The position numbers were made by a program, and so were the translations under genes. A model generated the notes under the pieces. The model had not been told where the DNA came from, did not search any database, and saw only the letters and a list, made by a program, of their open reading frames with translations. A DNA stretch of 37,823 bases, from positions 1 through 37,823 of IMG/VR virus record IMGVR_UViG_3300047440_000353; one strand, 5' to 3'. Below, in pieces: positions 1 through 37,823 of the stretch (position 1 is the first letter of the stretch; each line of letters opens with the position of its first letter). Origin of the DNA: a virus.

Positions 1-82
1 GCAGCTCAAAAAACTGTCGTAGCACGTAGGAGGCCGCTTCGCGCTCATCACGCGTAACAGCTCGGGCGATGGCCTGGGCTGC
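1..82. repeat. Terminal direct repeat, left copy
   Basis: The first 82 bases recur as the last 82 bases of the window (37742-37823) with one mismatch: t at 27 against g at 37768. The replication gene on the minus strand stays in frame across the join. This is what the ends of a circular or circularly permuted molecule look like after assembly, giving a 37,741-bp unit. The mismatch changes one codon (Tyr TAC in the left copy, Ser TCC in the right) and is either a population variant or an assembly or read error. Confidence 0.93.
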
Positions 83-214
83 AGGCTCATCGGCAATCGG
101 CCGCTCATTGGCGTAATACCAGTCAAGCAAGCGCCTGTAGGCGCCCTCTTCGAGCATGCTGAGCTGCACGGTCTTGCTCAGCCAATCGCCGATGTTGTGC
201 AGGTAAAACTTCAC
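1..214 (-). CDS. DUF1376 (YdaU-like) replication protein, N-terminal part
   Basis: This is the beginning of a gene that continues at 37823 and ends at 36990; joined, it encodes 321 aa. Translation must start at GTG 214, because an in-frame TGA lies two codons upstream; AGGG about 10 bases upstream can serve as ribosome site. The N-terminus (MKFYLHNIGDWLSKTVQL, then LSMLEEGAYRRLLDWYY) is the signature of the DUF1376/YdaU family: a Tyr-His lead, an aromatic Asp-Trp-Leu motif and a leucine-rich EEGAY helix. The family is found where lambda O-type initiators sit and is thought to act in phage replication initiation. It follows the Cro-like gene on the same strand, as expected for an early right operon. 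Function is by family and position, not proven. Confidence 0.85.
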   Translation of the reverse strand, partial: MKFYLHNIGDWLSKTVQLSMLEEGAYRRLLDWYYANERPIADEPAAQAIARAVTRDEREAASYVLRQFFEL

Positions 215-301
215 CGCTCACACCCTGTAAGGTCTGACAGTGGCATGGTTAGTTTTCCTACAAACTAACTTTGTGTGCAGTGCACAATAGCCAGCTTGCG
301 G
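215..301 (-). promoter_or_regulatory. Leader between Cro-like and replication genes with two inverted repeats
   Basis: This 87-base gap holds two dyads. One has perfect 8-base arms (248-255 and 262-269) around a 6-base loop and would form a stem in the minus-strand transcript. The other is TGTGCA-G-TGCACA at 274-286, which looks like an operator. The position between cro and the replication gene matches where lambda carries nutR, but I see no convincing boxA. Function is unassigned. Confidence 0.5.
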
Positions 302-547
302 CTACTCGTTAACGCTCAGGGCATCGAGGATGAGGGGTGTTAATGTGAGCTTCGCAGGGATACGATTACGGCGCACATGAGCGGCTTCGCTCCACTCCAG
401 GCGCAGGCGTGCGGCTAGCACGGCATCAGCGGTTTTGCGGGGCAGCTCATCGGGCCATTGGTTAACCGCTTGCCGGCTGATACCGCAACGGCGCGCCATG
501 GTGGAGTCATCCGGGCCAATCAGCTCGCGCGCGGTTTGTTTTTTCAT
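302..547 (-). CDS. Cro-like HTH repressor
   Basis: An 81-aa protein with an N-terminal helix-turn-helix: residues about 15-30 (STMARRCGISRQAVNQW) fit the recognition region of Cro/YdaS-type phage regulators, followed by a basic stretch around ARLRLEW. I chose ATG 547; the open frame extends to a TTG at 592 but that adds only an unlikely leader. It is divergent from the CI-like gene at 671 and lies directly upstream of the replication genes, the classic place for Cro, which shuts down repressor synthesis and tunes early transcription. No dimerisation domain can be assigned to the C-terminal half. The fold is fairly sure; the Cro role is inferred from context. Confidence 0.75.
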   Translation of the reverse strand: MKKQTARELIGPDDSTMARRCGISRQAVNQWPDELPRKTADAVLAARLRLEWSEAAHVRRNRIPAKLTLTPLILDALSVNE

Positions 548-598
548 GGCTCGGCCCAGATAGAAAGAAGCGGGAAGGGGGCAGAGATTCAACGCCGA

Positions 599-625
599 TT
601 GACAAGCTGTGTAAACAAGCTGTCA
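599..625. promoter_or_regulatory. Divergent switch operator region (direct repeats)
   Basis: Between the two divergent regulator genes the 9-base word ACAAGCTGT occurs twice, at 602-610 and 615-623, 13 bases apart. The segment also begins with TTGACA (599-604) and ends with TGTCA, so it reads as a loose dyad too. This is the expected place for CI/Cro operators. I could not place a convincing -10 box for either direction, so the promoters themselves are not called. Confidence 0.5.
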
Positions 626-644
626 CACGGTCAATAAGGCGGGT

Positions 645-664
645 TACTTGCGGACACTTGGGGC
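645..664 (+). repeat. 10-bp tandem repeat array, copy 1 (before repressor gene)
   Basis: Two head-to-tail 10-base units, TACTTGCGGA and CACTTGGGGC, end six bases before the ATG of the CI-like gene and so overlap its ribosome-binding region. The same unit is found in three-copy arrays at 2907-2936 (opposite orientation), 12212-12241 and 12286-12315. A spacing of one helical turn suggests a protein that binds side by side along one DNA face. Confidence 0.7.
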
Positions 665-670
665 CACTCA

Positions 671-1123
671 ATGACACTCATAAGCCGTATTGAAATAGCA
701 CTTGAGCGCACAGGGTTAAACGCGTCAGAGCTGGCGCACGGTGTAGGCCTCACGCCTGCGGCCCTCACCAAGCTGGCACGCCGTCCAGGCTCATCCATGC
801 GCCCTGAAAACGTGGCACGCATCGCCCGATTCCTGGGCTGTGACGTCTACTGGCTGTGCACCGGTGAGGGCACCCCGGAAATGTCCAGCGTGGCCCTTCC
901 CAGGCTCTCAGCGCTCACGCTGCGCGCAGCCATGGCCCTGGATACCTTGCCGGTCGAGCATCGCGCCTACGCCTTTCTTGCTATCGAATTGATAGCGGCC
1001 GGTGAGCTGCCTGAGCTGCCATCGATGCCGCGGCCTTTTATGAATGGCTCATTGGCCCTCAAGACCACAATCAAGAAGCGCAAAAGCAAAACGGCCCCGA
1101 GGGGGGCCGCTGTGGAGGGGTGA
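671..1123 (+). CDS. CI-like XRE-family repressor without peptidase domain
   Basis: A 150-aa protein whose residues about 1-70 form an XRE-type helix-turn-helix domain (SELAHGVGLTPAALTKLARR is the DNA-reading region) ending in the common repressor motif LGCDVYWLCTGEG. The remaining 80 residues contain no LexA/S24 Ser-Lys peptidase signature and end in a basic tail (KKRKSK). It diverges from the Cro-like gene and is the best candidate for the lysogeny-maintaining repressor. Lacking the self-cleavage domain, it should not be inactivated by the usual RecA route, so induction may need an antirepressor. The last codons overlap a terminator that serves the opposite strand (1086-1109). Confidence 0.78.
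   Translation: MTLISRIEIALERTGLNASELAHGVGLTPAALTKLARRPGSSMRPENVARIARFLGCDVYWLCTGEGTPEMSSVALPRLSALTLRAAMALDTLPVEHRAYAFLAIELIAAGELPELPSMPRPFMNGSLALKTTIKKRKSKTAPRGAAVEG
1086..1109 (-). terminator. Rho-independent terminator for the minus small-gene cluster
   Basis: In the minus direction there is a stem of 7 GC pairs (CGGCCCC / GGGGCCG) with a 4-base loop, followed by TTTTGCTTTT. It lies about 20 bases beyond the stop of the 1128-1712 gene and is encoded inside the last codons of the convergent CI-like gene. Confidence 0.75.
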
Positions 1124-1127
1124 GGGG

Positions 1128-1712
1128 TTAGGCGTATGCCGTCCAATGGCACGGCTTGTAGCCAATCACCTTGCCGTTTGATTCGATGGTGTCAGCCTTG
1201 CTCAGGCTGCAGGAGGTGTGCAGCTTGACGCGGCCGTATGAGTTGACACGGCGGGTTTGAGCGGCACCGAGGTACTGGCCGGGAACCGGCACGCACTTGC
1301 CTTGCATGCTCAGAGTCTCGATTTGCTCACGAGCGATTTCGCGGATTTCAACCGTCGCCTTGCCAATCACCTTGGTGACTTCGTAAAACTCAATGTTGGT
1401 TTGGTCGTAGCCCCATGAGCCGCTCAAGACCGTGCCAACCGTGAAGCCGTGGCCCGCGTCGCGCTTGGCTTGTTGCTCGGCCTTGTACGCGTCCTTGCGG
1501 GCTTGCATGGCATCCATTTCCTGCAGCCACTTGGCAGCGTAGGCCATCGCCTGGGCGCGATCCTTGAAGCTGTAGTGAGCCGTGGGCTTAATCGCCTTGC
1601 CAAAGTAGGCCACCACAACGGCTTTGCCGCGTGGGCTCGTGTAGACGTAGGCCACTGCAGGGCTCTTCTTGCTTGCAATCTTGGTGCTGTTCGTGGGGAT
1701 GTAGCGGCTCAT
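1128..1712 (-). CDS. Hypothetical 194-aa phage protein
   Basis: I do not recognise a family. The start at ATG 1712 (MSRYIPTNSTK) is preferred over the longer open frame to 1778 because promoter a (1746-1774) lies within that extension. The protein is soluble and basic. Residues about 12-60 form strand-like segments around YVYTSPRGKAVVVAYFGK, then a helix rich in Ala/Lys, then a second strand-rich half from about 90 containing GTVLSGSWGYDQTNIEFYEV, which resembles a small beta-barrel. Four cysteines are not arranged as a metal site. It is the last gene before the terminator at 1086-1109 and is driven by its own operator-bearing promoter, so it belongs to the co-regulated small-gene group. Confidence 0.7.
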   Translation of the reverse strand: MSRYIPTNSTKIASKKSPAVAYVYTSPRGKAVVVAYFGKAIKPTAHYSFKDRAQAMAYAAKWLQEMDAMQARKDAYKAEQQAKRDAGHGFTVGTVLSGSWGYDQTNIEFYEVTKVIGKATVEIREIAREQIETLSMQGKCVPVPGQYLGAAQTRRVNSYGRVKLHTSCSLSKADTIESNGKVIGYKPCHWTAYA

Positions 1713-1745
1713 TTCGTTTCTTCCGTTGCGTGTTGCGATGTAGAG

Positions 1746-1774
1746 ACTGTAGCTGATACCGCTACAGTGTGCAA
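1746..1774 (-). promoter_or_regulatory. Promoter a with palindromic operator (and second site 1784-1801)
   Basis: Minus strand: -35 TTGCAC (1769-1774), 17-base spacer, -10 TACAGT (1746-1751). The operator CTGTAGC-N7-GCTACAG (1747-1767) spans spacer and -10. A second related site, GTAGCG-N5-CGTTAC, lies at 1784-1801 with its centre 36 bases from the first. Spacing and sequence are shared with promoters b, c and d. It drives the 1128-1712 gene. Confidence 0.72.
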
Positions 1775-1801
1775 GCATTTAATTGTAACGGTTTGCGCTA
1801 C

Positions 1802-1972
1802 TTAATAGATTGCCAGCACTTCGCGGTAACCCATGCGCAACAGCGCGGCTCTGGCTTCCTGCTCATTGCGCGCCTTGACAGTCACGGCACGGGTGCCGCC
1901 CCCTTGGGTGCGCACGCTGGCAACATACTCTTTGCGGGCTGAAGGGATAGGTTGATATTGGCCGAGGATCAT
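1802..1972 (-). CDS. Small hypothetical protein (56 aa)
   Basis: Begins ATG 1972 and ends TAA 1802. The product (MILGQYQPIPSARKEYVASV, ending in GYREVLAIY) has the layout of a compact beta-alpha-beta domain: a strand YVASVRTQ, the loop GGGTRAV, a strand, then a helix NEQEARAALLRMGY. No family is recognised, though short phage proteins of the form 'modify a residue string, then helix, then G-Y-x-E-V' are common. It follows the 1982-2140 gene by nine bases in the unit driven by promoter b. Its leader shares the 11 bases CTGAAAGCACA with that of the 2235-2549 gene. Confidence 0.65.
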   Translation of the reverse strand: MILGQYQPIPSARKEYVASVRTQGGGTRAVTVKARNEQEARAALLRMGYREVLAIY

Positions 1973-1981
1973 GATGTGCTT

Positions 1982-2140
1982 TCAGTTAAATGCTGCGAGG
2001 GCTTCAGCGGCACGGCGCACAGCCAGCTTAGGCATGCGCAGTTGATAGCCATAGCGGCCCTGGGCCTTCAATTCATCCAGGCGCTCAAGCTTGGCGATGT
2101 AGTTGGCCCATGCTGCTTCCCAGGCGGTTACTTTGTTCAT
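1982..2140 (-). CDS. Small hypothetical protein (52 aa)
   Basis: Starts at ATG 2140, 38 bases after the -10 box of promoter b, and ends at TGA 1982. The sequence is almost entirely helical (MNKVTAWEAAWANYIAKLER, then a basic patch GRYGYQLRMPKLAVRRAAEAL), suggesting a short helical hairpin. No family or catalytic motif is visible. It is the first gene of the promoter b unit and is followed closely by 1802-1972. Confidence 0.65.
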   Translation of the reverse strand: MNKVTAWEAAWANYIAKLERLDELKAQGRYGYQLRMPKLAVRRAAEALAAFN

Positions 2141-2177
2141 TTGGTGCTCGCTTTCGGTTCGTTGATTCGATGAAAGA

Positions 2178-2206
2178 AGTGTAGCGCATTGCGCTACAGC
2201 TTGCAA
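2178..2206 (-). promoter_or_regulatory. Promoter b with perfect palindromic operator (and second site 2216-2233)
   Basis: Minus strand: -35 TTGCAA (2201-2206), 17-base spacer, -10 TACACT (2178-2183). The operator TGTAGCGC-ATT-GCGCTACA (2180-2198) has perfect 8-base arms. A second site at 2216-2233 (GTAGCG-N5-TGTTAC) again has its centre 36 bases upstream. The downstream leader (CATCGAATCA) is shared with promoter c. Confidence 0.75.
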
Positions 2207-2234
2207 GTCTTTTTGTGTAACAGTTTCCGCTACT

Positions 2235-2549
2235 TCAGGCGGCTTTCGCGGCTGTCTTGTTGGCCCGTGCTTGGGCGGCACGCAGATACTTTGCAATGGC
2301 AGCATCACGCTCCGCTTCGGTGGCGCAGTGGCGCCACTGTTGAAGGGCACCATAGGTCTTGCCTGCGCGCGTTGCAAGGCCCATCCATGCGAAGTAAGTG
2401 CCGGGGAGCAAGCCCCACCCGTTTTCTTCGCCCACCGTCAGGATATGCATGCGCACCTCCGCGCCGATGAATCGGCCCTTGCCGTCTTGCACGCTGAAGG
2501 TATGGAGCTGGCGGCGCTCATCCGTGCGGGTGTCTTGCGTGATTGTCAT
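2235..2549 (-). CDS. Hypothetical 104-aa phage protein
   Basis: Starts ATG 2549, stops TGA 2235. The first half is strand-rich (RQLHTFSVQDGKGRFIGAEV and an aromatic GWGLLPGTYFAWMG), the second half helical and Ala-rich (TEAERDAAIAKYLRAAQARA). This order resembles the neighbour at 2586 and other small single-domain phage proteins. I recognise no family. It is second in the unit started by promoter c, 36 bases after the 2586-2807 stop; a small GC hairpin lies in that gap. Its leader carries the CTGAAAGCACA element also seen before 1972. Confidence 0.7.
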   Translation of the reverse strand: MTITQDTRTDERRQLHTFSVQDGKGRFIGAEVRMHILTVGEENGWGLLPGTYFAWMGLATRAGKTYGALQQWRHCATEAERDAAIAKYLRAAQARANKTAAKAA

Positions 2550-2585
2550 GGTGTGCTTTCAGTAAGGGCCGAGGCCCCGGGGTTG

Positions 2586-2807
2586 TTAGGCGGCTACGTT
2601 GACGATTTCGCAGCGAGTCGTACCGCTGAAGCCTGCATACGCACCCTTTGCCGAGCGCTCGGCGCCTTCGCGGGTTGATGCAAAGCCGCAACGCGATTGA
2701 GTAATACCCGGCTGGGTGTTGATGGCGAGCCACGCGAAGGGGAATGCCTTCTTAGAGTTGCGTGTGATTACGCGGCCAGTGGAGAAGGTTGCTGTAAGGG
2801 TGTTCAT
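2586..2807 (-). CDS. Hypothetical 73-aa phage protein
   Basis: ATG 2807 is preceded by GGGAAG at good spacing, and the promoter c -10 box lies 33 bases upstream. The protein (MNTLTATFSTGRVITRNSKK and a second half SRCGFASTREGAERSAKG) contains two short strands, an Ala/Gly helix and a final strand TRCEIVNVAA. No known domain. It is the first gene of the leftward small-gene cluster. The shared operator suggests it is expressed or silenced together with the moron at 12547. Confidence 0.7.
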   Translation of the reverse strand: MNTLTATFSTGRVITRNSKKAFPFAWLAINTQPGITQSRCGFASTREGAERSAKGAYAGFSGTTRCEIVNVAA

Positions 2808-2840
2808 TTATTGCTTCCCGTTGTGTGATTCGATGCCTCT

Positions 2841-2869
2841 ACTGTAGCGCTATCCGCTACGGCTGTCAA
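2841..2869 (-). promoter_or_regulatory. Promoter c with palindromic operator
   Basis: Minus strand: consensus -35 TTGACA (2864-2869), 17-base spacer, -10 TACAGT (2841-2846). The operator GTAGCG-N5-CGCTAC is centred at 2852, exactly 11 bases from the -10 edge as in promoters a and b. There is no second operator 36 bases upstream. It drives 2586-2807 and probably 2235-2549. Confidence 0.75.
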
Positions 2870-2906
2870 CGGCTTTTTGCAGTCTAGTGGAAAGCACCTA
2901 GAACCG

Positions 2907-2936
2907 GCCGCAAGTGGGCGCCAATGGCCACAAGTG
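2907..2936 (-). repeat. 10-bp tandem repeat array, copy 2
   Basis: Three exact-length units on the minus strand: CACTTGTGGC, CATTGGCGCC, CACTTGCGGC. The array is in the 221-base intergenic region between the leftward small genes and the rightward recombination operon, next to promoter c and the palindrome at 2947-2964. Confidence 0.75.
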
Positions 2937-2946
2937 ATCTACACAC

Positions 2947-2964
2947 TGTCAAGTCAGCTTGACA
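2947..2964. promoter_or_regulatory. Palindromic operator before the recombination operon
   Basis: TGTCAAG-TCAG-CTTGACA is a perfect dyad with 7-base arms, 65 bases before the first gene of the plus operon. TTGACA at its right arm could be a -35 box, but no good -10 follows at 16-18 bases. The half-site TCAGCTTGACA recurs at 5583-5593, and close relatives occur in the repressor switch at 599-625. The rest of 2870-3028 holds only the 10-bp array at 2907-2936. Confidence 0.6.
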
Positions 2965-3028
2965 AGGTGTTGACGCGTTGCCGTGGTCTTTGTGGCGCAC
3001 GCAGCCGGTACGCGCTGCAATCCGCCCC

Positions 3029-3379
3029 ATGTGCTCCGAATCCATCGAAACCAAACGCGAGCGCGCCTTGGCGCTGGCGTACAGCCAGCTCAGCCGCGAA
3101 ATGGTGACGGCGCTTTACACCGATCCGCTGGCAGAAATCGACATGCCGATTTACGGGCGCCGCATGCGCTGCGTTGACGTCGTGGGGGATTACTGCCAAG
3201 ACGATCCGCACGGCTGGCTGCACTCGGTTCTGTCCTTGCTCATGCGTTGCGCTGAGGATGACGGCAACCCGGTAAACCCCACAGCACGCGGCCTCGTGTC
3301 ATCCATCGCGCATCTCTATGCGGATGAAAACGCCGGCTCCCGTGTCGTGGCCGATGAGGGCTTTTGCGATGAAAGCTGA
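3029..3379 (+). CDS. Hypothetical 116-aa protein, first gene of the plus operon
   Basis: The start at ATG 3029 (MCSESIETKRERALALAYSQ) is chosen over an upstream ATG that would add 17 unlikely residues. The protein is acidic and mainly helical, with a central IDMPIYGRRMRCVDVVGDYC segment and an Asp/His-containing DDPHGWLHSVLSLLMRCAEDD. No family is recognised and no catalytic motif is clear. It overlaps the next gene by 11 bases, so it is translated as part of the recombination operon. Confidence 0.65.
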   Translation: MCSESIETKRERALALAYSQLSREMVTALYTDPLAEIDMPIYGRRMRCVDVVGDYCQDDPHGWLHSVLSLLMRCAEDDGNPVNPTARGLVSSIAHLYADENAGSRVVADEGFCDES

Positions 3380-3509
3380 CTGGCTGCCGGCCGTGATGCG
3401 TGGCAACGCATGGGAGGGGCCCTACAAGGCCCGCCAGCGTCCCAATCGCTGGCTCTCGTGGGTGGCTGCGGGCTTGCTGTTTCTGATCGCCTGGAGGGGC
3501 CGGCCGTGA
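3369..3509 (+). CDS. Small single-pass membrane protein (46 aa)
   Basis: A 46-aa protein, MKADWLPAVMRGNAWEGPYK followed by a basic stretch and one hydrophobic helix (WLSWVAAGLLFLIAW, about residues 28-42). Its start overlaps the previous stop and its TGA overlaps the GTG of the exonuclease gene, so the three are coupled. Role unknown. A single membrane helix next to RecE-like genes is common in temperate phages, but no function can be assigned. Confidence 0.55.
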   Translation: MKADWLPAVMRGNAWEGPYKARQRPNRWLSWVAAGLLFLIAWRGRP

Positions 3510-4324
3510 ATGAGCCGCGAATCGTGCATGGCCTCAGCAATGAGGACTATCACGCCGGCCGCGGGCTCTCGTGCTCAGGCGTCAAGCGGCTGCGGCGCTC
3601 ACCTTTTCAGTATCACGCGCTCACCCTGCCCAGCGATGCACCACGCTCCGAGCCCACGGCCGCCATGTTCAATGGCACGCTCACTCACTGCGCATTGCTG
3701 GAGCCGGGCGAATTCGACAAGCGCTATAAGGTCGGCCCGGATGTGTCCAAGAATTCCAACGCCTGGAAAGACTGGGCCGCCCAGGCTGCGGCCGATGGCA
3801 TCACGGCCATTACCGCCCAGCAACGCGAAACCGCCCAGCGGCAAGCGCTGGCACTCAGCGCGATTCCCGATATCGCCACGCTCTTAAACGACGGTGCGCC
3901 CGAGGTATCGGCCTATTGGATCGACGCGGAAAGCGGCATTCTGTGCAAGTGCCGGCCGGACTGGGTGGCGCCTGTGGCCTATGGCTCAGGCGTGATTCTG
4001 GTGGACGTCAAAACTGCATCGGATGCCAGCCCGGGGGGCTTCGCGCGCCAGTGCGCCAGCTTCGGTTATCACCTCCAAGCCGATTGGTACAGCCGAGGCT
4101 ATGCCGCGGCCTCGGGCCTGGAGGTGTTTGGCTTCGTGTTTGCAGTGGTGGAAAGCGAATACCCGCACGATGCGGCGCCTTACATGCTGTCCGAGCGTGA
4201 CTTGAAAAAGGCCGAGGCGGCCAACCGTGAGGCCCTCACCCTCTTTGCACGCTGCCAAGCGGCCGGCCAGTGGCCGGGCTACGCAAAGGAAATTCAAATC
4301 CTGGAGCTGCCCGCCTGGGCATGA
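3506..4324 (+). CDS. RecE-like 5'-3' exonuclease (PD-(D/E)xK family)
   Basis: A 272-aa protein matching the C-terminal nuclease domain of RecE/exonuclease VIII: N-terminal LSNEDYHAGRGLSCSGVKRL with SPFQYHAL, then the FNGTLTHCALLEPGEFDKRY segment, catalytic RPDW (about residue 152) and VDVKTA (about 171-176), and the Q-x-x-x-Y helix YHLQADWY. These are the metal-binding and catalytic positions of this nuclease group. It should digest duplex DNA 5' to 3' to expose single strands for annealing. GTG 3506 is preceded by GGAGGGG at ideal distance and overlaps the previous stop. Its partner is the gene six bases downstream. Confidence 0.88.
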   Translation: MNEPRIVHGLSNEDYHAGRGLSCSGVKRLRRSPFQYHALTLPSDAPRSEPTAAMFNGTLTHCALLEPGEFDKRYKVGPDVSKNSNAWKDWAAQAAADGITAITAQQRETAQRQALALSAIPDIATLLNDGAPEVSAYWIDAESGILCKCRPDWVAPVAYGSGVILVDVKTASDASPGGFARQCASFGYHLQADWYSRGYAAASGLEVFGFVFAVVESEYPHDAAPYMLSERDLKKAEAANREALTLFARCQAAGQWPGYAKEIQILELPAWA

Positions 4325-4330
4325 AACGCA

Positions 4331-5341
4331 ATGGTCACAGAAATCGCAGTCAATCCCTACGGCTCTGCCGTTGCCGAAACAGCCGGGGCGCGCCAGCTCC
4401 AGGCCCGAGAAAACACGGAGGTGCTGGCCCTGGTGTATGCCGCCAAACAGAACCCGCGCAACCCGGCGCAATCGGCCGAGCGCATCCGCAACGCATTCAC
4501 GCGCGCCGGGCTGGCTGAGCAAGCTGAATATGCGTTTGTGCGTGGTGGTACGAACATTTCTGGGCCATCGATCCGCGCGGCCGAGGCCATGCGCCTGGAA
4601 TGGGGCAACCTGTCGGCCGGCTGGCGTGAGCTGCAGCGCGTCGTGGGCGCCGATGGCGTGGGCAGCTCCGAAGTGGAGGCCTATTGCATCGATTACGAAA
4701 CCGGCAACCGGGAAGCAATTCAGTTTTGGGTTCGCCACTGGCGCGACACCAAGCAAGGCGGCTACAAGCTGCGCGAGGAGCGCGATATCTACGAGCTGTG
4801 CGCCAATCAGGCGCAGCGCCGCAAACGCGGCTGCATCATTGGATTGCTGCCGGGTGACGTCGTGGAAATGGCGATGCAGCAAGCCGGGCTGACCCTCAAG
4901 GCCAAAGCGGACACCAGCCCCGAGGCCATGGCAAAAATGCTGGAGGCGTTTGCGCCCTGGTCAATCAGCCGCGCCATGATCGAAAAACGCATCCAACGCA
5001 GCCTGGATGCCATCCAGCCGGCCAACGTGATTGCACTCAAGCGAATCTATGCCTCGCTGCGCGATGAAATGTCCAGCCCTGAAGACTGGTTTGATACCGG
5101 CGCACAAGTGGCTGTTGTGGCTACTGAAATCAAACGCAAACGCGAGAAAGCCGCCGCGCCCGTGGCACCCGTGGCGCCGGTCGAGAAAGGCAGCGCGCTC
5201 CAATACTTTCTGGATCAACTCCAGACGGCACCAGACGCCAACGTGGCCGGGCTGATTCTGGATGAGGCCTCCAGCAAGTTGGCACCGGCCGAGCTGGCCG
5301 AGCTGGCCAGCGCCTACGCCAAACGCTGGAGCGATGCCTAA
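4331..5341 (+). CDS. Probable single-strand annealing protein (RecT-position)
   Basis: A 336-aa protein beginning six bases after the exonuclease stop, as recT follows recE. It contains a conserved-looking core: RGGTNISGPSIRAAEAMRLE (about residues 71-90), then FWVRHWRDTKQGGYKLREER with RDIYELCANQAQRRKRGC (about 140-170). This block recurs in phage proteins next to exonucleases, but I cannot match it with confidence to RecT, Redbeta, Erf, Sak or Sak4. The last 80 residues are an Ala/Pro linker and a helical tail. Annealing of exonuclease-generated strands is the likely role, inferred mainly from position. A terminator follows at 5404. Confidence 0.65.
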   Translation: MVTEIAVNPYGSAVAETAGARQLQARENTEVLALVYAAKQNPRNPAQSAERIRNAFTRAGLAEQAEYAFVRGGTNISGPSIRAAEAMRLEWGNLSAGWRELQRVVGADGVGSSEVEAYCIDYETGNREAIQFWVRHWRDTKQGGYKLREERDIYELCANQAQRRKRGCIIGLLPGDVVEMAMQQAGLTLKAKADTSPEAMAKMLEAFAPWSISRAMIEKRIQRSLDAIQPANVIALKRIYASLRDEMSSPEDWFDTGAQVAVVATEIKRKREKAAAPVAPVAPVEKGSALQYFLDQLQTAPDANVAGLILDEASSKLAPAELAELASAYAKRWSDA

Positions 5342-5403
5342 CCCTTTATGAGCGTGTCATGTCGTCGCCGCCCCTCAGCACTTTAGAAACAGCTTGACGG
5401 CAT

Positions 5404-5433
5404 GCCCCCGGCTGCGGCCGGGGCGCTCTTTTA
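5404..5433 (+). terminator. Rho-independent terminator after the recombination pair
   Basis: GCCCCCGGC / GCCGGGGC stem with one bulged base, 4-base loop, then GCTCTTTTA. It lies 63 bases after the annealing-protein stop in the 192-base gap 5342-5533. It separates the nuclease pair from the Myb-like gene, which has its own candidate promoter. Confidence 0.7.
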
Positions 5434-5533
5434 CCCTTGCATGAATAGGGGCTAATGTGAAGCCTATTTGCACACATGGTTTGCGGCCGATGAGCCGACA
5501 TATTGAGCCCAAATTCACCAAGGAGTAATCGCC

Positions 5534-7258
5534 ATGCACGAGGTTAAACATGCTGGACAGGGTGTCAATACAGGGGAGCAACTCAGCTTGACAGATAGTG
5601 AGGCACAGCCTTTAAATCCGCCGTATTCCAACAACCGACGGGGCGACAAAATGACGGTACCTTTTACGCGCTGGACACCGCAGGAATACACCACTGTGGG
5701 CAGCATTGCCGGCACGCTCGTTGCGGCTGGGTTGCCATTGGCCGAGGCCTACTACAGAGCCCAGAAAGAAGCCTTGCCGCGGCCCCGTTGGCGCACACAG
5801 CGCGAAATCGAGCGGCTGGCCAACGATTCCAAAAACGGCCCCGTGCTTAAAAAGTACTTGCCCATGGGAACCAAGGTCAGCACGTTTTCTGCACCCAAAA
5901 AGAGCACGAAACTCTATAAGGACAAAGTGGCCGAGCGCGGCAAATCCCCCATCCAGTGGACCCAGGGCGAATGGGCACTGATCGCGCGTGAGGCTGACCG
6001 GATTCTGAAGCGCGGCAAATTTGCCTACTCAGACAACCGCTTGATATTTGATGCCCAGCACGTATTGCCTGCGGATCGCCAGCGCTCCCGCTCATCGGTC
6101 GTGAATGGCCACCTGGGCACGGCATCGCGCATGCTGGAGGATGGCCGGCGCTATAACCTGCCCGCTGAATTGAGTGTGGAAAAGCCGGCACCGGCACCCA
6201 AGCGGGAAAAAACCATTCAGCAAATTGGCGCACAGGGGCATACCAAGTGGAGCCGCAAGGAATGGGCGTTTGTGGCACGCCGTGTCCAGGCGATGCGAAA
6301 GGATGGCGATGAGCGCGGCCCGGCGCTGATCGTGTCCGATGCTCAAGAGGTGTTGCCCCCGGATCGCCGCCGCAAACGCTCCAGCGTTCAAAGCATTTCA
6401 AACGCGATTCTTGAAGGGCGCCTCAAGGAAGCGGATGCGCTCATCTGGACACTGCCCGAGGCCGACCCCTACAGCGAGCCAGCGCCAGCGCCTGAAGCCG
6501 CCCCCGCACCCATCGCCCAGGCCGTGGCCGAGTTTGTGAATGTGCCGGCGCCGATGCCGCAGCCCAGGCCACAGCCGGGGCATTTTGCGGATGCAGCGCA
6601 CACGTTTGCCGACGTCATGTCGGCCGCCATGGGCGATTTGCTGGCTGCACATGAGCGCCACGTATTGAGCGCCCTGGATAGCAATGTGTCCAAGATGGCC
6701 CATGCGCTGGGTGCAGCCCTCACGCAGCAAATCGAGCGCGGCTTGAAACAGATGGTTGTGGACACCCTCCAGGCCGAGCTGGGCGGGCCTGTGACGCCTC
6801 CGAGCGCCTCGCCAGTGCCACCGGTGCCCGAGGCCCCGGCCGTGCCGCCTGTGGCCCCTCCAGTGGCCGCCGCTGCGGCTGTTGAGCAAGCCCAGGCGCC
6901 AGCCCCGGCCGTTTACCCGGCCTCCGTGATGGCGCGCATTGAAGAGCATGAAGACGCGGACAAACTCAAGGTCGATTTGCTGGGCATGTTTGAGCCGCAG
7001 ATTACCGAAATCAAGCGCGCGTTCAATGGTGGCACCAGCCTGCGTTTTATTCCGCAGGATCATTTGAACCACTGGGTGCCGCGCGCCGGGGCTGAAGTCA
7101 TCCTCAATGCCAAATCATCGGCCGTCGTGGGGCAGCTCAAATGCGCGCGATATCACATCAAGCCCATTGTCATCAAGGGCACCGCCATGGCGGCCATTCA
7201 TGCAATTGAGGCGCTGCACCAAAACCACGGCACCGCAGACACCCCGCTCTCTCACTGA
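5534..7258 (+). CDS. Large protein with three Myb/SANT-like repeats (unknown)
   Basis: A 574-aa protein with three repeats built on W-T/S-x-x-E-W: about residues 44-95 (RWTPQEYTTVGSIAG), 139-202 (QWTQGEWALIAREADRIL, then DAQHVLPADRQRSRSSV) and 237-297 (KWSRKEWAFVARRVQAM, then DAQEVLPPDRRRKRSSV). Repeats 2 and 3 share the DAQxVLPxDRxRxRSSV block. Pro/Ala-rich linkers follow (about 315-350 and 425-475), and then a C-terminal domain of about 90 residues. The tryptophan-spaced helices resemble Myb/SANT DNA-binding units, so DNA binding is a fair inference; no known family is recognised. ATG 5534 has a strong AAGGAG site, but a promoter inside the first codons (5588-5616) suggests a second start at ATG 5651, giving 535 aa. 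Confidence 0.7.
   Translation: MHEVKHAGQGVNTGEQLSLTDSEAQPLNPPYSNNRRGDKMTVPFTRWTPQEYTTVGSIAGTLVAAGLPLAEAYYRAQKEALPRPRWRTQREIERLANDSKNGPVLKKYLPMGTKVSTFSAPKKSTKLYKDKVAERGKSPIQWTQGEWALIAREADRILKRGKFAYSDNRLIFDAQHVLPADRQRSRSSVVNGHLGTASRMLEDGRRYNLPAELSVEKPAPAPKREKTIQQIGAQGHTKWSRKEWAFVARRVQAMRKDGDERGPALIVSDAQEVLPPDRRRKRSSVQSISNAILEGRLKEADALIWTLPEADPYSEPAPAPEAAPAPIAQAVAEFVNVPAPMPQPRPQPGHFADAAHTFADVMSAAMGDLLAAHERHVLSALDSNVSKMAHALGAALTQQIERGLKQMVVDTLQAELGGPVTPPSASPVPPVPEAPAVPPVAPPVAAAAAVEQAQAPAPAVYPASVMARIEEHEDADKLKVDLLGMFEPQITEIKRAFNGGTSLRFIPQDHLNHWVPRAGAEVILNAKSSAVVGQLKCARYHIKPIVIKGTAMAAIHAIEALHQNHGTADTPLSH
5588..5616 (+). promoter_or_regulatory. Candidate promoter inside the 5' end of the Myb-like gene
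   Basis: TTGACA (5588-5593), 17-base spacer, TTTAAA (5611-5616). The predicted start near 5623 leaves a short leader to ATG 5651. The -35 box is part of TCAGCTTGACA, identical to the right arm of the palindrome at 2954-2964, and TGTCAA lies upstream at about 5563-5568, so this promoter may carry the same operator. Confidence 0.5.
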
Positions 7259-7259
7259 A

Positions 7260-7766
7260 ATGAATATCGTGCGTATTGAGCAAGGCGGCTCGCGTGGCTA
7301 TCAACTCAAATGGGCCGGTGGGAGTAAATGGTTTTCTGATCGCAAGCACGGAGGGCAAGCCGGCGCGCATAAAGCGGCCGAGGCCATGCTTGAAATTGAA
7401 ACCCAGCGCATTGCAGACGCCCAGGCACATGCGGCCGTCGCGCCACGCGTTCAGTACAAAACAAACACCAGCGGGGTGCGCAATGCCTCCATCATCTGGC
7501 GCAAATCGGCGAGCGGGAATGAATCGCTGTACTGTCAGGCGCGCTTCAAGAGCGCCTCGGGCAAGTGGAATGCACGCGCGTTTTCGGTTCATCTGTGGGG
7601 CATTGAGGCCGCCATTCGTCAAGCGCTGGCCGTACACAATCTGAGCCCCGGCGATGAGGCCGCAGCCATTGCCAAGCTGGCAAAGCTGGCCAAAAAAATG
7701 ATGCGCGATATCAAGCCCCCAAAGGTTGAAACGCGCGCACGCAAGACGGCAACGAGGGCGGCATGA
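7260..7766 (+). CDS. AP2-like DNA-binding protein
   Basis: A 168-aa protein starting one base after the previous stop (ATG 7260). The second half contains a convincing AP2 domain: NTSGVRNASIIWRKSASGNE, then strands carrying the aromatic SLYCQARFKSASGKWNARAF, then the helix SVHLWGIEAAIRQALAVHN. The first 45 residues (RGYQLKWAGGSKWFSDRKHG followed by HKAAEAM) look like a degenerate first AP2 copy. AP2 domains in phages occur in homing nucleases and in DNA-binding proteins; no nuclease motif is present here. The tail is basic (KKMMRDIKPPK). It overlaps the next gene by ATGA. Confidence 0.7.
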   Translation: MNIVRIEQGGSRGYQLKWAGGSKWFSDRKHGGQAGAHKAAEAMLEIETQRIADAQAHAAVAPRVQYKTNTSGVRNASIIWRKSASGNESLYCQARFKSASGKWNARAFSVHLWGIEAAIRQALAVHNLSPGDEAAAIAKLAKLAKKMMRDIKPPKVETRARKTATRAA

Positions 7767-8143
7767 GCGATAACTTCGGGCGCACGCTGGAGGTCTTGGA
7801 CCATGAGTCGCTGCTACACATGCGCGCTCAATTCATGCAGATTTCAGCAGACATGGAGTCAGTGGCAAAGAGTCGTCGGCGCACTGGCTGGCTCTGGCGG
7901 CTGGGCGCCGTGGTTGCGCTGGCCATGTGCATTGGTGCGAGCGTCTACGGCCCCAAAATGGAAAACACGGCCAATGCGTTTTTGTTTGGGGTCATTGCTT
8001 GCACATGGGGCAATCTGTTTTTTAGCACGTTGAATTTTGCGGAAAGATTGATTCACGACACCGACGAAGTAGCGCAAAGGCTGCGCGCCGACATTGCCCG
8101 CATTGAAGCGGCTATCAAGCAAAAGGAACCCCATGAAAGTTGA
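7763..8143 (+). CDS. Two-helix membrane protein
   Basis: A 126-aa protein with a soluble helical N-terminus, two hydrophobic segments (about residues 44-62, LWRLGAVVALAMCIGASVYG, and 73-90, AFLFGVIACTWGNLFFSTL) and a charged C-terminal coiled coil (DTDEVAQRLRADIARIEAAI). Both ends are predicted to be on the same side of the inner membrane. Topology is compatible with a holin-like or superinfection protein, but there is no endolysin nearby and no family match, so no function is claimed. ATGA overlap with the AP2 gene indicates coupling. Confidence 0.65.
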   Translation: MSDNFGRTLEVLDHESLLHMRAQFMQISADMESVAKSRRRTGWLWRLGAVVALAMCIGASVYGPKMENTANAFLFGVIACTWGNLFFSTLNFAERLIHDTDEVAQRLRADIARIEAAIKQKEPHES

Positions 8144-8735
8144 CCTGATCGCGCTGCCCGGTGATGTGGAGGCTTACCGTGTGAAGCTGATTGAAGACGA
8201 CGGCAATGATGCGGACTGCGATATGGGCCATGTGACACGCACCAGCGCCAGCACATGGGATTTTGTGGTGGACACTGACGGGGGCGTCAACATCGGAGGG
8301 CAAGAGGTGCCCGCCGTGACAGAGATTCACGCCCACACAGCCGATGAGCTGAAAACGCATTTTGGCGGCACCATGCAACGCCTGGATATTAAGGCGGACC
8401 GCATCCGCGCGGAAACCATGTGCCACATGGCCGAGGCCATGATGCACAACCTTTTACGCTTCGCCGCGCACACGGATTCAATCCCGGGTTACATGGAGGC
8501 GCTGGCCTGCAACATTGCGTTGCTGATTGAAAAGCATGTGCAAGATGACAAGCGCGAACAAATGATGGCCAAGATAGCCGAGGCCGTGGCCCACGAGCGC
8601 GCCCAATACACCAAGAAAAAAGAGCTGGCAAAGCAAATCAAAGAGCTGGATTTGGGCAGCATATTGAGCAAACTTTTTGGGGGTGAAAATGATGAAAAAG
8701 AAGAAAGCCAAGAAGACAAACCCACAGCCCATTAA
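8133..8735 (+). CDS. Hypothetical 200-aa protein
   Basis: ATG 8133 follows AAAAGGAA and overlaps the previous stop. The N-terminal half is strand-rich and acidic (MKVDLIALPGDVEAYRVKLI, then TWDFVVDTDGGVNIGGQEV), the C-terminal half helical (MCHMAEAMMHNLLRFAAH and a long lysine/glutamate helix around YTKKKELAKQIKELDLGSIL), ending in a disordered acidic tail. No family recognised. Overlapped by the next gene by 47 bases, an unusually long overlap in this operon. Confidence 0.65.
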   Translation: MKVDLIALPGDVEAYRVKLIEDDGNDADCDMGHVTRTSASTWDFVVDTDGGVNIGGQEVPAVTEIHAHTADELKTHFGGTMQRLDIKADRIRAETMCHMAEAMMHNLLRFAAHTDSIPGYMEALACNIALLIEKHVQDDKREQMMAKIAEAVAHERAQYTKKKELAKQIKELDLGSILSKLFGGENDEKEESQEDKPTAH

Positions 8736-9363
8736 GCAAGCGCTGGCGGTTCGCAGTGGCGCCCTGTCGCGTGCGTTTCGTGGCGCCTCACCCAAGGATC
8801 AACTCAGCATTGCCATGCTGCACAGTGCCATGGAGCGCGATTTGAAAGCGTTGGCTGACACGCCCGATATCACCCCGGCCGAGGTGGCCGAGCGTCAGCA
8901 TGAAATGGCCGATGTGCTGATTCAGATTGAGAAAGACCGGCACCCCAGAGCGATTGAAATTTCGTGCCGTCCAGGCTGCGCGCATTGCTGCCATATCGAG
9001 GTGAGCATTACCGCCCAAGAGGCCGCATTACTGGCGCGCACGGCTCACGATGAGGGCATCGAAATCGACATGCAGCGCGCACGCGTCCAGGCCGAGGCCG
9101 AGCAATGGAGTGATGTGCCGCCCGAGCTGCGCGCCTGCGTTTTCTTGAATCAGCACGACGGGTGCAAGGTGTACGAAAACCGGCCGCTGGCGTGCCGTAA
9201 CTACCATGTGATTACCTCGCCTGACGCCTGCGATTCAATCCGCCACCCCGGGGCCGAGGTCATCAATTTTGTATCGGTGCGCTCCGAGATTTTGCTTTCA
9301 GCGGCACGCCTTGCAACGAATAACGGGCGCCTTGCCGATATGGTGATGAGGGCCGATCCATGA
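8689..9363 (+). CDS. YkgJ-family cysteine-cluster (Zn/Fe-binding) protein
   Basis: A 224-aa protein whose residues about 93-101 (CRPGCAHCC) and later CVFLNQHDGCKVYENRPLAC with RNYHV match the YkgJ/UPF0153 family: a C-x3-C-x2-CC cluster followed by C...C-x-V/I-Y-x-x-RP-x-x-CR. This family is predicted to chelate zinc or an iron-sulfur cluster; its reaction is not established. The first 80 residues are a lysine-rich start (KKKKAKK) and a helical segment specific to this protein. ATG 8689 has GGGGGTG upstream. Members occur often in temperate phages of Proteobacteria, between recombination and integration genes as here. Confidence 0.82.
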   Translation: MMKKKKAKKTNPQPIKQALAVRSGALSRAFRGASPKDQLSIAMLHSAMERDLKALADTPDITPAEVAERQHEMADVLIQIEKDRHPRAIEISCRPGCAHCCHIEVSITAQEAALLARTAHDEGIEIDMQRARVQAEAEQWSDVPPELRACVFLNQHDGCKVYENRPLACRNYHVITSPDACDSIRHPGAEVINFVSVRSEILLSAARLATNNGRLADMVMRADP

Positions 9364-9599
9364 GCCACACACAGCACCATGATCGCAAGCGCCACACGAT
9401 TCACGGGCGCCACTGGCCCTATGACTACTGCGCTACGCCGGGCTGGTGGGTGCGTCTATGGATGACAAAACCGGCGCGCCGTGCGGCCCATTTGCTGGAG
9501 GCCAATCTACGCAACCGCTCAGCCCATGCTGCGTTGGATTGCGAAGCCGACCGGGTATTGTGGCCACAGGGCCGCAAACCGCATATCTACTATTGGTAA
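9360..9599 (+). CDS. Hypothetical 79-aa basic protein
   Basis: Begins ATGA over the stop of the YkgJ-type gene. Rich in His, Arg and Trp (MSHTQHHDRKRHTIHGRHWP, then GWWVRLWMTKPARRAAHL). Helical middle, and an aromatic end (RKPHIYYW). No domain or metal-site spacing is convincing. Followed by a 47-base gap and then the AlpA-like gene. Confidence 0.6.
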   Translation: MSHTQHHDRKRHTIHGRHWPYDYCATPGWWVRLWMTKPARRAAHLLEANLRNRSAHAALDCEADRVLWPQGRKPHIYYW

Positions 9600-9646
9600 T
9601 AACAGATTGAATGAGGGGCGGCAAAACCACTACAAGGAACCGCCAA

Positions 9647-9883
9647 ATGTCCACCCTAGGAAAAAAACGCAAGTCTCAATCGCTCTCAGCCGCTGCCGAT
9701 CCTGACGCCCTGTTGACCATTGAAACCGTATCGACACTCACCGGCTTTGCACCGAATACGATTCGCCACAAAGTCAAACGCGGCGCCTTCCCGGCGCCTT
9801 TCTGGCGCACTGCGCGCCTCGTGCGCTGGCGTGCCGCTGATGTGCGTGAGTACCTCAAAACAGCCCAGGGACCGGCGCCATGA
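9647..9883 (+). CDS. AlpA/Xis-like helix-turn-helix protein (possible excisionase)
   Basis: A 78-aa protein with the MerR/AlpA-type winged-helix signature from about residue 24: LLTIETVSTLTGFAPNTIRH, KVKRGAFPAPFW, then VRWRAADVREYL. AlpA-like proteins act as excisionases or as activators of integrase genes, and bind short direct repeats next to attachment sites. ATG 9647 has AAGGAA upstream; the longer frame to 9611 is not needed. It overlaps the next gene by ATGA and lies in the operon that converges on the integrase, the lambda-like place for Xis. It is a good candidate to bind the 10-bp arrays upstream of the integrase. Confidence 0.75.
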   Translation: MSTLGKKRKSQSLSAAADPDALLTIETVSTLTGFAPNTIRHKVKRGAFPAPFWRTARLVRWRAADVREYLKTAQGPAP

Positions 9884-10146
9884 TTGACCCGCTCAACCGA
9901 TTGCCGATTGATCCCGAATGGGCGCGCAAGTGCGATGAGGGCACCCAAAAAATGGCCGCTGAGCTGGGCTGCCTCGTGGTCGTGATTGCGATTCAGGATG
10001 GCGGCAAGCTGGGTGTATGCGTGGCCGGTGAGCCAGATGCTGGCAAGCTGGCCGGCATCACCAAAGACATGCCGCGGTTTTTTGGGGCGCTTTCACTGGC
10101 CTGCGGTTTGTCCGATGCGGTAGATACCCAAAAGACCCGCCAATGA
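9880..10146 (+). CDS. Hypothetical 88-aa protein
   Basis: ATGA overlap with the AlpA-like gene. Predicted helix (PEWARKCDEGTQKMAAELG), a hydrophobic strand (CLVVVIAIQDGGKLGVCVAG) and a final helix (FFGALSLACGLSDAV). This alpha-beta-alpha order is a compact soluble domain; not recognised. Overlaps 10143 by ATGA. Confidence 0.65.
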   Translation: MIDPLNRLPIDPEWARKCDEGTQKMAAELGCLVVVIAIQDGGKLGVCVAGEPDAGKLAGITKDMPRFFGALSLACGLSDAVDTQKTRQ

Positions 10147-10523
10147 GAAACCGCCAGCGCCCTCGGTATTTCATTCTGGAGGGCAAGAAACCCAGACCGG
10201 TGCGTGACGTCATGACGTGGGCGCAATGGTTTGAAGATGCCGAACGGCGCGTGGCGTTTAGCGTGATGCTGGACGGCTCGGAGGTGAGCACGGTTTTTCT
10301 AGGGTCGGATCACAACCACAGCGGCCGGGGTAGGCCGGTGCTGTTTGAGACTTGCGTTTTTCTGCATGAGAGCACGGCGCCGGGCACCGTGCTATTTGGC
10401 CGCACAATCCGCCAGTCTGAGGTACTCCAGAGATACAGCACCTGGGCCGAGGCCGAGGTCGGACATATGGAAATTGTGGAGGGCTTTGAAGTGCCCGTGA
10501 TGAGTGAGAAAGCGCGCCAATGA
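10143..10523 (+). CDS. Conserved-looking phage protein of unknown function (126 aa)
   Basis: Contains the pattern EVSTVFLGSDHN followed by RPVLFETCVF, then a helix QRYSTWAEAEVGHMEIV. I have seen this F-L-G-x-D-H ... P-x-L-F-E-T layout in many small temperate-phage genes annotated only as hypothetical; it is not linked to a known reaction. Starts and ends with ATGA overlaps, so it is co-translated with its neighbours. Confidence 0.68.
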   Translation: MRNRQRPRYFILEGKKPRPVRDVMTWAQWFEDAERRVAFSVMLDGSEVSTVFLGSDHNHSGRGRPVLFETCVFLHESTAPGTVLFGRTIRQSEVLQRYSTWAEAEVGHMEIVEGFEVPVMSEKARQ

Positions 10524-10789
10524 ATGAATTCCCCTTCCACCATGAGCATGGGTGGATTGGCGGCTTCACCCGCAAGCAAGCGCCGGGGGCCATCCCCAAC
10601 GGGGCAATCATTGTCAAGACTGCGGAGGATGTTGGCGACACTACACCGCTGGGCACCCTGGGCACCGTCTTGGGCTCGCACAGCCATCCCAGAGTTGGCA
10701 AGGGTGAAACTCTGTACTTTGTCGAATGGGCCAACCGGCCGCGCTGCGCCGTCGCCGTGATTGCCTGGAAAATTGAAAAGGCCCCGTGA
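10520..10789 (+). CDS. Hypothetical 89-aa beta-rich protein, last gene of the plus operon
   Basis: A strand-rich small protein: HEHGWIGGFTRKQAPGAIPN, then IIVKTAEDVGD, LGTVLGSHSHPRVG and LYFVEWANRPRCAVAVIAWK. It looks like a small barrel of the SH3 or chromo type, but no family is assigned. Its final codons form the right side of the integrase terminator at 10770-10796. Expression is probably coupled with 10143 by the ATGA overlap. Confidence 0.62.
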   Translation: MNEFPFHHEHGWIGGFTRKQAPGAIPNGAIIVKTAEDVGDTTPLGTLGTVLGSHSHPRVGKGETLYFVEWANRPRCAVAVIAWKIEKAP

Positions 10790-10796
10790 GGGGCCT
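10770..10796 (-). terminator. Terminator after the integrase gene
   Basis: On the minus strand AGGCCCC / GGGGCCT (10790-10796 and 10779-10785) with a 4-base loop is followed by TTTTCAATTTTC. It starts six bases after the integrase stop and overlaps the stop of the convergent 10520-10789 gene. On the plus strand the same stem lacks a T tract and should be weaker. Confidence 0.75.
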
Positions 10797-10801
10797 GTGT
10801 C

Positions 10802-12127
10802 TTATGCGGCTTTCTTGCTGGCCTTGCCCTGCGTTTGGCGCAGCTCATCCAGATAGTCGGCCCAGAGTTGCACGGCCACAGCGCGCCGGTCCAACCACGT
10901 AGCCCGTGCATACGAGCCCTTGAGGCTCATGCCGTTGCTATGTGCCAAATTGGCCTCCAGTGGGCGCGTGTCAAAGAAATGGATTTCATCCAGGCCGGTG
11001 CGAGCCATGGCGCGGAAACCGTGCGGGGTAATGATGCCGCGCAAGCCCATGCTGTCAATCGCATTGGATAGCGCGCTTTCGCTCACGGGCAGCTCATCGC
11101 CAGCGGTGGAGGGCATCACCCAGCGGCCCAGGCCGGTCTTCAGCTTTTGCTCTTTGAGCAACTTGATAGCCTGACGGGGCAGCGGCACGACATGCGCCGG
11201 CATCTTTTCTTTTTGCTCTTTGGTGCGCTTCATCTTGACGCTGGGAATCGTCCACTCGGCTGTCTCGAAATTGATTTCTGACCACTCCATTTCGCGCACG
11301 TTGCCGGGGCGCTGCCATGTCAAAGCCAAGAGCTGGAAACAGAGCCACGCAGAGCCGCCCTTTTCGTAAGGGTCGATTTCCTTGAGCACGCCAAAAATAC
11401 CCTCGGGTGTCGTGGGCGCCGGGTTGTGCCGGCGCATGGTCGAATGGGCCACAACAACCTTGAGTGACGGTACGGGGTTGTGAGCCACCAGCTTCAGCAC
11501 GACGGCGTAATCAAAAATTTGCTTGACGTAGTTACGCAGGCACTTGGCAGTCTCCAGCTTGTTGACCTTTTCCAATGCCGAGATGCACGCAAAAATTTCG
11601 TCGATTTCAATGGCGCTCATCTGGCGGTTGGCCAGCGTGGGGAAAGCGTGGGTTTCGAGAATGCGCAGCCACTTGAGCGCGTGGCAGTCAGCCCATTTGT
11701 TCTTAAAGCTGGTGCCGTGTTTCTCTTGCCACTTGGTGGCGCGAAACGAGAGCGCTACGGCCTTGAAGCTGCCCAGGGCTGGCAAGCCCTTGGACACCCG
11801 GCGCGATGCCTCCTGTGAGGTTTTGGCGGCCTCCTTGGCACCGTCGCGCAGCTCAGCCGGGCACACGCCCGCGGCAATCAGCTTGCGCGCCTCCGCGGCC
11901 TTTTCGCGGGCCAGCTCAACACTCATTGCAGGATGTTCGCCCAGGTTGAGCGTGTTGCGTTTGCCGGTCGTTGGGCTGACAAAATCAAAGCGCCACAGAT
12001 GAAACGGGCGGTTCCACATCAGAGCGATGTAGAGGCCGCGGCTGTCGCTGATACGTGAGCCATGATCCTCGGGCTTTGCGTCAGTGATGTACTTGTCTGT
12101 GAGCTGTTTGAACTTGGTGGCTTGCAT
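10802..12127 (-). CDS. int: P4-type tyrosine site-specific integrase
   Basis: A 441-aa integrase. Residues about 1-90 form the DUF4102 arm-binding domain (KFKQLTDKYITDAKPED, DSRGLYIALMW, the RFDFVSPTTGKRNTLNLGEH segment and the AREKAAEARKLIAAG helix); a core-binding SAM-like domain follows, then the catalytic domain. Catalytic residues are visible: Arg273 in LTWQRPGNVREMEW, His369/Arg372 in HGFR, His396 in LAHS and the nucleophile Tyr406 in GSYARA. The usual RPGE motif reads RPGN. ATG 12127 has GAGG upstream; a longer frame to 12334 runs through the repeat region and is rejected. It should insert the phage genome at an attB site, probably using the repeats at 12181-12413. Confidence 0.93.
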   Translation of the reverse strand: MQATKFKQLTDKYITDAKPEDHGSRISDSRGLYIALMWNRPFHLWRFDFVSPTTGKRNTLNLGEHPAMSVELAREKAAEARKLIAAGVCPAELRDGAKEAAKTSQEASRRVSKGLPALGSFKAVALSFRATKWQEKHGTSFKNKWADCHALKWLRILETHAFPTLANRQMSAIEIDEIFACISALEKVNKLETAKCLRNYVKQIFDYAVVLKLVAHNPVPSLKVVVAHSTMRRHNPAPTTPEGIFGVLKEIDPYEKGGSAWLCFQLLALTWQRPGNVREMEWSEINFETAEWTIPSVKMKRTKEQKEKMPAHVVPLPRQAIKLLKEQKLKTGLGRWVMPSTAGDELPVSESALSNAIDSMGLRGIITPHGFRAMARTGLDEIHFFDTRPLEANLAHSNGMSLKGSYARATWLDRRAVAVQLWADYLDELRQTQGKASKKAA

Positions 12128-12211
12128 ATGGTGCCTCGCGTAGAAAATCGATCGTTGTTGACAGAAAGAGCCCAGATTGAAACGCTGCACGAAACGCTGC
12201 GCAACTCTTGT

Positions 12212-12241
12212 CACTTGGGGCCGCTTGCGGCCACTTGCGCC
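12212..12241 (+). repeat. 10-bp tandem repeat array, copy 3
   Basis: Units CACTTGGGGC, CGCTTGCGGC and CACTTGCGCC, preceded by TTGT. The TTGTCACTTG start is shared with copy 4, 74 bases away. The array lies in the integrase leader, about 85 bases from its ATG. Confidence 0.78.
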
Positions 12242-12285
12242 AATCTCAATCTCCCCGCAAACCCGCGTCGTTGCTAGTGTTTTGT

Positions 12286-12315
12286 CACTTGCGGCCACTT
12301 GCGGATACTTGCGGC
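12286..12315 (+). repeat. 10-bp tandem repeat array, copy 4
   Basis: Units CACTTGCGGC, CACTTGCGGA and TACTTGCGGC, the best-conserved array of the set. The centre-to-centre distance to copy 3 is 74 bases, about seven helical turns, so proteins bound at the two would face the same side. Confidence 0.8.
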
Positions 12316-12483
12316 GATGTATGGATTTTTCCATCGAGAGGACTGGTTGTCAAGCAATGACGCCCGGTAAGTGTGAAATCGTGGCGGAAAACGCTGCGCA
12401 AAACGCTGCATTTCAAGATTAACGGCCCTACGCGGCCCCATGTTGCCGCAAGTGGCCTGTAGCGGTTACCGTGAAATGCTGCC

Positions 12484-12512
12484 TTGATTTCTGTTGCGGT
12501 TGCCGCTACATT
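12484..12512 (+). promoter_or_regulatory. Promoter d (moron) with the shared operator
   Basis: Plus strand: -35 TTGATT (12484-12489), 17-base spacer, -10 TACATT (12507-12512). The operator TGTTGCGG-TTG-CCGCTACA (12492-12510) has its centre 11 bases from the -10 edge, exactly as in promoters a-c on the other strand. A partial second site GTAGCG-N5-CGTGAA begins at 12459. It drives the exported protein and HTH genes. Confidence 0.7.
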
Positions 12513-12546
12513 GTGATTTCCCAATCACTAACCATTTGAGGTTTAC

Positions 12547-12756
12547 ATGAAGCGTTTTTCTGCCGCCCTTTTCGCCCTGATCGTGTCTTTCGGTGTTGCT
12601 GCCCCGGCGCATGCCGCCACGGCCTTTTTGCAAAGCTGCGAAATGGGCACGAGCGTTACCGGCCGCATGGTTTACGTTGGCACCTACAGTTACGGAGGGC
12701 AGACTTTCTCGCGCTCGTTTGCTTCCTACTGCCCGCAAACCCTTGAGGTGTATTGA
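12547..12756 (+). CDS. Small exported protein (moron)
   Basis: A 69-aa protein with a clear Sec signal peptide: basic start MKRF, hydrophobic core SAALFALIVSFGVA and cleavage after AHA (about residue 23). The mature part of about 46 residues has two cysteines (QSCEMG and SYCPQT) that could form one disulfide and a Gly/Tyr-rich middle (RMVYVGTYSYGGQTFSRSF). It is on the opposite strand to the integrase and late genes, has its own promoter, and is followed by a terminator after the next gene: the hallmarks of a lysogeny-expressed moron. Periplasmic or surface location is expected; function unknown. Confidence 0.7.
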   Translation: MKRFSAALFALIVSFGVAAPAHAATAFLQSCEMGTSVTGRMVYVGTYSYGGQTFSRSFASYCPQTLEVY

Positions 12757-12977
12757 TGCTGTCCAAGCCCACGCCGGCCGAGGTGCAAGCTGCACGCGAA
12801 GCCGCAGCCCTGACGCAAACGGAGGCCGCCGCGCTGGTCGGCCTCACGAGCAAATACCGCTGGAGCGAAATCGAGCGCGGCATTACGCCCATGCACCCGG
12901 CCGCCTGGGAGCTGTTCTGTATCAAGATTGGCGCGCACCCGGACTACGTGCCCAGCAAGGCCGCAAAAACGGCCTAG
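12756..12977 (+). CDS. Small XRE-like HTH regulator in the moron operon
   Basis: A 73-aa protein: EVQAAREAAALTQTEAAALV is the first helix pair of an XRE-type domain, followed by SKYRWSEIERG and a family-typical MHPAAWELFCIKIGAHPDY end. The recognition helix (GLTSKYRWSEIERG) has an insertion-like Lys-Tyr compared with classical XRE. The TGATG junction with the exported-protein gene couples translation. Because its own promoter (12484-12512) carries the TGTAGCG-type operator, it is a plausible autoregulated factor for all four such promoters. Similar small proteins are widespread in Burkholderiales phages, without known targets. Confidence 0.72.
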   Translation: MLSKPTPAEVQAAREAAALTQTEAAALVGLTSKYRWSEIERGITPMHPAAWELFCIKIGAHPDYVPSKAAKTA

Positions 12978-12983
12978 GACGCG

Positions 12984-13208
12984 CTACTGCGTCAGCGCTG
13001 GGCTCTCGGCCCCGGCACCGTTCAAAAGGCCCTCAGGGGCCTTTTCTTTTTGCTGGGCCTGTACCTGTTCGCTGATGAGCTGCATGACGCGTTGCGATTC
13101 GGCCTGGGCAATGGCCGCCGCTGCGGCCGGGTGTTGCTGGATGCAAGCCGCCACGTAATCGAGCGTGCGGGGGTCAAGCGTCAGGGTCAGGTCTGCGGGG
13201 TCATTCAT
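12984..13208 (-). CDS. Hypothetical 74-aa protein, last late gene
   Basis: ATG 13208 overlaps the tail-fibre stop (TGATG). A short helical protein (DPRTLDYVAACIQQHPAAAA, AIAQAESQRVMQLISEQVQA) with an Ala/Pro tail. The position directly after the fibre suggests a fibre assembly or chaperone role, but no such family is recognised. Codons for KEKAPEGLLN form the hairpin of the convergent terminator at 13024-13051, so the DNA is read two ways. Confidence 0.6.
   Translation of the reverse strand: MNDPADLTLTLDPRTLDYVAACIQQHPAAAAAIAQAESQRVMQLISEQVQAQQKEKAPEGLLNGAGAESPALTQ
13024..13051 (+). terminator. Terminator for the moron operon
   Basis: AAAAGGCCC-TCAG-GGGCCTTTT (9-bp stem, 4-base loop) followed by CTTTTTG. 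It ends plus-strand transcription 47 bases after the HTH gene and sits inside the coding sequence of the last minus-strand late gene. The reverse direction has only a four-T tract. Confidence 0.85.
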
Positions 13209-15208
13209 CAAAGCACCTCATAGGAATATGAGTAGGTGAAATTGATCCCGCCTGTAAAGCCGGGGCCGTTGAAAGAAAACACGGCCTGATCGTTTGTTAC
13301 GTCGGCCTGTACCGTGTTTGCCGCGCCACCCCCCGAGCTGATGCTCGTTGCGGCCCCGCTGAGGTCGCTGATGACGGCGAGGTTTGATGCAACGGGCAGG
13401 GACAAACGATAAATGGTGCCCGTACCCGCCACAGCCACAGTAACGGCACATGCGCCAGTGACATGCACCACATTGCCCACGCGCACAAACTGCGCCTTAG
13501 TCGGGATGACAGACGAGCAATTCGAGACGTTCGTTCCCGTGGGGGTGTACGTGCCGCTGGCGAGGTATTGACCACCTGACGCGCCTGACGGGTTGTTGTG
13601 AATGGCTGGGGTATTGATGCGACCGACGGTGTCGATAAGCAATCGAGATGCGCCATTGCCGCCCAGAATCAGCAGGTTAGGGTTAGGGCTAGAGCTGCCC
13701 CAAATTTGTAGGTACCCACCATTCGACGGGGTCAACCCGGCATAAATCGTGTATGCGCTGCTGTCTGAGCTGCCACCTATGTTGGTGACACCGCCGATAT
13801 TGCCACCCGCCCAAAAGTTATAGCCAGCAGGGGGCACCGCACCGACACCGACAATCCCGCCCGGGAATATCAGGTTCGCAACACTGGCGCCCGTTCGGGC
13901 AACCTGCATGTATGCATTTGCGGCGCCGAAAGAATCGGTAAGCAAGCGGAAAATAACACTATTTGGGGTTGAGAGAATGTCAGAAAATTTTTGATCCGCA
14001 GGCGCCGTGGGATCGGTGAACAACAATTCGCCGCCTGTGCCGCCTGTGCCAATTGCGATCCCCGCAACGCCAGTGTTTGGGGCAATCGACCCGCGCGCCC
14101 GAATTCCGCCGTTTACGTCCAACTTGAAACCATTTGACGGGCTGACGCCGATACCGACCCCGCCGACATTGAGGGGCGCGAGCACAGCACTCGTTAACGC
14201 CGTGCCACTCCGCGTAACAGTTAGCCAATCATTGCCAGCAGAGAACGCGTCGTTGTGCAGCGAGAAATGCAATTGCGTGTTATCGGCATAGTTGACCCAT
14301 GCCCGCGTATCCACCGCCCCCGCCGTGTTGATAAGCGTCTGCACGGGAAACCCCGCAATCGTGCCCAGCTCAACACTAGTCGTCAGAGGCAACGGATTGA
14401 TGGCACCGCGCACGCGTACCGGCCCGCTTTGGACTTCGACACCGGCAACGGTCAGGGATGGCGCAACGGTGCCCACAATGAAGCGGCCCACGCTGTCCAC
14501 GCGCACGCGTTCAACGCGCGCTGTGCTGCCTGCGGGTGTGGTGAAGATGCCAACCGCCGTGGGATGACTGCCCGCTACTGGCGCACCCTCTGCGATGAAT
14601 TGCAATAACGCAGTGTTGAAAAAATTGATGCCATCGCTTGTGGTGCTGCCTGCGAGAGTAGCCACTGTGCCAGCTGGGGTTGCCGATGGCGCAGCAATGG
14701 TGCCCCCCGCCGTGCGCAAAGTAATAGCCGATTGACCACCGTAACCAGTGGCAGTCATAACGTTTGTAAACGGTGTGTCACCAACGACGGTAATGCGCAC
14801 GTTTGCAATGGGCGTAGCGGTGCCCATCGTCAGGGTGTTGAACTGGCTATTGCCTGCGGTTTGCGTGATGCCCCCCGAGGTTGTGAGGGTGCCGGTAACG
14901 GCCATCCCCGCCGCTGTGAAGCTCGCAACGATTGACGCCAGCACAGCCACATTGAGCACGCCCGAAGATGGCCGTAGGAGGCCCGTGCTGGCCTCGCTGT
15001 TGAACGCAAACGCAGGCGCGCCCACTGTGCCGTCTGCCAGCTTCAATTGCGCCAGCATGCCGCCGCGGCCGTAACGGTCCAGGCTGTCCGTGATGCTGGC
15101 GGCAACGTCTGAGAGCGTGGGATTGGCCCACGTTGTCTCAATGAGCGTATTCGGCACAACCGGGTTGCCGGCCGGGAGCGTGTAATTCCCTGAGCTGTTG
15201 CGGGGCAT
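13208..15208 (-). CDS. Tail fibre / receptor-binding protein
   Basis: A 666-aa protein starting MPRNSSGNYTLPAGNPVVPN and continuing TWANPTLSDVAASITDSLDR YGRGGM, a virion-attachment N-terminus typical of podovirus and myovirus fibres from Betaproteobacteria. The middle consists of Gly/Thr/Ala-rich strands with repeated phrases such as GVGIGVSPSNGFKLDVNGGI and VDSVGRFIVG, expected for a trimeric beta-structured shaft. The last 130 residues (from ASGTYTPTGTNVSNC) form a strand-rich tip with SYSYEVL at the end; no S74 chaperone is present here. It is probably the host-recognition protein. Encoded next to the end of the late operon. Confidence 0.82.
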   Translation of the reverse strand: MPRNSSGNYTLPAGNPVVPNTLIETTWANPTLSDVAASITDSLDRYGRGGMLAQLKLADGTVGAPAFAFNSEASTGLLRPSSGVLNVAVLASIVASFTAAGMAVTGTLTTSGGITQTAGNSQFNTLTMGTATPIANVRITVVGDTPFTNVMTATGYGGQSAITLRTAGGTIAAPSATPAGTVATLAGSTTSDGINFFNTALLQFIAEGAPVAGSHPTAVGIFTTPAGSTARVERVRVDSVGRFIVGTVAPSLTVAGVEVQSGPVRVRGAINPLPLTTSVELGTIAGFPVQTLINTAGAVDTRAWVNYADNTQLHFSLHNDAFSAGNDWLTVTRSGTALTSAVLAPLNVGGVGIGVSPSNGFKLDVNGGIRARGSIAPNTGVAGIAIGTGGTGGELLFTDPTAPADQKFSDILSTPNSVIFRLLTDSFGAANAYMQVARTGASVANLIFPGGIVGVGAVPPAGYNFWAGGNIGGVTNIGGSSDSSAYTIYAGLTPSNGGYLQIWGSSSPNPNLLILGGNGASRLLIDTVGRINTPAIHNNPSGASGGQYLASGTYTPTGTNVSNCSSVIPTKAQFVRVGNVVHVTGACAVTVAVAGTGTIYRLSLPVASNLAVISDLSGAATSISSGGGAANTVQADVTNDQAVFSFNGPGFTGGINFTYSYSYEVL

Positions 15209-15216
15209 GGTGCCTC

Positions 15217-17049
15217 CTATGGTGTGGCGGCTGCGCCGACCGTGGCACCGGCCGTGACATTGCCGCCGCGCATCAAATCAATAAGGTGTTGCTCCAGTCG
15301 GCCCGGGGGCATTGCGCGCAATGCCTCGGCCATTGCTTGGGGGTCTTTGAGCAAGCGCGCCATTTCCGCATTCACAAGCGGCTGATTCAATTCCTCCAGG
15401 CGTGACGCATAGCCACCGATGCCGGGCAGCATCTTGATAATTTTGTCGGCGCCCGTGGCCAAGAGTGAATCAAGGTTTGTTTGCGAGCCTCCACCCATGG
15501 TGCCGGAAACCTTGCGAGAGCGGCCGGGCGCCTCGGCTACCCGCAGGCTTTCTTTCAAGGCGTCCAGGCTGGAGGCGTCAGCCGGTGTCAGCTTGTCGCC
15601 AAACTTGCCCGCATCGCGGTACTTGTTGGAAATGTTCTTGAGCCCGGTGTATGTCACCTCGGGCGTGCTGCCCACGTAGGGCTTTTCCGCGATATCGGCG
15701 AGCGTTTGACGCAACGCCGTGCCCGAGTTGATGGGCGCTGAGCGCTGGCCGTATTCCTGCAAATATTTTTCCCATGTGCTGCCGGCTTTCTGGCCACCGG
15801 CCAGGGCGTCGTCTATCGCACTGATGACACCCATGGTTTCGCGCCGGGAGCTTTTGACGGCTGCGCCCAGCTCATCGCCAACGGCCACCGGGCCACCCAG
15901 CGTATCGGCCAGATATTTGCGCATCGCATACATGCGCCCAGGCGTCACATTTCCGTCGCCCAGCTCACCCTGCACATAGTTGGCCACTTTCTTGACGGCA
16001 GGGATTGCGCCGCTGTCGCCGCTCAGCATGTTTTCGGCATGCTGCAAAACGGGTGTGGTGTAGTCGGCGCGCTGCGCTGCTTCTTGCATGGCTTGCTGAC
16101 GCAATGGGGCCGTGCGGCCCTCGCGTACAGCCTCCAGGCGTTGCATGCGCAAATCTTTGGGGGCAAGGTCTTCGAGCGCGCCATAGGCCGCCGCATTGCG
16201 ATCCGCGCCAAACCGATTCCAGCCCGGGGCCGTTTCTGGAATGGCGCGATTGGCCGCCTCGGCCTGGGCAAGATACTCATTGCCCGTGGCTTGGGTTGCA
16301 CTGGTCGGGATATCAACGGGCTTGCCTTTGACGGTCGGCGGCTGGTATGCGTCCAGCTTTGCAAGCAAGGCTTCACGCTCGGCTGTTGGGATGTACTCGG
16401 CCAGTGCTTGCACCGCGCGCCGTGGCACCGCGGTTTCTGCTACAGACTTGACTAACTTGGTGCCAACTTTGCCGGCCAATGAGCCAGCCCCCGGCACGAC
16501 GGCGCCCAGCGCGCCAGCGAGCGCCACATTTTGGCCGCGTGATTCTTCACTTGTGACGGGTTCAATTGCTGCCGTGGCCGCATTGGCCGCAGCGCCGGCA
16601 CCCAGTACCGATGCCGTCTTTCCGAGCACTGAGAGCCCACGCACCATGGCGCCACCGGGCAAGATGAGTGACGGGGCAGCTTCCCCAAGCACCTGCAAAC
16701 CCTTGTTTGCTAGGCTGCCGTCGGCGGCCTGGGCATCGATACGGCGTTTTTCTTGAATGTCTTCATCGGTGACGCCTGGGCCAATGCCATGCTTGCCAGC
16801 GATTTGCTGCACACCTTGGCGGAGGTTGTCAAAACCGGCGCCCAGGTTGGCCCACACGCCGGCATCACCGGGCCCGTACTTGGCCTTCCACTCGGGTGAC
16901 GCGGGATCGTATTCGCCTGGATTGCTGGCCTTGAGCTGGGCCGCACGTTGCTGATGATCGCCAGCGGCAACCCGGCGCAGCAATTCGCTCTGTGTCGTGC
17001 CCTCGGGCACGTTGGCAATGATCCGGCCGTCTGCTAGTTTGACGTCCAT
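15217..17049 (-). CDS. Internal virion / DNA-ejection protein (P22 gp16 position)
   Basis: A 610-aa protein. The N-terminus MDVKLADGRIIANVPEGTTQ resembles the short phage-protein opening 'sL.DG..i..VP.GtT...l'. Residues about 110-190 are Gly/Ala-rich and hydrophobic (PSLILPGGAMVRGLSVLGKT, VLGAGAAANAATAAIEPV, ALAGALGAVVPGAGSLAG), like membrane-inserting ejection proteins; the rest is helical. Length and order (last of the injected-protein block before the fibre) match P22 gp16, but no sequence motif proves homology. No lytic transglycosylase motif was found. Confidence 0.6.
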   Translation of the reverse strand: MDVKLADGRIIANVPEGTTQSELLRRVAAGDHQQRAAQLKASNPGEYDPASPEWKAKYGPGDAGVWANLGAGFDNLRQGVQQIAGKHGIGPGVTDEDIQEKRRIDAQAADGSLANKGLQVLGEAAPSLILPGGAMVRGLSVLGKTASVLGAGAAANAATAAIEPVTSEESRGQNVALAGALGAVVPGAGSLAGKVGTKLVKSVAETAVPRRAVQALAEYIPTAEREALLAKLDAYQPPTVKGKPVDIPTSATQATGNEYLAQAEAANRAIPETAPGWNRFGADRNAAAYGALEDLAPKDLRMQRLEAVREGRTAPLRQQAMQEAAQRADYTTPVLQHAENMLSGDSGAIPAVKKVANYVQGELGDGNVTPGRMYAMRKYLADTLGGPVAVGDELGAAVKSSRRETMGVISAIDDALAGGQKAGSTWEKYLQEYGQRSAPINSGTALRQTLADIAEKPYVGSTPEVTYTGLKNISNKYRDAGKFGDKLTPADASSLDALKESLRVAEAPGRSRKVSGTMGGGSQTNLDSLLATGADKIIKMLPGIGGYASRLEELNQPLVNAEMARLLKDPQAMAEALRAMPPGRLEQHLIDLMRGGNVTAGATVGAAATP

Positions 17050-17058
17050 TGCATCACC

Positions 17059-18258
17059 TCATTTCGGCAGAGCCGAAAAATCCGTGACATTGCCACCGGC
17101 ACCGGGTGCGGGTGCATTGCCCCCGTAACTGGGCTGCGTCAAAGCTGGCAATCCGGCTGCGCGCCGTTGCTCAATCAGCGCGTCATGTTGAGCCTCCATG
17201 AGGCCGCGATATTGGCGAATCACGCCTTTCAATTGCGCCGGGCTCTTGGCGGCATCCAGCAACTTTGCGAGGTGCTCGCGCTCTTCCACGCCACTCTGAC
17301 CCGAACCCACAATGGCCTTGATAACCTCTTTGGACACCACATCCTTTGCGGCTTCAAAATTGGTCGGCGCCTCGCTGCCGGTCTGAGTTTTGTACAAATT
17401 GGCGGCACGGTTTATCAATTGCACATCACCCGATTGCAGCGCATCAGCCAAGCTGCCGAGCTGGTCAAGATGCTGGCCAGCCACTGCGAAGGAACGCAGC
17501 GCGTTGCCCTGGGTGCCAGCGCCAAACGCGAGTGCTGCCGCTTTCTTGGCCGAGTAGGTTGTGGGGTCGTACTCGGGATATTTTTCCCGCACCTGAGTGA
17601 TGAGGTTATTGCGTGCCGCTGGCGTCATGCGCGCAAATGCGCTGGCCGGGTCCATCGTGTAGGTGCCCAGGGCATCCACCATGCCGCCCATGCCTGAGCT
17701 GCCATCCTTGCCGGCCGCCAATGTGCGTATCAGCTCGTTGTGCTCTTGCTTGCCCTGGAGCATCGCGGCGTTTTTGTCGGCCTCAAGTTTGGCCTTGTCA
17801 GCCGCCGCAAGCCGGCCTTGCTCATACTGGCCAATTGCGCCCTCATCTTTCTCACGCAGATATTCCGGGTTGTAGGTGAATTGCCCGCTGAAAGGGTCGG
17901 TCGTGCCGCGCTCCGTGATTTTCTTTTCACGCGCTGCGAGGGCTTGCTTGAGCATCTGGCCACCGATGGGCGCAAACGATTCATCGCCCGAGAGCTGCAT
18001 GAGCAAGCCTAGGTTGTAATCGCGTGCGTTGCTGTCGCGCCGTTGCTGTGCTTCCTCGGGCGATACCGTGGGGCTGATAGGTTGTGCAAGGCGAGCGCGC
18101 AACGCCTGGACGTAGGCCGGCTCCTGAGCCTGCGGCTGTGCTGGCTGGCCAGCGTTGGCCCATGAGGGAGCCGAGGTAGCAAAGCCAGCACCGCCCATGT
18201 CATCACCGCCCCCAAGGGTCTGCACAAGTTTTTGCGGTACGTAGGCCATGGCGCTCAC
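17059..18258 (-). CDS. Internal virion protein (399 aa)
   Basis: ATG 18258 overlaps the stop of the previous gene (ATGA). Helical, Gln/Ala-rich protein: PQAQEPAYVQALRARLAQ, EEAQQRRDSNARDYNLGLLM, AADKAKLEADKNAAMLQGKQ, and the hydrophobic AVAGQHLDQLGSLADALQSG. The C-terminal region (AKDVVSKEVIKAIVGSGQSG, QLKGVIRQYRGLMEAQHDAL) is reminiscent of structural proteins that span the portal channel in podoviruses. Placement between scaffold-type and fibre genes supports an injected role; function is inferred from position. Confidence 0.6.
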   Translation of the reverse strand: MSAMAYVPQKLVQTLGGGDDMGGAGFATSAPSWANAGQPAQPQAQEPAYVQALRARLAQPISPTVSPEEAQQRRDSNARDYNLGLLMQLSGDESFAPIGGQMLKQALAAREKKITERGTTDPFSGQFTYNPEYLREKDEGAIGQYEQGRLAAADKAKLEADKNAAMLQGKQEHNELIRTLAAGKDGSSGMGGMVDALGTYTMDPASAFARMTPAARNNLITQVREKYPEYDPTTYSAKKAAALAFGAGTQGNALRSFAVAGQHLDQLGSLADALQSGDVQLINRAANLYKTQTGSEAPTNFEAAKDVVSKEVIKAIVGSGQSGVEEREHLAKLLDAAKSPAQLKGVIRQYRGLMEAQHDALIEQRRAAGLPALTQPSYGGNAPAPGAGGNVTDFSALPK

Positions 18259-18683
18259 TCCATATCAACGTAGTCTTGGCCGGTCGTGTTCTTGTAAATC
18301 TTCTTTGCGGCAATCATGCGTTTTTCATCCAGCGCGGCGCTATCGGCCTGGGCTTGTCGATCCATCTGACCGGCCTTGTATTGACCGTAAACATTTGCCA
18401 GCGTGCCGGCCCAATTGGGCGCCCCCACACGGCCGCCACCGGGTGAGGTGGCCTTGGCTGGGCCCGCGGTGTTCTCACGCAGCGCCTGGGCCATTTGCAT
18501 CTGTCGGTTGATATCGCTTTGCTTGCCTTTGTTCATTTGCAATTGCAGCATGGCGTTTATCAGCTCAGGCGAGAGCCGGCCCCCTTGCCCCTGCACTTGC
18601 TGGTTAGTCGGTTGCATGCCGCCCCATGCCGGCTGCTGGTAATCAAAGCCGGGCTGTTGCGGGTCTTGGAAATAGTCATTCAT
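18255..18683 (-). CDS. Small virion protein (142 aa)
   Basis: A Gln/Gly/Pro-rich protein: MNDYFQDPQQPGFDYQQPAW, then a helical part (LSPELINAMLQLQMNKGKQS, INRQMQMAQALRE) and a C-terminal KRMIAAKKIYKNTTGQDYVD. Composition resembles its two neighbours, so it is probably a component of the same injected complex. It overlaps the 17059 gene by ATGA and follows 18694 by ten bases. Confidence 0.55.
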   Translation of the reverse strand: MNDYFQDPQQPGFDYQQPAWGGMQPTNQQVQGQGGRLSPELINAMLQLQMNKGKQSDINRQMQMAQALRENTAGPAKATSPGGGRVGAPNWAGTLANVYGQYKAGQMDRQAQADSAALDEKRMIAAKKIYKNTTGQDYVDME

Positions 18684-18693
18684 GGCGAGCCCC

Positions 18694-19989
18694 TTACATC
18701 AAAGCGCCGACGCGTGCGTAATCGACCATCAGCACACCCGAGTTTTCGCGCACGGCCTCAGGCATGCGGCGCCGCACTTCTTGGGCAATCACGCCCACAC
18801 GCGTGCCGCGCTCGCCGATGTAGCGATAACGATAGATGCCAAACCCCTTGGGGTGTCGGCCAATGCGCCGGAATTCAGTCTTGACGCGCCGGTCACTGAA
18901 TCCAAAGTAAGAGCCGGCAAGCTGGCCCAGGCCGCCCAGCACATCGCCAAACATGGCATTCTTGCTGCTCTGCTGGCCTTGCGCCGCACCGTACTGGCTG
19001 CTGGCTGCCCCGAGCAAATCGGGGGTCTGTGCCTGGGCGGCTTGCCCGAAGCTGCCGAATTGAGGCGTTTGCACTTGCTGCCCTTGCAATAGCGCGTTCA
19101 TTTCATTCAAGCCCTGCCCACGCTGTTGCATGGCCTCGGCAATCTGCTGTTGCCGCAATTGGTTTTGATAGTTGCTGGCCTGGAGCTGTTGATTGAAATT
19201 CTGGCTGTTGCCTTGCATGCCCTGGGCGTATTGCTGTTGCTGCGCCGTGTTTGCAAACTGGCCTTGTGTGCCGGCCTCGTTGACTTGCTGCTGACGCAAG
19301 CCCAAATCCATGCCGTAATCTCGTTGCGCCTCCGTGCCGCCTGCGGTAATCGCGCCCATTTGCGCCTGTTGGTACGCATCGTTTTTGTTGCGGTTGAAAT
19401 CATCCATGGCGCGCGTATAGGCCTCGCTGTCACGCGAGATACCGCGGTTGGCTAGGTCGGTTTCCATGCTGCGTTGCTGCGCATCAAATCGCGGGTCAAG
19501 CCGTGAGGTCTGTGACGCGTAGGCGTTTTGCTCGGCCTTGGCACGCGTGTCGGCTGCATTGCCCACGTTTTGCGCGCCCGAGTAATCGAGGCTGCTTTGA
19601 ATCGGGCCGCCACCGCCAAAGTTGTAGGCCTGGGGGCCTTGGCTCATCTGGGTGAAGCCGCTGTAATCCATCGGCTGCCCGAGCGAATTTTGAACATTGC
19701 CCAGCATGCCGCCAGCGAGGTCGCTGCGGCCCTTGGTCAAATCCATTTGCGAATTCAGCGCGCCCTGCAGCTTGGGGTCCAGGGTCGTGTTCTGTGTCCA
19801 CTGGGTGACGTCTTGCCCCGTCGTTGGGTCTTTGACGGTTGTGGTGCCCCATGTGGAGGAACCGAATGGGCTTGTCTGATTCGGCCGATTGGCCCAGGTT
19901 TGCGCCGTCGTGTTCTGTTGATTCTGTGCGGCTTGCTGGTTAGCAACGCCGGTGTAATCCGGGGCCGATGGCCCTGAGTTTTTGCTCAT
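18694..19989 (-). CDS. Gln-rich virion protein with C-terminal S74-type chaperone domain
   Basis: A 431-aa protein, ATG 19989 overlapping the previous stop. Residues about 5-360 are Gln/Asn/Ala-rich and mostly helical or disordered (ANQQAAQNQQNTTAQTWANR, DLGLRQQQVNEAGTQGQFAN). The last 70 residues carry the intramolecular chaperone/peptidase S74 signature: FSDRRVKTEFRRIG, then GFGIYRYRYIGERGTRVGVI and AQEVRRRMPEAV ending in DYARVGALM. The SDRRVK block holds the Ser and Lys of the autocleavage site. S74 domains normally trim trimeric fibre tips; here it follows a Gln-rich body in the ejection-protein block. Confidence 0.7.
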   Translation of the reverse strand: MSKNSGPSAPDYTGVANQQAAQNQQNTTAQTWANRPNQTSPFGSSTWGTTTVKDPTTGQDVTQWTQNTTLDPKLQGALNSQMDLTKGRSDLAGGMLGNVQNSLGQPMDYSGFTQMSQGPQAYNFGGGGPIQSSLDYSGAQNVGNAADTRAKAEQNAYASQTSRLDPRFDAQQRSMETDLANRGISRDSEAYTRAMDDFNRNKNDAYQQAQMGAITAGGTEAQRDYGMDLGLRQQQVNEAGTQGQFANTAQQQQYAQGMQGNSQNFNQQLQASNYQNQLRQQQIAEAMQQRGQGLNEMNALLQGQQVQTPQFGSFGQAAQAQTPDLLGAASSQYGAAQGQQSSKNAMFGDVLGGLGQLAGSYFGFSDRRVKTEFRRIGRHPKGFGIYRYRYIGERGTRVGVIAQEVRRRMPEAVRENSGVLMVDYARVGALM

Positions 19990-20597
19990 GCGTAGGCTCC
20001 TTGCGGCGAGGTGTTCACCCATCCGGGCATTTGGTTGGCTGCGTCTTGATCCTCTTGGCGCTTGCGCATCATTTCGGCCAGTGCGAGCTGGCGTGACATG
20101 CTGTCGTTGCCGGCTTGCTGTTGCCCGCTGCCGCTGCCGCCAAACATTTTTCCGAGGCCCTGGAGATTCATGGAGCTGAGCCCGCCCTTGGCGGCCGTGC
20201 TGCCAAAGCTGCCGCCTGTGGAGGGGTTGACGTAGCCCGCATTTCCTTCCATGCCGTAGCCAAGCGCGTTGGGCGCTGCACTGCTTTCGGTTGCGCCTGC
20301 GGCCGTCGTGCCGCTGCCGCTGCCACCCAATGCAGACATGCCGCCGTAAATCGCGGCTGCGCTGCCGGCCGTGTTTTCCAGCCAGTGGTCGGTATCCGAA
20401 TAGTCACGCTCTGATTTGCCCTGCCAGTAGCGCGGCAAGCTGCTGTTAATGCCAACCTTGTCGGCGGCATCGCCCAGGAGCTTGCTGGTTTTGTTGACCG
20501 TGCCGGCGCTGCTCTTGCGCGTCCAATCCACCAAGTAATGGCCCAGCGGGTCATACTTTTTGGTGAATTCGTGAAAGCGGTTCCAATCGATATCCAT
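19986..20597 (-). CDS. Virion protein (203 aa), probable injected protein
   Basis: ATG 20597 has AGGGGG upstream. The first 80 residues are a folded part (MDIDWNRFHEFTKKYDPLGH, LGDAADKVGINSSLPRYWQG), followed by long Gly/Ser/Ala low-complexity runs (GGSGSGTTAAGATESSAAPN) and a helical end (SRQLALAEMMRKRQEDQDAA). Small, low-complexity, and located at the front of the ejection block, like P22 gp7; homology cannot be shown by eye. Confidence 0.55.
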   Translation of the reverse strand: MDIDWNRFHEFTKKYDPLGHYLVDWTRKSSAGTVNKTSKLLGDAADKVGINSSLPRYWQGKSERDYSDTDHWLENTAGSAAAIYGGMSALGGSGSGTTAAGATESSAAPNALGYGMEGNAGYVNPSTGGSFGSTAAKGGLSSMNLQGLGKMFGGSGSGQQQAGNDSMSRQLALAEMMRKRQEDQDAANQMPGWVNTSPQGAYA

Positions 20598-20606
20598 GGA
20601 GCCCCC

Positions 20607-21047
20607 TCAATGCGGCTTGCGCAGCCAGCGGCAATCGGCGCGCAACATTTGCTTGGCGATCAAATCGCCCTCATGGCCACCGTGTGGGATGCGCGCGATT
20701 TCAGAAAAGCCAATGCGCCGCGTGAGGTCGAGTGACTTATCGTTGTGAGAATCGATGAGCGCCAAAACGGCCTCGCAGCCACACACTAGAAACGGATACT
20801 CAAACGCCTCACGAATCAGCGCGCGGCTGAAGAGGTCCGGCCGCTGAATCACGATGTGAATGCAGCATGTGCGGCCGACGAAACCGTTATAGCCAATGGC
20901 CACGGCCACATGATCCATTTGCGCAAGCTGCCCGGTGTACTCATCGGGCACATGCAACACCCCGCGGAAATCTGCCGAGGCATGCAAGCCGAGCCGGTCG
21001 CTGAAAAACGCATTCACGCGGCTACGATCATTGGCAGCCAGCATCAC
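20607..21047 (-). CDS. GNAT-family N-acetyltransferase
   Basis: A 146-aa protein with the GNAT fold order: strand DHVAVAIGYNGFVGRTCCIH, strand IVIQRPDLFSRALIREAFEY, the acetyl-CoA strand VCGCEAVLALIDSHNDKSLDL and the final TRRIGFSEIARIPHGG (the common 'k.GFre.g' end). The central Q/R-x-x-G-x-G/A loop is degenerate, so activity is not certain. GNAT genes are often inserted among podovirus head-tail genes; the substrate is unknown. The ATGA overlap with the upstream 556-aa gene indicates stable co-expression. Confidence 0.75.
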   Translation of the reverse strand: MMLAANDRSRVNAFFSDRLGLHASADFRGVLHVPDEYTGQLAQMDHVAVAIGYNGFVGRTCCIHIVIQRPDLFSRALIREAFEYPFLVCGCEAVLALIDSHNDKSLDLTRRIGFSEIARIPHGGHEGDLIAKQMLRADCRWLRKPH

Positions 21048-22714
21048 AGCGGCCCCCCGTCTTTGGTCATGTACTCAATGGAGGCCAGTACCGTGCGTGT
21101 CTGTGCGCTGATAAAAATGGTGGGTGCGAGCGCGTAGCCCAGGCCCTCCACACCGCGCCATTCCGCAAAGCTGCTGGCACCCCCGGCCCAATTGGCGGCA
21201 TCCCAAAACGCTTGATCCCACAGGCTGCCGATGGCCGGCCCTGCAATGGCGTTGCCGCTTGCGGGGTTGAGCTGAAAATCTACATTCATCACCAGCGAGT
21301 ACGCCGGCTCAACCGCGGTCAGGAAGTTGCAACGCATCATGAGGGCCTGCGTGCGTACCGCTGGATTGCCCATGTACGAAAACGCTGGCGTGAGCCGGGC
21401 GCGCACTTCCTGGGCGCCGGTGCCGTTCAATTTCTTGCCGTCTGTGAAGCCGTCCAAGATGCGCAACACGCGGCCGTCCACCGTGCCCGCGTACACCTCA
21501 CTCAAGCGGCGCCCGAATGTCGCGCCGGGCACATCCAAGAAGCGGCTCCAGGCGAGGTTGTGCCACTGGAAAGCGTATTGCACATGCTCTGTACTGCTGG
21601 TGGAGGGCCGCGCGATGTGGAGCAATGCTTTGCTCGGCAAGCTCATCAGCTCCCATCCTTTGACGTTGAGCAAGGTTTGGAAGTTGTCATTCAGCTCGCT
21701 TTGCAGCTTGCGCAATTGCGATATCTGCGCCGTGTCGCTGGTCAGCAAGTTGTCTAGCCCGCCCTGCACAATCAAGTTGACGGGTATGACGCCAAATTCG
21801 GTGAGGATGTAGACATTGCCGCCGCTCTGGGTGAAGCAACGCCGGCCCACGGGCGGCTGGCCGATAAACCATGTGCCGATGTTGGCAAACTTGGTGGCGT
21901 CAGTGGGGTCTGTGCCCTCATAGATAACGAGGTCGCCAGAGCTGCCCAGGATCACAAGCCGGTCATCCACGCCGGCCCCGTCGTCTTGCGTCCAATTGGC
22001 CAACCCGAGCACGGCGCCACCGTGCAAGAGCTGCGGCCCGAAATCAAACTTTTTGGCCACGCCACCCACGGCGCCGACGTCAAGAATCCAGCATGCCGAG
22101 CCGCCGCGCACAATAAACATGACGCGTTTTTTCCAGACGCATACCTGCACGAAATTGGCCGGGTCCACGCCGGTGATGATCCCGGGGCCAGGGCCGCCGA
22201 CGCTGGTGCATTTCATCCAGGCCGTGCCGTTGTAAAGGTAGGCGCCGTCTGTCTCGCTGCATGCCCAGAGGTATTGCCCCGAGTCGGTTGTGAATTGCAC
22301 GAATGACATGCGGCCCGCGTCAATCGAGCCGCTCAAGGCCATCATGGGAGCCAGGGCCGCCAGATTGCCGCCCCCTTCAATCTTGAAAATGCCTTGGTCA
22401 ATCACGCCAAAGAGCGTTGACTGAGCCAGCGGCGAAGCGGTCGAGATGGCCGGCGCGCCCTCGTAACTCATGATGGTCCGCACCTCATGCGTGGCATCGC
22501 CACCGATGTTGGTGGCGTATTCGCGCCAGCCCTCGCGCACCATGACGCCCAGGTCAGTGCTCAGCACGTTGTCCATATTGATTGCGTCACCCTCGGGCAT
22601 GCTGGCCACGGCGCCCGTGCTGTTGAGGCCATGCACCGGGGGTAGCGCCGTCTTGACTTGCTGCACCAGCGGTTGCCGCAGCTTGGGGCTAGGGCGTCGT
22701 GCGAGGCCTTGCAT
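21044..22714 (-). CDS. Tail/stabilisation protein with beta-propeller-like repeats
   Basis: A 556-aa protein with the opening PPVHGLNSTGAVASMPEGDA INMDNVLST, a pattern used by podovirus proteins located after the head-tail adaptor (P22 gp10 place). The rest consists of repeated strand pairs with aromatic-Gly turns (STLFGVIDQGIFKIEGGG, TDSGQYLWACSETDGAYLYN, VYAGTVDGRVLRIL), compatible with a propeller, and a conserved-looking FLTAVEPAYSLVMNVDFQLN end. Likely a short-tail tube or DNA-retention component. The assignment to gp10 is by order and general sequence form only. Confidence 0.65.
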   Translation of the reverse strand: MQGLARRPSPKLRQPLVQQVKTALPPVHGLNSTGAVASMPEGDAINMDNVLSTDLGVMVREGWREYATNIGGDATHEVRTIMSYEGAPAISTASPLAQSTLFGVIDQGIFKIEGGGNLAALAPMMALSGSIDAGRMSFVQFTTDSGQYLWACSETDGAYLYNGTAWMKCTSVGGPGPGIITGVDPANFVQVCVWKKRVMFIVRGGSACWILDVGAVGGVAKKFDFGPQLLHGGAVLGLANWTQDDGAGVDDRLVILGSSGDLVIYEGTDPTDATKFANIGTWFIGQPPVGRRCFTQSGGNVYILTEFGVIPVNLIVQGGLDNLLTSDTAQISQLRKLQSELNDNFQTLLNVKGWELMSLPSKALLHIARPSTSSTEHVQYAFQWHNLAWSRFLDVPGATFGRRLSEVYAGTVDGRVLRILDGFTDGKKLNGTGAQEVRARLTPAFSYMGNPAVRTQALMMRCNFLTAVEPAYSLVMNVDFQLNPASGNAIAGPAIGSLWDQAFWDAANWAGGASSFAEWRGVEGLGYALAPTIFISAQTRTVLASIEYMTKDGGPL

Positions 22715-22715
22715 G

Positions 22716-23462
22716 TCAAACCCCGAAGCCGGTATCTGGCGCGTTGAATTGCGTGGAAATCAGCGGGTAGCTGCTGTGCTGGTTGAGCGTCAATACGGGC
22801 GCGTCAGTGTCGGCGCTGATGGCCGCATTCAAGGCGTCGTCGTAGTCGGCTTGCATGGCCGTCGTGTCGAAACCTTTCGACACCATGAAACGCAGCTTGA
22901 GCGCGGCCGTGATGAGGTCACTGTCGTACAGCACCAAATCAGAATCGGTTTCCACGTAGTCTTTGAACCGCAGCGGGTCTACACCGTCTTGCACCCAGGC
23001 GCGCGACGCGTAGTCAATCCGCAAATCCTGCGGATTGGTGAACGTGTTGTAAATCTCGAATTTGTTGCCTCGCGTGCGGTACACCACGGAGATAGTGGAG
23101 CTGCCCAGGTTGCGCGCTTTGAGCGTCATCCACTGTTGATCCGTGGCCGGCCCGAGCATGGGCAAGCGGCTGGAAAAATTCCAGGCCGTCATATCGGTGA
23201 ATGAATCCCAATCGGGCGGCATGTCGTACTGCGTATCGGTGGCGTTGGTCGTGAGCTGCCATGTGCGCCGCAATGCTTGCCAGCGGTAGCCGTTGGTCGG
23301 CTTGATAAGGCGCCGGCCGGCATAGTTCAGGAGCGCCAGCATCTGGCGCGCTGTCACATCATTTGGGGCCGAGGCTGCAGCAATCGGCACCGGCAACGCG
23401 AGCTGAGCCGTGGCGGCCCTGATAATGTCCAGGCCGGTTGCTTGCTTGTTGAAATCCGCCAC
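22716..23462 (-). CDS. Head-tail adaptor / tail accessory protein
   Basis: A 248-aa protein. I chose GTG 23462 (MADFNKQATGLDIIRAATAQ), preceded by AGAGGTGG, over the longer frame. The N-terminal helices with RQMLALLNYAGRRLIKPTNG YRWQALRR, followed by a strand-rich region (FEIYNTFTNPQDLRIDYASR) and a C-terminal helix (DYDDALNAAISADTDAP) have the layout of podovirus adaptor proteins that attach below the portal. Its place between capsid and the gp10-like gene agrees. Specific family not certain. Confidence 0.62.
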   Translation of the reverse strand: MADFNKQATGLDIIRAATAQLALPVPIAAASAPNDVTARQMLALLNYAGRRLIKPTNGYRWQALRRTWQLTTNATDTQYDMPPDWDSFTDMTAWNFSSRLPMLGPATDQQWMTLKARNLGSSTISVVYRTRGNKFEIYNTFTNPQDLRIDYASRAWVQDGVDPLRFKDYVETDSDLVLYDSDLITAALKLRFMVSKGFDTTAMQADYDDALNAAISADTDAPVLTLNQHSSYPLISTQFNAPDTGFGV

Positions 23463-23475
23463 GGCGCCACCTCTG

Positions 23476-24072
23476 TCACGCGGCTGCGCGCTCGCTGCGC
23501 TCAATCATCTTTTCGATGCGTGCGGCTTGATCCCGGATGGCCTCTTGAAGCGTGGCGATTTGTGCGGCTTGGTCAGCAATCAGCTTGGCGGTTTTGGCGG
23601 CCTCGGCCGTGCCCTTGGTCTTGCCCAGCCACACACCCGCGTTTTGCTTGAGCGTCACGAGGCCCGGCACACGGGCGCACACATCATCGCGGCACTCGGC
23701 CAATTGCTCCACCGTGCGCAGCCCGAGGAATCGCAATTCCTCACATTGCCCTTTGGTGAGAAACGGCCAGTCAGTCAGGCGCACACCGCTGGTTTGCTCT
23801 TCATCTTTGAGGCCACGCTTGAAGCCGTCGTATTGCTTGGCAAAACGGCGCTTGTCGTCTGGTGTTGCGGGCCGGTCAACCACGCTGTTCCGGTCGCCGG
23901 GCACGAGGATTCGCACGCTTTCCACATCATCGAAAATCGGCCGGCCTTGCTCCAGGCTCTTGGATTCATTCTTGAGCACGCCCATATAGAACGTGACAAA
24001 AAGTTGCTCATCGCCAGCGTTTGGGCGGGTGAACATGGCCGGGTCAACGGCATCGGGCAATTCGTTGTACAT
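23476..24072 (-). CDS. Head-associated protein with C-terminal coiled coil (198 aa)
   Basis: ATG 24072 follows GAAGGAAA. The N-terminal part (DPAMFTRPNAGDEQLFVTFY, ESVRILVPGDRNSVVDRPAT, DDKRRFAKQYDGFKRGLKDE) resembles a conserved podovirus structural domain near the capsid gene. The middle (ELRFLGLRTVEQLAECRDDV) looks like a helix-hairpin-helix repeat, and the end is a coiled coil (AKLIADQAAQIATLQEAIRD). Minor head or connector protein is likely. No catalytic motif. Confidence 0.62.
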   Translation of the reverse strand: MYNELPDAVDPAMFTRPNAGDEQLFVTFYMGVLKNESKSLEQGRPIFDDVESVRILVPGDRNSVVDRPATPDDKRRFAKQYDGFKRGLKDEEQTSGVRLTDWPFLTKGQCEELRFLGLRTVEQLAECRDDVCARVPGLVTLKQNAGVWLGKTKGTAEAAKTAKLIADQAAQIATLQEAIRDQAARIEKMIERSERAAA

Positions 24073-24082
24073 CGCGTTTCCT

Positions 24083-24418
24083 TCAAGGGTTGTTGTTGAT
24101 GGCAATGGCACCGTCTGCGGTGCGTGGCAATGCCGCGAGATAGCCCGCAATGGCGCCCGTTTGCGCCACACACAGGCGCCCGTCAGCCGCAAACGCGAGG
24201 CCGTTTGCAAACGCTGCGGGAGGGTCGGCCGTCATGCACACACGGCGCTGCGCATCGAATGGAATGCCGCTTGCATAACCCTCAATCGGATTGGCCAATG
24301 CAATGGCGAGGCGCCCTTGGGCGTTGACGGGGGTAGAGCCCGAGTCAGAGATAGGCGCGTTGGGTGTGGTTCGCACACGGCCGCCGCTGCCATAGATGAG
24401 GGCTCCAGCGGAAAGCAT
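24083..24418 (-). CDS. Small structural protein (111 aa)
   Basis: Strand-rich with three similar phrases: GRLAIALANPIEGYASGIPF, RRVCMTADPPAAFANGLAFA and GRLCVAQTGAIAGYLAALPR, followed by DGAIAI. The repeat unit (about 35 residues: D-G/A-x-x-G-R-L-x-V/I-A) suggests a small repeated beta blade, expected for a decoration or tail-surface protein. Starts on the last base of the upstream gene's stop codon. Confidence 0.6.
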   Translation of the reverse strand: MLSAGALIYGSGGRVRTTPNAPISDSGSTPVNAQGRLAIALANPIEGYASGIPFDAQRRVCMTADPPAAFANGLAFAADGRLCVAQTGAIAGYLAALPRTADGAIAINNNP

Positions 24419-25068
24419 TACGGCTCCACCGCCCAGGTTGTGTCACCGGCCACGAGCGCGCGGCCCGAGCGATTGAGGTAGGCACTCGGAGTCACGGCCG
24501 CATTGATGGCCACGGCGCCGACGGCTGCGAGGCGTTGCGTATTCTTGGCGTTGCCAAATGCGGCGCCCAGCATGTAGGCCTGCGACATGAAGCCCACGGT
24601 TACCGTGAGCGTGCCGCCGCTGCCGCCGATGGGTGTTCCCGTGCCATTGATGTTGACGGCATTGGCCACTGTGAACGTGGGCGCACTGGTGAAGCCCGAG
24701 CCGGGCCGCACGATACGGGCCGAGCTGATTGCGCCAGCCGTCACCACGATTTCAATTTCTGCCGCGCCGGCCGGCTGGCCGCCTGAGGCGTTGCTTTGCA
24801 CGCGGTACGTGCCATTCGTGTAGCCGCTGCCGGCCGCAAACGCCACGGGCGGATTTAAAACCTGCCCGGTGTTGCTGGCTGAGCCTGTGGCCGGGTCGCC
24901 GCCTCCGATGTGGTGAATGAGGAAATCGGCAACGCTCAATGAGAAATTGCCCGGCACCGGTGCGCCGGATTGATTGGAGCCCACGCCGATACCGCTGCAT
25001 GCAGCGCCGACGTCGTTGCCCCCCTGGGCGGCATACAGCGCGCCGTCTGTCTGAAAAGTGGCAGGCAT
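24418..25068 (-). CDS. Structural protein, probable capsid decoration (216 aa)
   Basis: A 216-aa protein of alternating strands. The centre contains the repeated pattern AAGSGYTNGTYRVQSNA ... VVTAGAISSARIVRPGSGFT SAPTFTV, the 'GSGYT-x-G ... G-x-I-x-x-x-x-V-x-x-x-GSGF' module frequent in phage head-decoration and tail proteins. The C-terminus is Ala-rich (LAAVGAVAINAAVTPSAYL). It lies two genes after the capsid. Role inferred from composition and place. Confidence 0.6.
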   Translation of the reverse strand: MPATFQTDGALYAAQGGNDVGAACSGIGVGSNQSGAPVPGNFSLSVADFLIHHIGGGDPATGSASNTGQVLNPPVAFAAGSGYTNGTYRVQSNASGGQPAGAAEIEIVVTAGAISSARIVRPGSGFTSAPTFTVANAVNINGTGTPIGGSGGTLTVTVGFMSQAYMLGAAFGNAKNTQRLAAVGAVAINAAVTPSAYLNRSGRALVAGDTTWAVEP

Positions 25069-25070
25069 GG

Positions 25071-25262
25071 TTATGCGTCCTTCAAGTGGTGCAGCGGGTG
25101 TGCTGGGTTGTCCAATGCCGAGCGGTAGCCCTCCAAAAACGCGCCGGCTGGCGGGTCGCCGTTGGCGTCCAGTGGGTAGGCCTCTGGCTCCGTGTCTTTG
25201 GGTTCGCTGTAGTCAGCCTCAGCCTCAGGCTCGGGCCGTTCGGGTGCGTGTTTGGTGGCCAT
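25071..25262 (-). CDS. Small acidic head-region protein (63 aa)
   Basis: Starting at ATG 25262, the product is Glu/Pro-rich (MATKHAPERPEPEAEADYSE, PKDTEPEAYP) with a short folded end (GAFLEGYRSALDNPAHPLHH). The longer frame would run back through the terminator at 25274-25303 and is rejected. It ends two bases before the next gene and is the first gene after the capsid terminator. Confidence 0.6.
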   Translation of the reverse strand: MATKHAPERPEPEAEADYSEPKDTEPEAYPLDANGDPPAGAFLEGYRSALDNPAHPLHHLKDA

Positions 25263-25273
25263 GTCGTTGGCTC

Positions 25274-25303
25274 CTAAAAAGCCCCGAGCCTCGGCCCGGG
25301 GCA
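25274..25303 (-). terminator. Terminator after the capsid gene
   Basis: On the minus strand a GC-rich hairpin with outer arms GCCCCG / CGGGGC (25281-25302) is followed by TTTTTAGG. It lies 40 bases after the major capsid stop, inside the late operon, and may lower expression of the downstream genes relative to capsid. Confidence 0.75.
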
Positions 25304-25342
25304 ACGCGATGGCAATGCAAATGCCCTGCGGCTTTTGCTCGG

Positions 25343-26308
25343 TTACGGGCTGATGAGGCGCCCTTGGAATTGCGCGCCGCTGCAGGTCAAATTGCCGCAA
25401 AACGCGAGGATTTGCACCGTCGCGTCTTGGTTGATGGCGTAGCGGCGATCCGGGCTCAGCGGCACCAAGTTACGGTCAGCATGCGGACGCCAGAAAAGGT
25501 ATTTCGTATTCAAGAAATACGCTGTCTTGGTGACTGCGAAACCACCGATGCCGCCGTCTAGCACCACGTCCGCATCCATGTACTGGATCGACGGGAAGCC
25601 CAGCTTTGCGCTCTCGGGATTGGTGAAACGCTGTTGCGCCTGGAGTGAGGCCACGTAGATGCCCCACATGAAGTTGTCCACCACAATCAGGTCCGGGCGA
25701 TCCATGCCGCGCACGAGGCTGCTCCACATGGTGTTGAACGCGGCCTGGATGGTTGCGGGGGTGAGCGCGGCGCCGGCTGTCGTGCTCTGGCTGCGCCAGA
25801 ACGGGAAAGCGTTGCGGTCGATACCGCCATAGATGCCGGTGAGCGGGTTGACCGGCACGGCTGCATTGAGCCCGGTAACTTGCTTGCCGCCAGCGGCGAG
25901 GCCGTCGCTGTAGATGCCAGCGGCCAGCAAATTCATCATGCTCGCCTCAGCCACTTTCACGCGGCCTTCGAGCAAGTCAATCATTTGCTCTTTGCCGGCG
26001 TTCTTGAGCTGGTCAAGACCCGAGATGACGACGGGGCAAGCGGCTTGCTTGAAATCGTATTGCGCTGCGCTGATGACGTCTTGAGCGGCAACGGGCAGCA
26101 AGTCATAGCCCGAGTACCAACCCACGTTGCCGTTTTCGGCAAAGGTCAGCTCTTCAAAAATCAGTGAGCCACCCGAGACAGTGCGAATGTTTCCGCGCTG
26201 GCTCATCCGCGCAAGTAGCGCGTTATTTTTGGTGACGTTATCGGCGAGTTTCTTGCTGCGGCTCTCAATCGTCGTTGCGACGATATCGGTGACGTTGGGG
26301 AATGCCAT
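25343..26308 (-). CDS. Major capsid protein
   Basis: A 321-aa protein that opens MAFPNVTDIVATTIESRSKK with KNNALLARMSQRGNI, then the strand-loop region FEELTFAENGNVGWYSGYDL, a helix with SAAQYDFKQAACPVVISGLD and QLKNAGKEQMIDLLEGRVKV (spine-helix like), and a C-terminal P-domain region (NTKYLFWRPHADRNLVPLSP DRRYAIN). This matches the HK97-fold capsid family that accompanies this type of portal and terminase. Only one capsid gene is present, preceded by a long scaffold gene. ATG 26308 has GGAGG upstream. High expression is expected; a terminator follows. Confidence 0.88.
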   Translation of the reverse strand: MAFPNVTDIVATTIESRSKKLADNVTKNNALLARMSQRGNIRTVSGGSLIFEELTFAENGNVGWYSGYDLLPVAAQDVISAAQYDFKQAACPVVISGLDQLKNAGKEQMIDLLEGRVKVAEASMMNLLAAGIYSDGLAAGGKQVTGLNAAVPVNPLTGIYGGIDRNAFPFWRSQSTTAGAALTPATIQAAFNTMWSSLVRGMDRPDLIVVDNFMWGIYVASLQAQQRFTNPESAKLGFPSIQYMDADVVLDGGIGGFAVTKTAYFLNTKYLFWRPHADRNLVPLSPDRRYAINQDATVQILAFCGNLTCSGAQFQGRLISP

Positions 26309-26436
26309 GTGAGGCCTCCGTGGGGGTTCGGTTTGCTGACCCGTTGGGAGATGGCCCCGCGTTGGGGTTCATCCGCGCCGGTCTTTTGGCGCTGCAAACC
26401 GAAAGGCCCTCGTGAGAGGCTCTCGGGGCGAATCGC
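26309..26436 (-). promoter_or_regulatory. Structured leader between scaffold and capsid genes
   Basis: A 128-base gap, long for this operon. It contains 10-base inverted arms TTCGGTTTGC (26327-26336) and GCAAACCGAA (26394-26403), with an inner GCGCC / GGCGC hairpin. In the capsid mRNA this could form a long stem upstream of the ribosome site, as in stabilised phage capsid leaders. No promoter is evident. Confidence 0.5.
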
Positions 26437-27519
26437 TTAACTCAGCGATTCAATGGCGGCTTCGATGCTGGCGCGTACCGAGTCGTTCTTGGGCACCGTG
26501 GCCCCGCTGTGCGGGGTCGTGTCGCCTTTGACGCTGGCCGCCGCGCGCTTGGCACGGAGTACCGCTTGAGAATGGGTGCCATTGTTCGCCTGTGTAGCGC
26601 GTTGCGCAAGTATTTTTGAAACGCCCTCGTGCATCTGACAGGCCTGTTTGTAGGCGTCCTCAATGTCGATTTTCTGGCCGTGCTTGCCGCGCAGCTCCAT
26701 CAGGTCGGCCATCGTCTGTTGCACGTCACCAAAAAACTCATGGGCGTCCGCAAAGCTCTGGAGCTGTGTGGCCAGCTCATGCCTCATGCTCTGCTCGGAT
26801 TGCTGTTGCTCTTGCTGGCGTTGCTGCAAAAGCTGATCGACGCGCGGATCACGAAATTCCTGTTGTGGCCGCAAGCCGCCGTTAACGGCCTTACCCGCTA
26901 AGAGCGTATCGAGCATCACGATATCAATGCCGAAATTGCTCACGAGGCCGGCCACCAAAGCGGCTTTGTCTTGCGGTGTGCCCACGCGCAACGTGGCCGC
27001 CGTCTGCATCATGTTTTGCACGGCCTGCAGCGGGTTGCTGTTCTCTTGCCGAATGAAAACCTCATACGGCCGCACAACGTTTTCAAATGCCTGGATGAAG
27101 CCGCGGGCCTGCGCGCCTTGCTGCAAAACCTGTTGCATCTCCCGTTCGCGCCGGTGCACCTCGGCCCTAATCTCGGGGTCAACGCCTGACCACTTTTCGC
27201 GCGCCGTGGGATTCCAGCTCGCCGGGGGTTTGATTTCGGAGGGCGCTGGCGCAGCGTTGGGGTCGGCCTGGGTTTGTTCTTGCGCTGGCGCGGCCGGCGC
27301 GCCCCCTTGCTTGGGTGCGAAGCGGCCCTTTTCATCGCGGCCGGTGCCGGGCTCGGCTGGGTCGGCTGGGTCAGCCTGGGCGGGTGCCTGGGCTGGCGCG
27401 GCTGGCTTCTTGTCGTCTACCTCATCGGTTGCGTGCTGTTCAAACGCTGCGTCAATCGTGTCGCGCAAACTGGGCTCATCGCTGGCCTCATTGCCGGGAA
27501 TCGTGTTTTCGGTTGCCAT
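26437..27519 (-). CDS. Scaffolding protein
   Basis: A 360-aa acidic protein directly upstream of the capsid gene. The N-terminal 100 residues are disordered and Pro/Ala/Glu-rich (DEVDDKKPAAPAQAPAQADP). The middle and C-terminal parts are helical (REKWSGVDPEIRAEVHRRER, EMQQVLQQGAQARGFIQAFE, QLLQQRQQEQQQSEQSMRHE) and the end has Lys/Arg-rich turns (LRAKRAAASVKGD) that could bind capsid. Length, charge and place fit podovirus scaffolds such as P22 gp8. It is expected to direct shell assembly and leave the prohead. No protease gene is present. Confidence 0.78.
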   Translation of the reverse strand: MATENTIPGNEASDEPSLRDTIDAAFEQHATDEVDDKKPAAPAQAPAQADPADPAEPGTGRDEKGRFAPKQGGAPAAPAQEQTQADPNAAPAPSEIKPPASWNPTAREKWSGVDPEIRAEVHRREREMQQVLQQGAQARGFIQAFENVVRPYEVFIRQENSNPLQAVQNMMQTAATLRVGTPQDKAALVAGLVSNFGIDIVMLDTLLAGKAVNGGLRPQQEFRDPRVDQLLQQRQQEQQQSEQSMRHELATQLQSFADAHEFFGDVQQTMADLMELRGKHGQKIDIEDAYKQACQMHEGVSKILAQRATQANNGTHSQAVLRAKRAAASVKGDTTPHSGATVPKNDSVRASIEAAIESLS

Positions 27520-27548
27520 GGATACACCTCGGGGTTACTGCTGGCCAC

Positions 27549-27587
27549 ATGCGGCTGCATGCGGCTCTGTTTGTTTCGCGTGAAACA
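27549..27587. promoter_or_regulatory. parS-like ParB-binding site with 10-bp tandem duplication
   Basis: Bases 27572-27587 (TGTTTCGCGTGAAACA) differ by one base from the bacterial chromosomal parS consensus TGTTTCACGTGAAACA. It fills the end of the gap between the scaffold start and the zinc-ribbon stop and is not coding. Immediately to the left the 10-mer ATGCGGCTGC / ATGCGGCTCT is duplicated (27549-27568). Whether host ParB binds is unknown; no parA or parB gene is in the window. Confidence 0.6.
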
Positions 27588-27971
27588 TCAGCCCCTCAGC
27601 TTTTCAATCGCCGCCGCGACGTCGTGTTTGCGTCCAGGGTCGGCGCCTGCGAGTCGTTCTGCCCGCTCTTGAGCCTGTCGTTTCCAAGTGCCGGTGTAGT
27701 CATCCACCGTCGTGAGGCCCTTGGCTTTCATGTAGGCGCGGTGCTTGGTGCGTGAGCTGATATCGCTGCCATCGGGGGCGCGCAGCCCCTCGTAATGGCG
27801 ATCACCCGCCAGCGCGTTACTCGTGGCCACACCGGCCGCGATGCTAAAAAACCGCTCCATCTTTTGCCCGCAATGCACAAAGGTCGGCGGCATCCGCACG
27901 TAATCCGAAATCGAGCTGATGTGATTGAGCCGCTCACGGCATGAGACACACGCAAATTCATACGTGGGCAT
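27588..27971 (-). CDS. FmdB-like zinc-ribbon protein
   Basis: A 127-aa protein opening MPTYEFACVSCRERLNHISS, with C-x-x-C at 8-11 and HCGQKM (about 33-38) as the second half of the ribbon, the arrangement of the FmdB zinc-ribbon family. The remainder is helical and basic (YMKAKGLTTVDDYTGTWKRQ, AERLAGADPGRKHDVAAAIE). In phages such proteins lie between portal and scaffold or capsid genes; binding to nucleic acid or to the head vertex is possible. The second pair has His-Cys in place of Cys-Cys, so metal binding may be altered. Confidence 0.75.
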   Translation of the reverse strand: MPTYEFACVSCRERLNHISSISDYVRMPPTFVHCGQKMERFFSIAAGVATSNALAGDRHYEGLRAPDGSDISSRTKHRAYMKAKGLTTVDDYTGTWKRQAQERAERLAGADPGRKHDVAAAIEKLRG

Positions 27972-27973
27972 GG

Positions 27974-28192
27974 CTATATCTCCACCTCAGCCAGCAAGGT
28001 CACCAGATGGGCCGTGGCCACCGTCACACTGTCATGAGCGGCAATCACCCGCGCATCCAGCGTCACCACCGTGGCGATGGCCACATCGCGCTCTAACACC
28101 GCGTGGTCTTGGTCGGTGATGAGTTGTGCCAGCTTGGCGCGCTCTGCGCGTAGCACGGCCAGGGCTTGGTCAATTTCTGCTGTGGTTGCCAT
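27974..28192 (-). CDS. Small coiled-coil protein (72 aa)
   Basis: Nearly all helix: TTAEIDQALAVLRAERAKLA with QLITDQDHAVLERDVAIATV and TLDARVIAAHDSVTVATAHL. Heptad spacing of Leu/Val/Ala suggests an oligomer. Located between portal and zinc-ribbon genes with two-base and eight-base gaps. Role unknown; a head-assembly accessory factor is possible. Confidence 0.58.
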   Translation of the reverse strand: MATTAEIDQALAVLRAERAKLAQLITDQDHAVLERDVAIATVVTLDARVIAAHDSVTVATAHLVTLLAEVEI

Positions 28193-28200
28193 GGCTCACC

Positions 28201-30360
28201 TTAGAAACCGGGCGGGAGTGACATGCCGGGCATGCCATTGGGGGCGCCGCCTGGAGGGCCTTGCGGGGGCATCTGGGGCGGCTGTGGCAGTGGGGCGCCT
28301 GGAGGCCCGCCAAACGGCCCCGCGGGGGCGCCTGGGCCGCCCATGGGGCCGGTGACGGGCTGCGGCTGCGGCATGAGGCCGGTTTGGCGCGCCATGATCT
28401 GCGTTTCCAGATTGGTTTGGGCTGTGTCGGCCTTGGCCTTTTCGGCATCAGCGCCGTACTTGCCGGCCTGGGCCGTGTCCTTTTGATCCGCTGCGCTGGG
28501 CGGCTTGGGCTCTGGCGGCTTTTGCGCCTGTTGCTCAAGCTGTTTGGCCGCGTCATCCAAGACGCCTTCAATCGTCTTGCTGCCTTTGAAGCCCGCGGCG
28601 CCCCACTGCAGCAAGCGGATCAAGAAGCTGCCAATCATCGGGTTTTGTTGAACCATCGGGCCGGCCGCCATGAGGTAATTGCTGGTGGCTCCCATGAATT
28701 CGGTGCGCGCGTCTTTCTCAGCCGCCCAATCGGGTGCGGCGAGGCTGTCGGCGGTTACCGTGATGCTGTACAGCGCGGTGCCGAAATCCTTGAGCATTTG
28801 CACGGCCGGCTGCGCCAGCGGGGCGTCTGGGGTGCGGTCAATCAGACTGCGTTTCACCAGCGTTGCGGGCTGGAAATGGTTGCTCACAATGTTGGCGCGA
28901 ATCCGCATCACGCCACTCACAAACCGCGCAACGTCGTTTTGTAGGTTGTTGAGCCGGGCGCCCCCGTACTGCACCTTGAGCTGCTGAGCCCCCAGGGTTT
29001 CGCTGGCCACGCTGGCGCCGCGCATGATGTCTGAAATCCCCAGCACTTCATACAAATCGCGCTCAAGCTGTTGCTTGCGTTGCGAGAGCTGGACAATCAC
29101 ATTGGCGAATTGCTCAATGGGCAGCCAGTCAATCACGCCCTTCATGCCGCCCTTTTCAGAAAACGCGGCCCAGCCCTCGGCCGGCACCAGCGCGTTTTCT
29201 ACGGCTGTCGTGAGCAAGGTGCCAACCTGTGGGCTGGCCTTGTCATACACACCGGCCGCTTTCACGGCCTGCATGAGCTGGCTTAATTTGGCGTTGGTGC
29301 GGTCCAGCTCTTTGTAGAGGTCTTGCGCCATTGCGTAATCGGCCCGGGGGATAAACGCACGCGTGAGCGTCGTGGCAACGGCTGGTTGTGGACAAGGAAA
29401 GAAATCATCAAGCTCCAGCGGGTCGGGTTGCTCATCAAGAATGAAGCTGCATCCTTCGACGTACCAACAAGCATAGTTTTCCTCCTTGTCCCAAATCTCC
29501 CAGACGGCCGCCTGTTGAAACGGTGTGGCCTTGAGCACATCGGTTTGGCCTGGAATCAGTGACGCGTCACCCGGTGTGCGGTTGACCATCGGCACCATGG
29601 AAACCTGTTCGTCTGTCAGCTTGAAACGCTTTTTGAGCTTGTCTTCGCTCATGTAGACACGGCGCGCCACCCAGCGGCATTCACGCCAGCGCCGGCATGG
29701 CGAATATCGGAAGTCATCCCAATAGACGTAATCCACCGCGGCCTCTTCGCTGAGGATTTGTTCTGTGGGCTGGGTGACGGGTTGGCCCATCTCATCGGTC
29801 ATCGGCTGGCCGGTCATCGGGTCCGTTTGCGGCTGGTCAACCATTTCGGTTTCCACCTCATAGCGGCACCAGACTTGTCCGAGCCCAGAGATGAAACGAT
29901 CGGCCACCGCATCGCGCATCGCAGCGTTGGTGTCGTCGTATTCGCGCTCCATGTCGCCGTTCAAAATGCGCTGCATGATGAGCGCGGCAACGCGTGACAC
30001 ATCGTCGCCAAAATCACCAAACTTGCGGTCAACTTCGGCCTTCGGCAAGCGGCCATAAATGGCGCTCAGAACCACTTGCACGTTTGACCAAAACAGATTG
30101 ACTTTCCCGTCAAAATCGCCGGCTTTCACGCTGGTATCGGGGCGGCTGCCGTCGTCGATATAGGCGCGCTCGCACTGGTGCCCGGTGCGGGTGAATTTCT
30201 CCAGCCACTTCTTGGACGCGTCCAGCTCACGCTGCCACTTGCGCGCCTTTTCTGCGCTGTCTTTCAACGCTGATTTGGGCTCGCCTTTGGCCTCATCTTT
30301 CGCGTCTTGAGGCGTGCCCTCGGTCTTGGGGTCATCCGCAGCGGCATACAGCTCAGCCAT
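28201..30360 (-). CDS. Portal protein
   Basis: A 719-aa protein, close to the 725 aa of P22 portal. After a charged N-terminus (KRKWQRELDASKKW-type helices near 40-55) come the portal-typical WSNVQVVLSAIYGRLPKAEV (the 'N.v...v..l.gr.P' segment), DAVADRFISGLGQVWCRYEV, EEAAVDYVYWDDFRYSPCRR WRECRWVARRVYMSE, and later IPRADYAMAQDLYKELDRTN and LYEVLGISDIMRGASVASET LGAQQLK. The last 120 residues are Gln/Pro/Gly-rich. It forms the dodecameric DNA channel and terminase dock. Order TerL-portal-scaffold-capsid supports this. Confidence 0.9.
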   Translation of the reverse strand: MAELYAAADDPKTEGTPQDAKDEAKGEPKSALKDSAEKARKWQRELDASKKWLEKFTRTGHQCERAYIDDGSRPDTSVKAGDFDGKVNLFWSNVQVVLSAIYGRLPKAEVDRKFGDFGDDVSRVAALIMQRILNGDMEREYDDTNAAMRDAVADRFISGLGQVWCRYEVETEMVDQPQTDPMTGQPMTDEMGQPVTQPTEQILSEEAAVDYVYWDDFRYSPCRRWRECRWVARRVYMSEDKLKKRFKLTDEQVSMVPMVNRTPGDASLIPGQTDVLKATPFQQAAVWEIWDKEENYACWYVEGCSFILDEQPDPLELDDFFPCPQPAVATTLTRAFIPRADYAMAQDLYKELDRTNAKLSQLMQAVKAAGVYDKASPQVGTLLTTAVENALVPAEGWAAFSEKGGMKGVIDWLPIEQFANVIVQLSQRKQQLERDLYEVLGISDIMRGASVASETLGAQQLKVQYGGARLNNLQNDVARFVSGVMRIRANIVSNHFQPATLVKRSLIDRTPDAPLAQPAVQMLKDFGTALYSITVTADSLAAPDWAAEKDARTEFMGATSNYLMAAGPMVQQNPMIGSFLIRLLQWGAAGFKGSKTIEGVLDDAAKQLEQQAQKPPEPKPPSAADQKDTAQAGKYGADAEKAKADTAQTNLETQIMARQTGLMPQPQPVTGPMGGPGAPAGPFGGPPGAPLPQPPQMPPQGPPGGAPNGMPGMSLPPGF

Positions 30361-30369
30361 CGCATCACC

Positions 30370-31734
30370 TCACAAACGAATGGGGCGCGCTTCTTGCGCC
30401 GCAAACAAATCGTCCAGGCCGAACGGGTAATGAGTGCCTGCGTAGTCTTTGGGTACGCTGGTTTTGACTTCGCGCACCAGCTCATTGACCACCTGGGCAC
30501 CGTATGAAAACGCGTCAGCCCCGTGACTGGCCCAGTCGTGTGTGGGCTCAGCGCTAAAAATCTTTCGCTCATCATCGAAACGGAAGCTCCAGGCTCTGAG
30601 GGCCTCCAGGCCGCGCGCACATTCATTCACCGCAAAATTGCAACGCGGGATCACCACGCGTGCGGCATTGATGCGGTCGGCGAGCTTCGTTTGGGGCACG
30701 ATTGAGCACTCAAACTCGTGCGACATTTGCTCAATCACGCTGTACTTCGTGGCCATGGTTTTGGCCCGCGCGTCGTGCGGCAAATACAAATGACTGATCG
30801 GGATGCCGCAGTTTTTGAGCCGGTCAATCCAATCCGGCGCGTCCAGGCCAGAGCCCTCCATGTAATGGATGAGGTCGAAGCCACCCAGCTTCAATTGCCA
30901 GAACCACCATGCAGCGGAGTCGCGGTAACCGATATCACTGGACACCACGATTCGAGAGCCGGGGCTGTATTGCGTGTCTTCATTGATGCGCCCGTCACGC
31001 TCGGCCTGGGCCACGTACTTGCCGACAATCGCGCCGACATTCGCGCTGCTGAAATCGCAGTAAAACTCCTGCTGTATCAGCTCTTCAGCCATGCCCTGGG
31101 CGCGCTCCATTTGCATGTCTGCATCGGTCAGCACGCCGGTATCTCGGATCGACATGACGGCCACAAACGCGCCGGGCAACTTGCGCGCAATCTCAAGCGT
31201 TGAATGGCCGTGGTTGTAGCCGCGTGGGGTGTAGATGAATGAGACGCTGCCGCCGTTTTCGCGCAGGATCGGGCGCACGAAGTCATAGGCGCGCGGATCG
31301 GTCAAAGACCACTCCGAGAAAGTCACATGCACCGGGCTCGCACCAACGAGGGCATTAAAGTTGTCGGCACCGACGATTTGCACAATCGAGCCATTGGCCA
31401 GCTCCACCTTCATTTCATCCTCAAGCCGGCGCTTCACAAGGTGTTTTGCAAACGTCTGGTCAATCAGGTTTTTGCCCTCGCTGGTGATGTTGTCCCACAC
31501 CACCTTGCGGCCTTGCTTGAGCGTGGGCAGACAGTGCCAGTACAGCCCCGGCCGCTGAAAAGCCATCTTGCAAGCCTGGGCCAGTGCGGTGCGGTCCTTG
31601 CCGCCGCGCCGGTGCATCACCCACACCGCGAAACGGCAACCGTTGTCCATCGCGCGCATGTAGGGCATCTGGTAATGACGCGGTGTCATGCCGCCGTCAA
31701 TCACCACTTGAGGCGCTGCGGTGTCGGTGCTCAT
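30370..31734 (-). CDS. terL: Terminase large subunit
   Basis: A 454-aa ATPase-nuclease. Visible parts: adenine-binding region YQMPYMRAMDNGCRF, Walker A-like HRRGGKD (about 41-47), Walker B VTFSEW (about 137-142) with catalytic Glu141, the coupling segment FIYTPRGYNHGHS (about 167-178), and the nuclease domain acidic residues in SSDIGYRDS (Asp267), LPHDA (Asp321) and HGADAF (Asp407). It packages DNA into the prohead through the portal. The Walker A Gly-Gly-Lys-Asp form is a known variant in this terminase group. ATGA overlap with the small-subunit gene couples both. Confidence 0.93.
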   Translation of the reverse strand: MSTDTAAPQVVIDGGMTPRHYQMPYMRAMDNGCRFAVWVMHRRGGKDRTALAQACKMAFQRPGLYWHCLPTLKQGRKVVWDNITSEGKNLIDQTFAKHLVKRRLEDEMKVELANGSIVQIVGADNFNALVGASPVHVTFSEWSLTDPRAYDFVRPILRENGGSVSFIYTPRGYNHGHSTLEIARKLPGAFVAVMSIRDTGVLTDADMQMERAQGMAEELIQQEFYCDFSSANVGAIVGKYVAQAERDGRINEDTQYSPGSRIVVSSDIGYRDSAAWWFWQLKLGGFDLIHYMEGSGLDAPDWIDRLKNCGIPISHLYLPHDARAKTMATKYSVIEQMSHEFECSIVPQTKLADRINAARVVIPRCNFAVNECARGLEALRAWSFRFDDERKIFSAEPTHDWASHGADAFSYGAQVVNELVREVKTSVPKDYAGTHYPFGLDDLFAAQEARPIRL

Positions 31735-32114
31735 TGCAGCCGCTCCAGCACTTCGAGGCCGTCACGGATCACGCCCGGCACGGGGGCGCTGTCGGCGCTG
31801 ATTTTCTGAATCACGTACTGGAATTCATGGTGCTCGGTTTGCACTTGGAGCGGCATCACGCGCGCCACCAACTCCATGAATTTCTGCGGATAGCGGTTGG
31901 CCTGTTTCACGAGCCACGCTTGGCCGCCCAGGTCATCCAATGCGCCTTCAATCAGGGCTCGGATGGAAATCGTGCGTTTCGTGGGGCCGCGCGGCCCGGC
32001 CTTGAGGCGCTGGCGCATGCGCTCGGCATGCTCAGCCGTACAGCGTTTGTCCAGCTCACCCGAGCGCGTGCGCCGTACCCCGTTCTCATCAATGAGGGGG
32101 GTATTTCGCGCCAC
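31731..32114 (-). CDS. terS: Probable small terminase subunit
   Basis: A 127-aa protein upstream of and overlapping terL by ATGA. I placed the start at GTG 32114 (GGTGG upstream) because the longer frame to 32168 runs through a strong terminator. It contains a basic helical start (DENGVRRTRSGELDKRCTAE), a likely HTH region (TKRTISIRALIEGALDDLGG), then QAWLVKQANRYPQKFMELVA RVMP, a pattern often seen in small phage terminase subunits, and a C-terminal tail (VQTEHHEFQYVIQKI). It should recognise the packaging site. Identification relies on position and this pattern. Confidence 0.75.
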   Translation of the reverse strand: MARNTPLIDENGVRRTRSGELDKRCTAEHAERMRQRLKAGPRGPTKRTISIRALIEGALDDLGGQAWLVKQANRYPQKFMELVARVMPLQVQTEHHEFQYVIQKISADSAPVPGVIRDGLEVLERLQ

Positions 32115-32123
32115 GAGGCCACC

Positions 32124-32154
32124 AAATAAAAACGCCCCCGGGGTGTCCGGGGGC
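32124..32154 (-). terminator. Strong terminator before the late genes (tR'-like)
   Basis: On the minus strand a perfect 8-bp stem GCCCCCGG / CCGGGGGC with 5-base loop is followed by GTTTTTATTT. It ends ten bases before the terS start. Its place between a Q-like gene and the late operon is that of lambda tR', where late transcription is blocked until an antiterminator acts. Confidence 0.88.
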
Positions 32155-32182
32155 GCTGAACTACTCAACCTGAAAGGATGTT

Positions 32183-32238
32183 GTGGGCGCAGTACCGCCC
32201 ACGGGCGCCAGTATGCCGCTACAAGAAACCGGCTGCAA
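32183..32238 (-). promoter_or_regulatory. Candidate late promoter with hairpin at the transcript start
   Basis: Minus strand: -35 TTGCAG (32233-32238, inside the end of the Q-like gene), 17-base spacer, -10 CATACT (32210-32215), start near 32203. The first 20 transcribed bases (32183-32202) form GTGGGCG-N6-CGCCCAC. The terminator follows about 50 bases later. The boxes match consensus 3/6 and 4/6, so the promoter is tentative. Confidence 0.45.
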
Positions 32239-32554
32239 GCAATTGCCGCCGCAGCGTGGCCTGAGCCTCACTGCACAGCCGCTGCCGCTGGCCTTTGTTC
32301 TCGGGCAAACGCGGCGACAAAATGCACTCTACCCCCAGGCACTCGGAGCGCGCGACATGCTGCAGCGCAAGCTGATGTTGTGGGCTCAAGCGGCCAATTT
32401 CAGCCTCAAGCGTTTCCATCAGCATGTGCTCAAAATCTTCCTCGTCGTGCATGCCCTCGGCCACGAGGGCCGAGGTGCGCGCATAGCGCCGCTCGTGGCT
32501 GTACCCGGCCCGCCACTGGTGCCAGCGGCCGAGCAAAGACCCCATATCACTCAT
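32219..32554 (-). CDS. Possible Q-like late antiterminator
   Basis: A 111-aa protein that is helical and has a basic, aromatic start (LLGRWHQWRAGYSHERRYAR) and then EDFEHMLMETLEAEIGRLSP QHQLALQHVARSE, LGVECILSPRLPENKG. The 'E..i..L...h..AL...Y/A' helix pair resembles the sigma-region-like helices of phage antiterminators and DUF1133-type proteins, but similarity by eye is weak. The strongest argument is position: it is followed by a candidate promoter and a strong terminator, then all late genes. Its ATG overlaps the stop of the lipoprotein gene. Confidence 0.5.
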   Translation of the reverse strand: MSDMGSLLGRWHQWRAGYSHERRYARTSALVAEGMHDEEDFEHMLMETLEAEIGRLSPQHQLALQHVARSECLGVECILSPRLPENKGQRQRLCSEAQATLRRQLLAAGFL

Positions 32555-32715
32555 GGTGCTGAGGCCGCCGATGCGGCCGGCCTGGGTGCCTCAATGGTGA
32601 CGGATGCGGCCTTGCACAGAAACACGCATGAGGGCAGAAAAGGGCCGGCACGCAACGCGCACGCCACGAGTGCCAGCCCCCCGGCCATGAGGGCGTAAAT
32701 CAGAGCCCAGCGCAC
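32551..32715 (-). CDS. Small lipoprotein or membrane peptide (54 aa)
   Basis: GTG 32715 opens a frame reading MRWALIYALMAGGLALVACA, with a lipobox-like LVAC (Cys19), followed by a second hydrophobic turn and an Ala/Pro-rich end (TIEAPRPAASAASAP). It ends over the ATG of the Q-like gene. It could be a lipoprotein of the Rz1 kind, but no Rz partner or endolysin is nearby. Real coding status is likely from the tight overlaps; function open. Confidence 0.5.
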   Translation of the reverse strand: MRWALIYALMAGGLALVACALRAGPFLPSCVFLCKAASVTIEAPRPAASAASAP

Positions 32716-32718
32716 GGC

Positions 32719-33315
32719 TCAGCCCTGGTGGATAACGAGCGGAGCGCTTTCTTTCAGCTCACACGCAGCCACTTTCACCGGATCGCCGGCCACTTTCACC
32801 ACGGTGTATTCGCTGTAGCACCTCCAAGCCTCACGGCGCGCTTTGTCGTTGGCCTCAATCTGGCGCATGCGTTCTTTCTCAAACGCCTCGGCACGCTCAC
32901 AGGCTGTGGCGCTCAATTGGCGGGTGATGCCGATTTGCTGGTTGCCGTAGGCCTGGAAATAGCCGTCTATTACCGGGTCATAGGGCGCACGCTCCAGGCC
33001 GCAGCCACGCAGATTGCCCAGGGTCATCTGGCCTTCATACCCCTTGAGCGCCTTGCTCAGCGAGGATGAAACCGGCACGGAGCCGTCTGGATAGGGCACC
33101 ACGTTCCGCTCAAAATCCATCAGCTTCTTGTGCTCCGCACGCCATGAGGCCGTGAGGCGATCACTGGTGGCTCGCATCTCATCAAAGACGCGCGTAGGCA
33201 CGCCCAAGGGGTACTCACCCAAGTTGCCCACGGTGATACGGTTGGTGTACTGCGGAGGGTCGTATTCGACCTCAAACGCAGCGGCTGGCGGATAGCCCAA
33301 AAGATGATCGCGCAT
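32719..33315 (-). CDS. Hypothetical 198-aa protein
   Basis: No family recognised. Proline/tyrosine-rich N-terminus (LLGYPPAAAFEVEYDPPQYT), a central helical piece (VFDEMRATSDRLTASWRAEH) and a long charged helix (ACERAEAFEKERMRQIEAND KARREAW) ending with YSEYTVVKVAGDPVKVAACE. A possible coiled coil with strand-rich end. It stands between the macro-like gene and the lipoprotein gene, with 39- and 3-base gaps. Not a lysozyme: no catalytic Glu/Asp-Thr motif. Confidence 0.65.
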   Translation of the reverse strand: MRDHLLGYPPAAAFEVEYDPPQYTNRITVGNLGEYPLGVPTRVFDEMRATSDRLTASWRAEHKKLMDFERNVVPYPDGSVPVSSSLSKALKGYEGQMTLGNLRGCGLERAPYDPVIDGYFQAYGNQQIGITRQLSATACERAEAFEKERMRQIEANDKARREAWRCYSEYTVVKVAGDPVKVAACELKESAPLVIHQG

Positions 33316-33354
33316 CGCATTACCTTTCTTTGTGCGGTTGCGCCCCTCAGGGTT

Positions 33355-33738
33355 CTATTGTGGCGGTTGGCCGCTCTCGGATGGGCGCCGGTAGGGCGCG
33401 AATTCTCTGCACAGCTCGCAGTTTTGCGGGGCCTCGGCAAACATCGGCCCGATTTGCTCAGGCGAGTAGCCAGCAAGGCCGGTGCCGATGGCCGTGACGT
33501 TGAATCGCAAATCAGGCCGCTCGCGTGCGTAGTCCAGAAACGTCTTCACATGCCGTTCGATTTTAAAAAGTGGCAGCGGCTGCAACTTGCGGTCTTTGGT
33601 TGGGATGCCATAGCTGTTGCCCTGTCGGCCCTCGCCTTGTCCATACACCGCACCGTAGAAACGGCGCGCGTAATCAGCGGCCCCGGCCCCATGGCGGCCG
33701 GCACGGTTGCTGCCGAATACAAACACCGGGTCTTTCAT
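33355..33738 (-). CDS. Macro-domain-like phage protein (A1S_2505 type)
   Basis: A 127-aa protein: PVFVFGSNRAGRHGAGAADY, then FYGAVYGQGEGRQGNSYGIP TKDRKLQPLPL, and FNVTAIGTGLAGYSPEQIGP. The FGSN-x-x-G-x-HG-x-G, GNSY-x-IPTKD and IG-x-GLAG blocks are the mark of the A1S_2505 family of non-structural phage proteins, which have a macro-domain fold. Macro domains bind or hydrolyse ADP-ribose compounds; a role in nucleotide signalling or counter-defence is possible but not shown. It overlaps the vWA gene upstream by ATGA, so the two are co-translated. Confidence 0.8.
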   Translation of the reverse strand: MKDPVFVFGSNRAGRHGAGAADYARRFYGAVYGQGEGRQGNSYGIPTKDRKLQPLPLFKIERHVKTFLDYARERPDLRFNVTAIGTGLAGYSPEQIGPMFAEAPQNCELCREFAPYRRPSESGQPPQ

Positions 33739-34349
33739 GGTGTAGGCGTCAGCTTTTTCTCTTCGGTTTGCGGCGCCGGCATCACGCCAGCGCGTGCCGT
33801 GCTCATCACGGAGTTGGTGTGCACATAGGCATCGGCCGTGCCCTGAGCGTTGGCATCAAACGTCATGCTTTGCCCGCGGATCATGCCCAGGCCGCGCGCC
33901 TCATCGAATGAGTTTTGATTGGCGGCGACGTAGATAAACAACCAGCCGTGTTTTTCGGCGTGCCCGATCATTTCTTTGATGCGCGCGTGGCTGAATTCAT
34001 GCGATGAATTCTCATGGCCGTCGGTGATGATGACGCACACCACCAGCTCCACCCAGGCTTCACGCTTGATGCGCTCGCCTTGCTCGTGGAGGGTGCGCCC
34101 GATGGCATCCAGCAACGCCGTGCCGCCGCGTGGCACAAAGGTTTCTGCCGTCAGCTCGGGCACCTCTGCCAGTGGCTTGCCCGCATAGATCACCTCGTAG
34201 GCGGTATCGAATTGGGTGTACGTCACGCGCGCTTCGCCGCGCTCGCGTTTCTGGTCAGCCATGAGCCGGTTATAGCCGCCGATCACATCACTGGCGATGG
34301 TGGCCATGGAGCCGCTGCGATCCGTGATGACAAGGATTTCCGTGTTCAT
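33735..34349 (-). CDS. von Willebrand factor A-domain protein
   Basis: A 204-aa single vWA domain with a complete MIDAS metal site: D10-x-S12-x-S14 in ITDRSGSMATI, Thr77 in PRGGTALLDAIG and Asp110 in VIITDGHENSS. The domain order matches bacterial TerY-like cytoplasmic vWA proteins, so it probably binds a partner through a bound Mg2+. C-terminal 40 residues (from SMTFDANAQGTADAY) are a tail with KKLTPTP. Its partner may be the macro-like protein encoded immediately downstream. Cytoplasmic; not an adhesin since no signal peptide is present. Confidence 0.87.
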   Translation of the reverse strand: MNTEILVITDRSGSMATIASDVIGGYNRLMADQKRERGEARVTYTQFDTAYEVIYAGKPLAEVPELTAETFVPRGGTALLDAIGRTLHEQGERIKREAWVELVVCVIITDGHENSSHEFSHARIKEMIGHAEKHGWLFIYVAANQNSFDEARGLGMIRGQSMTFDANAQGTADAYVHTNSVMSTARAGVMPAPQTEEKKLTPTP

Positions 34350-34493
34350 TCAAGCCCCCGCGCGTGTGATGAGCTGAGAGGCCACCCAGCACGCGAGGCC
34401 GGCCGCGGTTGTATTGATGCGCCCCGAGGGCACGCCAGCGGCTGCGATGATGAAGAGCACGAGAGCGGCGATTAAGAAGATGAGGGAGAGCAT
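34350..34493 (-). CDS. Small membrane protein (47 aa)
   Basis: ATG 34493 follows AAGGAA. The product has two hydrophobic stretches: MLSLIFLIAALVLFIIAAAG and TAAGLACWVASQLI, joined by VPSGRINT. Tiny two-helix proteins of this exact kind are common in phage early regions, unassigned. The stop is directly against the vWA start, and the gene's first part overlaps the 34472-34633 gene by 22 bases. Confidence 0.65.
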   Translation of the reverse strand: MLSLIFLIAALVLFIIAAAGVPSGRINTTAAGLACWVASQLITRAGA

Positions 34494-34633
34494 GTCGATT
34501 CCTTTTCGTCTTGATTGGCATAGGCCGCCAGCTTGGGGTACCTGAGCACCCAGCTTGTGCCGTTGCATTTGTGCCGCTTGCATAACAAGCACCCTGAGCG
34601 GCGGTTTTTGGGGCGCTTGCGTTTGTGGTTCAT
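34472..34633 (-). CDS. Tiny basic zinc-finger-like protein (53 aa)
   Basis: ATG 34633 overlaps the previous TGA. The product MNHKRKRPKNRRSGCLLCKR, then HKCNGTSWVLRYPKLA, has C-x-x-C, a His and a third Cys that fit the short 'RR-x-G-C-L-x-C-K-x-H-K' peptides common in phage small-gene clusters, probably metal- or nucleic-acid-binding. Function unknown. Confidence 0.6.
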   Translation of the reverse strand: MNHKRKRPKNRRSGCLLCKRHKCNGTSWVLRYPKLAAYANQDEKESTCSPSSS

Positions 34634-34836
34634 TCGGCCACGTTCAATTCGCCAAACTGTTGCACCTTCTCACCCATGCGTAAACGCATAGAGATGACTT
34701 TGACCTCAACGGCGAGGCTTTGTGAAATTTGGTTTGCCAATCCGATGATGGAGCGCGCTTCTTCACTGCTCAATTCGCCATCTTGAGCGCGCTGGAGTGA
34801 GATGCAAAGCACATCGCGTACTTCTTTCGTTTTCAT
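34630..34836 (-). CDS. Small helical protein (68 aa)
   Basis: MKTKEVRDVLCISLQRAQDG, then ELSSEEARSIIGLANQISQS, then VEVKVISMRLRMGEKVQQFG. Two amphipathic helices and a strand. The pattern 'ELS.EEA..I..LANqI..s...E.k.' is frequent in small genes of temperate phages. No function known. Starts on the last base of the previous gene's stop. Confidence 0.65.
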   Translation of the reverse strand: MKTKEVRDVLCISLQRAQDGELSSEEARSIIGLANQISQSLAVEVKVISMRLRMGEKVQQFGELNVAE

Positions 34837-35288
34837 TACATTGCCTTTCGCATTGCCACTTTTGCGGCTTCTATTGCACGGTTGATATCACGCACCGCGT
34901 TACGTGTTTCCTCAACTTCAAATTGAGCCCTGTAGATTGGATTTTTATTCATGAGTCGCACATGGTTGCGGTGAAATTCGCGTTCATCAATAAAGCTATT
35001 TGGCAACCAGTCATCTAAGTAGCGGCCGTCAAGATTTCGACGTAATGCAAGTTGACGCAGCGGCCCAAGATTTGTCTCCCTGGCTTCCCAGCTACGCACC
35101 CTGCGGACATTCGGGGGCATCTCGCGTTCAAGGATTTCACTAATAAGGTGATTCCACGTTTTCACATGAATGACGATGTGTGGATTCAGTCTGAAGTAGC
35201 GATATGCAATACGCAATGCAACGTGATAGGCCGTCCAATCGCGGCGCCGTGATTGGCCCAGTCTTGTCCAAAGGCCGCAGCGTTTCAT
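34836..35288 (-). CDS. Hypothetical basic protein (150 aa)
   Basis: Arg-rich and helical: LWTRLGQSRRRDWTAYHVAL, RIAYRYFRLNPHIVIHVKTW, then RRVRSWEARETNLGPLRQLA and a terminal helix EETRNAVRDINRAIEAAKVA. Compared with its neighbours it is AT-richer (bases 34840-35220), which hints at a recent acquisition. No known domain. ATGA overlap with the 35285 gene. Confidence 0.62.
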   Translation of the reverse strand: MKRCGLWTRLGQSRRRDWTAYHVALRIAYRYFRLNPHIVIHVKTWNHLISEILEREMPPNVRRVRSWEARETNLGPLRQLALRRNLDGRYLDDWLPNSFIDEREFHRNHVRLMNKNPIYRAQFEVEETRNAVRDINRAIEAAKVAMRKAM

Positions 35289-35590
35289 GTTTTCTCAAAC
35301 TTCACCGTTGCCGATTTCCTGTCACCCGCCAGCTTGCCCTGAAGCTTGAGAAACTGCTGAACCTGCGCCCAGCCCTTGTCACTGAGGAAGTAAGACGGAT
35401 CGGGTAGGGCGTGCTCAGGGCACACCAGCAAATCAATCCGAATCTCTGCGCGCTGCGTGCTCATCGGATCGATGCTCGCAAATGAGATGCACGGCTTCAA
35501 GGTGCCCTGGTTGCTGCAGCCGATGTGCTGGCACAGGGCGGACTTGCCGAGAGCCACAGAGCCCAGTTTGGGAGGCTTGGCGGGCTTCAA
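35285..35590 (-). CDS. Cysteine-containing hypothetical protein (101 aa)
   Basis: I prefer TTG 35590, which overlaps the previous TGA and is preceded by AGGAG; a GTG at 35638 would add 16 residues. The protein carries a probable metal site: LCQHIGCSNQGTLKPCISF, then LVCPEHALP. The Cys/His set (C-x4-C, C, C-x-x-H) suggests a zinc finger. The C-terminal half (YFLSDKGWAQVQQFLKLQGK) is helical. Unassigned. Confidence 0.6.
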   Translation of the reverse strand: MKPAKPPKLGSVALGKSALCQHIGCSNQGTLKPCISFASIDPMSTQRAEIRIDLLVCPEHALPDPSYFLSDKGWAQVQQFLKLQGKLAGDRKSATVKFEKT

Positions 35591-35718
35591 AACCGGCTCC
35601 TGAGCTGGATGCGGAATGAGAGTGTCCCGGCCGGGCACTTGCGCCGGCGTGCCTCACGGCGCATGCGTGAGCGGCGGTAATGCAGCCAGTACCAAGATTC
35701 ACAGTGCTTGGGTTTCAT
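35587..35718 (-). CDS. Tiny basic protein (43 aa)
   Basis: ATG 35718 to TGA 35587. MKPKHCESWYWLHYRRSRMR, then REARRRKCPAGTLSFRIQLR. A very basic aromatic peptide, two cysteines. Overlapping frames on both sides and the AGGAG of the next gene inside its end argue that it is translated; moderate confidence only. Confidence 0.48.
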   Translation of the reverse strand: MKPKHCESWYWLHYRRSRMRREARRRKCPAGTLSFRIQLRSRF

Positions 35719-35751
35719 GTGGGCACCTCATGCGAGATATGTGAGTCTCGT

Positions 35752-35880
35752 TTACTCATCAAAGTCACCACGCAGGAATTTGAAAAGGATGACGGCACAC
35801 GCCATGACTGAGCCCAGAGCAATGAGGCCTAACGCGGCGGCTGCGCCCAGAGCGATTTGCAATAGGAGTGACGCATTCAT
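35752..35880 (-). CDS. Small single-pass membrane protein (42 aa)
   Basis: ATG 35880 overlaps the previous stop (ATGA) and the frame ends TAA 35752. The product MNASLLLQIALGAAAALGLI, then ALGSVMACAVILFKFLRGDF, is one long hydrophobic segment with a charged end. Candidate for a holin-like or regulatory peptide, but its early-operon place makes lysis unlikely. Confidence 0.55.
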   Translation of the reverse strand: MNASLLLQIALGAAAALGLIALGSVMACAVILFKFLRGDFDE

Positions 35881-36062
35881 GACGCGGTTTTCTCAAGCGG
35901 GATTTGCGTCGCCTGGGCCTTTTGAATGGCTGGCGTTGAACGCCAATGATTCCACCAGTCGAGTGCACAGCGTGGGCACAGATTGCGCATGCGCTGGCCG
36001 TCAGGGGCTAACCAGTTGATGGTCACTGAGGCTTCATTCATACATGAGTCACAGAGCATCAT
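35877..36062 (-). CDS. Zinc-finger-like protein (61 aa)
   Basis: C-x-x-C pairs at the front (MMLCDSCMNEASVTINW) and in the middle (NLCPRCALDWWNHW) form a four-cysteine treble-clef or ribbon, about 22 residues apart. Likely a small metal-binding protein that contacts nucleic acid or a partner. It overlaps the upstream gene by 14 bases and the downstream gene by four. Confidence 0.68.
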   Translation of the reverse strand: MMLCDSCMNEASVTINWLAPDGQRMRNLCPRCALDWWNHWRSTPAIQKAQATQIPLEKTAS

Positions 36063-36321
36063 GAAACCTCTTGAATGCGGCGATTGCGGTTGTGAGGTCG
36101 GTGGGTGTTGACCGTGGATTCTTGAGAACGCCTAACCCTTTTTGTTGCACGGCCACCCAGGCGCGAACGGTATCGACGGAGCCGTTAATAACCGCATGCG
36201 GCGGCTTGTGACACAAGTTAGCCAGGATGCGGCCCAATTCGGCCACCTCGGGACTGACGCGGCGGCTTTTTGACTGAGTGTGCGGACTGTGTGCCTTTTG
36301 GAAAAGATCGGGTTGATTCAT
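36049..36321 (-). CDS. Hypothetical 90-aa protein
   Basis: ATG 36321 begins MNQPDLFQKAHSPHTQSKSR, then RVSPEVAELGRILANLCHKP and VDTVRAWVAVQQKGLGVL, ending TTAIAAFKRFHDAL. Mainly helical. I rejected the longer frame to 36462, which would overlap the replication gene end with Arg-rich codons. No convincing ribosome site, so the start is uncertain. The 36322-36400 gap before it has a G-rich run and no gene. Confidence 0.58.
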   Translation of the reverse strand: MNQPDLFQKAHSPHTQSKSRRVSPEVAELGRILANLCHKPPHAVINGSVDTVRAWVAVQQKGLGVLKNPRSTPTDLTTAIAAFKRFHDAL

Positions 36322-36400
36322 GACAAGCTCGGAGGGTTTTAGGATGGCGGAATGCGCTACGTGTCTTTTGAGAGTTTTTCGCGGGGGGAGGGGGAAAAAT

Positions 36401-37015
36401 TCACAGCAAGCCCGGCCCCGCCGATTCACTGCCCCCCGGCCCCTCGGTTTGCGAGTGCTCACTTAGAGTTGGCCACTCAGAGCCGAGGCTCAGCGTTTGG
36501 CGCAGCGTTTGTGAGTCAACCCCTCGGAAAGCCGCGCCATTGCTCGCTTCCTGTGTCCTTGCTTGGGACTGATGGGGGGTCGCCGCATAGGGTGCAGCCG
36601 CTCTCAAACATTCGGCCTGGGCACGTGTCAGCCGCTCACCTCGTGCCTGTCGTGCCTGGAGCTGGGCAATCCATGCTCGGGGCGTGACGCGTGACGCGGC
36701 TTGCACCTGGGCCATGCGGTCCAGGGCCTCACGCACTCGGGCAGGGTCAGCCTTTGGCGCCTCCAGGGCACGCGGTGCGTACCGTGGCCGTGCCTGGGCC
36801 AGCCTGCGAAACTGCAGCACGTTGGGGGGATAATCCGGGTCAAGATGCTGCAGCGCGTAGGCGATATCGCCGCTTGTCATGCCGTCCAGCGCCTCGGACC
36901 ACGAGGCCCGAATCAGCTCTGGCGGCATCTCGCCATAGCCAGCCATGAAGCGAGCGCCATAGGTGGCCACGAGGCGAGCATGGAGCGCCTCAATCCAATC
37001 GAGTCGCATGGGCAT
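36401..37015 (-). CDS. Replication P-like protein (putative helicase loader)
   Basis: A 204-aa protein starting ATG 37015 with GGAGG upstream and overlapping the end of the DUF1376 gene by 26 bases. Its first 80 residues (LDWIEALHARLVATYGARFM, GEMPPELIRASWSEALDG, DIAYALQHLDPDYPPNVLQF RRLAQARP) have the helical layout of lambda P / DUF1376-partner proteins, with W, G-Y and P-x-x-P-N-x-x-x-F positions that recur in such loaders. The rest is Ala/Gln/Arg-rich. Role in loading the host helicase is inferred from order after the initiator. Confidence 0.68.
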   Translation of the reverse strand: MPMRLDWIEALHARLVATYGARFMAGYGEMPPELIRASWSEALDGMTSGDIAYALQHLDPDYPPNVLQFRRLAQARPRYAPRALEAPKADPARVREALDRMAQVQAASRVTPRAWIAQLQARQARGERLTRAQAECLRAAAPYAATPHQSQARTQEASNGAAFRGVDSQTLRQTLSLGSEWPTLSEHSQTEGPGGSESAGPGLL

Positions 37016-37823
37016 CTTCAGCCTCCAAGTTGTAACTTGTAACCGTTTTAAACGGCCCAGGATCGATTTGTTTGAGCGAGGGTAGCCAACCCCCCAACCT
37101 TGCCGCGTCAGCGCGTTGGCGGGCCGTTTTGGGGCCTTCCTGAGCCTCCTGCTCGTTTCGGGCCACATCGTTTTGACGTCCGCGGACGGTTTCGAGCACC
37201 CAACCCCACTTTTTGCCGAGTGCCACGGCTTCCGCTGCGGTGTGCACCAGCGCGTTTGCCCCGTTTTCGGTCTTGAGGATGGCCAGTAGCCGCGGATCGC
37301 CCGGGTTCACCGGGAACAATCCCTGCTGTTTCATCGCTTTGCACACGCGTGCGGCAGCTGCAGCTTCTTTGTTTTCGGCTGTTTGGTTTTGTATTAGGGT
37401 TTCTATCGAGGCGCCAGCCGAGATAGAGAGTTGTTGGTGGGGTGACAGGTCAACCCCTGTCACGCGGCTGTCACGCCGTGACAGGTCAACTCCACTTGTC
37501 GTTTGTAACAAACCCACATCAATACCGTGGGTATCAACGAGTGTCCACAACTCGCCCATAGTCACATTCCAACTTGTAACAACCCCTTTGGCGTTCAGGG
37601 CATCACGCAGAACATTGCTGCGCTGCCGCAAATTTTCCTGACGCTTTAGATTTCGTAGCAGACGCTGTGGCGTTGCCCGATTTGCCATGTGGAATTTGTA
37701 GATATCGGCATCCGCGCGGAGCTGGTGCCAGCCGTCTTGCTGCAGCTCAAAAAACTGTCGTAGCACGGAGGAGGCCGCTTCGCGCTCATCACGCGTAACA
37801 GCTCGGGCGATGGCCTGGGCTGC
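36990..37823 (-). CDS. DUF1376 (YdaU-like) replication protein, main part
   Basis: This is the larger portion of the gene that begins at 214 on the left side of the circular join; 277 of 321 residues are encoded here. It covers residues from AAQAIARAVTRDEREAASSV through the conserved LRQFFELQQDGWHQLRADAD, a basic helix (RLLRNLKRQENLRQR), a central region with a duplicated Asp-Leu-Ser pattern (SGVDLSRRDSRVTGVDLSPH) and a C-terminal part with QQGLFPVNPGDPRLLAILKT. DNA-binding at a replication origin in this gene, as in lambda O, is possible: GTGACAGG-type repeats occur within 37435-37500. Confidence 0.83.
   Translation of the reverse strand, partial: AAQAIARAVTRDEREAASSVLRQFFELQQDGWHQLRADADIYKFHMANRATPQRLLRNLKRQENLRQRSNVLRDALNAKGVVTSWNVTMGELWTLVDTHGIDVGLLQTTSGVDLSRRDSRVTGVDLSPHQQLSISAGASIETLIQNQTAENKEAAAAARVCKAMKQQGLFPVNPGDPRLLAILKTENGANALVHTAAEAVALGKKWGWVLETVRGRQNDVARNEQEAQEGPKTARQRADAARLGGWLPSLKQIDPGPFKTVTSYNLEAEDAHATRLD
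37742..37823. repeat. Terminal direct repeat, right copy
   Basis: Right-hand copy of the 82-base sequence at 1-82, with g at 37768 where the left copy has t at 27. It marks the point where a circular molecule was opened, and should be counted once. Confidence 0.93.

Follow-up and report, generated by a model that had tools for sequence, protein, structure and literature searches.

Four promoters in a bacterial phage share seven copies of one palindromic operator and are probably controlled by a small helix-turn-helix (HTH) repressor related to Aca10. The window, by which we mean the whole 37,823-nt stretch analyzed here (IMG/VR virus record IMGVR_UViG_3300047440_000353), carries promoters a, b, and c on one strand and promoter d on the other. 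In each of them the dyad TGTAGCG-N5-CGCTACA lies between a TTG-type −35 and a TACANT −10 separated by a 17-bp spacer (Table 1). A preliminary description of this DNA had reported four promoters with one palindromic operator each, and the motifs and dyads were confirmed at those positions; our analysis enlarges this observation to seven operators. We consider it probable that all seven are bound by a 73-aa HTH protein, the product of the second gene of operon d and a member of the Aca10 repressor family, which would shut all four promoters. There is good support for a dedicated circuit whose sites lie on both strands.

Seven operators at four promoters

The spacer of each of the promoters a, b, c, and d is filled by the dyad, whose center sits 11 bases away from the final base of the −10, exactly as first described. 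This constant distance arises in part because the TACA of the −10 belongs to the right arm, CGCTACA; that overlap does not explain the fixed 17-bp spacing of the TTG. Only O1b is a perfect dyad, while O1a, O1c, and O1d carry one mismatch each. Since the dyad covers both spacer and −10, RNA polymerase would be blocked by a protein bound to it. Scanning with a plain sigma-70 consensus picks up c and not a, b, or d, so we infer the activity of these three from the layout that they share with c. The dyad of b was also considered as a terminator, a reading that was rejected, as the dyad sits within the promoter and upstream of its gene.

Searching the window for the dyad pattern at ≤3 mismatches returned 8 matches against 1.66 expected, a number that none of the shuffles reached (0/100). 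A matrix built from the four O1 sites and scanned over 37.8 kb, as the preliminary description had proposed, gave exactly seven strong sites, namely the four O1 dyads and three further places (O2a, O2b, and O2d). Places as good as the seventh-ranked site occur at a mean of 0.055 per random sequence (200 first-order Markov sequences), and the leave-one-out ranks of the four O1 sites are 3, 3, 4, and 5. An equal density of sites in coding DNA, named at the outset as an outcome that would speak against the operators, was not seen: the eighth matrix site, at 26593, is the best one outside the promoters and scores clearly lower than the seven. The three second operators are weaker than O1 and were absent from the preliminary description. 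Two of them lie right behind a coding region, O2a after the stop codon of the 56-aa gene and O2b after that of the 104-aa gene. At promoter c, the matrix scan revealed no second operator.

A homologous stretch of 57 nt, leader included, recurs in promoters a, b, and c (65–70% identity). These three are therefore diverged copies of one cassette, and promoter d lies outside the 57-nt repeat family. The "four separate promoters" of the preliminary description are thus correctly located, but because three of them are copies of one another, a, b, and c are not independent.

Table 1. Promoters, operators, and genes of the putative Aca10-type circuit in the window
Feature	Position	Strand	Sequence or size	Remarks
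Promoter a	1774-1746 (1746..1774)	minus	TTGCAC-17-TACAGT	
Operator O1a	1748-1766		TGTAGCTGATACCGCTACA	in promoter a; pattern search and matrix
Second operator O2a	1784-1802		TGTAACGGTTTGCGCTACT	center 36 bp upstream of O1a; fifth best matrix site
Gene driven by a	1128..1712	minus	194 aa	phrog_37844
Promoter b	2206-2178 (2178..2206)	minus	TTGCAA-17-TACACT	
Operator O1b	2180-2198			in promoter b; perfect dyad
Second operator O2b	2216-2234		TGTAACAGTTTCCGCTACT	center 36 bp upstream of O1b
First gene of b	1982..2140	minus	52 aa	
Second gene of b	1802..1972	minus	56 aa	very weak match, phage Icd-like, E 0.044
Promoter c	2869-2841 (2841..2869)	minus	TTGACA-17-TACAGT	
Operator O1c	2843-2861			in promoter c
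First gene of c	2586..2807	minus	73 aa	
Second gene of c	2235..2549	minus	104 aa	
Promoter d	12484-12512	plus	TTGATT-17-TACATT	
Operator O1d	12492-12510			between −35 and −10 of promoter d
Second operator O2d	12458-12476		TGTAGCGGTTACCGTGAAA	center 34 bp upstream of O1d
First gene of d	12547..12756	plus	69 aa	signal-peptide-like N-terminus
Second gene of d	12756..12977	plus	73 aa	HTH protein homologous to Aca10; proposed to repress promoters a–d

An Aca10 homologue behind two of the operators

Three HTH proteins in the window are candidates: Cro302, CI671, and the 73-aa product of the second gene in operon d. Either the 73-aa protein or CI had been proposed as the regulator; the former is the best candidate, given its Aca10 homology and the operators before its own operon, and CI is unlikely, as the cI/cro interval holds no site. 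Two operators (O1d and O2d) lie upstream of the operon of the HTH gene, whose ATG overlaps the TGA of the 69-aa gene. Among solved structures, the best match of the protein is PDB 7XI5, which is Aca10 (phmmer E 2.6e-10; profile E 2.2e-20; Foldseek rank 1, TM 0.94 of target, 48% identity; VIA-align Z 11.7, rmsd 0.8 over 57 aligned residues with 47% identity, next entry Z 9.9). The AlphaFold model (pLDDT 85.7) has the helices of an HTH fold, with the recognition helix starting at residue Lys33. Arg44 is the residue most needed for DNA binding by Aca10, and Gly49 and Glu52 are dimer residues (PMC9410881). In the alignment the window protein has Thr44 for the critical Arg44 and Ala49 for Gly49, keeps Glu52, and differs from Aca10 by a one-residue insertion before the recognition helix. 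Because of Thr44 and Ala49 we call it an Aca10 homologue rather than Aca10 proper; homology suggests that it probably works like Aca10. In phage and plasmid records tblastn did not find the HTH protein; a first genome-collection scan for it gave no match, and a second gave two relatives, both without the dyad. The annotated phage collection likewise holds no close relatives of the whole phage.

The closest described system is Aca10 of Pseudomonas citronellolis, which represses the acrIC7-acrIC6-aca10 operon and has the minimal site ATACGCTCATTGAGCGTAT (PMC9410881). Both systems have a homologous small single-HTH protein encoded by the last gene of a short operon, a 19-bp operator with 7-bp arms and N5 between −35 and −10, and a second repeat near the promoter. 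The Aca10 site ATACGCT-N5-AGCGTAT and the window dyad also share their 7-5-7 geometry and a GC at arm positions 5–6, whereas the arms themselves differ (ATACGCT in Aca10, TGTAGCG here). Allowing up to 2 mismatches, the window contains no canonical Aca10 operator; at 3 mismatches there are three matches, a chance-level number. Aca10 has its operators at one promoter, whereas those of the window lie at four separated promoters, with no recognized acr gene.

More generally, known Aca promoters have one inverted repeat in the core promoter, with a second one in several families including Aca10 (PMC9410906). The acr-aca operons of Aca1–Aca9 resemble the window in the inverted repeat inside the core promoter, the occasional second repeat outside it, and autorepression by a small HTH protein, but they are described for the cognate acr-aca operon (PMC9410906), whereas the window has four scattered promoters on both strands. 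The suggestion of a previously undescribed type of circuit is therefore not supported: its HTH protein is an Aca10 homologue and its layout matches described acr-aca promoters. What is known is the Aca-type autorepressor and the promoter layout; what differs is the apparent reach over four promoters. Canonical Aca10-operator loci mostly carry one exact site per stretch, with few extra sites that have mismatches, and most of these stretches are partial; a multi-promoter regulon looks unusual for the Aca10 family, as far as such mostly partial stretches can tell. Single phage repressors with many scattered operators are represented by C1 of phage P1, the stoperators of mycobacteriophage L5, and the conserved inverted repeats of phiC31. 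Those are immunity repressors, in contrast to the window, where the cI/cro interval lacks a site.

Recognition helix and operator arm sort together among Aca10 relatives. In an alignment of about 22 HTH relatives (the short matches of L144 and L145 were left out), a Lys at the beginning of the recognition helix (SKYRW, DKARW) is confined to the window protein, L120, and L065, and so is a TGTAGCG dyad close upstream, which in L120 and L065 lies directly upstream of the HTH gene. Conversely, ATACGCT sites lie 129 to 826 bp upstream of Aca10-type genes whose helices are RTWQQW-like ([L/C/A]RxWQxWE-like) in L238, L244, L288, L290, L309, and L338, and L240 has an upstream ATACGCT site with 3 mismatches. 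Crossed pairing was not found, i.e., no Lys type has a nearby ATACGCT and no RTWQQW type a nearby TGTAGCG. L148, which has Val at the Lys position, carries a perfect GATAGCG-N5-CGCTATC at its operon promoter. With three Lys-type and about eight RTWQQW-type members, perfect sorting would arise about once in 165 if the members were independent, which L120 and L065 are not fully: they are 72% identical and share a common neighborhood, so that the Lys-type set comprises three members in two lineages, and both were first met through the motif scan. The O1–O2 spacing is 34–36 bp in the window versus 56–58 bp in L120 and L065. This pairing of Lys33-type helices with TGTAGCG and RTWQQW-type helices with ATACGCT suggests a specificity rule for the Aca10 family.

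The driven genes and a candidate circuit

On entry of the phage DNA, the repressor would not yet be present, and for this reason host sigma-70 RNA polymerase would fire all four promoters, yielding small proteins from a, b, and c and an exported protein together with the HTH protein from d. As the HTH protein accumulates, its dimer would bind the O1 dyad over the spacer and −10, helped at a, b, and d by the weaker O2 about 3.5 turns upstream, and would close all four promoters, its own promoter d included. From the sequence we infer the binding by the HTH protein, the repression, its timing, and the O1–O2 cooperativity, as well as a defense-related role for the small driven genes. The apparent reach of the Aca10-like protein would then be seven operators at four promoters on both strands.

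None of the driven genes matched an Acr or other anti-defense family (Pfam, PHROGs, NCBIfam, PADLOC), and the 69-aa protein of d has no family match. A known acr is missing beside most Aca-like genes (PMC9410906). The small genes are possibly candidates against bacterial defenses. Viral contigs contain at least 504 relatives of the 194-aa protein; no dyad was found upstream of such relatives, so the operator is not tied to this protein family. In L199 (3298-4197), 49 bp separate a relative of the 194-aa gene from an Aca10-like HTH gene behind it; L216 has such an HTH gene ~0.7 kb downstream of a 194-aa relative. This gene order, which is that of acr-aca operons, links the 194-aa family to such regulators independently of the window and is no demonstration of anti-defense activity for the family.

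Archaeal viruses carry one conserved regulatory sequence before many small anti-defense genes, and this sequence can be used to find them (PMC11065993). Those are archaeal promoters and regulators, whereas here we have a bacterial phage with seven sites only. A comparable reading of the window, which strikes us as possible rather than probable, is that an Aca10-type repressor of altered specificity switches off in trans three duplicated cassettes with small anti-defense genes along with its own operon, and that the shared operators reveal new anti-defense genes, including the widespread 194-aa family. If true, operator sharing would offer a direct way to unlinked early, possibly anti-defense, genes in bacterial phages and would nominate the five small genes of a, b, and c, one of them from a family with >500 relatives in viral contigs.

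Other candidate binders and neighboring repeats

The dyad is not peculiar to this phage: other elements have it in the promoters of higBA modules, and other phages have it in the S24-CI/Cro interval. These sites are practically the same dyad, often paired at 26–34 bp and overlapping the −10, but the regulators belong to different families (S24 CI, P22-Cro/YdaS-like, and HigA). The exact dyad is common in viral contigs (at least 120 stretches, many of them probably chance or coding), which is why we used a stricter pattern with −35 and −10; this promoter-restricted pattern occurs in 19 stretches of viral contigs. Because several HTH families use the dyad, its binder must be found by other means, and sequence alone cannot name it. 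In a recurring arrangement (L129, L131, L133, and L134), one dyad promoter (TTGCATAACGTAGCGTGAACCGCTACAGT) stands before two small genes. Lambdoid phages with paired TGTAGCG-N5-CGCTACA-type clusters beside genes for S24 CI and a P22-Cro/YdaS-like Cro include L125, L128, L126, L132, L011, L067, L077, L093, and L122. Our literature search found no description of this immunity operator class, and nothing relevant on the dyad sequence in open-access literature.

Such phages suggest an alternative, in which the CI (671-1123) and/or Cro (302-592) encoded in the window uses the dyad as its immunity operator, with a–d under lysogeny control as in a lambdoid prophage. Alpha-proteobacterial-type lambdoid phages carry the dyad as O_R/O_L beside S24-type CI and P22-Cro/YdaS-like Cro (L125, L128, L126, L132, and others). 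In L132 a dyad promoter drives cro, L125 has its dyads grouped in two clusters, of which one separates an S24 CI gene from a small Cro-like gene, and L128 has three plus two sites; moreover, the window Cro has weak P22_Cro/YdaS matches and Arg at the second position of its recognition helix. We nonetheless regard this explanation as unlikely. An autoregulated pair should have a site in the cI/cro interval (548-670), but the best matrix score there is −1.8; CI671 lacks a match to the S24 domain, and no relative of it occurs in dyad loci or, indeed, in viral contigs at large, and the one marginal relative of Cro302 lies away from any dyad. Other repeats, ACAAGCTGT (two copies) and TGTCAAG-N4-CTTGACA, fit CI/Cro sites better. 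The phage might alternatively borrow a HigA-type antitoxin, of host or co-resident origin, or some other XRE regulator of the host that binds the dyads. Elsewhere TTGN6GTAGCGN5CGCTACANT is often a higBA promoter, as at five higB-type loci in viral contigs (L136, L130, L141, L043, and L127) and before more higB-like genes in Burkholderiales genomes; HigB and HTH domains were confirmed for L136; there, within 9038-9679, a higBA module is followed 613 bp on by a second dyad promoter, which drives a 301-aa gene. However, no higBA is seen in the window, none of the driven genes matches HigB or HigA, and a private HTH gene stands behind the operators. Across 399 Burkholderiales genomes the frequency of the promoter pattern does not exceed that of its reversed control, so no host regulon is visible, and a borrowed regulator appears very unlikely to us. 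We give still less credence to the notion that the dyads are remnants of promoter-cassette duplication or RNA stem-loops and not protein sites at all. The 57-nt cassette shared by a, b, and c and the terminator-like score of the b dyad fit it, yet d keeps both dyad and spacing outside the cassette repeat, O2 copies recur at a near-fixed distance in a, b, and d, and transcription would be expected to start downstream of the dyads. The 73-aa Aca10 homologue stays our preferred binder.

Several further repeats accompany these regions. In L136, HigA may control the neighboring 301-aa gene with its second dyad promoter. Within the cI/cro interval of the window, the direct repeat ACAAGCTGT-N4-ACAAGCTGT at 602-623 is a better candidate CI/Cro site, as is the perfect dyad TGTCAAG-N4-CTTGACA at 2947-2964 before the rightward early genes. 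A repeated element, CACTTGCGGC, recurs in 10-bp steps at 645-664, 2908-2941, 12208-12318, and 12446-12455, that is, in the cI/cro interval, inverted near the early rightward region, and in the interval between int and operon d; these repeats are candidate arm-type integrase sites or sites of another regulator. Finally, a perfect inverted repeat, GTTAGTTT-N6-AAACTAAC, lies at 248-269 of the window.
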